Positions 1 to 40,131 of a DNA stretch of 40,131 nucleotides are shown here, piece after piece. The notes under the pieces were generated by a model that saw nothing but the letters and a program-made list of their open reading frames with translations, did not search any database and was not told the DNA's origin. Origin of the DNA: a virus; the IMG/VR virus record IMGVR_UViG_3300010430_000176, positions 1 to 40,131 of that record; one strand, given 5' to 3'. A program made the translations under genes and the position numbers. The number at the start of each line of letters is the position of its first letter. Positions within the stretch are counted from its first letter, which is position 1.

Positions 1-142
1 ACATGTTACCACACTGAACACATAGGATTTCTACGTCCTTTAGATATTCCGGTGTGTCATCTTTCTTTTTGGCAGACGTGAGCCACTTTCTTCTGTCTTC
101 TTTCAACTGCTCTCTTTCCATATTTGCTTTTGCTTTGCTCAT
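1..142 (-). CDS. Partial small protein, C-terminus outside window
   Basis: The ATG at 142 overlaps the stop of the upstream gene (ATGA). About 47 codons are visible before the window ends. The product is very rich in Lys, Arg and Glu and runs into a C-x2-C pair (CVQCG), so a zinc ribbon may follow. Function is not recognised. The overlap with its neighbour is the main evidence that it is a real gene. Confidence 0.55.
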   Translation of the reverse strand, partial: MSKAKANMEREQLKEDRRKWLTSAKKKDDTPEYLKDVEILCVQCGNM

Positions 143-354
143 CCAGATATCCAATGTATTAAATCTTTTAATACTACGTCTTTTAATTCTAGCACTAAAC
201 TACCCATCATTAATATTAAGAACGCTATATACAAAAGTCCAGCGCACATTACTAACACTGCCAGCAGTGATAAGATGATTGATATTACGTGCCAGATTTT
301 GCCCCATGTTGTTAGCTTCTTCCACTGCCATTTGACTCCAAGCTGTTCTTTCAT
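139..354 (-). CDS. Small membrane protein (71 aa)
   Basis: Unrecognised protein of 71 residues. A basic, Trp-rich N-terminus (residues 1-22) is followed by two closely spaced hydrophobic stretches, about residues 23-40 and 42-57, and an amphipathic end. This suggests an inner-membrane hairpin. Its ATG overlaps the stop of the upstream 141-aa gene by 4 bases and its own stop overlaps the next start, so it is translationally coupled on both sides. It could be lysis-related, but nothing specific shows this. Confidence 0.7.
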   Translation of the reverse strand: MKEQLGVKWQWKKLTTWGKIWHVISIILSLLAVLVMCAGLLYIAFLILMMGSLVLELKDVVLKDLIHWISG

Positions 355-776
355 TTCCAGCCTTGTCGTAAACCCTCAATAACTCTGTTGACATCACTTT
401 GGCTTTTTCTTAAAGCCTTTTCTATTTTCATTAGCTCTTTACCAAAATGCGCTTTACCGATTTGTCTTATGTTCCCTATCTTCTTAACAGAATTAAGAAG
501 TTCTTGGGCAAGTTCAGATGTCATGAAATCCATTCGTGACCTTTCAGAAGGACCAAGTTCCTCAGTTAACATTGAAAGCATATGACCATGACTATCATCT
601 CCACCAGGAAGTACCATCCATTCTGAAATTTTATGGTCATGTCCTGTTTTATCTGGTAGCGTACCACCATTCCCAAAGTTATCTACTTCATAGGGATGGT
701 TGTGTTCTCCCTTTGTTCCTTTGTTGGTTGATGTATATCCTTTGTTTTGTTCTAGTAAATATTCTTTTAAACTCAT
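351..776 (-). CDS. Hypothetical protein with capsid-targeting-like N-terminus (141 aa)
   Basis: The protein starts MSLKEYLLE, resembling the T4 internal-protein capsid-targeting peptide (M-K-T-Y-x-E-F-I-A-E) and ending in L-L-E, which fits the T4 prohead protease gp21 rule (L/I)-x-E. After the predicted cut comes a polar Gly/Thr/His-rich segment (residues 10-70) and a helical charged C-terminal half. I infer an internal head protein injected with DNA or part of the prohead core. It clusters with two more proteins of the same N-terminal pattern. The body of the protein is not recognised. Confidence 0.65.
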   Translation of the reverse strand: MSLKEYLLEQNKGYTSTNKGTKGEHNHPYEVDNFGNGGTLPDKTGHDHKISEWMVLPGGDDSHGHMLSMLTEELGPSERSRMDFMTSELAQELLNSVKKIGNIRQIGKAHFGKELMKIEKALRKSQSDVNRVIEGLRQGWK

Positions 777-785
777 ATCTTACCC

Positions 786-950
786 CTAGTTTTTTATTAC
801 CCCTGTTCCTTTTCTTGGATACCTTGGTGGAAGAGTAGCTTGGGTATTTGTTCCAGGCATCCATCTACCTCTCTCACTTGGTTGCTTGGGTTCTATGTGT
901 TTCTTATCCTGTGTTATCGGTTTCCTTTTCAGGAAATTATAGAATCTCAT
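786..950 (-). CDS. Small basic protein (54 aa)
   Basis: The ATG at 950 overlaps the stop of the upstream gene (ATGA), giving 54 codons. The product begins MRFYNFLKRK, like the capsid-targeting-type starts of its neighbours but without the L-x-E site, and continues as a Pro/Arg/Lys-rich unstructured tail with few hydrophobic residues. Positive charge would fit DNA binding inside the head, but this is inference from position and composition only. Confidence 0.55.
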   Translation of the reverse strand: MRFYNFLKRKPITQDKKHIEPKQPSERGRWMPGTNTQATLPPRYPRKGTGVIKN

Positions 951-1234
951 TTTATATTCTTCTTTAGAAATTTCATAACCTGTTCAGCACTTGAAGGATG
1001 GTGTTCTTGTGTAACAGCATTATCTACCTTTTTCCAGAAGCTTCCAGGTTTAAATTTTTTATAGAATCTAAGGTCTTCTAAATTATTTGGATGTTTATAT
1101 TTGAAAACTAGAGAACTAAATTTCTTCTCTATTACTTTTATTCTCTCTGGTGTTGAAAGGGCTAGTTCTGTTTCCCTTTGCTTCTTTGACCACTCTTTCA
1201 TTTGTTCTCTTAAAATATAATTAGTAAATTTCAT
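947..1234 (-). CDS. Basic hypothetical protein with capsid-targeting-like N-terminus (95 aa)
   Basis: The N-terminus MKFTNYILRE matches the M-K-x-x-x-(F/Y)-(I/L)-x-E pattern of T4 capsid-targeting sequences with L-R-E as a possible gp21 cleavage site. The remainder is strongly basic and predicted helical, as expected for an internal head protein. A good Shine-Dalgarno sequence (AAGGACAA before ATG) supports the start. It lies between two genes of the same kind. No fold recognised. Confidence 0.65.
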   Translation of the reverse strand: MKFTNYILREQMKEWSKKQRETELALSTPERIKVIEKKFSSLVFKYKHPNNLEDLRFYKKFKPGSFWKKVDNAVTQEHHPSSAEQVMKFLKKNIK

Positions 1235-1247
1235 TTGTCCTTATATT

Positions 1248-1457
1248 TCACTCTTCCTCTCCAGGTTTTACAATCGCTACCCTTGGGATTAATCTATATT
1301 TCATTAAAGGTCTGCCATTGATAGTGATGTCTCCTTTCTCGTTTGTTCCTATTTCCTTGACTTTGATTTTCTTATTCTTGAATCGCCCACCAAGTATGAT
1401 GTCACCAATCTCAATGTCAATTTCAATTTTTTCATTTAGATATTTATGGAACTTCAT
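1248..1457 (-). CDS. Small beta-rich protein with capsid-targeting-like N-terminus (69 aa)
   Basis: The start MKFHKYLNE ends in L-N-E and again fits a gp21-type processed targeting peptide. The following residues alternate hydrophobic and charged (IEIDIEIGDIILGGRF), suggesting a small beta-barrel of SH3/KOW type. The ATG at 1457 has an excellent ribosome binding site (AGGAGAGAAAA) and overlaps the glycosyltransferase gene by 14 bases. The short body means the targeting-peptide reading is less certain here than in the two larger neighbours. Confidence 0.6.
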   Translation of the reverse strand: MKFHKYLNEKIEIDIEIGDIILGGRFKNKKIKVKEIGTNEKGDITINGRPLMKYRLIPRVAIVKPGEEE

Positions 1458-2292
1458 TTTTCTCTCCTATTTTCCTCATGAAGTAATCAATCATTCCTAG
1501 CAAACTGTCCACGTCTGATTCTGGGTCTGCTGGAATAACCATGGATTTATGGTTTCCGAAATGATATAGTCCATTTTCTTTATAGTTACCAGGGGCATCA
1601 CCATACGAAAATACAGGGACACCCTGTAAGTTTGCTATAAACGTCCAGTGTCCAATGGGGCAAACTACTGCCTTTGCATTGCTAATCATCTTAAGAATAT
1701 ATTTGTAACCATTCTCAAAATAATCTGCAAACTTCAATAGTTCATTATTCTCAGAACAGTATCCATCTAGTCTTAAGTCACCAGCTATTATAGCGTCATA
1801 TTTTGAAGACAAGTATTCATATACCTGTTCTAGATGGTATCCAGAACTAGGGATATAAATCACCCTATTTAAATACTCTTCTTTAATATTTATATCTGGA
1901 ACAGAAATTGGTGTAAACAATTTTTTATATACTGAATATGCTGGTTTACTTCGTGCATAATTTAAACCAAATATTTCTATGTCCCTCTTTGAACACCTAC
2001 AGATATTAACTATTGTTTGTTTAAAGATTTTAGTTAGTAGCATGTAGTCTTTAGTCTTGAACTGGTCATGCACATAACCAAATTGTCCTAGCTCATCTCT
2101 AGTTAGATGTTCATAGACTGGTAGTATGTTCTCTGATGGTATCCAATCATATAGGAATGCCCTATTAAAATGGGTATTCAAATATATTGCTTTTGATTCC
2201 ACAACTTCTGATATCCATTTTATATAAGGTCTGAACGTGATTACTTCTTGTTCAAAGTCACCTATAAACGGACCAAAACCGATTATTCTCAT
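1444..2292 (-). CDS. Putative GT9/GT-B-like glycosyltransferase (282 aa)
   Basis: The N-terminal Gly-rich strand (residues 1-12, IIGFGPFIGDFEQ) and a C-terminal segment around residues 205-235 (SNAKAVVCPIGHW, then LQGVPVFSYGD) resemble the nucleotide-sugar site of heptosyltransferase-like GT-B enzymes, where a Gly/His pair is followed by an Ala-rich helix and a 'gvPv..yG' strand. The expected role is transfer of a sugar to phage DNA, a virion protein or a host glycan; the acceptor cannot be told. The start overlaps the upstream stop as ATGA. Assignment rests on motif resemblance only. Confidence 0.5.
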   Translation of the reverse strand: MRIIGFGPFIGDFEQEVITFRPYIKWISEVVESKAIYLNTHFNRAFLYDWIPSENILPVYEHLTRDELGQFGYVHDQFKTKDYMLLTKIFKQTIVNICRCSKRDIEIFGLNYARSKPAYSVYKKLFTPISVPDINIKEEYLNRVIYIPSSGYHLEQVYEYLSSKYDAIIAGDLRLDGYCSENNELLKFADYFENGYKYILKMISNAKAVVCPIGHWTFIANLQGVPVFSYGDAPGNYKENGLYHFGNHKSMVIPADPESDVDSLLGMIDYFMRKIGEKNEVP

Positions 2293-2756
2293 ATTATAAA
2301 ATTTTCGTCATGAATGATGACGTTCCCACTCCATTTCTCAAATATTTCCTTATACTCATTAAAGTCCTCTTCCTCTAATTGTATTACTTCAATATTTCTA
2401 AGGATGTCCTCTAAACAAATATTCAATGCAAATTGTTTCTCAAATGTAGATAGCTTGGTAACATTCAATAATACTTTATTGTTCTTTCTAAAAAAAGAAA
2501 TAAATCCTGTGCCGTTAACATTCTCAACATAGAATTTCTTATTAGTTCTCTTTAACGCTTGATTGTATATTCTTATATTATCCTCTATCACGAATCTTCT
2601 TGTTTTGGGGTATGCATATAGTACCTTCTTAATTTTATCTTCAGTGGGGTTGAAGAACTTCATTTTAATAATGTGTACTCTAGGAAGAGATATATATTCA
2701 GTCACGTTGTCTTCTGAAACACAAATATAATCAGTACCAAGTCTAGTCATTCTCAT
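2289..2756 (-). CDS. Hypothetical protein (155 aa)
   Basis: Unrecognised. Mixed alpha/beta composition with alternating strands and charged helices, no Cys cluster, no membrane segment and no signal peptide. It overlaps the primase stop (2753-2756, ATGA) and the glycosyltransferase start, so it is co-translated with both. Position between a primase and a glycosyltransferase gives no firm clue to function. Confidence 0.75.
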   Translation of the reverse strand: MRMTRLGTDYICVSEDNVTEYISLPRVHIIKMKFFNPTEDKIKKVLYAYPKTRRFVIEDNIRIYNQALKRTNKKFYVENVNGTGFISFFRKNNKVLLNVTKLSTFEKQFALNICLEDILRNIEVIQLEEEDFNEYKEIFEKWSGNVIIHDENFII

Positions 2757-3811
2757 TTCACAATTACCTCCTCAGTTAACCTCAACAATGCGATTGAGGA
2801 AACTAAAGTATGAGAGTTGCTTATTATGAACTCATACACATCCTCAATCTTCTCGTTAGTAACGATTTCATTTAAATCTGCATACTGTCTCTTATATTTA
2901 TCTGGAAAGAGAAAGTATTTTACTTTATCTCTGAATATATTTCCATATTCTTCATCTGTAAATTTATTGAATGCCTTTCTTCCTGCTTTATCATTGTCAA
3001 AGAAGAGGATTACATCTTTATCTGTATACTTGAATAAAGTTTTTAAAAATGTCTCTGAGATGGATGCGCCTAGGGAAGCAGTGCCTTGATTCGGTATCAT
3101 GAATGCATCTATTAAACCCTCAGTAACTATGATGTGTTTGCTCCGGTCAAACTTCTCCTTATTGAGAATGATTCTCTCTTTCTCTGCTTCTGGGTTCAGG
3201 TATTTAGGTTCTATGTATTTGTTTATACGCCTTGCCTGAAAGTATACAATCTTATTCCCCTCATATACAGGGATGATAAATCTATTCCTGTATCTACCCT
3301 CATATGCAGCATATACCTTTACATGCTCCGGTAGGTCACGGTTAGAAATGAATTCTTTAAGTTTTTTCTGTAGGTTTTTGGTGATGTAGCCTGTAGGATT
3401 ATCAGTGTGGCTAACACAATACTTCAGGAGATAATCATGGTATGTGGTGAGAGGTTCACCATTAAATTTTTTAATAGGCTTGTTATTGCCGTTCCATCTC
3501 TTTTTGGTTCCTGACTTCTTTTTATCCCATTGGTCTGTATGATGGTTGAATATAATACTTCTGATTTTCTCTTGACTCTGACCTGTTACTTCTGCATACA
3601 GAGGAATAAAAGAACCCGACCTTTCGCAATTAAAGCAATGCCACATCGGGTTACCTTTGTTCCAATCTAAATGAAATCTTCTTTTAGTAGGACTTTTCTT
3701 TGAATCTCCACATAGTACACATCTTGTCTGGAAGTGAGTTCCACGTTTTGTAATCTTTACCATAGGAAGATGTTCTAGTACAAATTCTCGCACAATATCT
3801 AAATCTATCAT
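2753..3811 (-). CDS. DNA primase, DnaG/gp61-like (CHC2 zinc finger + TOPRIM)
   Basis: Synthesises RNA primers for lagging-strand DNA replication, working with the replicative helicase. The zinc-binding domain has C31-x2-C34 and C59-x2-C62 (CVLC, HCFNC). The TOPRIM domain shows E231 in VTEGLIDAF and the DxD pair D272/D274 in LFFDNDKAG, the metal-binding residues of primases. At 352 aa it is close to T4 gp61 and lacks a fused helicase domain. The GRYRNRFIIPVYEG segment (about 172-185) matches the DnaG catalytic core region. Stop and start overlap both neighbours by four bases. No helicase gene is in this window. Confidence 0.9.
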   Translation of the reverse strand: MIDLDIVREFVLEHLPMVKITKRGTHFQTRCVLCGDSKKSPTKRRFHLDWNKGNPMWHCFNCERSGSFIPLYAEVTGQSQEKIRSIIFNHHTDQWDKKKSGTKKRWNGNNKPIKKFNGEPLTTYHDYLLKYCVSHTDNPTGYITKNLQKKLKEFISNRDLPEHVKVYAAYEGRYRNRFIIPVYEGNKIVYFQARRINKYIEPKYLNPEAEKERIILNKEKFDRSKHIIVTEGLIDAFMIPNQGTASLGASISETFLKTLFKYTDKDVILFFDNDKAGRKAFNKFTDEEYGNIFRDKVKYFLFPDKYKRQYADLNEIVTNEKIEDVYEFIISNSHTLVSSIALLRLTEEVIVK

Positions 3812-3999
3812 TCTTCAACATTCTCTCCTATTAGAAATTGGGCATCTGGAATTTCATACCCACACTCAGGACAGAATACAAATACAGCACCATCAGTCAT
3901 TGTAAATTTAGCTGCTTTCATTTCTGTACCCTGTATTGGTTTCCATTCACAGAACCAACACCCACCAACACTAATCTGTTTGACGTTTTTTTCTGACAT
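3808..3999 (-). CDS. Zinc-ribbon small protein (63 aa)
   Basis: Two C-x2-C pairs (CWFC near residue 14, CPEC near residue 43) form a likely zinc ribbon. I chose the ATG at 3999 because GGGAG lies ten bases upstream; a longer reading frame reaches 4062 but has no ATG-associated ribosome site. It overlaps the preceding gene by 29 bases and the primase start by four. Function unknown; nucleic-acid binding is plausible. Confidence 0.7.
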   Translation of the reverse strand: MSEKNVKQISVGGCWFCEWKPIQGTEMKAAKFTMTDGAVFVFCPECGYEIPDAQFLIGENVEE

Positions 4000-4168
4000 C
4001 GTTTTCATGCTCCCAACAATCAAAATCAAGCGGAGTATAAACGGTTGTCTTTTTAATTGCAATGGGTTTGAAATACTCTTTAGTACATTTGACTATCTTC
4101 CCATCCATTACAATATAGTGGTAACAGCCCGAACATAAAACACTTTTATTTTCTAAATCTCTCGGCAT
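3971..4168 (-). CDS. Cys-containing small protein (65 aa)
   Basis: Residues include CSGC, then single Cys at about 28 and 51 followed by W-E-H, a possible irregular zinc site. The frame is open to 4177, but the first ATG is at 4168. It overlaps the end of the HTH gene by 23 bases and the downstream zinc-ribbon gene by 29. Function not recognised. Confidence 0.6.
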   Translation of the reverse strand: MPRDLENKSVLCSGCYHYIVMDGKIVKCTKEYFKPIAIKKTTVYTPLDFDCWEHENDVRKKRQTD

Positions 4169-4682
4169 CTTTTTCAATCTCTTGTCTAATTTTTTTTGGC
4201 ATGAGTTTTAGAAGTTTTACAGGTTCTTCTCTCATACCAGTTTTATCAGCTATTAATAGTAAAATATCCCATGGTCTCATTTTGGGATTCATGTCTTTGG
4301 TTCCTTGATAAAATTTTGGCAATCCCTTTTTAATAGTTGAGGAAACTGCCTGTCTAGTGACACCTAACTCTCTAGCTATTTCCGTACCTGACATTTGACC
4401 CAATCCAGGACTAGTTATAGGTGCTGAGTGTCTAATTTCATTTCTTTCCTTTGGTGGGAATTGAGAAAGAAGTTTATCAGGCTTCACACCTGCTTCCTTT
4501 GCCATTCCTAAAAGAATTATCCAAGGACTAGATTTAGGATTAAGCTTTTTCATATCATGATAATATCTAGCTATCTCCTTGGGATTAGACTTTGACTCCT
4601 CATCTAGATACAAGGGACTAGAGATAAGTTCCTCTAAAAGTTCCACTTCATATGTTTTCTCTAAATGCTTCTCTAATTTCAT
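4146..4682 (-). CDS. HTH DNA-binding protein with duplicated flanking domain (178 aa)
   Basis: Residues 97-120 (MSGTEIARELGVTRQAVSST) form a clear helix-turn-helix of the sigma-region-4/Trp-repressor type. On either side lies a related block: residues 43-84 (D-x-K-x-L-N-P-K-x-x-P-W-I-I-L-L) and residues 130-170 (D-M-N-P-K-x-R-P-W-D-I-L-L), each ending in a P-P/M-P-K-x-x-R-x-E-I helix. The architecture repeat-HTH-repeat suggests a DNA-binding regulator, possibly a phage transcription factor. It sits directly upstream (in transcription sense, downstream) of nrdJ. The HTH is clear; the role as regulator is inferred. Confidence 0.75.
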   Translation of the reverse strand: MKLEKHLEKTYEVELLEELISSPLYLDEESKSNPKEIARYYHDMKKLNPKSSPWIILLGMAKEAGVKPDKLLSQFPPKERNEIRHSAPITSPGLGQMSGTEIARELGVTRQAVSSTIKKGLPKFYQGTKDMNPKMRPWDILLLIADKTGMREEPVKLLKLMPKKIRQEIEKDAERFRK

Positions 4683-4693
4683 TGTATTCTCCT

Positions 4694-6940
4694 CTAGCTA
4701 CAGTTACTAAATCCACAATTCTGGCAAACGCCACATCCCTCAGTTTCTAAGTATGCCCTAATTCCACACTTTATGCAAGCAGAAAGTGAACTTCCATTTA
4801 AAAATTCTAATTCATTCTTATCAATATTTATATAATACCTCTCTAAAAGTTGAGCTAATCCATCTGGAATACTAAAAATTTGAACTGGTTTCTGGTCATC
4901 CTCCTCAAACCTATACCATACTGGACTGCTGCTGTCAAGTCCTTTTAATGTTTTTATTACTTCATTGACTGGAACTCTATGCTGAAGTGCAATGGATACT
5001 ATTCTTCCTAAAGCTTCAGACATAACCTTCATAGTTTGTCCAGCTTTTCCAACCTCTATAAAAACTTCTACAGGTTTCTTGTTAGATGAATTGATAGTGA
5101 CGTACATTTTACCATTACCAGTTTCGACTGTATGTGTTTCACCTGAGAGTCTTTTAGGTCTCTCAATCTTTAGGTTCTTGATTGTTTCATGAATGTCAAC
5201 CACAACGTCTGTCTTTTCTTTTCTGAATGTAACAGGTTGGTCTTTCTTAGAACCATCCCTATAAATTGTTAATCCCTTCAGTCCTTTCCTCCATGCATAT
5301 TTGTACAACTCAGCTATCTCACCTGCTGTAGTTTCTTTCTGGAGATTTACTGTGCTGGATATAGCAGTAGAGCAATGCTTCTGGATATGTGCTTGCATGT
5401 CAATTCTATCCTTTGGTTTGATATCATGAGCAGTAATAAAGACATCTCTTATTTCACCTGGAATACCATGGATACCTTTTAGTGACCCACCATTCTCAAA
5501 AATCTTTTCTATCATTCCATCGTTCCACCATTCCTCATCCTTGACTCTTTCTAAGAAGATGGGATTCACTATTTTCATAACATCTCCCTCAACTAGTTTC
5601 TTCTCAAATATGAGACCAAAGATAGGTTCGATTCCATAGGATGCATCACAGCTAAGTGCTGTTGTTCCTGTTGGTTGACATGTTGTGAACTGACTATTCC
5701 TTACACCATGTTCACGTACTCTTTTCAAGACTTTCCTTTTACCAATCTGCTGACTAAGAATTTCTAATAAATCATCTTTGTATTCTTCACACTCAAAGAA
5801 TGCTCCTTTCTCTTCAGCTAGTTCTGTACTCCTATCAACACTTGCAGTGGTTATTGTTCTCATAATTTCTGCTGCGAATTTCTTCCCTTCAGGACCATCA
5901 TATCTATAATTTAACATATACATAGCATCTGCTAATCCCATCATCCCTATTCCTATCTGCCTATATTTCTGAGCAGTGTCTTTGAATCTAGGGTCTGGAT
6001 AATCCATGGTATCAATAATATTATCCATGAGTCCAGTGATATTATATGCAGTTCGATATAACCCATCCCAATTAAAGTCATCTCCCTCTACAAATTTACT
6101 TATATTGATAGCACTAAGATTGCATACTCCAAAAGGCATTAGTGGTTGTTCTCCACATGGATTTGTTGACTCAATAAGGAATTTCTTCTTTAGTGGATTG
6201 TGCTTTTGAACTGTATCTAGAAAAAGAACTCCTGGGTCTCCGGTTTTATGCGCCATTACGGATAATGTATCCCAGAGTTCTTCTGGGTTTATAGTTCCCT
6301 TCTCAGTTCCATCTTGTGGGCTATATAATTGGAATGGAGTTTTGTCTTCTAAACTTTGCATGAACTTGTCTGTAATTGCTACAGAGATATTCATGTTGGT
6401 CAACCATCCCTCATTCTGTTTGCACTGAATGAACTCCATTATATCAGGATGCCAAACATACATAGAAACCATGATTGCTGCACGTCTTACTCTACCCCCT
6501 GATTTGGTTGTATCCCCCACAGCATCATAGAGTCTCATAAAGACAATAGGACCGGATGACTTACCCTCTGGTGCCATTAAAGGATTGCCTTCAAAAATGA
6601 AAGCTTCTTTTTCTCTTAGGTTACCAATGGGTATTCCAACTCCTGCACCATATTGGAATATTTTTCTAGAGACATTAGCTACATCATAAATGCTTTCCAT
6701 GCTATCCTCTAGACCTACCACATGACAGGCACAAAAGTTTCTATGCTCTGTTCCTGCATTTAAGAATACAGGTGTATTTGGTCTCCATATATTATCTGAT
6801 AGAAGACTATAGGCGAGACCTTCTTCTTCATCATTTGTAGCGAATTCTTTTGCTACTCTTTTGAATGTATCTTCTACTGATTCGTCTTGAAAACTATATA
6901 GATTGTTAAAAATGGTTAAGGCATTATCACTAAGATTCAT
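4694..6940 (-). CDS. nrdJ: Adenosylcobalamin-dependent (class II) ribonucleoside-diphosphate reductase
   Basis: Reduces ribonucleotides to deoxyribonucleotides using a B12-generated thiyl radical, so it needs no separate radical subunit and works with or without oxygen. Key residues visible are C70 (NFCACHVVG), the catalytic loop N260-P-C262-G-E264-Q-P-L and the Cys in FTTCQPTGTTAL (about 419). A TSCPD domain occupies about 590-670 (TGNGKMYVTI, EVFIEVGKAGQTMKVMSEAL), typical of NrdJ. The C-terminus carries a Cys-rich tail, C722, C725, C736, C739, C742 and C747, giving zinc ribbon and redox cysteines. No nrdB-like gene is adjacent. It supplies dNTPs together with the thymidylate synthase nearby. 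Confidence 0.92.
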   Translation of the reverse strand: MNLSDNALTIFNNLYSFQDESVEDTFKRVAKEFATNDEEEGLAYSLLSDNIWRPNTPVFLNAGTEHRNFCACHVVGLEDSMESIYDVANVSRKIFQYGAGVGIPIGNLREKEAFIFEGNPLMAPEGKSSGPIVFMRLYDAVGDTTKSGGRVRRAAIMVSMYVWHPDIMEFIQCKQNEGWLTNMNISVAITDKFMQSLEDKTPFQLYSPQDGTEKGTINPEELWDTLSVMAHKTGDPGVLFLDTVQKHNPLKKKFLIESTNPCGEQPLMPFGVCNLSAINISKFVEGDDFNWDGLYRTAYNITGLMDNIIDTMDYPDPRFKDTAQKYRQIGIGMMGLADAMYMLNYRYDGPEGKKFAAEIMRTITTASVDRSTELAEEKGAFFECEEYKDDLLEILSQQIGKRKVLKRVREHGVRNSQFTTCQPTGTTALSCDASYGIEPIFGLIFEKKLVEGDVMKIVNPIFLERVKDEEWWNDGMIEKIFENGGSLKGIHGIPGEIRDVFITAHDIKPKDRIDMQAHIQKHCSTAISSTVNLQKETTAGEIAELYKYAWRKGLKGLTIYRDGSKKDQPVTFRKEKTDVVVDIHETIKNLKIERPKRLSGETHTVETGNGKMYVTINSSNKKPVEVFIEVGKAGQTMKVMSEALGRIVSIALQHRVPVNEVIKTLKGLDSSSPVWYRFEEDDQKPVQIFSIPDGLAQLLERYYINIDKNELEFLNGSSLSACIKCGIRAYLETEGCGVCQNCGFSNCS

Positions 6941-6946
6941 ATAAAA

Positions 6947-7411
6947 TTATCTCCCTCTAAACAAACTCTCTGGTAATTCTTCTGATTCAATTTTATAAAT
7001 TAATATTGCATTACGAATCATTGTATGCATAGTACACATGGGGCAAATGAATCTTAATGCCCTTTCTCTTCTAGTTTGATTACCACCAAATGGGTCATCA
7101 CCAAAATATCTTTCATATTCAACTGATGCTGGTTTAACATAAATTTTCCAGACAGATTCACAATTACATTTGATGGTTCTATAATCTATTTCAGGTGTTT
7201 TTAATTTTTCTCTATGTTGTCTTGACTCAAGTAGATATGTAAGATAATTTTTAAAGTCTTCTGTGCTTTGGAAATGAAGATGCTCACGGTCAAGAAGTTC
7301 ATCTACAAGGTCATCTATTAATTCTTTGGGATGTGGGTATGTTACTTCTACTTCTCTCCATGAGTTCTTATTCTTTTTCAAGTCACATATACTATTTATA
7401 ATTTCTTTCAT
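6947..7411 (-). CDS. Hypothetical zinc-binding protein (154 aa)
   Basis: An acidic helical N-terminal part (residues 1-75) is followed by a Cys cluster: CNC near 86-88 and CPMC near 125-128, a possible zinc ribbon with a 36-residue insertion containing DDPFGGNQ. No known family recognised. It lies six bases after the next gene in the operon (nrdJ start at 6940) and its start overlaps the upstream stop as ATGA. Confidence 0.75.
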   Translation of the reverse strand: MKEIINSICDLKKNKNSWREVEVTYPHPKELIDDLVDELLDREHLHFQSTEDFKNYLTYLLESRQHREKLKTPEIDYRTIKCNCESVWKIYVKPASVEYERYFGDDPFGGNQTRRERALRFICPMCTMHTMIRNAILIYKIESEELPESLFRGR

Positions 7412-7620
7412 ATAATCATACCAGTTCCACTATTAATAAAGTCATAAACATTATCATCTACCTCTATGAATTCATCAACTGCCATAAAATCAGAGGTCGC
7501 ACCATAATTAGGAAGGTTAAGCTTCATTTGAATTTCATAATGGAGGGTGAGTGGAAACATATCTATCTGCTCCTTCATCCACTCTCTTTTATATATAGGT
7601 ATTAGTTCGTATCGAATCAT
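7408..7620 (-). CDS. Hypothetical protein (70 aa)
   Basis: Unrecognised 70-residue protein with aromatic and acidic residues spread throughout and no Cys or membrane segment. Four-base ATGA overlap with the following gene supports translation. Confidence 0.65.
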   Translation of the reverse strand: MIRYELIPIYKREWMKEQIDMFPLTLHYEIQMKLNLPNYGATSDFMAVDEFIEVDDNVYDFINSGTGMII

Positions 7621-7633
7621 AATCTATAAATCA

Positions 7634-7768
7634 CTACTCCATTGGATTTTGTTCAATATCTTCTCCACAGTTTATACATTGCCCTCTGAAGTCTTCGTCA
7701 TCCCAGAAAACAACACCACTACATATAGGACATCTATAAGTAGGTTCTTTTACATATGTTAGTGTCAT
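7634..7768 (-). CDS. Zinc-ribbon microprotein (44 aa)
   Basis: The ATG at 7768 overlaps the stop of the thymidylate synthase gene (ATGA). The 44-residue product has CPIC and CINCG pairs separated by 15 residues with a central W-D-D, a classic rubredoxin-like zinc knuckle. Too short to be found with a 60-codon cutoff. Such knuckles bind nucleic acid or partner proteins; the role here is unknown. Confidence 0.7.
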   Translation of the reverse strand: MTLTYVKEPTYRCPICSGVVFWDDEDFRGQCINCGEDIEQNPME

Positions 7769-8628
7769 GCAGCTTCTTCTTTCCTTTCTATATTCAATCT
7801 ACAAGCAACTGCATCCAATTGAAACCAATAACAATGGAGACCTTTAGATGCAAATGATAGTGCTCCAGGTTTTACATCTCCTAGCATCTCACAGATGGTT
7901 TCCATAAGGCGTACCATTCCCCCCATGTTTTCGGGCCAACCACCCCATAAATCCCAAGACCTGAAATAAACATTCATAAGTAAATAGTTAGTTTCGTTTT
8001 CCTCAACTATCTTTGTGTCTATTCCTCTTAGACATGGAGATGTTTGTCTATCAAGTTCACTGTCATATGGAATGTCATATGCCATGTTGCTTTCTGGGTA
8101 TCCTACTTGAAGGTAACAATGATTGTTTGCATATCCCTTCTCTTGATAGTGTTTTACAATCCACTCAAGAGCATTAGGGACTTGCATTATAATTCCCTGA
8201 GAATCTTTAGAATAACATAGGTCACCAACAGGTGTTGCCATTGTTGCTCCTTCTTCAGTACGACACTCTATTAGTAATTTCGATATTGGTAACTTATATT
8301 GACCACCAACAATCCAAGTTGCATACTTGTAATGCTCGTTTGCTTCTAATGCGCTGTTCATGATATAGGTAGCAAAGTATTTTTCTATATCCTCATCTGA
8401 TGTTGGTGGTGGAACAGCAAGACCCTCTAGCCTTGGTGAGAGTGGTCTATTGGTGGGATACTTAATGCTTCCTGCAACAAAGTCAAACTCTAGTCTATCT
8501 GTTTCCTTTTCATATGACCCTGTATCAATTCTATTTTTTCTGCCATACTTATATACTTCAGCTAGAAGTTTGAACCATGTATCATCTAATGTAGTCCCTT
8601 CTACAAAGATGGGTTTAAAAGTCTTCAT
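7765..8628 (-). CDS. Thymidylate synthase, archaeal/phage-type ThyA family (287 aa)
   Basis: Expected to methylate dUMP to dTMP with methylene-tetrahydrofolate. The nucleophile is probably C199 in SPCLRGID; the phosphate-binding block is residues 223-234 (RSWDLWGGWPEN), which parallels 'qRSxDxxxGxPfN' of ThyA; and the C-terminal KGLHCYWF parallels the GDxHIY motif. The sequence is closer to the divergent archaeal form than to E. coli ThyA. I chose the ATG at 8628 because AGGAGG lies nine bases upstream, whereas the upstream in-frame ATGs are too close to it. Pairs functionally with NrdJ. Confidence 0.7.
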   Translation of the reverse strand: MKTFKPIFVEGTTLDDTWFKLLAEVYKYGRKNRIDTGSYEKETDRLEFDFVAGSIKYPTNRPLSPRLEGLAVPPPTSDEDIEKYFATYIMNSALEANEHYKYATWIVGGQYKLPISKLLIECRTEEGATMATPVGDLCYSKDSQGIIMQVPNALEWIVKHYQEKGYANNHCYLQVGYPESNMAYDIPYDSELDRQTSPCLRGIDTKIVEENETNYLLMNVYFRSWDLWGGWPENMGGMVRLMETICEMLGDVKPGALSFASKGLHCYWFQLDAVACRLNIERKEEAA

Positions 8629-9256
8629 ATTCATCTTCCTCCTGTATCCCAACTAGTGAACCAATTTTCCAGACAATATCAGTTTTACCACCTGTATGTC
8701 TTTCAACCACATAATCTTTTCTTTCATTTGGTCCTAAGTTCTGATTTACCCATCCGATAGCTTCTCTTTGATTGAAACTAATATGAGGACAATTGTTGTA
8801 GCCATAAGGCATTTCCCATTTCTTTTCGAACTCCACCTTCTCTTTCAGATTCACTACAGCATAACGAGTTTTCATTGTAGACTCCTTTGGTAAGAGGTTA
8901 ATCTTTTTGGCACCTAACCATGCTGTTGGTGCCTTTAATATATAATCCATCTCAACTATTTCAAAAACGGATACTAATTCTTTATGGAAATCCCATCCCA
9001 TAGCTTTAAGACGTTGATTGTAAGGTGTTGGTTCTGGAAAAAGTTTTCCATTCACATATATTGTACCATCTTCAGATTTAATTACATGGAACCAATTACC
9101 CCTAACTTTATACCAATCTTCTTTTTTTGATTCTGGTAAATTACCACAGGCTTGACACTTCCAGCCATTATCATCACCACAAGACATTCCGATACCAATT
9201 GGTACACCACAACCATCTTCCCATTTAACGATTCCGTTCTTCTCTGTTATTTTCAT
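8615..9256 (-). CDS. Hypothetical protein (213 aa)
   Basis: N-terminal Cys residues (CGV, SCG, CQACG within residues 16-38) could form a zinc site. The rest is an alpha/beta domain with many aromatics and a glycine-containing C-terminus ending in an acidic tail. A strong ribosome site (AGGAG seven bases before the ATG at 9256) supports this start even though it overlaps the upstream gene by 32 bases. No family recognised. Confidence 0.7.
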   Translation of the reverse strand: MKITEKNGIVKWEDGCGVPIGIGMSCGDDNGWKCQACGNLPESKKEDWYKVRGNWFHVIKSEDGTIYVNGKLFPEPTPYNQRLKAMGWDFHKELVSVFEIVEMDYILKAPTAWLGAKKINLLPKESTMKTRYAVVNLKEKVEFEKKWEMPYGYNNCPHISFNQREAIGWVNQNLGPNERKDYVVERHTGGKTDIVWKIGSLVGIQEEDEYEDF

Positions 9257-9533
9257 TAGTCTGCTCCTGTTGCAATAATTCTTTGGTAAAAAATGGACCT
9301 AAACGAATGCACTGTAACCCACTAAAAAAATCTGCTGTGTCGTTCATGAGAACATAACATACAACACCTGCTTCTTTATCAATGATACGTATTAGTTTAG
9401 ATTCTTTTACTTTGTCTGGAAGAGTAGCTATAACAGTAAAAGAATTGATAGCCTTGTCTACTGAATAAGCTATAAAAACATTTATGAATAATGACATGAT
9501 TACTATACAGGTTATTACTATGTTTCTTCTCAT
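9225..9533 (-). CDS. Membrane-anchored or exported small protein (102 aa)
   Basis: Residues 3-24 form one hydrophobic segment after two Arg, which reads as a signal anchor. A roughly 75-residue periplasmic domain with two Cys (CYVL, CIRL) could form a disulfide. The polar Gln/Asn/Arg-rich C-terminus overlaps the next gene start by 32 bases. Function unknown. Confidence 0.65.
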   Translation of the reverse strand: MRRNIVITCIVIMSLFINVFIAYSVDKAINSFTVIATLPDKVKESKLIRIIDKEAGVVCYVLMNDTADFFSGLQCIRLGPFFTKELLQQEQTNENNREERNR

Positions 9534-9545
9534 TTTAGCCCTCCA

Positions 9546-9998
9546 TTAAGTTTGAACATCGTCTATCCCCTTCTTATATATAACACCCTTTAAACCATTT
9601 GACCATTCGATATTACCTATATTTATCATACCATTTTTTTCATAAAATGTCATAGCATGGACATTATCTTTTCTTACGGATAGATATACATTAGTTTTCA
9701 CATAGTTAAAAAATCTTTGTAATACTGAGCTACCCTTCCCACTAATGCTGATAATTTGGTTGAGCACACATTCTCCCTTTGTGATTGTATGTTCACCCAT
9801 ATATCCCTTTCTCTTGTAGACAACGTAGGCAATCAGGACACCATTATCAAATATGACCTGCTTGTTCTTTATCTTCCTCAACATTCTATCCATTCGCACA
9901 TGAGGAAATATTGCTTTATGTTTTCTAAATAGATTCTTGATTTCTTCAAAATCAGATTCCGTTGCATGTCTTAAATTACTTTCTGACTTTAAATACAT
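9546..9998 (-). CDS. GNAT-family N-acetyltransferase-like protein (150 aa)
   Basis: The typical GNAT start (LRHATESDFEEIKNLF, near residues 9-24) and end (V-R-K-D-N-V-H-A-M-T-F-Y-E-K-N-G-M, near 115-131) are both present; the latter is motif B of acetyl-CoA-dependent acetyltransferases. The motif A loop appears as SISGKGSS. Substrate unknown. The frame extends to a GTG at 10022, but AAGGTG lies about ten bases before the ATG at 9998, which I prefer. It overlaps the methyltransferase gene by 23 bases. Confidence 0.65.
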   Translation of the reverse strand: MYLKSESNLRHATESDFEEIKNLFRKHKAIFPHVRMDRMLRKIKNKQVIFDNGVLIAYVVYKRKGYMGEHTITKGECVLNQIISISGKGSSVLQRFFNYVKTNVYLSVRKDNVHAMTFYEKNGMINIGNIEWSNGLKGVIYKKGIDDVQT

Positions 9999-11001
9999 AA
10001 ATTGGTTCACCTTTATGTCCACCCTTTGTGATACTTGATAGCAAATAAGTAAGTTTAACTTCTAATTTGAGATTCGTTTCTAGATTAAATATTCGTAACA
10101 TGTCTCTCTCCAAATTTGTATATGAAGATACTTTAGCTATATTGATTATAAGATATCCACCATCTCTTAATCCATGTATGCAGTTAGCAATGGTTCTATC
10201 CAGAAATCCATTGAACCATTCATTTTTTGTCGGGTACTTAATGTAACTCTGGGTTTCCTCATCACTATATTTCTCTGTATCAAAGTATGGTGGGGAAGTG
10301 AAGCACAAGTCTAGCGAATCCTCATCAGGAAGATAATTCTCACTACCAAGTTTAATAAGTTTGACTTCCTTTGCATCTTGATAGAAACTACGAAAATCAT
10401 CCCTCAGTTTTTTCAATCCTTCATACGTCTTTGTTGATGGGTCTGTGCCTATGTACGTCTTAACTCTTTTGGATGTTAGTGCGCCTAGCAATCGTCCACC
10501 AAATCCTGCGCTCATATCCCATACAACACCATCTCCAGCATAATGTTCATAGATTGCACCTGCTGCTGTTGGTCTGAAATTACTGACTGCTTGTGTTCCG
10601 GTATATGACTTCAAACCTTTCCTTAATCCAGCATCAGTTATAAATGCCCCTCTATCAAGTCTTCTTCGAATGGCTTTTCTAAAAAAGTCATCGTCTAGAA
10701 AAATCTCCATAGGTGTTCGCATATTCTTACATTTTACATTCCATGAATGAGGAAAATATGACCATACTAAACCAAGTCCATGCATAGTTTGTTTAATAGT
10801 CTTACCGTCCAGAATTTTTGTAAAATCATATGCTGTTAGTTTTTCGAATTCTTTTAACTTCTCCGGTTTGGTAAATTCGTAATATGGAAATTTTCTTACA
10901 TTCCTATAGTATAGATAAATGTCTTCAGTAAGTTCTTGTAACTCTTCTTCAGACATATCTCTCCAGACCTTTTGGTTTATATGTATAGGATGTGTGTACA
11001 T
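9976..11001 (-). CDS. DNA methyltransferase, TSPPY type (341 aa)
   Basis: Transfers a methyl group from SAM to an exocyclic amine of DNA. The SAM-binding motif is D162-M-S-A-G-F-G-G, followed by acidic IGTDPS (184-189), and the catalytic motif is T-S-P-P-Y at 235-239, the beta-class N4-cytosine/N6-adenine signature. The N-terminal 140 residues are a specificity or helical domain. No cognate endonuclease is adjacent, so this is an orphan enzyme, probably protecting phage DNA from restriction. Start overlaps the exonuclease stop by one base (TAATG). Confidence 0.8.
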   Translation of the reverse strand: MYTHPIHINQKVWRDMSEEELQELTEDIYLYYRNVRKFPYYEFTKPEKLKEFEKLTAYDFTKILDGKTIKQTMHGLGLVWSYFPHSWNVKCKNMRTPMEIFLDDDFFRKAIRRRLDRGAFITDAGLRKGLKSYTGTQAVSNFRPTAAGAIYEHYAGDGVVWDMSAGFGGRLLGALTSKRVKTYIGTDPSTKTYEGLKKLRDDFRSFYQDAKEVKLIKLGSENYLPDEDSLDLCFTSPPYFDTEKYSDEETQSYIKYPTKNEWFNGFLDRTIANCIHGLRDGGYLIINIAKVSSYTNLERDMLRIFNLETNLKLEVKLTYLLSSITKGGHKGEPIYVFKVRK

Positions 11002-11894
11002 TAATATAACCTCATCAACATTGTCTCAAACTTATGGAACTCATCCAAGTATTCTCTGAATCCCATTTGTTTACAGAATGTATAGATATTATCAGCTTCA
11101 GGGTATTCGTAATTTTCGTAGGTTTTCATGATTCTTCCTTTGATGGTCTGAGGTATTCTTTGGAAGTCTATCAAGTTGCGGTTTATCTTATATCGTTCTT
11201 CTAAGCCCATTCGCTTTAACCAGAACATGTACCCTTCCTTCATGACCTTCTCACATTTGGCAGGTCCAAATCCTGGTCTTCTTTTCCCCTCAGTTTCCTC
11301 AGTTAATCCCCAATCAAGAGGGGTAATTATATTCAGTATATCATCTTTGCCCTGTCCTGTCAATGACTTCCTAACAATAAAATCTTCAGCATCATCAACA
11401 GATACTTCTTGCATTTTTTGAGGATTGTATACCACAACATTTGGTCTGTTACTCAACTGTAAAAAATCTTCATCATTACTTATTATATGATATTTATCCT
11501 CTCCATGTAAAGCAAGCACTCCAATAATATCGTCAGCTTCAGCATTTTTTACATGAAGGACTTTAAATGGAATGTTATCTTTTATGTCTTGAATAAGATT
11601 ACTCAGGTTGGAATAGAAGAGATTCCAATCTACTGTAGATTTGTCTCTCTTCGTTTTTCTTGATTCCTTATATCTTTTGAAATAGAGTTTCCTCCAAGAT
11701 ACCCTATCATCAACGGCAAGGATTATTTCTTGTACATTCGCAACACGAAATAGTGCTTTATAGATTGCATCGAATGTCCGATATCTCCAGAGTGGGAATT
11801 CCGGTTGAGGAGTGTGAGCACCAATATCTTTAACAAAGAATGTTCTTGCTGCTAGGTTATTAAAATCAAATAGTAAAACTGTTCTTTTCAACAT
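11001..11894 (-). CDS. 5'-3' exonuclease, FEN/T4 RNase H-like (297 aa)
   Basis: Removes RNA primers and 5' flaps during lagging-strand maturation. Acidic metal-binding residues are visible in LLFDFNNLA (near residue 10), AVDDRVSWR (near 65), HVKNAEADDIIGVL (near 125) and ISNDEDFLQL (near 145), the four conserved blocks of the PIN/FEN fold. A Lys/Arg-rich clamp (FKRYKESRKTKRDK) and a helix-hairpin-helix-like RRPGFGPAKCEKV (about 208-220) follow. Length agrees with T4 Rnh (305 aa). ATG at 11894 has AGGA seven bases upstream; a GTG directly precedes it. Confidence 0.85.
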   Translation of the reverse strand: MLKRTVLLFDFNNLAARTFFVKDIGAHTPQPEFPLWRYRTFDAIYKALFRVANVQEIILAVDDRVSWRKLYFKRYKESRKTKRDKSTVDWNLFYSNLSNLIQDIKDNIPFKVLHVKNAEADDIIGVLALHGEDKYHIISNDEDFLQLSNRPNVVVYNPQKMQEVSVDDAEDFIVRKSLTGQGKDDILNIITPLDWGLTEETEGKRRPGFGPAKCEKVMKEGYMFWLKRMGLEERYKINRNLIDFQRIPQTIKGRIMKTYENYEYPEADNIYTFCKQMGFREYLDEFHKFETMLMRLY

Positions 11895-11916
11895 CACAAT
11901 TTCCTTTCACATCATT

Positions 11917-12027
11917 TTAAAATAAATAATATATACTAGAAACAGGTATATAAGTTAGTATACCCACTAGCTTAACTTCTATGAATGCAGTAAACATCAC
12001 AAAAGCTAAAAGTAGACCTTTTTTCAT
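11917..12027 (-). CDS. Hydrophobic microprotein (36 aa)
   Basis: ATG at 12027 overlaps the upstream stop by one base (TAATG) and has a GGGGGGAGAGG ribosome site. The product starts MKKGLLLAFVMF and is almost entirely hydrophobic, one membrane span. Function unknown. A/T-rich sequence continues after the stop for about 20 bases to the exonuclease gene. Confidence 0.5.
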   Translation of the reverse strand: MKKGLLLAFVMFTAFIEVKLVGILTYIPVSSIYYLF

Positions 12028-12356
12028 TATCCTCTCCCCCCTTTAACCCTTCTTATATATTCTTTTCCTTGCTCATCTGTGAATCTAATAAAGAAGGGAC
12101 TGTTGTAACGTGTCTTCTGCATATACTGCTGTGCGTTTGAACCACTTTGGAAACGGAGTCTCTTTCTACCGTACTCCATGTTTTGCCAGAAGTCTTTGTG
12201 CTCTACATCAAAGACAGGGAAACCTTCTTTCTCAGCATGTGCCTGAACGTCTTCAACATCGGTTTCAATTCCTCCTTCTGGTTCGTGTACAGCTACGTCC
12301 TGTTGTGCTATCTGTTCTGGTCCATGACCGTCATCAGCACCCATCATTTCTCCCAT
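12027..12356 (-). CDS. Hypothetical protein with acidic N-terminus (109 aa)
   Basis: Residues 1-45 are disordered and acidic with Gly, His and Gln; residues 48-109 form a compact Arg/aromatic-rich domain (FWQNMEYGRKRLRF, SPFFIRF). Not recognised. Could be a replication accessory or head protein; context gives no decision. Confidence 0.65.
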   Translation of the reverse strand: MGEMMGADDGHGPEQIAQQDVAVHEPEGGIETDVEDVQAHAEKEGFPVFDVEHKDFWQNMEYGRKRLRFQSGSNAQQYMQKTRYNSPFFIRFTDEQGKEYIRRVKGGRG

Positions 12357-12368
12357 GATATTTTCCTC

Positions 12369-12635
12369 CTACACTATTTTATTAATTATATCTACTGTTG
12401 CTCTGTCATCCCTAGTGAAAGCCCCTCTCATTAGTCTATACTTAACTCTCATTTCTGGGTCCATATCTAGGAAATGCTTAACTAACAATGGTCTAATCAT
12501 TTGTCTTGCTTTCCTCATAAAAGCTTTATATTCTTTTGATGTTGATTCTCCTACCTTCTCTTTTTTGATTGTATCAAGTAAATAGATTAAAACGATGTCT
12601 GACCATTGCTCTGAATTTACATTAATTTTTGGCAT
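12369..12635 (-). CDS. Hypothetical helical protein (88 aa)
   Basis: Predicted mostly helical, basic in the middle (KAFMRKARQMIRPLLVKHF), no Cys. The start shares one base with the stop of the nuclease gene, indicating coupling to it. Function unknown. Confidence 0.65.
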   Translation of the reverse strand: MPKINVNSEQWSDIVLIYLLDTIKKEKVGESTSKEYKAFMRKARQMIRPLLVKHFLDMDPEMRVKYRLMRGAFTRDDRATVDIINKIV

Positions 12636-13171
12636 TAGATTTTTTTCCTTACCCTCATATTTTTTATATCGTCTGGGGTAATTCTATCAAAGAACTTATT
12701 CATATCGTAGAAATATACTGGTGGTATATCTTTAAAATTCCCAAGCATCATGAATCCAATACCTTGAAGCATGAATCCAAATTGGTTATATACAACCAAA
12801 TCAATACCAACAATAGGCTTCATTCCCTTTCTACGAAATATCATCATTGGGAATTTCGTTGCCCTGTTTGCATCCCTTACAGTTTGTTCCCAGAACTCTT
12901 CTATCTTAAAAGTTTTAATACCTTTAAAATGTTGATGGAACCTTGTGCTAGGATATCCTGTTTTGCATTCTATTGAAAACCTATCTGTGAGAAAACAAGC
13001 TTCTGGTCTAAGCGCATGTACGTCACCGGATAGTTCTTTATTTTCTTCTGATAGAGTAGCAACACTACCGCTACCTAGAAGTCTCCAGTACAAATAAGGC
13101 TTAGTTTTTCCACTTACCCATTTAGTTAGATACTTAGCTATCTCTCTTTCGAAATCTGGTCCCTTAGACAT
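12635..13171 (-). CDS. PD-(D/E)XK nuclease-like protein, possible resolvase (178 aa)
   Basis: The N-terminus GPDFEREIAKYLTKW resembles the opening helix of RecU/resolvase and restriction-type nucleases. The active-site pattern is E10, D50 (SGDVHA) and E68-C-K70 (SIECKTG), the PD-(D/E)XK arrangement. It could process Holliday junctions or recombination intermediates in place of T4 endonuclease VII, or be a repair nuclease; no restriction partner is present. Fold assignment is by motif only. Confidence 0.65.
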   Translation of the reverse strand: MSKGPDFEREIAKYLTKWVSGKTKPYLYWRLLGSGSVATLSEENKELSGDVHALRPEACFLTDRFSIECKTGYPSTRFHQHFKGIKTFKIEEFWEQTVRDANRATKFPMMIFRRKGMKPIVGIDLVVYNQFGFMLQGIGFMMLGNFKDIPPVYFYDMNKFFDRITPDDIKNMRVRKKI

Positions 13172-13173
13172 GT

Positions 13174-13329
13174 TTATTTATCTTCTTGTTCTTCTTTTTC
13201 TCGTAGTTCTTTCTCACTCCAATCACCACCACACATAGGACAGAAAAAATAATCCCCTACATATCCAGGTGACATGACATGAATAATTTTCTTGCATATA
13301 GGGCAAGCAACTGCATTTCTACTAATCAT
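13174..13329 (-). CDS. Zinc-ribbon microprotein (51 aa)
   Basis: The 51-codon frame from ATG 13329 gives a product with CPIC and CPMCGG pairs 17 residues apart and a Glu/Lys-rich C-terminal tail. A typical zinc knuckle. It lies between the gp32-like gene terminators and the nuclease gene, so it is probably the first gene of the next transcript. Function unknown. Confidence 0.65.
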   Translation of the reverse strand: MISRNAVACPICKKIIHVMSPGYVGDYFFCPMCGGDWSEKELREKEEQEDK

Positions 13330-13356
13330 AACTTAACCTCATCATTTATTTCAAAT

Positions 13357-13403
13357 AAAAAAGACCTATTCAATATGTATTTATATATATTGAAGGGTCT
13401 TTT
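13357..13403 (-). terminator. Bidirectional intrinsic terminator
   Basis: Long hairpin: arms AAAAGACC/GGTCTTTT with a second stacked arm TTCAATAT/ATATTGAA around an A/T loop. On the minus strand it ends in TCTTTTTTATTT. It follows the gp32-like gene and would stop read-through into the zinc-ribbon and nuclease genes. Confidence 0.7.
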
Positions 13404-13433
13404 CTAAAAAAAGCAGGTGTTGTTATTTTATTA

Positions 13434-13453
13434 GGGGAGGGTTGCCCCTCCCC
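13434..13453 (-). terminator. G+C-rich hairpin after gp32-like gene
   Basis: Perfect 8-bp stem GGGGAGGG/CCCTCCCC with a four-base loop, 22 bases after the gp32 stop. On the minus strand it is followed by TAATAAAATAA rather than a clean U-run, so it may slow RNA decay as well as terminate. A weaker hairpin (GCCT/AGGC) lies at 13456-13469. Confidence 0.6.
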
Positions 13454-13474
13454 ATGCCTACACACAGGCACAGA

Positions 13475-14443
13475 TTATAAATCTTCTAATTCAGCTAAGA
13501 GGTCTTCATCTGACTCTTCCTCTGCTGGTACTTCAGCATCCTTAGTAGGTTTCTCTTCCTTCTGTTCCTTTTGTTCAGGTTCATCTGTAGGAAGGTCTAG
13601 TTCTTTTTCATCTTCAACCTTTTCAGCTTCTTTTGCAAGACCTTTCATTCTCTTCCACTCAGTTGCAACCATCTCCCAAACCATTTCAGCATTGAGAATA
13701 TTTTTAATATCTTCATCTGTCCTAGTAAGGTCTGCAACATAATCTACTAAGTCATATGTGCTATTCATGATTTGTTTGATTTGTCTATCAGTTCCTAATG
13801 CTTGTGGTGTTCTTGAGAACATAGAATCACTATAATCGGGCCAAGTTCTACCTTCCTTATCCTTCTTGGTGGATTTAACTTTTAGAATAAAGTTGTATCC
13901 ATCATCACTAGGATTAAAGATATTGAAACCATATCCCTCTTTCGTATCAGTGATTTCTGATTTGAGTTTAGATTCTACTCTACCAGGAAATTCATAGAGT
14001 TTCACAGTGTTCTCAATTCGTTCATCTTTTTCTCGTTCAGCATCTCTTGGGTCATGTACAACGAAAAAGTTGCCAACAAATTTTTCTTTCCTCTTGTAAT
14101 TTTGCGCTTGCTTCTTGTCCTCCGAACCACCCATAAAAAGCTTTTGTGTTACAGAGCACCAAGCACACCAGTTTTCAAAGTTGTCTGTCTTGGGGCATTT
14201 GATAAATTGCCATTGCTCACCACTCATAAACATGTGGTAATAGATTCTTTTATAGAACTCTCCTTTGAGGTCTGGTATGAATCTACCTTCATAATTCTTA
14301 GACTTCTCTGTAGTTCCCCTTTCAGGAGTTGGAAATAATTTCTCCATTCTGGCAGAACCACCTTTTTGTTTTTCTTGTTCAGCTTCTTTTGTCTTTTGCT
14401 GTGCAAACTTGCCGAACAATTCTTTGTCAATCCATTTACTCAT
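13475..14443 (-). CDS. 32: Single-stranded DNA-binding protein, T4 gp32-like (322 aa)
   Basis: Coats single-stranded DNA in replication and recombination and organises helicase loading. The zinc ligands H70, C83, C93 and C96 have the same spacing (13, 10, 3) as H64, C77, C87, C90 of T4 gp32. The basic N-terminal region (residues 1-35) would give cooperativity, and the C-terminus (about 270-322) is the acidic tail that binds partner proteins. It has its own sigma70-like promoter (14534-14562) and is followed by two hairpins, so it is a monocistronic, highly expressed unit, as in T4. Confidence 0.9.
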   Translation of the reverse strand: MSKWIDKELFGKFAQQKTKEAEQEKQKGGSARMEKLFPTPERGTTEKSKNYEGRFIPDLKGEFYKRIYYHMFMSGEQWQFIKCPKTDNFENWCAWCSVTQKLFMGGSEDKKQAQNYKRKEKFVGNFFVVHDPRDAEREKDERIENTVKLYEFPGRVESKLKSEITDTKEGYGFNIFNPSDDGYNFILKVKSTKKDKEGRTWPDYSDSMFSRTPQALGTDRQIKQIMNSTYDLVDYVADLTRTDEDIKNILNAEMVWEMVATEWKRMKGLAKEAEKVEDEKELDLPTDEPEQKEQKEEKPTKDAEVPAEEESDEDLLAELEDL

Positions 14444-14533
14444 AGTTAATAGTCTCCTTTGTTATGTTAGATTAAGCCTTAGTTTCATTAGTTTCGAGTT
14501 TTAGTTTCGGTTGTTTTGGTTAGGCTTATAGTA

Positions 14534-14562
14534 ACTATACTACATCTATCGGCAATTGTAAA
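14534..14562 (-). promoter_or_regulatory. Promoter of gp32-like gene
   Basis: Minus-strand TTTACA, 17-bp spacer, TATAGT. The -35 is preceded by AAAGGG, as in the other promoters of this window. Transcription starts about 85 bases before the gp32 ATG, leaving a purine/A-rich leader with repeated GAAACTAA motifs that could be an autogenous gp32-binding leader by analogy to T4. Confidence 0.75.
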
Positions 14563-14573
14563 CCCTTTAACAC

Positions 14574-14606
14574 AAAAAAAATCGGGGATGATTGCTCACC
14601 CCCGAA
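14574..14606 (-). terminator. Intrinsic terminator of exported-protein operon
   Basis: On the minus strand CGGGGG, an 12-base loop region, CCCCGA, then eight consecutive T. Classic rho-independent terminator 27 bases after the stop of the 14633 gene. Just upstream lies AGAAAGCTTTCT, a short palindrome. Confidence 0.85.
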
Positions 14607-14632
14607 TCTAGAAAGCTTTCTAAGCTTTATGT

Positions 14633-15394
14633 TTACTGCACTTTGTGACGTGTAGGTGTGTCAAGGTTATTCAACAGAATTAGTTGTAACCAAGGCTTTG
14701 CCCTGTATCCTGCTTCTCCCCAACTGATACCTGTTCCACCAGTACCGGAACCACCACTAGCATCACCTTTGTTGTTACCATCTTTGAGGAATGCATGGGT
14801 ATATGAAAAACCAATTCCTGCTCCCCAAGTCTTTAGTACATTCATGGCACCTTCACCAACTACCAAGACTTCTTCACACTCTAATGTATTCATTGCTTCT
14901 TCAAGAGCAGTATAGAATACATCAACAGAGTCTCTTTCTGGAGTCTTTGCATAGATAGTGATGTAACCAACAGGGGCATAATTCCCTTCTGGTTTGTTGA
15001 GTCGAACATCAATTGTATCATCAGACATTCTTTCGTCTTTTGGAATTTCTCCTGTAAAGACATTTACTCTTGCCTTCATACGAGCCAACCCACTATGACT
15101 AGACAGAAGTGCTTCAACTTCTGCACGACTGAAGCTTTTCTTAAACATAGTGATAATTCCAGATGTCATGTAATTAGGTTGATTCGTTGCAGGTCCAAAG
15201 TACGATGGTAAACCAGGATAGGTCATTTGTGGTGGAACAACCAAACCAGTTCTACTATAGCTGTCACCGTAGTTCTGCTCCACTGATGCCTTTGCCTTTG
15301 AATCTGATGTAGTATCACCATCATCAGCCATTGCTGGCACTACCATGATTGTTGCTACAAATAGAGCAACAATAATTGTTAACAGTTTCTTCAT
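14633..15394 (-). CDS. Secreted protein of unknown function (253 aa)
   Basis: Signal peptide: KK, then a hydrophobic core and cleavage after AMA (MKKLLTIIVALFV to about residue 23). The mature protein contains one segment with alpha/beta character (ITIYAKTPERDSVDVFYTAL; EVLVVGEGAMNVLK) and a Gly/Ser-rich stretch (GDASGGSGTGGTG) before a hydrophobic C-terminal part. I chose the ATG at 15394 because GGAG lies eight bases upstream. Last gene of a three-gene unit ending at the terminator at 14574. No family recognised; context suggests an envelope or extracellular role. Confidence 0.75.
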   Translation of the reverse strand: MKKLLTIIVALFVATIMVVPAMADDGDTTSDSKAKASVEQNYGDSYSRTGLVVPPQMTYPGLPSYFGPATNQPNYMTSGIITMFKKSFSRAEVEALLSSHSGLARMKARVNVFTGEIPKDERMSDDTIDVRLNKPEGNYAPVGYITIYAKTPERDSVDVFYTALEEAMNTLECEEVLVVGEGAMNVLKTWGAGIGFSYTHAFLKDGNNKGDASGGSGTGGTGISWGEAGYRAKPWLQLILLNNLDTPTRHKVQ

Positions 15395-15429
15395 AACATT
15401 TTCTCCTTTCACAGTTTTGTTTGTATAGG

Positions 15430-15447
15430 AGGGGGGAATCCCCCCCT
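15430..15447 (-). other. G/C hairpin between two secreted-protein genes
   Basis: AGGGGGG-AA-TCCCCCCCT type perfect inverted repeat, directly after the stop of the 15453 gene. No U-run follows on the minus strand, so it looks like an mRNA-stabilising or attenuating element setting different levels of the two secreted proteins. Confidence 0.6.
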
Positions 15448-15452
15448 AGAGA

Positions 15453-16331
15453 TTATCGTGCTTGGTGTCCTGAACCAGTTTCGGCATGTGAATGTGATGT
15501 AGCTGTAACGATACCATGACTTACTTGAACAGTACCTACACTAGCTGCAAAACCGTCAGTACCAGCAAATGATGCTGTACCACTGGCAATACCCTGTCCA
15601 CCTTGACCAGTAGCAACTGCCATTTGTGCAACTTCTCCTGAAGCAGTGGTCTTATCACCAATACCATAGTTATTACCACTGAATGCTCCAGATTGTGTAT
15701 AGTTGTTACCAACTGTAACCCACGTAACAGTTTCACCATGAGTTAAGGCAAAGTCACATAACTTAACATCGGCACTGAATATACCAACATCTAACTTCTC
15801 TGTTACTGAGGTTGCTGTGCTTGTATTATAGGCACTTGCCATACCGTAATCACCATTCCAATCAAATAGATTGTGATTCTCAGCATTGCTCCAATTTTCT
15901 TGGTAAGCATTAATCTCAATCTTACCATAAGCACCACTCAAAAGACCACAAGCTTTGGCTTCAACACTACCCATACCAATACCTGTACCCTCTGCTCCGA
16001 CCTTAACTGTATTGGTTAAACCAACTCCAGGTTTGTAACTGATGTTGATTAGGTCTATATCCATATCACCAATACCACCAATAGCTTTTACTTTGGTGTC
16101 AGCAGTAGCCTTGAAATTAAAAAGACTTCCTGCTGCTGCTTCGGCATCAACTGTTGCCCCTGAATTATAACCAGCACTTTGACCTAGAAAAGAAACACTA
16201 TCCCCCCCTAGAGCACTAACATGGTCACTAGATTGGGCATTTCCTAAAAAAGCCCCACCAGCATGAACCATAGGAGCAGTGCAGAGTAACATTGTTACTG
16301 CTACTATTCCTACTAACATTTTCTTTAACAT
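15453..16331 (-). CDS. Secreted low-complexity beta-rich protein (292 aa)
   Basis: A clear signal peptide (MLKKMLVGIVAVTMLLC, cleaved near MVHA-GG) is followed by about 270 residues rich in Gly, Ala, Ser, Thr and Asn with short alternating hydrophobic pairs. This composition is typical of surface adhesins, autotransporter passengers or fibre-forming proteins, not of phage enzymes. The C-terminus is Ser/His/Thr-rich. The ATG at 16331 is used because AAAGGAG precedes it; the in-frame upstream ATG contains that ribosome site. Base composition is visibly more G+C-rich than the neighbours. Middle gene of the exported operon. Confidence 0.75.
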   Translation of the reverse strand: MLKKMLVGIVAVTMLLCTAPMVHAGGAFLGNAQSSDHVSALGGDSVSFLGQSAGYNSGATVDAEAAAGSLFNFKATADTKVKAIGGIGDMDIDLINISYKPGVGLTNTVKVGAEGTGIGMGSVEAKACGLLSGAYGKIEINAYQENWSNAENHNLFDWNGDYGMASAYNTSTATSVTEKLDVGIFSADVKLCDFALTHGETVTWVTVGNNYTQSGAFSGNNYGIGDKTTASGEVAQMAVATGQGGQGIASGTASFAGTDGFAASVGTVQVSHGIVTATSHSHAETGSGHQAR

Positions 16332-16382
16332 AACACGTTCTCCTTTCATTTAATTTGTTTAATTGTTTTTGTTTATTGTACT

Positions 16383-16925
16383 TTACTCTTGCCTATTGTT
16401 TTCTTTTATCCCCTCCCTTCTACCGAATTTTATATCAAAGTACCCTAGTTTGAAAAACACTTCCCCTTCTCCATCTACAACATCAGCTTGAATTTGAATA
16501 AGTTCACCTTCTACTACTGGCACTTTAAGTTGAAAGTGTTTAACTGAGTCTTTGCCTTCATATATTATTTTTTTAGTAAAGCTGTCTACTTCCTCACCGT
16601 AACGGATATATTTAACTATTTTGTATGGTATTTTATTGTCGTTCCAAATTCTGAGAAACAAAATAACATTAGTAGTTTCTTTAGTCTCAGAGTTTGAGAG
16701 ATAGTTGATTTTGTCGAAAAGCAGATATGATGGATAAATTGATTCTGGACTTTCTTCATAATATCTTACAAAGACTGCTTCCACCATCAAACCTGTTTCT
16801 GGATTTACTATTTGAAGTGCTTCTTCAGGAAGGGGTATACCATCTTTGGTAACCAGTTGGACACTCGCACAACCAAATGTAAATAGAATTATAAATAGTG
16901 CTATTAAATTTTTAAATTTCATCAT
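16383..16925 (-). CDS. Lipoprotein (180 aa)
   Basis: Hydrophobic signal sequence with a lipobox, LFTFGC (Cys near residue 19), so the mature protein is lipid-anchored, probably to the outer membrane (Ala-Ser follows the Cys). The mature part has a beta-sandwich-like pattern (VILFLRIWN, IVKYIRYGEE, LIQIQADVVDGEG). First gene of the promoter-driven exported unit. Two consecutive ATGs (16925, 16922) are possible starts. Could be immunity or superinfection-exclusion related; unproven. Confidence 0.75.
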   Translation of the reverse strand: MMKFKNLIALFIILFTFGCASVQLVTKDGIPLPEEALQIVNPETGLMVEAVFVRYYEESPESIYPSYLLFDKINYLSNSETKETTNVILFLRIWNDNKIPYKIVKYIRYGEEVDSFTKKIIYEGKDSVKHFQLKVPVVEGELIQIQADVVDGEGEVFFKLGYFDIKFGRREGIKENNRQE

Positions 16926-16944
16926 TTACATTTTGACCCTTTCC

Positions 16945-16987
16945 GTATACTACGTATACAATATTTCACATGTTACCTTAAGTATAC
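16945..16987. promoter_or_regulatory. Cluster of GTATAC palindromes, candidate operator
   Basis: Three GTATAC hexamers, at 16945-16950, 16954-16959 and 16982-16987. The last overlaps the -10 box of the lipoprotein promoter and the first two lie just after its start site, where a repressor dimer could block transcription. Confidence 0.4.
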
Positions 16988-17009
16988 ACTAACTATTAAT
17001 AAATGTTAA
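16981..17009 (-). promoter_or_regulatory. Promoter of exported-protein operon
   Basis: Minus-strand TTAACA (overlapping the stop codon of the 17006 gene), 17-bp spacer, TATACT, preceded by AGGG as in other promoters here. Drives the lipoprotein and both secreted proteins to the terminator at 14574. Confidence 0.75.
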
Positions 17010-17185
17010 CCCTCATTTAAAATTTTTTTATTTTCAAAAATAATTGTGTAGGATTCTCCTTCACCTTTCATAACAGAATCAGGTCTAATGCCCTGTTCTT
17101 TAAGGCTTTGTAACTTTTTCTGAAGATTATCCTCTCCATCAATTAATTCTACAACTACATCGTCTACCATCTTACTTGCTATCAT
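17006..17185 (-). CDS. Hypothetical small protein (59 aa)
   Basis: ATG at 17185 overlaps the upstream stop (ATGA) with a GGGGG ribosome site. Product is acidic with a helical middle (LQKKLQSLKEQG) and a beta end (GESYTIIFENKK). Its stop codon is part of the next promoter's -35 box. Function unknown. Confidence 0.6.
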   Translation of the reverse strand: MIASKMVDDVVVELIDGEDNLQKKLQSLKEQGIRPDSVMKGEGESYTIIFENKKILNEG

Positions 17186-17727
17186 AATTTCCCCCTTACA
17201 ACGAATTCTTCATATTCTTTTGCCTTTGCTTCAACTTGTTCTATCATTTCGCTTAAATTTTGTGTTGAATATATTCCAGGTTCCCATCCAGCAGTTTTAG
17301 CATCCAAGAATGTAAGAAGAACATTCATATGATATTCAAGTTCTTCTTCTGACTCTGGATACATGAATGCAAAGTTACCAATCAAGGATGGTTTACCACT
17401 TGGTGTCATATGGTCTAAGTCTGTTCCACATATAGAAAGGCAAAGGTCTACACCAATATTCTTTTGTATTAGATGTGCCATAGTTCCCTTGACTACAGCT
17501 TGAACAAGCATAACTCCTCTTTGGAATTCTAAAGACTTGGCAAGGTGTACCGGATTCTCAATTTCCTTTTCTAGTTTCTTTCGTATCTTGACTAGTTTCT
17601 TATCAACCCCTTCAATTAACTTGGAGAGCATCAAAAGATAACCATCTTCAAGACCTGTTGTTTCTTCATCAACTTCTATTGGCAACTCTTTCATTGCATC
17701 ATCAAATTCTATAGTTTCGCCACTCAT
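17182..17727 (-). CDS. Hypothetical protein (181 aa)
   Basis: Acidic N-terminus, then predicted long helices with Lys/Glu alternation (residues 30-90) and a central CLSICGTDL. Not recognised. ATGA overlap with the neighbour at 17727 suggests it works with the 207-aa protein, perhaps as a replication accessory. Confidence 0.7.
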   Translation of the reverse strand: MSGETIEFDDAMKELPIEVDEETTGLEDGYLLMLSKLIEGVDKKLVKIRKKLEKEIENPVHLAKSLEFQRGVMLVQAVVKGTMAHLIQKNIGVDLCLSICGTDLDHMTPSGKPSLIGNFAFMYPESEEELEYHMNVLLTFLDAKTAGWEPGIYSTQNLSEMIEQVEAKAKEYEEFVVRGKL

Positions 17728-18347
17728 ATTAACTCCCTTAACTTTTCTAGAAACCCCATCATCTCTACCCTATTCAGCATAGTTAAATATTCTCTATACC
17801 GTTCTACTATGTAGGGTATTTGAGCACGTTCATCTTCCCCAACAATAACGAGACCTCTTCTCATTAACCAAACTAAAAAGAATTGGTCAATTTTTCCCTG
17901 GATATAATGATATACCGGAAGATTCATTGACCCTTCATAAAGTACAGTATATTGTCTCACTAGTGATATTTGAGGATTGACATCTCTTGTACTCATATAT
18001 CGTTTGACAAATTTTGCAGATTCAATGAGTGCTTTCTTGCTTAATGTCATATCCCTCTTCATCATCTTATCAGAACTAATATACATCTTCATGATTTTCT
18101 TCTCAAAGAACTTTATGTATGTGAACTTGTTTCCAAAGAGTTTGAACCCTGCTTCGAAATATTTCTCTGGGTCAATCTTATACCACACACCATTAAATTT
18201 TTTAGTAGCAAGGTCCAATGCTTCCAGATTTTTCTTAGCCATTCTCTCCTTAAACTTCTCCCAATTCTTAGGCAAGCGGTAAGGTCTGCTAAGATGATTA
18301 GCTTGTGTCTTTCTGAATGCAACATATATATCCCAATCGGTTATCAT
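17724..18347 (-). CDS. Hypothetical helical protein, possible gp59-like helicase loader (207 aa)
   Basis: Mostly helical and basic, 207 residues, similar in size to T4 gp59 (217). N-terminus ITDWDIYVAFRKTQANHLS and repeated aromatic-Lys helices (YFEAGFKLFGNKFTYIKFF) resemble the two-domain helical layout of gp59, which loads helicase on gp32-coated DNA; a gp32 gene lies nearby. No diagnostic motif exists, so this is a weak guess. Confidence 0.6.
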   Translation of the reverse strand: MITDWDIYVAFRKTQANHLSRPYRLPKNWEKFKERMAKKNLEALDLATKKFNGVWYKIDPEKYFEAGFKLFGNKFTYIKFFEKKIMKMYISSDKMMKRDMTLSKKALIESAKFVKRYMSTRDVNPQISLVRQYTVLYEGSMNLPVYHYIQGKIDQFFLVWLMRRGLVIVGEDERAQIPYIVERYREYLTMLNRVEMMGFLEKLRELI

Positions 18348-18349
18348 GA

Positions 18350-18778
18350 TTAATCTCCTAGTTGAAACAATTCATCATCAATCAATTGTTTCTCCTTTTT
18401 GTGCTCCTTTAATAAATTTAAGTATTCTGATTTCATTTCTTCTAGAAAATCCGTTCTATCATCAATTTTTCGAATTATAGCTAGAGCAGCAGCATCATAT
18501 GAATCATATATCTGAGATTCACCCCAATCCCTTCTCAGTGCATGAAACATATCCATATTATTAGGAATTTCATCCCTACCAATTTCATTTGCAAGAGAGT
18601 AGCGAATAGAAGGCAAAAAGTTTCCATTTACATCTACTCTATCATTAGAACCATGAACACCTACTATTCTAGATTCTAGAATCTTGTATGGCATATCTAC
18701 TTCTCTTCTATCTTCTCCTGCATTTAAATCCCATTGAAGTGTCCACACTTTTTGATTGATTGCAAACTTCTGTTCCAT
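18350..18778 (-). CDS. Hypothetical protein (142 aa)
   Basis: N-terminal half looks like a small beta-barrel (FAINQKVWTLQW, YKILESRIVGVHG), of the type seen in phage proteins beginning 'f.vGqkVwt', and the C-terminal third is a charged helix (FLEEMKSEYLNLLKEHKK). Start shares one base with the GT4 stop. Function unknown. Confidence 0.65.
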   Translation of the reverse strand: MEQKFAINQKVWTLQWDLNAGEDRREVDMPYKILESRIVGVHGSNDRVDVNGNFLPSIRYSLANEIGRDEIPNNMDMFHALRRDWGESQIYDSYDAAALAIIRKIDDRTDFLEEMKSEYLNLLKEHKKEKQLIDDELFQLGD

Positions 18779-19875
18779 TACGGTAACCTCCTACCAAACA
18801 ATTTTAAGTATGAGTTGGCATAGTGTTTCAGGTTACCGGATTCTTCCCACCATAATTGTCCTCTAATTTGTTGGTAATCTTTCCTCCATGTTGTTGCTCT
18901 GAGGTCTATGCTATCACCCAAAGCTTCTATGTGTGCAATCATCTCATCTTCATTATCAGCTTTGAGATGGGCTTTCCAGTATGGCTCAACATTTGAATAA
19001 ACACCTGGAACACCACATGCCGTATACTCAAGCATCTTGATGTTGCTCTTACAGGCATTGAAAACATTATCTTCAAGTGGAGCAATACCAAAATCAACAT
19101 CAAGGTTTTTTACATACTGAGGATATTCGAAAACTGGTTGCCACTGATGAAACTCAATTTTATTCTTTACACTCTCTAGCTCAACAGGCATGGCACCTAC
19201 AAATACCCACTGATATTTGTTTGTTGTCTTCCTAATGAAAGACATTAACTTATCACCAAAGTCTCCTCCGGTCATGCCCTTCTGAACAGCATCTATCTTT
19301 CTTACAAAGTGATTCTGTGAACCTGCCCACAAGATTCTAGGTTTTTTCTCTCTAGGTTCATTTTCATGTTTTGGATAAATATCGCCCCAAACATGTTTGG
19401 GTAGATGGTTTGGTATCACTACAATATTCTCATTGTACTTACTATAAATCTTTTTCAGTCTTAATGTCGAGACAGTCATTCCATCAGCAAGACCCATCAT
19501 TTTCTTAATATGAGGAAAATACTTCTTGTAATAATCATGAGCATAATTCCACTTGGGTATATCTACAAGAAGGTCATCACTCTCATAAACTAATCCACAT
19601 TTACTTTGTGGTTTGATTACTTTTTTGAAATGTTGAAAGATTTGTAGGTGGGTCTCTGTAGCAGACCTTTGGAACTGACAAATCCCATAGTTTTTATAAA
19701 AGTCTGGATGGTGAACAAAGTATGGAGTGAAGAAAGCTGAGAACTTCATGTTCTTCATTCTCAAGTGGTTTAATAAAAAATGGGGCCAAATTACTCTAAT
19801 AGTTCCACAACCTTGAACATCCCCAACATAACTAAAAAGCGAAAACGTACCCTTAACAATTTTTAATTTTGCCAT
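18778..19875 (-). CDS. Glycosyltransferase, GT4-like GT-B fold (365 aa)
   Basis: C-terminal Rossmann-type domain shows the family 4 signature: RILWAGSQNHF near 190, WVFVGAMP near 230, FGIAPLEDNVFNACKSNIK near 275-293 and KMLEYTACGVPGVYS (the E/G-x-P nucleotide-binding loop) near 293-307. Unlike canonical members the N-terminal Gly-rich loop is modest (YVGDVQGCGTIRV). It would transfer a sugar from an NDP-sugar; acceptor may be modified DNA bases, capsid decoration or cell-surface glycan. Second glycosyltransferase of the window. Confidence 0.8.
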   Translation of the reverse strand: MAKLKIVKGTFSLFSYVGDVQGCGTIRVIWPHFLLNHLRMKNMKFSAFFTPYFVHHPDFYKNYGICQFQRSATETHLQIFQHFKKVIKPQSKCGLVYESDDLLVDIPKWNYAHDYYKKYFPHIKKMMGLADGMTVSTLRLKKIYSKYNENIVVIPNHLPKHVWGDIYPKHENEPREKKPRILWAGSQNHFVRKIDAVQKGMTGGDFGDKLMSFIRKTTNKYQWVFVGAMPVELESVKNKIEFHQWQPVFEYPQYVKNLDVDFGIAPLEDNVFNACKSNIKMLEYTACGVPGVYSNVEPYWKAHLKADNEDEMIAHIEALGDSIDLRATTWRKDYQQIRGQLWWEESGNLKHYANSYLKLFGRRLP

Positions 19876-19876
19876 A

Positions 19877-20209
19877 TTATTTCATATTATCTCCTTTATC
19901 TTCTGGGTCACAGTTATCATACTCTCCATGCTTTCTTATCACATCCCATGTTGTTTCACGATGATTCATAAGAAAGCTAATATTAATCTGATAGTTTATG
20001 AAAGGGATTTTTCTACAATGTAACCACTCTTTTCCAAAATCAATCGGGTCATCAATGTAATTCTCCCAATCTCTTAACCATCCATCTCTTGTCCAATCGT
20101 AACCCTTAACTAAACAAGCGATACACCAAGTTATAATAAAACCAATTGTCATCGGCAACCACAGAACCCAATATCTCACAGTTTTATGTTCGGGTTTATG
20201 TAATGCCAT
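19877..20209 (-). CDS. Membrane protein (110 aa)
   Basis: One membrane span (residues 12-33, YWVLWLPMTIGFIITWCIAC) followed by a Trp/Asp-rich soluble part. Single-base gap from the GT4 start. Unrecognised; might anchor the glycosyltransferase, which is a guess from adjacency. Confidence 0.65.
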   Translation of the reverse strand: MALHKPEHKTVRYWVLWLPMTIGFIITWCIACLVKGYDWTRDGWLRDWENYIDDPIDFGKEWLHCRKIPFINYQINISFLMNHRETTWDVIRKHGEYDNCDPEDKGDNMK

Positions 20210-20227
20210 TTATCATATATCCTCCTT

Positions 20228-20422
20228 TTATATTTTACCAGTTTCTACCCAATCTGCATACATCTTTTCAGTGATGCCTAATATATCATAAAGATATTCT
20301 TGAAGAGTTTGGTCTATACCACCTTTACCCATATGCCATTTTGCTACAAGACGATTTATCATTCCTTCCCATTCAAGACATAGTTTTTCTTTATGGTCTG
20401 AGCAACCACATGGAAGTGTCAT
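20228..20422 (-). CDS. PCGC-family microprotein, copy 1 (64 aa)
   Basis: Starts MTLPCGCSDH and ends with LGITEKMYADWVETGKI. Both ends match the 80-aa protein at 20597, so these are paralogues. The C-terminal 'LG(I/V)T-x-x-MYA-x-W' helix is a recurring small phage-protein motif. PCGC plus a later Cys/His may bind zinc. Function unknown. Confidence 0.65.
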   Translation of the reverse strand: MTLPCGCSDHKEKLCLEWEGMINRLVAKWHMGKGGIDQTLQEYLYDILGITEKMYADWVETGKI

Positions 20423-20595
20423 TATTCTTCTCCATTATACTTAAATTCTTCCCACTGTTTTATCAATAGATTTCTTCTTGCTTCTTCTGCCAAGTATTCC
20501 AAATGCCATTTAATAGAAATCCACTGAGAATAAATTCGTAAACAAATTTCATCGAACCAAGTCCATGTTTTCATTCCTTCAATTCCACAACTCAT
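20422..20595 (-). CDS. PCGC-family-like microprotein, diverged copy (57 aa)
   Basis: Starts MSCGIEG and shares Trp-rich helices with its neighbours, but has lost the second Cys and the LGxT-MYAxW end. The ATG at 20595 follows the upstream stop by overlap of one codon region; the open frame before it has no ribosome site. Likely a third, diverged tandem copy. Confidence 0.5.
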   Translation of the reverse strand: MSCGIEGMKTWTWFDEICLRIYSQWISIKWHLEYLAEEARRNLLIKQWEEFKYNGEE

Positions 20596-20596
20596 A

Positions 20597-20839
20597 TCAA
20601 ATTCCTTCGTCTTGTAACCACTCTGCATACATTCCTTTTGTTACGCCTAGTTTCTCATAAGCATAATCAAGAAAGTTTTCTGGAAGTTTTTCCTCAGTAT
20701 CATTATGCCATTCCTCTAGGCATCCATCTAGGCTTTCTCTCCATAAGGGACATGGCATTGCCCATAAATAAACACCATGGTTTAAACAACCACATGGCAT
20801 TGTCTTCAAGCCTTTTTCTTTTAAGATATCTTCGAACAT
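20597..20839 (-). CDS. PCGC-family microprotein, copy 2 (80 aa)
   Basis: Contains MPCGCLNHG at residues 14-22, two further Cys (MPCPLW, DGCLEEW) and ends LGVTKGMYAEWLQDEGI, nearly matching copy 1. ATG at 20839 overlaps the RNA ligase stop (TAATG) and has GGAG seven bases upstream. Function unknown. Confidence 0.7.
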   Translation of the reverse strand: MFEDILKEKGLKTMPCGCLNHGVYLWAMPCPLWRESLDGCLEEWHNDTEEKLPENFLDYAYEKLGVTKGMYAEWLQDEGI

Positions 20840-21720
20840 TATTCTGCTCCTCTCACAACTGTTTTTTGTGCGAATCGGTTAATTCTCTTTTGGAACTTCT
20901 TATCCCACCTGTGACCATCCTTCTTCATGTCTGCCTTGACATCATCAACTAACTCTCTCATAACATCACCGATTTGATGTTTCTTATATCCAGGAAACTT
21001 GCTTAATGCAGACTCCACTCTGTTATCATTGATGTACTCATCAACTACAGTATAGTCTGTATCATCAGGTGCTCTTTCTTTTTTCTGACCTCTTACCTTC
21101 TCATCGAACTTTGGATGCTTTACCTTGAAGACGAAACGAGTTTCATCAGTGAGCATTGGCATAGAAATACATTTCACTACAAATCCCTCAAGTACATTAT
21201 CCTTTTTGGGATTGAGCGCAGTGAGTGGGTCATGTGATAGACGTTCTAGTACAAAGTTTAGAATGTCATCATATGAAGAAGGCGCAATTGGTGTAAACCA
21301 AATCGGAGTATAGTCGAATCCTTCTTCTTGTTTATGAATTCTTATATAGCCTTCTCCATCAGAGTAATCAAAAATATAGAGTTTCTTTTCATCTCCATAG
21401 TCAACACCCTTTTGAATTTTTGGTCCGGTAATTTCACCATAAACAAACTTTAAACCTGGATTGAGCTTGAATAATAATTCCCAATCATATGTCTTCAGGA
21501 CGGTTTGGTATCCTGCTGGAAGTTGATTACCATTTCTGGTAAAGAATGCTGGACCTTCCTTGTACATATTGGAAATACATACATTAGAACCATGCAGCTT
21601 TTCAGTGACATACCAATGATGTAAATCACTCCTATCAAAATGAGGAGCATACTTCTCCATAATTTTTTCAAGATTCCAGTAGTTCTCAAGCGAATTGTAT
21701 CTCACAAATTTGTTTGTCAT
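20839..21720 (-). CDS. RNA ligase 2 family (T4 Rnl2/gp24.1-like, 293 aa)
   Basis: ATP-dependent ligase that seals 3'-OH/5'-PO4 nicks in double-stranded RNA, a phage counter to host RNA cleavage. Nucleotidyltransferase motif I is K41-L-H-G (VTEKLHGSNV), motif III FVYGEITG (91-98), motif IV E177-G-F-V-V-K, and motif V K198-V-K200. A helical C-terminal region (about 230-293) follows. No polynucleotide kinase-phosphatase is in the window, so partners must be elsewhere or absent. Confidence 0.85.
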   Translation of the reverse strand: MTNKFVRYNSLENYWNLEKIMEKYAPHFDRSDLHHWYVTEKLHGSNVCISNMYKEGPAFFTRNGNQLPAGYQTVLKTYDWELLFKLNPGLKFVYGEITGPKIQKGVDYGDEKKLYIFDYSDGEGYIRIHKQEEGFDYTPIWFTPIAPSSYDDILNFVLERLSHDPLTALNPKKDNVLEGFVVKCISMPMLTDETRFVFKVKHPKFDEKVRGQKKERAPDDTDYTVVDEYINDNRVESALSKFPGYKKHQIGDVMRELVDDVKADMKKDGHRWDKKFQKRINRFAQKTVVRGAE

Positions 21721-22037
21721 AGTAACCTCTTTCTGATATATTCTCTATAGTTAGTTAAACTCCTATCCATTTCCTCTAGATATTCATATCTTGTTTTTTC
21801 GAATTTTCCAAGAACACCTATCTTTGCTGCCAGTTTGAAACAATGTTTACACCATCTCTCTTTCTGTTTATATGTATATGTCTCATCATGTATATCATGG
21901 AACTTGGCACACTTGACGCATGTATCCCTACGACAAATGTAGCATTGATTTACTATAGTTTTATCACCCTCATCACCGCAGAAGTCACAAGAGTAATGAT
22001 AAACTATATGTTCTCTTACAGTTTCATGTCTTGCCAT
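21717..22037 (-). CDS. Multi-zinc-finger protein (106 aa)
   Basis: Four Cys pairs: CDFC (17-20), CYIC (32-35), CVKC (40-43) and CKHC (63-66) plus His residues between, resembling a cross-brace RING/FYVE or B-box-like zinc fold. C-terminal 40 residues are basic helical. ATGA overlap with RNA ligase. Probable nucleic-acid or protein binding; a related but shorter protein is at 24429. Confidence 0.7.
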   Translation of the reverse strand: MARHETVREHIVYHYSCDFCGDEGDKTIVNQCYICRRDTCVKCAKFHDIHDETYTYKQKERWCKHCFKLAAKIGVLGKFEKTRYEYLEEMDRSLTNYREYIRKRLL

Positions 22038-22053
22038 TACAACCTCTTGTTTT

Positions 22054-22207
22054 GATATCTAGCCTAGGACTTTTACTACTATACATTATTCTTCATTTTT
22101 AATTCCAAACATTGCATCTTAGTATGCTTTAGATTTCATTTAGTATCGTCTATTATCTCCATTAATATTAGTTTTACTTATCATCTAGTTTGCCTAGGCT
22201 AGACATC
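22054..22207. repeat. Inverted repeat (15 bp, one mismatch) around 124-bp noncoding spacer
   Basis: Arms GATATCTAGCCTAGG (22054-22068) and CCTAGGCTAGACATC (22193-22207) pair at 14 of 15 positions. The enclosed A/T-rich spacer has no ORF and carries several spaced ACTAr-ATG motifs on the minus strand. Right arm abuts the HNH endonuclease stop. Could be a noncoding RNA with a long stem, or the footprint of an HNH-driven insertion. Confidence 0.6.
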
Positions 22208-22772
22208 AAGCTGATTTATAAAACTCCTCAAGTATATCACCAATACCCAACTTTCTCATACGCATTTGTAGGAACTCACTAATAGTTGGTGCATACGGTT
22301 GTTTCTTCATGTACATGTGTGCTTCATGTGGAGTCCGGTCTTCTTTTGATAAGTTACACTCCTTACATGCAGCAACAGTGTTCTCAAAGGTAGACTTTCC
22401 ACCTTTTGACTTCGGAACTACGTGGTCAATTGTTAGTTTTCCAGGTTCACATCCACAGTAGACACAGGTGAAGTCATCTCTAATATACACGTTTCTCTTA
22501 CTGTAAGGAACTTTGCTCTTGTACAGAGTTCTAATCATTTTGATTAGTCTCATAATTTTTGGCACAAGAATCTCCACTGTTCTTTCAGCATTTCTCCATA
22601 CTCTCTTGGTTGCTTTAAGAACCTGAACCTTACCCTTTGTAATTAGAGTAATAGCTTTTTTAGCTTTGACTATACTAAGATAGGTATAGTCTGCATTAAG
22701 CAAAATTACCCCTTGTTTTGGTGGGGAAGTCAAACTGTATTTTCTTCTGCTTCTGCTAACTCTTTCAGCCAT
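22206..22772 (-). CDS. HNH endonuclease (188 aa)
   Basis: Classic HNH nuclease: zinc pairs C103-x2-C106 and C136-x2-C139, and catalytic D116-H117 in LTIDHVVPKSKGG with N131. The N-terminal domain (GVILLNADYTYLSIVKAKKA, ITLITKGKVQVL) is the conserved partner of this bacterial/phage HNH subfamily. It may be a free-standing homing endonuclease, a phage exclusion nuclease or a DNA-packaging partner; the flanking inverted repeat favours mobility. Confidence 0.85.
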   Translation of the reverse strand: MAERVSRSRRKYSLTSPPKQGVILLNADYTYLSIVKAKKAITLITKGKVQVLKATKRVWRNAERTVEILVPKIMRLIKMIRTLYKSKVPYSKRNVYIRDDFTCVYCGCEPGKLTIDHVVPKSKGGKSTFENTVAACKECNLSKEDRTPHEAHMYMKKQPYAPTISEFLQMRMRKLGIGDILEEFYKSA

Positions 22773-22784
22773 TGTCTTTCTCCT

Positions 22785-23045
22785 TTATCTGAATCCATCC
22801 TCTAGTCTTCTCATCTCAGGTAGTCTATCTTTATAACTATCCTGATGTTTATAATCTTTCCAAATTCTTCTCTTTCTCCAGCCCCTTACCTTTTCTATAC
22901 AAATAGCGTCTACAAAAATTTTAAGCATATCCTTTGCTTCTTGCTTGGGTAGAAATACAGTTCTCCAAAAACCAACTCTCATAATATAATCATCAGAGAA
23001 CGGACCAAGTGCAGCATCATACCATACTATCCATTGCTTCTTCAT
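22785..23045 (-). CDS. Hypothetical protein (86 aa)
   Basis: Trp/Arg-rich basic protein without Cys pair or membrane segment. ATGA overlap with the preceding gene. Not recognised. Confidence 0.65.
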   Translation of the reverse strand: MKKQWIVWYDAALGPFSDDYIMRVGFWRTVFLPKQEAKDMLKIFVDAICIEKVRGWRKRRIWKDYKHQDSYKDRLPEMRRLEDGFR

Positions 23046-23281
23046 TCAGTAAATCCTACGAATGAATGTTTATCAGAAATAAGGTCTTGTAACTCTTTCT
23101 TTAATTCCCATACAGTACCGAAACATCCATCCCTATTCAGATAGTGTTTCAAAGCAAGATTCGCATATATCTTAGCAACACGTAACTGTTCAATAGTCTT
23201 ACAAGACTCAATAACCTTTCTTGCCCTATAGTATCCTAGTTTGTTAGGCATGATATATTTCTTGCTATTGCAATAATCCAT
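23042..23281 (-). CDS. Hypothetical helical protein (79 aa)
   Basis: I place the start at ATG 23281 because GGAG lies five bases before it and this avoids overlap with the upstream gene; the frame is open to 23341. Product is helical and basic (ARKVIESCKTIEQLRVAKIY). Unrecognised. Confidence 0.6.
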   Translation of the reverse strand: MDYCNSKKYIMPNKLGYYRARKVIESCKTIEQLRVAKIYANLALKHYLNRDGCFGTVWELKKELQDLISDKHSFVGFTE

Positions 23282-23291
23282 TATCACTCCA

Positions 23292-23576
23292 TTAAAAGGG
23301 TTTAATGATTCTGCTTTCTTCTTCAACATCCCCAAGAGCAAACTTTCTCATTAATTCTTCATACTTCTCAGGATTATCTAACTCTTCTTTCAGCATCTTT
23401 GTAAGTAAGATGTAATCAGCTACTATCTCATCTCTTGTGGCTACTTTCTCTAAGTTATCTCCATACCTGATTTCTTTCTGGTCTCGCTTACAGAATATAC
23501 ATAGTTTATCATCTTCCTCTGCTACAACCGTAAACTCAGGTGGAAAGAAATCTCTACACTTTGCACATTGTGGCAT
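23292..23576 (-). CDS. Zinc-ribbon protein (94 aa)
   Basis: N-terminal CAKC (4-7) and CIFC (26-29) form a zinc knuckle; a helical charged domain follows. First gene after the promoter at 23595-23623, with a GGAG ribosome site. Function unknown. Confidence 0.7.
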   Translation of the reverse strand: MPQCAKCRDFFPPEFTVVAEEDDKLCIFCKRDQKEIRYGDNLEKVATRDEIVADYILLTKMLKEELDNPEKYEELMRKFALGDVEEESRIIKPF

Positions 23577-23594
23577 AAATTTTCTCCTTAATTA

Positions 23595-23623
23595 ATCATA
23601 CACTAATTTAAGTCTAATGTAAA
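23595..23623 (-). promoter_or_regulatory. Promoter before 23576 gene
   Basis: Minus-strand TTTACA, 17-bp spacer, TATGAT. The -35 lies inside the last codons of the 23614 membrane-protein gene. Would drive the zinc-ribbon gene and on through HNH and RNA ligase 2. Confidence 0.7.
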
Positions 23624-23862
23624 TCTTTTATATGTTTTTTCCATTTCTTCTTTTCTTTTTCATTTAGCCATTCAGGTGGGCTAGTAGTATTTATATTCAG
23701 GTCTTGAATTTTCTTCATTATTTCTGTATAGTTTTCTTGTTGTATTTGAATAAAACGATATCGCACAAGTCTTCCTGCTAGATAAAGTAATGATGCTATT
23801 ACATACAAAATCCAATGAAGCTTGAATCCGTAGATTATAATAAATGCTAATATAAGTGTCAT
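23614..23862 (-). CDS. Small membrane protein (82 aa)
   Basis: Two hydrophobic spans in residues 1-35 (LILAFIIIYGF; WILYVIASLLYLAG) then a basic cytoplasmic tail with KKIQD, EKEKKKWKKH. Its ATG is inside a repeated junction module (see 23862-24471). Function unknown. Confidence 0.65.
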   Translation of the reverse strand: MTLILAFIIIYGFKLHWILYVIASLLYLAGRLVRYRFIQIQQENYTEIMKKIQDLNINTTSPPEWLNEKEKKKWKKHIKDLH

Positions 23863-24266
23863 TAGTCTTCCTCCATTCCTATTCTTTGTAAATATGACTG
23901 TTCTGGGTCTACTTCTCTTACTTCTTCTCTACCGTAGCTTTCTGCTGCTTGCTCCCTAGGTAAAAAACCATTCCTTTCTCGCCTTCTGTTTCTTATTTCA
24001 TTTATTTCATTTACACTATCCCCAACAAATTCCATAACCCATCCTGCAAACCACCATAAAAACCATATTATTAGACTTAGAAAAAAACAACCAAGTGCAA
24101 TTGCAACTGTAAAACAAAGACCAGTTAGTACAGCAGGACAAGACTCACAATTTTGAACTGCAAAATCTAATTGAGCAGCAAGTATACCCATGAAATAAAA
24201 AAAGTAATAAATCACCACAGGTAATGTTGGTATTAAAAAGATTCTAAGTGCTTTCTTCTTCGACAT
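23862..24266 (-). CDS. Membrane protein ending SYLQRIGMEED (134 aa)
   Basis: Two or three membrane spans (residues 8-35, 46-85) with a Cys-x-x-Cys (NCESC) in the loop between them, and a polar C-terminus. The last eleven residues resemble those of the next two upstream genes. The start overlaps the preceding gene by 23 bases. Unknown. Confidence 0.65.
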   Translation of the reverse strand: MSKKKALRIFLIPTLPVVIYYFFYFMGILAAQLDFAVQNCESCPAVLTGLCFTVAIALGCFFLSLIIWFLWWFAGWVMEFVGDSVNEINEIRNRRRERNGFLPREQAAESYGREEVREVDPEQSYLQRIGMEED

Positions 24267-24429
24267 TTTCCAGTCCTATTCTCTGTAGATATGTTTCCTC
24301 TGGGTTCGGGTCTGAATTTTTATATTCTCTAATACTCTTTGTCATTAAATATATTATATGTATACATTGGAAAAGGGCAGAAGCACACATAGCACTAATA
24401 ATACTAACTATTATGATTTGCAACCACAT
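24244..24429 (-). CDS. Membrane microprotein ending YLQRIGLE (61 aa)
   Basis: One membrane span at the N-terminus (MWLQIIIVSIISAMC) and a short polar tail with DPNPEETYLQRIGLE. The ATG at 24429 lies in the TAATG overlap of the upstream stop and is preferred over an open extension to 24471. Unknown. Confidence 0.65.
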   Translation of the reverse strand: MWLQIIIVSIISAMCASALFQCIHIIYLMTKSIREYKNSDPNPEETYLQRIGLENVEEEST

Positions 24430-24764
24430 TAGTCTTCTTCCACTCCTATTCTTTCCACATCCCTTACCCACATAGATGTTCTATGATGATTGTACCATAG
24501 AACATCTTTGCCAGTCTTCTTGTTGACAATACCTACACCGTCATCATAGTCAAAATAATGTTCCTTAGCACATTCCTTACAGAGTTGACCATCTTCACAT
24601 GCTTCACCTGTGCATGAGATGCAAACATCCTTCCCACATAAATCACATTTATTTATAGCACCACCTGTACACCAACTTCCTTCTCTAAGTTCAACATAAT
24701 ATCTGCAAAAGTCACATTTAATGAAAAAAACTTTTTTCATAATCCGTTTAGAATATCGTGCCAT
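24429..24764 (-). CDS. Zinc-finger protein (111 aa)
   Basis: Cys pairs CDFC (17-20), CDLC (40-43), CISC (48-51) and CKEC (62-65): a four-pair cross-brace zinc fold like the protein at 21717, with which it shares the C-D-F-C start. Ends VERIGVEED. No ribosome-site choice needed as the first ATG follows GAGAGAAGGG. Probably binds nucleic acid or protein. Confidence 0.65.
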   Translation of the reverse strand: MARYSKRIMKKVFFIKCDFCRYYVELREGSWCTGGAINKCDLCGKDVCISCTGEACEDGQLCKECAKEHYFDYDDGVGIVNKKTGKDVLWYNHHRTSMWVRDVERIGVEED

Positions 24765-24801
24765 AATACCCTTCTCTCTATAAAAAATTTTAATCTCTTA
24801 G

Positions 24802-24830
24802 TTGACAATCCCAAAATAGTGTGCTAGAAT
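24802..24830 (+). promoter_or_regulatory. Plus-strand sigma70 promoter
   Basis: TTGACA, 17-bp spacer, TAGAAT on the plus strand, inside a 112-base gap without a gene (24765-24876). It would transcribe antisense to the small genes 24877-25254. Confidence 0.5.
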
Positions 24831-24876
24831 GGGGTTACTTCTCCAGCAAATTATACATAACTACATGGCCCGAACT

Positions 24877-25032
24877 TTACTTTGTAGCTAACCAACATCT
24901 AATACCTAAGATAATCTTATCTACTATTCCATACACTACTATGGTAGCAAATATAGCTATTATAAAATCCCATGATAGTATGGTGTTCCATACTGATATC
25001 TTATCATATTCATCTTGTGGTGGGTATGTCAT
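24877..25032 (-). CDS. Membrane microprotein (51 aa)
   Basis: ATG 25032 with GGGAGGAG ribosome site; 51 codons. One central membrane span (ILSWDFIIAIFATIVVYGIV) and a polar N-terminus. Unknown. Overlaps the upstream small gene. Confidence 0.6.
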   Translation of the reverse strand: MTYPPQDEYDKISVWNTILSWDFIIAIFATIVVYGIVDKIILGIRCWLATK

Positions 25033-25141
25033 GGTGTACTCCTCCCATCTCTTTTATGATTTCTTCTAGTATTTTTATTTCTTCATGTTGATAGATAATA
25101 AGAATAATTAACATAACTATAAAACCATAATATAATATCAC
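25010..25141 (-). CDS. Membrane microprotein, GTG start (43 aa)
   Basis: GTG at 25141 overlaps the stop of the upstream microprotein by one base and is preceded by AAAGGAAAGAG. N-terminal membrane span (ILYYGFIVMLIILIIY), then a charged helix. Less certain because of the GTG start. Confidence 0.45.
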   Translation of the reverse strand: MILYYGFIVMLIILIIYQHEEIKILEEIIKEMGGVHHDIPTTR

Positions 25142-25254
25142 TACTCTTTCCTTTCTATCTCCCATTGCCATTCAATGCTACCATCATCGAATGTAAGTTT
25201 GGTGATTACTATATACCAAAATATTAGATTAATTGTCCAAGCGTTTATCTTCAT
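25141..25254 (-). CDS. Microprotein (37 aa)
   Basis: ATG 25254 overlaps the upstream stop (ATGA). Short hydrophobic segment (WTINLIFWYIVITK) followed by an acidic Trp-rich tail. Too short for family recognition. Confidence 0.5.
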   Translation of the reverse strand: MKINAWTINLIFWYIVITKLTFDDGSIEWQWEIERKE

Positions 25255-25487
25255 AAGTCTAACTCCGGTCCACCCTCTGGTTCATCGAATGGATTTCCTA
25301 ATTCTACTTCCTCTCCTTCTTCTGCTTCAATAGTCGCTAGAATCATCACATAGTCTCTATGTTTACCAAAGTAATCTACACCCTCTATTAACCATCCGTT
25401 CTCTTGAATTTTATTCAAAGCAGTAGAGAGTTTAATATCTGCGTTTGGAATACCTAAATATATTTCTTGTGCTTTCCATATCTTCAT
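25251..25487 (-). CDS. GW-EGV small protein, copy 1 (78 aa)
   Basis: Pattern W-K-x-x-x-x-Y, L-x-x-L-x-x-x-G-W-x-x-E-G-V-D-Y-F, then a strand VMILAT and an acidic tail. The same layout is seen in the protein at 25667, so these are paralogues. It resembles the small DUF4177-type fold (helix then 'GW.v..v'). Function unknown. Confidence 0.65.
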   Translation of the reverse strand: MKIWKAQEIYLGIPNADIKLSTALNKIQENGWLIEGVDYFGKHRDYVMILATIEAEEGEEVELGNPFDEPEGGPELDL

Positions 25488-25645
25488 AATACCTTATCAG
25501 TCCTTTCACATACAAACCATATTACGAATACAACTATAAAGAATACTGTCCAGACGATTAGATTTTCTAACCAATAGACCTTATACCATTTCAATGCTAA
25601 TGATGCTACAAATTTCCAATCAGTATAAAATCCTGACCAATTCAT
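25484..25645 (-). CDS. Membrane microprotein (53 aa)
   Basis: ATG 25645, stop overlapping the next start (ATGA). Aromatic-rich N-terminus and one membrane span (LIVWTVFFIVVFVIWFVC). Lies between the two GW-EGV paralogues. Unknown. Confidence 0.6.
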   Translation of the reverse strand: MNWSGFYTDWKFVASLALKWYKVYWLENLIVWTVFFIVVFVIWFVCERTDKVL

Positions 25646-25666
25646 ATTCGTTCCTCTTCGTTTTCT

Positions 25667-25924
25667 TTAACCTATCCTGTTAATTCTTCCACCACTATGT
25701 CCACCAATTGGTTTCCAATCTGGATTCCTTTTCCATTTGGATTCAGTCTCTACAGGTTCAGTAGGTTCTTTTCTTGTAGAGATAACAACTACAAAGAATT
25801 CAAAAAATTCAACACCCTCCACATTCCATCCTCTGTCTTCTAGGTCATTTAGAAAATTTTGTAATTCCCCAACACCACTATGATTATTATCCCATTGGTA
25901 TCTATCTACTTTCCATTCATTCAT
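25667..25924 (-). CDS. GW-EGV small protein, copy 2 (85 aa)
   Basis: N-E-W-K-V start, LQNFLNDLEDRGWNVEGVEFF core and VVVISTRK strand match copy 1 at 25251. C-terminal 35 residues are Pro/Arg/Trp-rich and not shared. Function unknown. Confidence 0.65.
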   Translation of the reverse strand: MNEWKVDRYQWDNNHSGVGELQNFLNDLEDRGWNVEGVEFFEFFVVVISTRKEPTEPVETESKWKRNPDWKPIGGHSGGRINRIG

Positions 25925-26142
25925 AGTTTATGATGCTCCTCTACGTGTAAAACTTTTTTAGAATTTCCTATCTCATATGTATCTCTGGTAGCATGACTAC
26001 GGTTGATGTCATGAGTCTTGAACCAATCCTCTTTAACTTGTTCCATAGACCATCCATTAATATCAGTCCGTTCTTCATCTTCCATGGGAATGAAGTACAT
26101 TTGCTCGACTGTAACTTTTAGAATTTTATATTTTTTAGCCAT
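25921..26142 (-). CDS. Hypothetical protein (73 aa)
   Basis: Starts with a basic beta strand (KKYKILKVTVEQMYFIP), then a helical NGWSMEQVKEDWF. Resembles small phage proteins in which 'G-W-S-x-E-x-V-x-E-D-W' recurs. ATGA overlap with the next gene. Unknown. Confidence 0.6.
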   Translation of the reverse strand: MAKKYKILKVTVEQMYFIPMEDEERTDINGWSMEQVKEDWFKTHDINRSHATRDTYEIGNSKKVLHVEEHHKL

Positions 26143-26227
26143 TTGAATCTCTCCTTGGGTAGTAAAGGTGAAACATGATACCCCAGAAAATAAACCAGAA
26201 TATTGCTATACAAAATTCAGTTACCAT
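26135..26227 (-). CDS. Membrane microprotein (30 aa)
   Basis: ATG 26227 inside the end of the upstream gene, AGGTG ribosome site. Almost all hydrophobic (FCIAIFWFIFWGIMFHLYY) followed by a basic tail, a single-span peptide. Modest confidence. Confidence 0.4.
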   Translation of the reverse strand: MVTEFCIAIFWFIFWGIMFHLYYPRRDSNG

Positions 26228-26531
26228 TTACTTCACCTATAGTGACGGTATGTTCCTTACCATCAATAGTAATAGTGAAGGGGTTATCTTTAATCCCATC
26301 TAGAAATTGGTTGAACTCAACGTGCTCTTTATATTCAGGTTTGTTAACTTTCTTGTCAAAGGATAAACCGAAAGCTATAGCACATGCTAAAAGAATTATT
26401 AATGCAAGTGCAAATAAACCTTTGAGAACGTCTTTCCAATTTGTCTTATCATTCAGTTTATCTAAGTCTTTTAGTAATTTTTCATCTGTTCTCTTTTTTA
26501 AATCTGCTCTCATTCTGACTTCTGTTAACAT
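26217..26531 (-). CDS. Membrane-anchored protein (104 aa)
   Basis: Basic helical cytoplasmic N-terminus, one span (LFALALIILLACAIAFGL, about residues 38-56), then a small external domain (FTITIDGKEHTVTIGEV). ATG 26531 has GGGGG upstream. Unknown. Confidence 0.6.
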   Translation of the reverse strand: MLTEVRMRADLKKRTDEKLLKDLDKLNDKTNWKDVLKGLFALALIILLACAIAFGLSFDKKVNKPEYKEHVEFNQFLDGIKDNPFTITIDGKEHTVTIGEVNGN

Positions 26532-26533
26532 TT

Positions 26534-26731
26534 TTACCCCCATGGAAGTAAATGTGCAAGTGCAATTAATACAAAGGCTTTGAATAAAGCATTAAATCCG
26601 GTCCCTTCTGTTTTACAAAAAAGATAATATCCAGCCAATGAAAACATTGATGCTTTTAAAATGAAGTAATAAAACAGTTTCAAAAACCCCATGGGGTCTG
26701 TGTTGTACATGAGTTCAAGAGTTTCAAACAT
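26534..26731 (-). CDS. Small membrane protein (65 aa)
   Basis: Two hydrophobic helices (residues 16-38 and 46-62). Might be a holin-like or accessory membrane protein; no diagnostic feature. Two bases separate it from the next gene. Confidence 0.6.
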   Translation of the reverse strand: MFETLELMYNTDPMGFLKLFYYFILKASMFSLAGYYLFCKTEGTGFNALFKAFVLIALAHLLPWG

Positions 26732-26734
26732 TTT

Positions 26735-27262
26735 TTATCTCCACTCATACCTCACTGAGACAAGCCCCATTCTATATAGCTTATCTCCATCAAAGGTTTC
26801 TGCTTCTTTATATGCAACGTCCATTGACCATTCTTTATAAACTAGAAAATTTAAACCACCACCACCTGAATAGTATGTTTCATCACAATCAGTTCCAAGA
26901 CCTAACTCAAAGAACGGTCTTACATATTTTGTGACATCAAGTTGTGTTCTGGCATGGATGTCAAGGTAGTCATTACTGACATTTTTATTTTTCTCTGCTC
27001 GACTACTTCTACCATTTGGTCTATATGACTTTTCATATTCTAGGTGGTAGTAGCCTATACCCATATCAAAGTTCAACCACTTATGGTCATAGATATCTTT
27101 ATCAAAAGCTAATGTGACAACATACCCTTTGTCTAGTGACCAGTCATCGTCACTGTTATGTGGTCTTACCTCTCCACCACCAAAACTGAAAGAATCTGCC
27201 ATAACAGTGGTAGCGCACAGTAACATAAGTAATGTTATTAAACTAGATTTCAAATAGCTCAT
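26735..27262 (-). CDS. Probable outer-membrane beta-barrel protein (175 aa)
   Basis: Signal peptide MSYLKSSLITLLMLLCATTVMA precedes a mature part of alternating strands and Gly/aromatic residues (FSFGGGEVRP, WLNFDMGIGYYHLEYE, PFFELGLGTDC, LVSVRYEWR) with a near-terminal aromatic-Arg end. This fits a small 8-strand barrel such as the OmpA/OmpW/PagL superfamily. ATG at 27262; the longer frame begins with TTG. It would sit in the host outer membrane, possibly blocking superinfection. Family not identified. Confidence 0.65.
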   Translation of the reverse strand: MSYLKSSLITLLMLLCATTVMADSFSFGGGEVRPHNSDDDWSLDKGYVVTLAFDKDIYDHKWLNFDMGIGYYHLEYEKSYRPNGRSSRAEKNKNVSNDYLDIHARTQLDVTKYVRPFFELGLGTDCDETYYSGGGGLNFLVYKEWSMDVAYKEAETFDGDKLYRMGLVSVRYEWR

Positions 27263-27551
27263 CTTCAAACCCCTGTTGTTTGAGTGACGGTAACCCCTTA
27301 TCTAGCCTTATAAGAGACTGTTTCCATTGCATATAACCACTTCTAAATCTCATACCCCCTCTTTTAGTTGAAGCATCTGGAAATTCCACTACAGGAAATG
27401 CATAACCATCATTGACAGTTATATAAACGACATGTCCTATCTCATTGTAATAATCAGGATTATTTTCTTTATAATCCTTTGCATGGTCTGTACCATAATA
27501 CTTGGGGTTTCTTTTGACAGTTTCCCCAACTAATATCATTTCTTCTTCCAT
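27243..27551 (-). CDS. Hypothetical protein (102 aa)
   Basis: Acidic start, then a small beta domain (EIGHVVYITVNDGYAFPVVEF) like many phage SH3/DUF folds of the 'VG..V.r..' type. Overlaps the barrel gene by 20 bases. Function unknown. Confidence 0.65.
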   Translation of the reverse strand: MEEEMILVGETVKRNPKYYGTDHAKDYKENNPDYYNEIGHVVYITVNDGYAFPVVEFPDASTKRGGMRFRSGYMQWKQSLIRLDKGLPSLKQQGFEDELFEI

Positions 27552-27558
27552 ATGTCAC

Positions 27559-27765
27559 CTATAGAACAATGTCTTCTTCTTGTTGTAATGCTTCTTCCAA
27601 GTCTGCTTCTACTTCCTTTTCTGTACGCACCAGACCTGACCTTTGTATTCCTACAGCTACCACATGACCCAGAATGTCAAAAGACCTTCTAAGACCTGCA
27701 AGCTGGAGCACGATGATAGCTAAGAAGAATATTCCTCCAAGTCCTATTCCTATTACGAAGTTCAT
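27559..27765 (-). CDS. Membrane protein (68 aa)
   Basis: One Gly-rich span (FVIGIGLGGIFFLAIIVLQLAG) followed by an acidic helix ending EEALQQEEDIVL. ATGA overlap with the lipoprotein stop. Unknown. Confidence 0.6.
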   Translation of the reverse strand: MNFVIGIGLGGIFFLAIIVLQLAGLRRSFDILGHVVAVGIQRSGLVRTEKEVEADLEEALQQEEDIVL

Positions 27766-28121
27766 TTTTTAATTCCTTTCTTTTTCATATAGAATGTATA
27801 GTGATAAGTATATTCTTGTTTTTCCTGACTCTTTCCCCAAGACCATCCATAGGAACTCCAACTTATCGAAATAGATGGTTCAACCTCAATTATTATAGCA
27901 TCAAATTTCTTGGCTTGCTGTTCTGCGAAATACCATGCAGCAAGTGGTCTGTCTATATCATTAGACCATACTCTTACTAGGACAGAATCTTCACTGGCAT
28001 AGACACTCTGATAGTCGAAGAACTTATGGTTATTACATCCACTAATACAGAGAAGAATAATTGATAATACTAACATTATAATTACTGGAATGGTAGTTGA
28101 ATTAATTACTTTTTTAATCAT
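27762..28121 (-). CDS. Lipoprotein (119 aa)
   Basis: Hydrophobic signal with lipobox ILLCISGC; Cys near residue 29 from ATG 28121, which follows GGGG. The mature 90 residues have mixed beta/aromatic character (SISISWSSYGWSWGK). Position near a membrane-anchored coiled protein (28595) raises a spanin-type possibility but the length and sequence do not decide. Confidence 0.65.
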   Translation of the reverse strand: MIKKVINSTTIPVIIMLVLSIILLCISGCNNHKFFDYQSVYASEDSVLVRVWSNDIDRPLAAWYFAEQQAKKFDAIIIEVEPSISISWSSYGWSWGKSQEKQEYTYHYTFYMKKKGIKK

Positions 28122-28171
28122 TGGTTTTCCCCTCTTTGATAATAAAAGCAATAGCTATTCTCAGTTATTGT

Positions 28172-28492
28172 TTATTTTAGATTAAAAGTTGGTACAGGTT
28201 TTCCTTCTACATCAGGTTGTTCAACATGGGGTTCTCCCCACAACCACATTTGAATTGGTCTTGTGAAATACCAATGAAAGTTACCTTCATGTTTCACAAC
28301 AGTAACGAACACCCACTTCATTGCTTCCATTTTTAGTAGCAGTTGTGTTTCTATTGGCACATCTGTTATCAAGACAGTATACTCATTTTTCGTTTTTTGC
28401 CAAACATCATCACTAATATCTATTGGTGCAGCAATTGCAAACGTGCTAACCAACAGAACCATTGCCAATACTAACATTATAACCTTTTTCAT
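28172..28492 (-). CDS. Secreted small protein (106 aa)
   Basis: Signal peptide MKKVIMLVLAMVLLVSTFAI with cleavage after AIA. Mature part has an alpha/beta pattern with many Trp/His (WVFVTVVKHEGNFHWYF, WLWGEPHV). Enclosed by the inverted repeats and preceded by a structured leader with a weak ribosome site. Not recognised. Confidence 0.65.
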   Translation of the reverse strand: MKKVIMLVLAMVLLVSTFAIAAPIDISDDVWQKTKNEYTVLITDVPIETQLLLKMEAMKWVFVTVVKHEGNFHWYFTRPIQMWLWGEPHVEQPDVEGKPVPTFNLK

Positions 28493-28527
28493 TTCTTTTC
28501 TGCTTTCTTCACCCTTGGGTGATTGCT

Positions 28528-28565
28528 CGTTTCGATGGGGAACTGACCTTTACTTTCCCCAAACG
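28528..28565 (-). promoter_or_regulatory. Structured leader hairpin before 28172 gene
   Basis: On the minus strand CGTTTGGGGAA pairs with TTCCCC and, past a four-base bulge, AAACG: an 11-bp stem. A second hairpin CACC-CAAG-GGTG follows, then the start region of the secreted-protein gene. Possible translational control element. Confidence 0.5.
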
Positions 28566-28594
28566 GATTACGTTGAGAATAGCTATTGCTTTTA

Positions 28595-29107
28595 CTACCA
28601 TTTCTCAATGACCTTTTCAGAATCTTTGAAAGATTCCCCCTCTGGTATTTTTGCAGCTTTTAAAAAAGCGTTCCAATCAAATTCTTTGGAGTGAATTCCA
28701 CTGCTCTCAAATCTTTTCTTTTCTGACCAATGGTTCTTCTGGAGAATAGCCAATGCTCGTATAACCTCAAGATGTCTTCTTTCAAGAGTTATGATTTTTT
28801 CAGTCTGTTCCCTTTCTATTAAAAAGAATAGTTCTTGAATTTGTAGAAGCTTTGCAATTTGGATATCTTTAATGATTAACCTCTGATTCATTTCATACAG
28901 ACCAGTATCCATCATAACTATGTCACCATTAATTTTAGCCAACCCTTTTATTAACATCCCAACATCGGTTTTGTTTCTCAAGACAATTTCTTTAACAGGT
29001 CTTAATACTAGATAATGATATCCCAATACACAACCTACTGATAGAAAGAGAATAACAGCAATTGATATTACTGCTGCTTTAACATGACCTGCTCTACTTA
29101 CTTCCAT
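28595..29107 (-). CDS. Membrane-anchored coiled protein (170 aa)
   Basis: Residues 9-36 form one span (VKAAVISIAVILFLSVGCVL) and residues 40-140 are helical with repeated Leu/Ile/Met and Glu/Lys, a probable coiled coil. Topology (N-in single span, helical periplasmic domain) fits an inner-membrane spanin (Rz-like) or tether; a lipoprotein lies two genes downstream at 27762. Role unproven. Stop borders the right inverted repeat. Confidence 0.65.
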   Translation of the reverse strand: MEVSRAGHVKAAVISIAVILFLSVGCVLGYHYLVLRPVKEIVLRNKTDVGMLIKGLAKINGDIVMMDTGLYEMNQRLIIKDIQIAKLLQIQELFFLIEREQTEKIITLERRHLEVIRALAILQKNHWSEKKRFESSGIHSKEFDWNAFLKAAKIPEGESFKDSEKVIEKW

Positions 29108-29121
29108 GATGCAATCCCTCC

Positions 29122-29379
29122 TTAATTTTTTAGTAATATCTTTGCTAATATTGTATCCTCTTGGGGCCTGCTTCCTATTTTCAAAGATTCAGATGCCCCA
29201 TAGCAATGTATATGTTTAATACCATATGGCATTCTGTTATCAATACCATATTGTATATCCATAAATCCTGCTGATATAACTTTCATATCACCAGCAACAG
29301 TTTTATGATAAAGTCCAGGGGAGAAGATAATAATGTGCTCCCCAAACATTTCTTCAACTACTATATATTTTTTTTGCAT
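29122..29379 (-). CDS. Hypothetical protein (85 aa)
   Basis: Beta-rich small protein with a central MDIQYGIDNRMPYGI. No Cys pair or span. Its start shares a base with the preceding stop. Unrecognised. Confidence 0.6.
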   Translation of the reverse strand: MQKKYIVVEEMFGEHIIIFSPGLYHKTVAGDMKVISAGFMDIQYGIDNRMPYGIKHIHCYGASESLKIGSRPQEDTILAKILLKN

Positions 29380-29945
29380 TATATGTACCTGCTCATATCA
29401 TCTATTGCATGTTTAAAGGACTCTATAGCTTCTTCCATACCTTCAACACCATCATCAATAGAATCCACAATCTCCGTAGCTTCTTCTGCAATATATCTCA
29501 GGTCATCCCTAAGCTTTGCAACCTCATTCTTCTTTGTTTCGAATCGCAGAATCAAATCACCAATTTTATTTCTAGATTCTTCCCACTTTTCAGGTAGGGG
29601 TTTCTCTACATCCCCTAAACCCATGTCAACGGATGAGTAGACTTTATCCCTTGTATGTTTACCTACCATGGCATGGGGTTCGAACAGTCTTGGGGCTTCT
29701 TCAAATTCCATGTGGCAGGATGGAATATTTAACTCATATACATAGCAGACAAATGAACCATGCTTCTTAGATTCGTCTGTTCCAGAACCACAGTATTTAA
29801 CCCAGAATCCATGTTTCTTGGCAAGGTGCTCTATATCAGGAAGTAGGAAAGCCATAGAATAATTGAAGAGGTCACCGTGTTTAACCAATACACCAAAAAA
29901 TTGATGCTGGTTTTTTCTTGTTAGTTTAGGTAAAGGATATCCCAT
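29379..29945 (-). CDS. Hypothetical protein with coiled C-terminus (188 aa)
   Basis: Start placed at ATG 29945: GGAG lies seven bases upstream, whereas the 29966 ATG has none. N-terminal alpha/beta part (residues 1-90) with Cys residues at YCGSG and FVCYV; residues 115-180 are Glu-rich helical coiled coil. Unrecognised. Confidence 0.65.
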   Translation of the reverse strand: MGYPLPKLTRKNQHQFFGVLVKHGDLFNYSMAFLLPDIEHLAKKHGFWVKYCGSGTDESKKHGSFVCYVYELNIPSCHMEFEEAPRLFEPHAMVGKHTRDKVYSSVDMGLGDVEKPLPEKWEESRNKIGDLILRFETKKNEVAKLRDDLRYIAEEATEIVDSIDDGVEGMEEAIESFKHAIDDMSRYI

Positions 29946-29965
29946 TTCATTTCTCCATTTTATCA

Positions 29966-30736
29966 TTACTCTGTTTCAGAATACCACATTTCTCTTACTT
30001 TGTCAAGGTGCTCTTCGTCATGCGGTACACCAGTTGTATTTAACTTCAGGAAATATCTATATTTCTGTTCATTATTTAAGGGTTCGATTTCTGCATAAGA
30101 TACAGGATAGCTTTTGAAATGATGTTGGTCAAATGGATGTAGGTCTTGATATCTTTTCCCCTTGTATGTAAATCTTCCCTCAAAGAATTCTGTGACTGCA
30201 ATGATTCTCTGTTTCCCATCAAGAACTTCATATAAGAAGTCAAAGTTTTCTCTGTATTTTCTCTTGATGATAGTGAATTTGCCTATATCAATGTTCTTGA
30301 ATATAGACTCTATAAGAGAAACCTTTTGCTCATCACTCCAGACATTACCCCTCTGGTAATCAGGATTAAGGTCCAATCCTACATCTCTATAGAGAAGATA
30401 GAAGAGAGATTCCAAATGTCTTTGGGAATAATTGAAGCGAATATCCTCATCCTCTTGAAGTTTCTCTACTTGCTCAATTTCTTCAGGAGACTTGTAGGGT
30501 TTAAGGTCTATCCAGAAAAGGTAAACTGTTTCCTTTTTTTCTCCCTTATGAACACCATACTGTATATCAGGGGTTTCTTTATAGACCTTATAGTATAGAC
30601 CATCCTCAAATACCTCAAGGATTCGGGCATATTTCCATGCCCCATACTGAACCCTCTCTCCTTCTTCATAAATGAAAGGTGGTTTAGGGACATTCTTTTT
30701 GTATCTTTCTGTTGGTATGTCTGTTAAGTTTCTCAT
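29966..30736 (-). CDS. DUF262/ParB-like domain protein (256 aa)
   Basis: NPDYQRG (124-130), VWSDEQK and DGKQR (173-177), then YFLKLNTTGVPH, are the conserved DUF262 blocks, a ParB-like nucleotide-dependent nuclease fold found in GmrS and Type IV restriction. In GmrS it pairs with DUF1524 (HNH) on the same polypeptide; here only the first domain is present, with an N-terminal beta-barrel-like segment (GERVQYGAWKYARILEV). May be an anti-restriction or DNA-processing protein. Confidence 0.7.
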   Translation of the reverse strand: MRNLTDIPTERYKKNVPKPPFIYEEGERVQYGAWKYARILEVFEDGLYYKVYKETPDIQYGVHKGEKKETVYLFWIDLKPYKSPEEIEQVEKLQEDEDIRFNYSQRHLESLFYLLYRDVGLDLNPDYQRGNVWSDEQKVSLIESIFKNIDIGKFTIIKRKYRENFDFLYEVLDGKQRIIAVTEFFEGRFTYKGKRYQDLHPFDQHHFKSYPVSYAEIEPLNNEQKYRYFLKLNTTGVPHDEEHLDKVREMWYSETE

Positions 30737-31102
30737 TTATCCTCCAGATGTTGGCATCGTTGAGTATTCGTTCTTAGCACCATCCATAGGGAAATCAATT
30801 ACTTCTTGTTCAGTATCTACAAAGATAACCTCTCCAGGTATCGTAGGTATCCATCCAGTGAAGAAGAAATCAATTCTAACCGGATATGGTTCTTCTCCAT
30901 TTGGTTCATGTTTCAAATATCTTTGTACTGCTGGACTCCACGTATTGTTATCAATCCCCACGATTATTGCGCCTTTCGTGAAGATAGCAGTGTTATTATC
31001 ATCCAGATATTTACCACAATGTTTTTTACAGATGCATGTGAATATGTGGTTTTTCTTAATCTGAATTAGGTTATAACATTCGATACAATAGAACAGCTTC
31101 AT
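30737..31102 (-). CDS. Zinc-binding hypothetical protein (121 aa)
   Basis: N-terminus has CIEC (near 7-10) and a CICKKHC cluster (near 23-29), together a probable zinc site. The rest is beta-rich (FFFTGWIPTIPGEVIFVDTE). ATGA overlap with 31099 gene. Unrecognised. Confidence 0.6.
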   Translation of the reverse strand: MKLFYCIECYNLIQIKKNHIFTCICKKHCGKYLDDNNTAIFTKGAIIVGIDNNTWSPAVQRYLKHEPNGEEPYPVRIDFFFTGWIPTIPGEVIFVDTEQEVIDFPMDGAKNEYSTMPTSGG

Positions 31103-31350
31103 TTACATTCCCCTGTAATGGTTAGAACACCACTCTCATTGTTATATAAGAACAGCTTCTTATGTTGACAGAACTCATACCACCCATTTCCAAATCTAAC
31201 TAATCTTGCATTAGTTGGAATGAAACGAGAACGGTATTTAGCTGTCTTCTTGAGTGTTCTGGAATAGCTTATAAAAACTATGCTTAGTATAATAAAAACC
31301 AGAAACATCAGAAGAAGAATATGTTCACCTTTGGGTTTTTTAAGTTTCAT
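31099..31350 (-). CDS. Single-span membrane protein (83 aa)
   Basis: Span at residues 10-28 (HILLLMFLVFIILSIVFIS) followed by an Arg-rich external segment with two Cys. Unknown. Confidence 0.6.
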   Translation of the reverse strand: MKLKKPKGEHILLLMFLVFIILSIVFISYSRTLKKTAKYRSRFIPTNARLVRFGNGWYEFCQHKKLFLYNNESGVLTITGECK

Positions 31351-31351
31351 C

Positions 31352-31639
31352 CTAACCCCTTTCCATATATCCGTCTAGTTCATATGAGACCTCATGAAGC
31401 CTATGGATAGGCGCAAGAAAGTAACGCCTTGGTCTTATGTCGCTTGGGTCTTGGAATGCATCCAGTTCCCCTTCATTATAGGCGATACCAGCAGCAGTAA
31501 ATATGCCGTTATCCACTAATACTACAGGTAAGAAGTTTTCAGGAACATTTTCCCACTTCATTGGGTAATGAACTTCTTTCGCATTCTTAAGCAACCATTT
31601 TTCTTTACTCATGCCTGTTGGATTTACATATGCTCCCAT
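31352..31639 (-). CDS. Hypothetical protein (95 aa)
   Basis: Soluble, contains KWENVPENFLPVVLVDNG and a Pro/Arg-rich end, no Cys. Not recognised; starts with ATG about 10 bases after GGAGA. Confidence 0.6.
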   Translation of the reverse strand: MGAYVNPTGMSKEKWLLKNAKEVHYPMKWENVPENFLPVVLVDNGIFTAAGIAYNEGELDAFQDPSDIRPRRYFLAPIHRLHEVSYELDGYMERG

Positions 31640-31643
31640 TTTC

Positions 31644-31793
31644 TTAATCTCCTTTGCTTTCTATTTTAAAGCAATGTTCACATAGGTTTTGTTCCCATCT
31701 ATGATGATAGTAGAACTCTACTTCAGTATTGTTAGCCCTACCACATCTCCCACACTTCATAAAAACGCTTGTTCCTAGTTCATCATCTTTCAT
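31644..31793 (-). CDS. Zinc-ribbon microprotein (49 aa)
   Basis: ATG 31793, 49 codons, KCGRCG and LCEHC pairs 22 residues apart. The upstream methyltransferase stop lies two bases away. Unknown function, same fold group as the other knuckles. Confidence 0.65.
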   Translation of the reverse strand: MKDDELGTSVFMKCGRCGRANNTEVEFYYHHRWEQNLCEHCFKIESKGD

Positions 31794-31795
31794 TG

Positions 31796-32305
31796 TTACC
31801 TCATTATCCAAACTATATTAATGCCAGCAATTGTTTTACTTACTCTGAGTACGTCCGTAAATTTAGTTGATAACCATTCGCTCATTTCTTTGGTAGTCCA
31901 TTCAAGATACCTAGGTCTTTCAGGGTAGTTCGCTATAATGTAACCAAAGGGTTTTACACACAACTTAATGCTTGTAATTGTTTCGCTTAACATCTGCTCA
32001 CTTGGTTGTATATTTAATACATTCGAAAGATAAACAACATCATATTTTTTGTCACGAACATTATCAACATATGAGTTGGGTATAGAAAAGTCAAATCCTT
32101 CTACAGAATATCCCTGTTCTCTAAGTGCCTTCACATGAATCATATCTTTACCACAACCAAAATCTAGAATAGATATAGGTGTATTGAATGGTGGGAAAAA
32201 CGCTAGAAGTTGAGGAAGTATTCTTGGTACAATAGCGTTTTTTCCAACTGCACCTTTACATCTTGCACTTCTGATTGCTCTTTCTGTCTCATCAAGAATC
32301 GTCAT
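31796..32305 (-). CDS. Class I SAM-dependent methyltransferase (169 aa)
   Basis: SAM motif I ILDFGCGKD (46-54), acidic motif II VEGFDFS, motif IV YDVVYLSNVLN (86-96) and motif VI KLCVKPFGYIIA are visible. Substrate unknown; small size suggests a small molecule or a modified base/sugar rather than DNA. The first eleven residues, MTILDETERAI, are identical to the gene at 32477. ATGA overlap with 32302 gene. Confidence 0.75.
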   Translation of the reverse strand: MTILDETERAIRSARCKGAVGKNAIVPRILPQLLAFFPPFNTPISILDFGCGKDMIHVKALREQGYSVEGFDFSIPNSYVDNVRDKKYDVVYLSNVLNIQPSEQMLSETITSIKLCVKPFGYIIANYPERPRYLEWTTKEMSEWLSTKFTDVLRVSKTIAGINIVWIMR

Positions 32306-32505
32306 ATGTCTTCCTTTGTTAGTATCATTGCTACAGCATCAGTACCAAAATATCTGTCTGATGCTAGTTCTTTTTTAATAGTCTTTTTGATATCTGCACC
32401 AAGAGGTAAGAATTTCAGCTTATTGTTTTTATGGTCATAGAAGAGTTCATGAACAAATAGTACATGACCGTTTTCATCAGCTATTGTCATTATTAGTTTT
32501 TTCAT
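32302..32505 (-). CDS. Hypothetical small protein (67 aa)
   Basis: ATG 32505 has AAGGA seven bases upstream; the frame extends to 32535. Small alpha/beta protein (LIMTIADENGHVLFVHELFY; LASDRYFGTDAVAMIL). Function unknown. Confidence 0.6.
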   Translation of the reverse strand: MKKLIMTIADENGHVLFVHELFYDHKNNKLKFLPLGADIKKTIKKELASDRYFGTDAVAMILTKEDI

Positions 32506-32692
32506 GTTCACATCCTTGGACTTTACATGCTCCACATTTTGAACAGTAGGCTTTATTTCCTGCTGTTAGTTCATAAATTTTCATAGTCAATTCGTGACGA
32601 TTTCTTATATAATCAGAATACGCCCATTGACCACGATAGTATTCATGTTCAAGTTTTTTTATTGCTCTTTCTGTTTCATCCAGTATTGTCAT
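32477..32692 (-). CDS. Cys-rich small protein sharing MTILDETERAI (71 aa)
   Basis: Begins at ATG 32692 with MTILDETERAI, the same eleven residues as the methyltransferase at 31796. Ends in CSKCGACKVQGCEHE, a Cys-rich zinc site. The upstream in-frame ATG at 32737 is less likely because of this shared start. Unknown function. Confidence 0.65.
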   Translation of the reverse strand: MTILDETERAIKKLEHEYYRGQWAYSDYIRNRHELTMKIYELTAGNKAYCSKCGACKVQGCEHEKTNNDNS

Positions 32693-32828
32693 TTTCTTTC
32701 TCTTTCTTAGTTCTAAGAACCAATCCTTCTGCTGCATTCAAGATGATTCCCTGTATTTGCCACATGGGTCTCTTTTTCATTTGTTCGCTGGATAATGCAT
32801 ATCCTATCATCTCTTTAAATTTTTTCAT
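32676..32828 (-). CDS. Hypothetical small protein (50 aa)
   Basis: ATG 32828 overlaps the stop of the 32825 gene (ATGA). Basic helical peptide beginning MKKFKEMIGYALSSEQMKK. Unrecognised. Confidence 0.55.
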   Translation of the reverse strand: MKKFKEMIGYALSSEQMKKRPMWQIQGIILNAAEGLVLRTKKEKENDNTG

Positions 32829-33013
32829 AAGATAGTCTCTCCACAGAACAAACATTCTTTTCTTAACGCCCACATCGGTTGGTCTGTTTTACAGAGCATA
32901 CAGCATATATGTGTTCTTTTTCTATAGGGTTCAGGGTAAAGTGTCGAGCCAAGATTGTAGTTTAATACCTTTCCATACCCTGGAGACCCCCTAATTTTTT
33001 TCTGTTTCGTCAT
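32825..33013 (-). CDS. Zinc-ribbon microprotein (62 aa)
   Basis: Basic N-terminal half, then CCMLC and CLFCG, 15 residues apart. Overlaps the upstream zinc-ribbon gene by 23 bases. Unknown. Confidence 0.65.
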   Translation of the reverse strand: MTKQKKIRGSPGYGKVLNYNLGSTLYPEPYRKRTHICCMLCKTDQPMWALRKECLFCGETIL

Positions 33014-33182
33014 CGTCTATTACCTCAAAGTCTTCTGGTACTCCAAGAACTCCATACCATTTCCTATTACATCTAGAGCAAACTAGTCTTACTTCCACGC
33101 TACCATCAGGATTAAGCATCATACTATAGTTCCATTTGACTATTGGTTGTCCACATCTACCACAGACAGTTTGAAGATTCAT
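32991..33182 (-). CDS. Zinc-ribbon microprotein (63 aa)
   Basis: CGRCGQP and CSRCNRKW pairs 26 residues apart with a beta hairpin (NPDGSVEVRLV) between: a textbook zinc ribbon. Acidic C-terminal tail. Unknown partner. Confidence 0.7.
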   Translation of the reverse strand: MNLQTVCGRCGQPIVKWNYSMMLNPDGSVEVRLVCSRCNRKWYGVLGVPEDFEVIDDDETEKN

Positions 33183-33184
33183 TT

Positions 33185-33412
33185 CTATTTTCCTATTACA
33201 AAGGACATACTAAGGGCAATTAACCACACTTCCCACATTGCAATATCACCAGTTCTAGAAAAGTATTCTTTAATAGCTTCCCATGGGAATGGTAATCCTC
33301 TTACTGCTCCCATAAAAAGAGTACCAATGAGAGCAACAAACAGAATAAAAATAATAACTAGTGTGCCTACTTTAAGACCTAGCTTTGTATATCTCTTTTC
33401 CATCTCACCCAT
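33185..33412 (-). CDS. Membrane protein (75 aa)
   Basis: ATG 33412 preferred for a GGGGA ribosome site; two spans (LVIIFILFVALIGTLFMG, WEVWLIALSMSFVI). Overlaps the ligase stop by eight bases. Unknown. Confidence 0.6.
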   Translation of the reverse strand: MGEMEKRYTKLGLKVGTLVIIFILFVALIGTLFMGAVRGLPFPWEAIKEYFSRTGDIAMWEVWLIALSMSFVIGK

Positions 33413-35249
33413 TGCACATCCCCTGTAATTGATTGAAGTCAATTATCTCTGTTCCATATTGTTCTGCTTTCTTATTTTTACTGGACCCAGAATTTGGATT
33501 ATCTGTTACTAAGTAATTAGTCTTCTTAGTAACTGAGTTCTTCCAAGTTCCACCCTTACTTTCAATCATTCGAACCAGTGCATCTCTTTTCATCGGTAAC
33601 TTTCCGGTGATACAAAGGATTTTACCATCAAGTACACCAGTAGCTCTTTCTTCTAATTTGAGACCTAAATATTCAAGTTCTTCAAGTGTTTCATTACAGG
33701 TATATTGATTACCTCTGATATAGCTTCCTACAGTTATACCAATCCCCTCAACTTCTGTTAGCTCTTTGTAGGATGCATTAAGTACATTATGGATAGACCC
33801 AAATTGTCTAATCAAATCAGCAGCAACAGTGTTACCCACATTTGGAATAGCAAATGCAGCAAGAAGTTTTTCATGGGTAGTATTCATAGTACCCTGGATT
33901 TCATCATATATTTGGGTAGCTCTTCTTTCCCCAAAACCTTCAATTCTCATGAGTTCATTAATACTTAAATCATAGATTTGAAAAATATCAGGTGGTTTTG
34001 AATTATCAATATGGTCACCTAGTTTTTTGAGAGAGACAGCAGTTATGTTTTCAGCACCTAGGGTTCTGAACCAATATTCCAATTCATAGTAAACCTTCTC
34101 TGGGCATTGTTTATTGGTACAAACTATATCTACACCTAACCGATGTGATTCACTATAACAAGAAGGACAAGAATGATATCGACCTAAATTATCGGATGCA
34201 GTATACACTTCTTCGATATATGGGATAACATCACCAGACCTTACAATACCTACCTCTGCACCAATCCCTGCTCCCATTTTAGAAAGCAGTTCAAAATTGT
34301 GTCCGGTGACTCTACTAACTGTTACACCTTGAATCCCAATAGGTCTGATAATTACAACAGGAACTATACGTCCTGTTCTGGTCACACTCCATTCAATATC
34401 TTCAACAGTTGTTTTAACTGCATCTAGATTTACCTTGAATGCAATTTTAAATGTTGGGTATAATACATCTTCCCTATCTGATTTGTTGAGAGTGATTACA
34501 AGACCATCAACGTCATATCTATCATGTTCTCTTGCTGATTGTAGCAGTGCTACTAATCTATCTTCTGTTTCTCCATCAACAAAAGGACCGTTTAATGTCC
34601 ACCACATAGGATTGTTTTGAGTACCCCATAACTCTTCAATAATTTCCCATCTTCTTTCTTCTGTCCATTCGTTAGGAACACTCTCCATATTAAGGTCATC
34701 AGGTGCTTCAACAATCTCGTAGAAGTATGCTTTGAGATGTTGACAGTTCTCAGTACCGTCTTTGTTTAGAAGACCACTAGCACCATTTCTTCTGTTCTTA
34801 TATCCAAAATCAGCAGGGTCTTTGTTGAGTACAGCTTCACCACGAAACACCCATCTACCAGAGGAATATATTTCAGGACAGAAGAGTTTGACCTTATCTG
34901 TAATGTCTGTGCCTAGCTCACCATCTCCTCTTCGATATCCTGCAATGGGTTTACCGTCTTCATAGATAACTAGGAAACTGGCACCATCTACCTTTTCAGA
35001 TACAATGAAGTTCTTACCTGTTTTCTTGAGCCAATCAAGAACGGTATCAATCTTCATCTTGTCAAGCGAACCCATGATATAAGGTAATTTAACTTTTTCA
35101 CCAGCAACACCAACAGTCTCAAAATATGGGTCTTCAGGAAAAAGTTCTTTAGCTTCTTCCCTCATCATATCATAATCGGTATCTGATATTTCGGGTTGAC
35201 CATCAGCATATTTTTTGTCATGAAGTTTAAGAAGGTCTATGATATTCAT
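33405..35249 (-). CDS. ligA: NAD+-dependent DNA ligase (614 aa)
   Basis: Seals 3'-OH/5'-PO4 nicks in DNA, including Okazaki fragments, using NAD+. Adenylation lysine K86 in SEKVDGAS; RRGDGELGTD and FRGEAVL motifs follow. A Cys-x2-Cys ... Cys-x4-Cys zinc region (about 365-390), helix-hairpin-helix repeats (EGFGERRATQIYD; EGIGITVGSYI) and a C-terminal BRCT domain (about 540-614, LCITGKLPMKRD) are in the canonical order. ATG 35249 is taken because it forms ATGA with the upstream stop and AAGGAG lies nine bases upstream. Replaces the ATP-dependent gp30 ligase of T4. Confidence 0.92.
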   Translation of the reverse strand: MNIIDLLKLHDKKYADGQPEISDTDYDMMREEAKELFPEDPYFETVGVAGEKVKLPYIMGSLDKMKIDTVLDWLKKTGKNFIVSEKVDGASFLVIYEDGKPIAGYRRGDGELGTDITDKVKLFCPEIYSSGRWVFRGEAVLNKDPADFGYKNRRNGASGLLNKDGTENCQHLKAYFYEIVEAPDDLNMESVPNEWTEERRWEIIEELWGTQNNPMWWTLNGPFVDGETEDRLVALLQSAREHDRYDVDGLVITLNKSDREDVLYPTFKIAFKVNLDAVKTTVEDIEWSVTRTGRIVPVVIIRPIGIQGVTVSRVTGHNFELLSKMGAGIGAEVGIVRSGDVIPYIEEVYTASDNLGRYHSCPSCYSESHRLGVDIVCTNKQCPEKVYYELEYWFRTLGAENITAVSLKKLGDHIDNSKPPDIFQIYDLSINELMRIEGFGERRATQIYDEIQGTMNTTHEKLLAAFAIPNVGNTVAADLIRQFGSIHNVLNASYKELTEVEGIGITVGSYIRGNQYTCNETLEELEYLGLKLEERATGVLDGKILCITGKLPMKRDALVRMIESKGGTWKNSVTKKTNYLVTDNPNSGSSKNKKAEQYGTEIIDFNQLQGMCNG

Positions 35250-35551
35250 TTCTTCCATCTCCTTATGTAGACTTGACCCTTCAGAAATAGATATGCATAA
35301 CCATCCTTACCGTACATTAAATTGGTTAAACTATGTCCATCAACACCAATAGGGATAGCTTTAACTACTAGCCTAGACCCACCAGCAATTTCTTGATACC
35401 AGTTAGTCACTACTGCTTTAGGGTCATTGTGGTCTTTTGCTACCCTACCAAACGTAGTATACTTGATACCACCACTGTCTTTTTCCCAAAGATTAGGAGG
35501 AAGAGTCACAACTTTTTTGGTTCTTCTCCATCTCAGTCCATCAAAAATCAT
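35246..35551 (-). CDS. Hypothetical protein (101 aa)
   Basis: ATG 35551 follows GGGAG and shares TAATG with the preceding stop. Beta-rich small protein (IKYTTFGRVAKD, LVVKAIPIGVDG, GYAYLFLKGQVY). Unrecognised; the upstream in-frame ATG lies inside the previous gene. Confidence 0.6.
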   Translation of the reverse strand: MIFDGLRWRRTKKVVTLPPNLWEKDSGGIKYTTFGRVAKDHNDPKAVVTNWYQEIAGGSRLVVKAIPIGVDGHSLTNLMYGKDGYAYLFLKGQVYIRRWKK

Positions 35552-35736
35552 TACTTCTTCTCCCTTATGATGACATCCCATCTTGAACGAATGAGAGAGT
35601 TCACTTGTTCTTCTGTAAGATATTCACCAACTTTGAATTCAGTGGAGTTCTTCAGTTTGGTGATACAGAAATCATGGTCTCTTGTAGCGAATCTTGTGAC
35701 TCTATTTTCAGTTAGCCATATTGTTTTTTTAGTCAT
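35551..35736 (-). CDS. Hypothetical small protein (61 aa)
   Basis: Basic 61-residue protein with TENRVTRFATRDHDFC and a helix EYLTEEQVNSLI. Overlaps the upstream gene by eight bases. Unknown. Confidence 0.6.
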   Translation of the reverse strand: MTKKTIWLTENRVTRFATRDHDFCITKLKNSTEFKVGEYLTEEQVNSLIRSRWDVIIREKK

Positions 35737-35980
35737 CCTCTTCCTCCATCTTCTCTTGTGTCATTTTGATAGGTGGTAAATCCAGAAAATTATATGTTGA
35801 TTTCTCAATAATCTGCATCATCTCTTGTGCCATTTGTTCTTTAAGTGAGTGATGTCTAATTTCAAGTAGTTGATTACATTTCCTGCACGTAAGATTAAGC
35901 AAACTAGTAAAGTTCTGCATTTCTGCTGGAACAAAATATTCTCGACTACACCCAGAACAAAATATTCTAATTTCTTTCAT
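35729..35980 (-). CDS. Zinc-ribbon protein (83 aa)
   Basis: N-terminal CSGC (8-11) and CRKC (32-35) pairs form a zinc ribbon, then a helical acidic tail ending in KMEEEDD. Driven by the promoter at 35999. Unknown. Confidence 0.7.
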   Translation of the reverse strand: MKEIRIFCSGCSREYFVPAEMQNFTSLLNLTCRKCNQLLEIRHHSLKEQMAQEMMQIIEKSTYNFLDLPPIKMTQEKMEEEDD

Positions 35981-35998
35981 GTTTAACTCCTTACGCCC

Positions 35999-36027
35999 AT
36001 TCTAACACTAAAACTTATATTTGTAAA
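35999..36027 (-). promoter_or_regulatory. Promoter before 35980 gene
   Basis: Minus-strand TTTACA, 17-bp spacer, TAGAAT, with GGGTAGG preceding. Start site would be about 12 bases before the zinc-ribbon ATG region; leads the LigA operon. Confidence 0.7.
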
Positions 36028-36046
36028 CCTACCCTCCATATATTTT

Positions 36047-36187
36047 TCATTTTCCAAATTTTTCCCATGTGTTATCATCTACTGTAAACAGTGATTCTTG
36101 TTGATTTGATATTTCAATCACTTGTTCTATCTCTTGCCAATAAATTTCTTCTTCCAGTGTAACCGGAATGTCTTTAGGGTGACTCAT
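36047..36187 (-). CDS. Acidic microprotein (46 aa)
   Basis: ATG 36187, 46 codons, product rich in Glu, Gln and Ile (LEEEIYWQEIEQVIEI). Helical and acidic; no family recognised. Last gene before the promoter at 35999. Confidence 0.55.
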   Translation of the reverse strand: MSHPKDIPVTLEEEIYWQEIEQVIEISNQQESLFTVDDNTWEKFGK

Positions 36188-36199
36188 GAGTTTACTCCC

Positions 36200-36697
36200 T
36201 TATTTCAGATAAGGTGGACCCCAAGGGGTTACAATGTATTTTTCATTATAGATGTTACCCCTAGCATGTTTAGCAGGTGCCTTCCAGCTTGCAGGTTTCA
36301 GGATATCACCATTAGTAGTATCAATGAAAGCCCATGCACTGGATTGCGTACCATCATCAGCAACTATTCTGATGTAGCGTCTTCCCTTCATCAGAACTAG
36401 TCTCTTGTGTTGACCTGGAAACTGTTCCATATTCTTGTCAACCACATTCTGGGAAAATTCGACAAACCTCATAAGAGCAGTATCAAAATCCGACTCTGCG
36501 TTTGTGTTTTCCTCTATCTCTTCTTTCCAATGAGAATCCACTGTTAAAGTAAGATAACGAGTTTCCACATTGCTATCATCATCAACTAGAACAGTACCAT
36601 CTCTCAGAGTAATGTTGACACCTTTGACTGCACCATCTTTGTCCATGACCACGTTAATTGCTAACTGGTCATTTTCGAAAAGTCTATTAACTCTCAT
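36200..36697 (-). CDS. Hypothetical protein (165 aa)
   Basis: C-terminal block WAFIDTTNGDILKPASWK then APAKHARGNIYN is a sequence pattern common to uncharacterised phage proteins. The N-terminus is beta-rich (VNITLRDGTVLVDDD, YLTLTVDSHW). Possibly a conserved accessory protein. Good start at ATG 36697. Confidence 0.65.
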   Translation of the reverse strand: MRVNRLFENDQLAINVVMDKDGAVKGVNITLRDGTVLVDDDSNVETRYLTLTVDSHWKEEIEENTNAESDFDTALMRFVEFSQNVVDKNMEQFPGQHKRLVLMKGRRYIRIVADDGTQSSAWAFIDTTNGDILKPASWKAPAKHARGNIYNEKYIVTPWGPPYLK

Positions 36698-36698
36698 T

Positions 36699-36821
36699 TT
36701 AGTAATCCTCCTCTATATCTTCTAGGTCAAATTCTTCCTCATGGTTCTGCCACATCTGACCTTCCCATTCTTCCAATTCCCCTGGAAACAAAGGTTTAAG
36801 TTTTCTTCCCATCACATCCAT
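36699..36821 (-). CDS. Acidic microprotein (40 aa)
   Basis: ATG 36821; 40 codons. Contains Glu-rich tail (NHEEEFDLEDIEEDY) and Pro/Leu start. Two bases from the next start. Not recognised. Confidence 0.5.
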   Translation of the reverse strand: MDVMGRKLKPLFPGELEEWEGQMWQNHEEEFDLEDIEEDY

Positions 36822-36823
36822 GA

Positions 36824-37129
36824 TTATCCCCTATCTCCATAGTCTTTTTCATCAAGAAGACCTTGAGCAGCAAGTTCAGCTTCAGCAATATTATCAATAG
36901 AGGTAATAGTAATACCCATTTTTTCTGCTGCTTCCAAAGCATCTTCAGGATGTTGGAAAACTCTTGACTTAGCAAGCATTGCAGGATAGTTAGACCTAGC
37001 AACTTCAGTAGCTTGCTCGTTGGTTAACTCAGTACCATCCTTGTTTACCCATCCTAATGTCACAGGGATAGTTCCTTTAAAGGAATAAGTACCAGCAGGA
37101 TTCAAGATTAAATGGATACCTAAATTCAT
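36824..37129 (-). CDS. Hypothetical protein (101 aa)
   Basis: AAGGAGG five bases before ATG 37129 sets the start; frame is open upstream. Starts MNLGIHLILNPAGTYSFKGT and continues with ALEAAEKMGITI. Alpha/beta, unrecognised. Confidence 0.6.
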   Translation of the reverse strand: MNLGIHLILNPAGTYSFKGTIPVTLGWVNKDGTELTNEQATEVARSNYPAMLAKSRVFQHPEDALEAAEKMGITITSIDNIAEAELAAQGLLDEKDYGDRG

Positions 37130-37139
37130 GACAACCTCC

Positions 37140-37427
37140 TTATGTCCTGTATGTTTTACCAGTGATGACATTAACAACATCAACGTCTTCACCGAAAGCT
37201 GCTCTCATTTCGTACATATGTTCTGCATCAGGTTCATAGTCTTCCATGCTTTTGCGGTATTCTTTTATGAATTTTGTGGTCTCTTCATCACGATACATCT
37301 TGCATCGTTTGCGAGTACCATCATCAATTCCAGCTTCTTCAAGGCAATCGTCTGGGGGAACACGGTCATTCGACTTCCATCTCCAGACATTCATTTCATC
37401 CTTATATGCTTCATCAAAGAAATCCAT
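37140..37427 (-). CDS. Hypothetical acidic protein (95 aa)
   Basis: Charged, mostly helical with several Arg/Lys/Asp; VNVITGKTYRT end. No Cys pair beyond two scattered Cys. Unknown. Confidence 0.6.
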   Translation of the reverse strand: MDFFDEAYKDEMNVWRWKSNDRVPPDDCLEEAGIDDGTRKRCKMYRDEETTKFIKEYRKSMEDYEPDAEHMYEMRAAFGEDVDVVNVITGKTYRT

Positions 37428-37436
37428 TGAAACCTC

Positions 37437-37829
37437 CTACGGTAGTGCTAACGCACTTGGCATATAATTAGGGTCTTTATCCATCCTAACCAGTTCAGGT
37501 TCCACCCAATCCAGATAGGCATTAGTACCGTAACAAACTCTAACTACTCCCCAATGTTCAGGGTCAAGAGTACCACCATTATGAAGATGAAGAGTAATTG
37601 CATCAAGTGCTTTCTGAAGTTTAGCCCAACTAACTTCATTATCATCTTCAAGGAAAGAATGACGATTAGTATAAAGGATGCCATACTCTGACATGGCATA
37701 AATGGCAATACCTTCAGCTTCTCTCGTATAGGGACCGTCTTCATTCCATTCTTCAATCAGAGGAGCATTACGACCTACACGTTCAATCTTCACCCAAAGG
37801 ATTTTGGCTTTCTCAATAGCTTCTGGCAT
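37437..37829 (-). CDS. Hypothetical protein (130 aa)
   Basis: Alpha/beta soluble protein with Trp/His-rich centre (EVSWAKLQKALDAI, LHLHNGG). Nothing diagnostic. A short gene with clear GGAGG follows. Confidence 0.6.
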   Translation of the reverse strand: MPEAIEKAKILWVKIERVGRNAPLIEEWNEDGPYTREAEGIAIYAMSEYGILYTNRHSFLEDDNEVSWAKLQKALDAITLHLHNGGTLDPEHWGVVRVCYGTNAYLDWVEPELVRMDKDPNYMPSALALP

Positions 37830-37830
37830 A

Positions 37831-37974
37831 CTAACCTCCAGTTACGTAGACCTTCCAATAGTCACCAAGGTCATCTATATGAAAAGCAGCACCATTTAAT
37901 GCTAAAGCAGTTAGGAACTTAGCTAGTGCTTCAACATCGTCACCGTACTTGGAAAATTTGACTCCGTTATTCAT
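37831..37974 (-). CDS. Microprotein (47 aa)
   Basis: ATG 37974 with AGAGGAGG ribosome site. Helix DDVEALAKFLTALAL followed by AAFHIDDLGDYWKVYVTGG. First gene after the promoter at 38013. Unknown. Confidence 0.6.
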   Translation of the reverse strand: MNNGVKFSKYGDDVEALAKFLTALALNGAAFHIDDLGDYWKVYVTGG

Positions 37975-38012
37975 TCTGACCTCCTCTTTGTTAATTCCTG
38001 ACTTTCACTTAT

Positions 38013-38041
38013 AGTATAACATAGAAAAATGTATTTGTAAA
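38013..38041 (-). promoter_or_regulatory. Promoter A (duplicated block)
   Basis: Minus-strand TTTACA, 17-bp spacer, TATACT. The segment 38029-38059 is identical to 39821-39851. The -35 lies inside an imperfect inverted repeat, TGTAAAC-CCT-GTTTGCA, a possible operator. Confidence 0.8.
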
Positions 38042-38071
38042 CCCTGTTTGCAAATATTTATTCATTTATTT

Positions 38072-38287
38072 TTAGATTGTTAAATCAGATTCCCATATAT
38101 CTTCTTCCACAGGTTGAAACCAATATTCTGGTTTCATCATATTAGCTTTATAGCCCATCCATTTTTTCTGTACTAATGGACAGTTAGCATGGTTTTCTGA
38201 GCAACACCATAAACCGTTTTTAAGCTGATACTTAGCAGATTTTTTACAATAGTGGCATTTTTCTTTTAGGTTAATTTCGTTAGCCAT
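38072..38287 (-). CDS. Zinc-finger protein (71 aa)
   Basis: CHYCKK...WCCSENHANCP is the Cys-rich finger often found at the end of phage HNH/homing proteins. Basic middle and acidic C-terminus. Probably DNA-binding; no nuclease domain is present. Confidence 0.65.
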   Translation of the reverse strand: MANEINLKEKCHYCKKSAKYQLKNGLWCCSENHANCPLVQKKWMGYKANMMKPEYWFQPVEEDIWESDLTI

Positions 38288-38454
38288 TTGTCTCTCTCCA
38301 TGGTTGGGATAGGTCTTCCTGCATCATCCCAGAGATGATATCCAGCCATAGTGCGGAGATATTTCAGGGCTGGACAGTTAGCTTCATCTTCTCCGGTCCA
38401 GAAGAGTGAAGCATCAATTACGGCATGACAGAATCTTCTGAAGAAAGCATTCAT
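38266..38454 (-). CDS. Hypothetical protein (62 aa)
   Basis: Arg/His-rich helical start (FFRRFCHAVIDASL) and a short Trp/Asp part. Overlaps the previous gene by 22 bases. Unknown. Confidence 0.55.
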   Translation of the reverse strand: MNAFFRRFCHAVIDASLFWTGEDEANCPALKYLRTMAGYHLWDDAGRPIPTMERDKWLTKLT

Positions 38455-38463
38455 GATTGCTCC

Positions 38464-38868
38464 TTAGTGATACCAACTGTTATACTTGGCATTTCCATCC
38501 CACTTGCTTGCCCAACCATAGGGAGTGGGAATGTAGTAGCGCAGAGTACCATCGTTCTGCACATATGCGCTAATTCGCTTGCGGATTTCTTCTTTACCAT
38601 CACAATGTTTGACAAGAGCACTGTGAAGACGTTCTGTAAGGAAGTTATCCTTAATAGGCATTGCACGTCTAGACATGTAAGCTTCACTACCCTCAACCGT
38701 CTTGGCACCAATTGCACGTACTGTAACGGTTTTGTCGGTAAGCTTCACGACCTGATAGAAATCAGCTTGTGTCTGACCATAACCCCAAGAATGATGGATG
38801 ATGTCACCCACTTTAAAGGGATTGACAAAATGCTTTTTGACATACTCTCTGGTTTCTTTCTTATTCAT
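38464..38868 (-). CDS. Hypothetical protein, VGDIIHHSWGY type (134 aa)
   Basis: Central VGDIIHHSWGYGQTQADFYQ and VVKLTDKTVTVRAI are conserved in a widespread uncharacterised phage/plasmid protein, a small beta-barrel-like domain. C-terminal half is basic. Function not known to me. Confidence 0.7.
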   Translation of the reverse strand: MNKKETREYVKKHFVNPFKVGDIIHHSWGYGQTQADFYQVVKLTDKTVTVRAIGAKTVEGSEAYMSRRAMPIKDNFLTERLHSALVKHCDGKEEIRKRISAYVQNDGTLRYYIPTPYGWASKWDGNAKYNSWYH

Positions 38869-38873
38869 GATTG

Positions 38874-39419
38874 TTACCCCATTCTGCCTGTAAAGGTTAT
38901 ATCCTTACGGCAAGTTTTGCAGACATATGTTTGGGTTCCTGCCAATGCTCTTCGATGTCTGATTATCGTAATGCTATGCTCCATGCAATCACATGCATAG
39001 ATGTAGCTTTTCTTCAAGCGTCTTACTTTCACATTATCCATATTGTAGTTATGGCACACAGTAGGATTTCTATCACCAAGGGCATACATGACAGCTTTCC
39101 AGTTTCTACCATGAGGTTTGGTACGCCCATAAAGATAATGGTCTATAAGATGTGCTAATTCATGCCTAACCGTTCTTGCCAGATAAGCATCCAGATTATT
39201 TCTCATAATATCCAGATTTATCTTTATCAATCCTAGCGCAGTTCTAGGATGATGCATCGTAAGATTCTCTCTAGGAGTTCTGGCACGTCCTGCACACCTA
39301 CCTGTAAGAGTATAATTCATTTCTGGGAAGGGGAAGTCTCTGTCATATCTATCATTACAGAGAACTAGCAGTTCCAGAATTTTTTCTTCAACCATCTTTT
39401 TCAAATCAGCATTAGTCAT
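38874..39419 (-). CDS. SprT-like zinc metalloprotease (181 aa)
   Basis: HELAH (H86-E87-x2-H90) with a downstream H103 in TKPHGRNW gives the SprT/Spartan zinc site; the family cleaves DNA-protein crosslinks or acts in stress. C-terminal Cys residues (CDCMEH, CKTCRK, near 140-170) form the SprT zinc ribbon. ARTVRHELAHLIDH is unmistakable. Phage substrate unknown. Confidence 0.85.
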   Translation of the reverse strand: MTNADLKKMVEEKILELLVLCNDRYDRDFPFPEMNYTLTGRCAGRARTPRENLTMHHPRTALGLIKINLDIMRNNLDAYLARTVRHELAHLIDHYLYGRTKPHGRNWKAVMYALGDRNPTVCHNYNMDNVKVRRLKKSYIYACDCMEHSITIIRHRRALAGTQTYVCKTCRKDITFTGRMG

Positions 39420-39427
39420 TTTATCAC

Positions 39428-39766
39428 CTACGGTTTGTCGTATTTGTTTCTATCTAAGGTTTTATGCTTATCATTCACACTGTTGAGCCACACAGTTCTC
39501 ACTGAAGCATCTCTACTCAACACCAGAATCAAATCGAAATCATCATTATACTTGGTACGATACACAATCTTTACCACCTGACGATTTATCACTTCAACCT
39601 CAATAGCCTTAGCAGTATCAGTGTTGATAGTCCTTGGAAGGTCTATCCTACCGTATCTATCGGTCTCTGCTGCATTTAGAGCATGTCTTTTGTAAGTAAC
39701 CTCAATCACACCGAATTTCGTTATCAAACCTTTTGGAAACCCAATTTCAAAGTGGTAAAGACTCAT
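39428..39766 (-). CDS. Hypothetical protein (112 aa)
   Basis: First gene after promoter B. Beta-rich (VIEVTYKRHAL, VVKIVYRTKY) with a basic end. Unknown; overlaps nothing and follows a 90-base gap to its promoter. Confidence 0.65.
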   Translation of the reverse strand: MSLYHFEIGFPKGLITKFGVIEVTYKRHALNAAETDRYGRIDLPRTINTDTAKAIEVEVINRQVVKIVYRTKYNDDFDLILVLSRDASVRTVWLNSVNDKHKTLDRNKYDKP

Positions 39767-39804
39767 TTTTGACTCCTATTTCGTTAATCCCAACCTTCAA
39801 TTAC

Positions 39805-39833
39805 ATTATACCATAGGCATATGTATTTGTAAA
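39805..39833 (-). promoter_or_regulatory. Promoter B (duplicated block)
   Basis: Minus-strand TTTACA, 17-bp spacer, TATAAT, a near-consensus promoter. Its upstream part 39821-39851 is identical to Promoter A. Starts the 39766-38464 operon. Confidence 0.85.
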
Positions 39834-39855
39834 CCCTGTTTGCAAATATTTCGAT

Positions 39856-40131
39856 AAAAAAATGAAAAAAGGCATTATCCAGTATGGTGGTTACTTTGTG
39901 CGGTTTCTACGAAGAAGTTGCACCTTTCGGTTTCGTAGTCCATACATTCCATCCTGCCATACCCACCTGCAACCATTCCAGTGGTGGATAATGCCCTGTT
40001 AAATTCCTAGACACCGTGACTGGTTGCGCTTACCCCATTTGGAGTCCAGTCACGATGCCCTCTCCCTTTTTAGCCACTCTGAATTTTCCAACCCAGGAGA
40101 GGAGGTATCAGAGTTATGGCTTTTATAGCTA
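39856..40131 (-). ncRNA. Structured noncoding RNA, 3' part, ending in intrinsic terminator
   Basis: No ORF. Read on the minus strand from 40131 down: hairpin C (AGCCA + CTCTGA, 40072-40082 with 40108-40121), whose loop CTCTCC can pair with GGAGAG at 40060-40065 to make a pseudoknot; hairpin B, a 9-bp perfect stem CGTGACTGG/CCAGTCACG (40015-40023 with 40046-40054) with an inner 5-bp ACTCC/GGGGT; and domain A closed by an 11-bp perfect stem GGCATTATCCA/TGGATAATGCC (39871-39881 with 39985-39995). Inside A are GTATGG/CCATAC, CTACGAA/TTCGTAG, an ACC-GAAA-GGT GNRA-loop hairpin and a possible GTTGCA/TGCAAC pseudoknot. Domain A is followed by TTTTTT then TTTTTTT, so its closing stem doubles as terminator. 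The RNA starts outside the window. Confidence 0.75.

Follow-up and report, generated by a model that had tools for sequence, protein, structure and literature searches.

The stretch of DNA considered here, which we call the window, is a 40,131-bp virus fragment (IMGVR_UViG_3300010430_000176), the source of which, to judge from its genes, is an uncultured, divergent T4-like phage: the T4-like set includes a T4 gp32-like single-strand binding protein, a primase, a class II ribonucleotide reductase, an Rnl2-like RNA ligase, an exonuclease and an NAD-dependent ligase. Among sequenced phages, no close relative was found (the best matches to core proteins are c. 25–31% identical), and relatives at roughly 40–60% protein identity were present in IMG/VR (L141/G001; L142/G002, of 127 kb; L176/G004; and L242/G010). 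Positions 39856–40131, which end exactly at the right edge of the contig, had been described from the letters alone as 276 bases devoid of a reading frame, and we found the longest stop-to-stop frame lying inside them to be 46 codons at most, with a single 61-codon frame overlapping them in part only. The features of this end of the window are listed below; RNA positions are numbered along the minus strand from r1 = 40131, so that window position = 40132 − r.

40072–40121 (r11–60), minus strand: P1 hairpin, AGCC..ACTCTGA pairing with TCAGAGT..GGCT, 25-nt loop
40059–40102, minus strand: possible 7-bp pseudoknot between CCTCTCC in the P1 loop (40096–40102) and GGAGAGG in the P1/P2 joiner (40059–40065)
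40009–40060, minus strand: P2 long hairpin, 9-bp perfect core CGTGACTGG/CCAGTCACG, 15 pairs including G–U
39968–40027, minus strand: possible 7-bp loop–loop contact between GCAACCA (40021–40027) and TGGTTGC (39969–39975)
39869–39997, minus strand: P3, a 129-nt domain with an 11-bp perfect closing stem GGCATTATCCA/TGGATAATGCC (r137–147 with r251–261)
39925–39928 (r204–207), minus strand: GAAA (GNRA) tetraloop in arm P3b, closed by ACC/GGT
39856–39870 (r262–276), minus strand: T6-CA-T7 tail directly 3' of the closing stem, resembling an intrinsic terminator
39825–39847, minus strand: imperfect 23-bp palindrome ATTTGTAAACCCTGTTTGCAAAT, overlapping the −35 element of the promoter in the next line
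39805–39833, minus strand: extended −10 promoter TTTACA-17-TATAAT for the next genes, starting 22 nt past the second T-tract
39428–39766, minus strand: first gene past the RNA (phrog_24108), a conserved phage protein without assigned function
33405–35258, minus strand: NAD-dependent DNA ligase, the synteny anchor, upstream of which relatives carry tRNA/tmRNA arrays

The minus strand of the 276-nt region folds with a minimum free energy of −95.1 kcal/mol (z = −4.75), a value equalled by none of 200 shuffled sequences. Perfect Watson–Crick stems are correspondingly over-represented, with two of at least 9 bp against 0.089 expected (p 0.002) and six of at least 7 bp against 1.44 expected (p 0.003), and the GC content is 45%, compared with 36% for the whole window. 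We take the minus strand of 39856–40131 to encode a real, strongly folded non-coding RNA without recognised relatives; about 265 nt of it are visible, and it may begin on the far side of the contig edge. The position of the region exactly at that edge lends some substance to a different idea, that the folding reflects a DNA element (a site for packaging, replication or recombination) or an artefact of assembly at the end of the contig, and it is true that structured or repeated DNA is where assemblies often stop. The strand bias speaks against a DNA element, since the plus strand folds clearly less well (z −2.81), while it is the minus strand, to which the preliminary description had also assigned the structure, that gains 10 G–U pairs and carries the GNRA loop and the T-tract. 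Moreover, T4-like phages package DNA by a headful mechanism and have no cos site. A DNA element or artefact therefore seems to us distinctly improbable.

Along the minus strand, the domains follow in the order P1 (r11–60), P2 (r72–123), P3 (r135–263) and then T6-CA-T7. The three long stems noticed in the preliminary description are all present: that of P1 has 11 bp in two pieces (AGCC/GGCT and ACTCTGA/TCAGAGT), that of P2 is built on its perfect core, with an apical stem and an asymmetric AAGCGCAA loop in addition, and that of P3 encloses a three-way junction with two arms, P3a and P3b, the second of them bearing the expected GNRA tetraloop. Two possible pseudoknots had also been suggested. 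The first, the pairing of the P1 loop with the joiner, is plausible (shuffle p 0.014, uncorrected for the choice of segments). The second contact proved to have two competing, mutually exclusive partners for the P3a loop: the P2 loop (7 bp; p 0.002, uncorrected for segment choice, and with three of the bases already paired in P2) and a bulge in P3b (GTTGCA, 39968–39973, with TGCAAC, 39917–39922; 6 bp; p 0.01, likewise uncorrected).

The last stem runs, as had been claimed, into two T-tracts, and the tail of r262–276 supports the view that the RNA is ended by its own closing stem. Because this end is followed within 22 nt by a new promoter, the RNA unit would finish before the next transcription unit, which is probably regulated: a second copy of the ATTTGTAAACCCTGTTTGCAAAT palindrome, near 38033–38055, also overlaps the −35 element of an extended −10 promoter, and the two copies with their promoters (39805–39848 and 38013–38056) are likely to form an operator/promoter pair of this phage. 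A 19-mer from the operator had no match in viral contigs. Beyond phrog_24108 lie genes for a SprT-like metalloprotease and small proteins of unassigned function. Relatives of phrog_24108 do occur in viral contigs (L129, with 53% identity, and others), and were set aside as non-syntenic and unaccompanied by the RNA.

The RNA lies at the contig break, 4.6 kb upstream of the ligase gene, and members of the clade, found by searching with the window and G010 ligases (in genome contigs, the ligase search gave cellular ligases only), show what occupies this position elsewhere. In the same orientation as the ligase and upstream of it are 14 tRNA genes in L334 (the same phage as G010; ARAGORN), twelve in L344, eight with a tmRNA in L340, three with a tmRNA in L339, three with a tmRNA, immediately before the ligase, in L338, and two in L350. 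From the distance and these arrays, it seems most likely that the contig breaks at or just before a tRNA array, and the RNA is probably the last member of an array of tRNAs and small RNAs that was cut off from the fragment. The synteny has a single anchor, the ligase, as the relatives lack homologues of the window genes that separate it from the RNA. Counting against an array are the relatives L336, L337 and L341, in which the flank is present and no tRNA gene lies upstream of the ligase; the failure of ARAGORN to find a tRNA gene anywhere in the window; and the lack of a homologue of the RNA in any relative.

The arrays of the relatives contain more than tRNAs. Genes for tmRNAs in the lineage lie at L338 1742–2089, L339 5697–6054, L340 2164–2565 and L334 19613–19982, the last being elsewhere in its genome and not, as in the other three, upstream of the ligase; the tag peptides are ADDYNYAVAA (L338), AEDNFALAA (L339) and ADDYNYEYAMAA (L334). 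Four unclassified folded RNAs are interspersed with the tRNA genes of L323 (the same phage as in L334) at 541–737, 741–870, 872–970 and 1965–2105, the first of them having a long acceptor-like stem and a canonical T arm at its end, which recalls T4 rnaC. Gene-free stretches in two further arrays, a closed folded RNA of about 200 nt at about L344 6305–6500 and a folded stretch of about 600 nt at about L340 3250–3840, gave no above-threshold Rfam match, and just upstream of the L340 tmRNA (1826–2015) are two odd tRNA-like RNAs, the first a sub-threshold match to tRNA-Sec.

Among these array RNAs, one invites comparison with P3. L334 4202–4329, here termed Y and one of the four unclassified RNAs of L323/L334, is a 128-nt closed-stem RNA without an Rfam name, followed by a U-run; like P3, it is a domain of about 128 nt with a long closing stem and an AACA 5' flank. 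It lies in the array upstream of the same ligase, where P3 too would have its place, and it differs in sharing no sequence with P3. When about 16 related sequences were scanned with a structural descriptor, P3 (129 nt) and Y alone were short, strongly folded and U-tailed with a long closing stem. Single-sequence covariance models were made from P3 (R1) and from P1–P2 (R2), and run with filters on and off; neither, at either setting, gave anything convincing in the relatives. With filters off, R1 aligned to Y over its full length, but with an E value no better than 0.34, and P3 is not recovered by R3, the reverse model built from Y; the likeness is one of architecture only. More generally, no convincing homologue of the RNA emerged when contigs of related phages and public collections were searched with Blastn, nhmmer and covariance models; plasmids gave no match to it, and genome contigs none to a 22-nt loop pattern. 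Several short matches were discarded: the exact 14-mer GGGCATTATCCACC has at least 119 matches in viral contigs, none of those listed having the partner strand; a 24-nt match to P1 in L142 and L143 (E about 1e-4) is antisense within their ribonucleotide reductase gene, and is due to chance; and the one match among phages, of 42 nt, falls in a gene for a replication initiator in ‘bajarodmic virus 506’ and is spurious.

These comparisons bear on whether the locus specifies an RNA with a role of its own. The three hairpins might be no more than 3' processing and termination signals, as in a leader or terminator processed by RNases, and a T-tract after the last stem with a new promoter at once beyond it is what such signals would look like; arrays of other relatives do end in plain terminator hairpins followed by promoters (for example, L344 7675–7935). 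P3, however, is a branched domain of 129 nt, unlike a short terminator hairpin, and in the descriptor scan its combination of short span, long closing stem and strong folding recurred only in Y. We therefore regard signals without a functional RNA as unlikely, though by no means negligible.

Known RNA classes offered no home for the sequence. An Rfam search of the region gave no family match, the sub-threshold matches (to eukaryotic lncRNA, snoRNA or SECIS entries only) being noise, and neither ARAGORN nor Rfam found a tRNA or tmRNA in it, even in permissive searches. That it might nevertheless be a tRNA-like RNA, degenerate or of unusual form, or a piece of a tmRNA with the remainder off the contig, is suggested by the tmRNAs and odd T-arm-bearing RNAs of the relatives (such as L323 541–737), and by the T-arm-like hairpin in which T4 rnaC ends. 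The region has no T arm and no CCA end, though the 5' half of a tRNA or tmRNA could lie beyond the contig edge; with the negative searches, this makes a tRNA-like identity rather improbable.

The preliminary description also compared the region with GOLLD and ROOL, though it could match neither; these are phage RNAs of unknown function that are reported to be ‘often near tRNA islands’ (PMC12286853). As an intuition about habitat this was good, since the relatives have a tRNA/tmRNA array here; all three RNAs, moreover, are phage-encoded and ornate. Membership did not hold: there is no Rfam similarity, the GOLLD and ROOL covariance models gave no match either at gathering thresholds or at E<=5, with truncated matches allowed, and the conserved core of neither was found in the RNA. 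Many GOLLD members exceed 800 nt, far more than the c. 265 nt visible here, and neither family is present in the relatives' arrays. We consider it very improbable indeed that this is a diverged member of either.

A closer parallel in position is provided by T4 itself, the tRNA cluster of which has at its 3' end rnaD (119 nt) and rnaC (139 nt). The products, RNAC and RNAD (stable RNA species 1 and 2), arise by late transcription, and no function is known for them (PMC9697503, PMC3014915). They are near P3 in size, likewise lack an Rfam family, and occupy a place in a T4-type cluster approximating to that proposed here for the window RNA; they differ in that R1 does not match them and that P3 has no counterpart of the T-arm-like 3' hairpin of rnaC. 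The window RNA is best filed as an orphan among the structured RNAs of phage tRNA arrays.

On balance, we lean slightly towards the view that the minus strand encodes a non-coding RNA that is stable, or else two to three such RNAs cut from a single transcript, and that this locus forms the 3' end of an array of phage tRNAs and small RNAs, the tRNA part of which would lie beyond the contig edge. In favour of this view are the fold z-score of −4.75, the stem statistics, the strand bias, the T-tract and the lack of any coding, Rfam or tRNA match, as well as the same-orientation arrays of relatives, the unclassified folded RNAs within them and the rnaD/rnaC end of the T4 cluster. A transcript from the array would enter from the right and fold into three parts, P1 (which may be pseudoknotted), P2 and the P3 domain, whose closing stem, with U6, would stop transcription and protect the 3' end. 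A terminator with a loop of more than 100 nt is unusual, and this counts against the view. The separate, regulated promoter would then restart transcription for the genes downstream, and host RNases might trim the product, as they do tRNAs, to an RNA of about 265 nt or to separate P1, P2 and P3 pieces. We infer a trans-acting part for it in the course of infection, like that of T4 RNAC and RNAD, binding to a protein or to the translation machinery being the likeliest mode.

Stable RNAs without assigned function have long been recognised in phage tRNA arrays (T4 RNAC and RNAD, GOLLD, ROOL), and a further orphan, in a lineage whose arrays hold a phage tmRNA and several unclassified RNAs, suggests that they are common, and underannotated, there. 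More speculatively, and with rather low confidence, the visible 265 nt could belong to a new RNA class of phages, large and pseudoknotted, that has its seat in the tRNA/tmRNA arrays of this uncultured T4-like lineage. The window would then show only the 3' part of the RNA, and such arrays would hold a repertoire of fast-changing structured RNAs acting on translation during infection. The window RNA and the array loci listed above are a concrete starting set for a family, once close relatives have been sequenced.

Finally, we draw attention to three observations elsewhere in these genomes. Downstream of the gp32-like gene, window positions 13312–13494 are non-coding and strongly folded (z about −5 to −6, on both strands), and include a long terminator-like hairpin. 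In L142, about 1.2 kb (11293–12497; G002 23796–25000) apparently interrupts the ribonucleotide reductase gene, an intron, an intein or a homing-endonuclease insertion being the candidates. The 236-kb relative L339 has a group I intron (Rfam RF00028, 58 bits) at 21556–21798.
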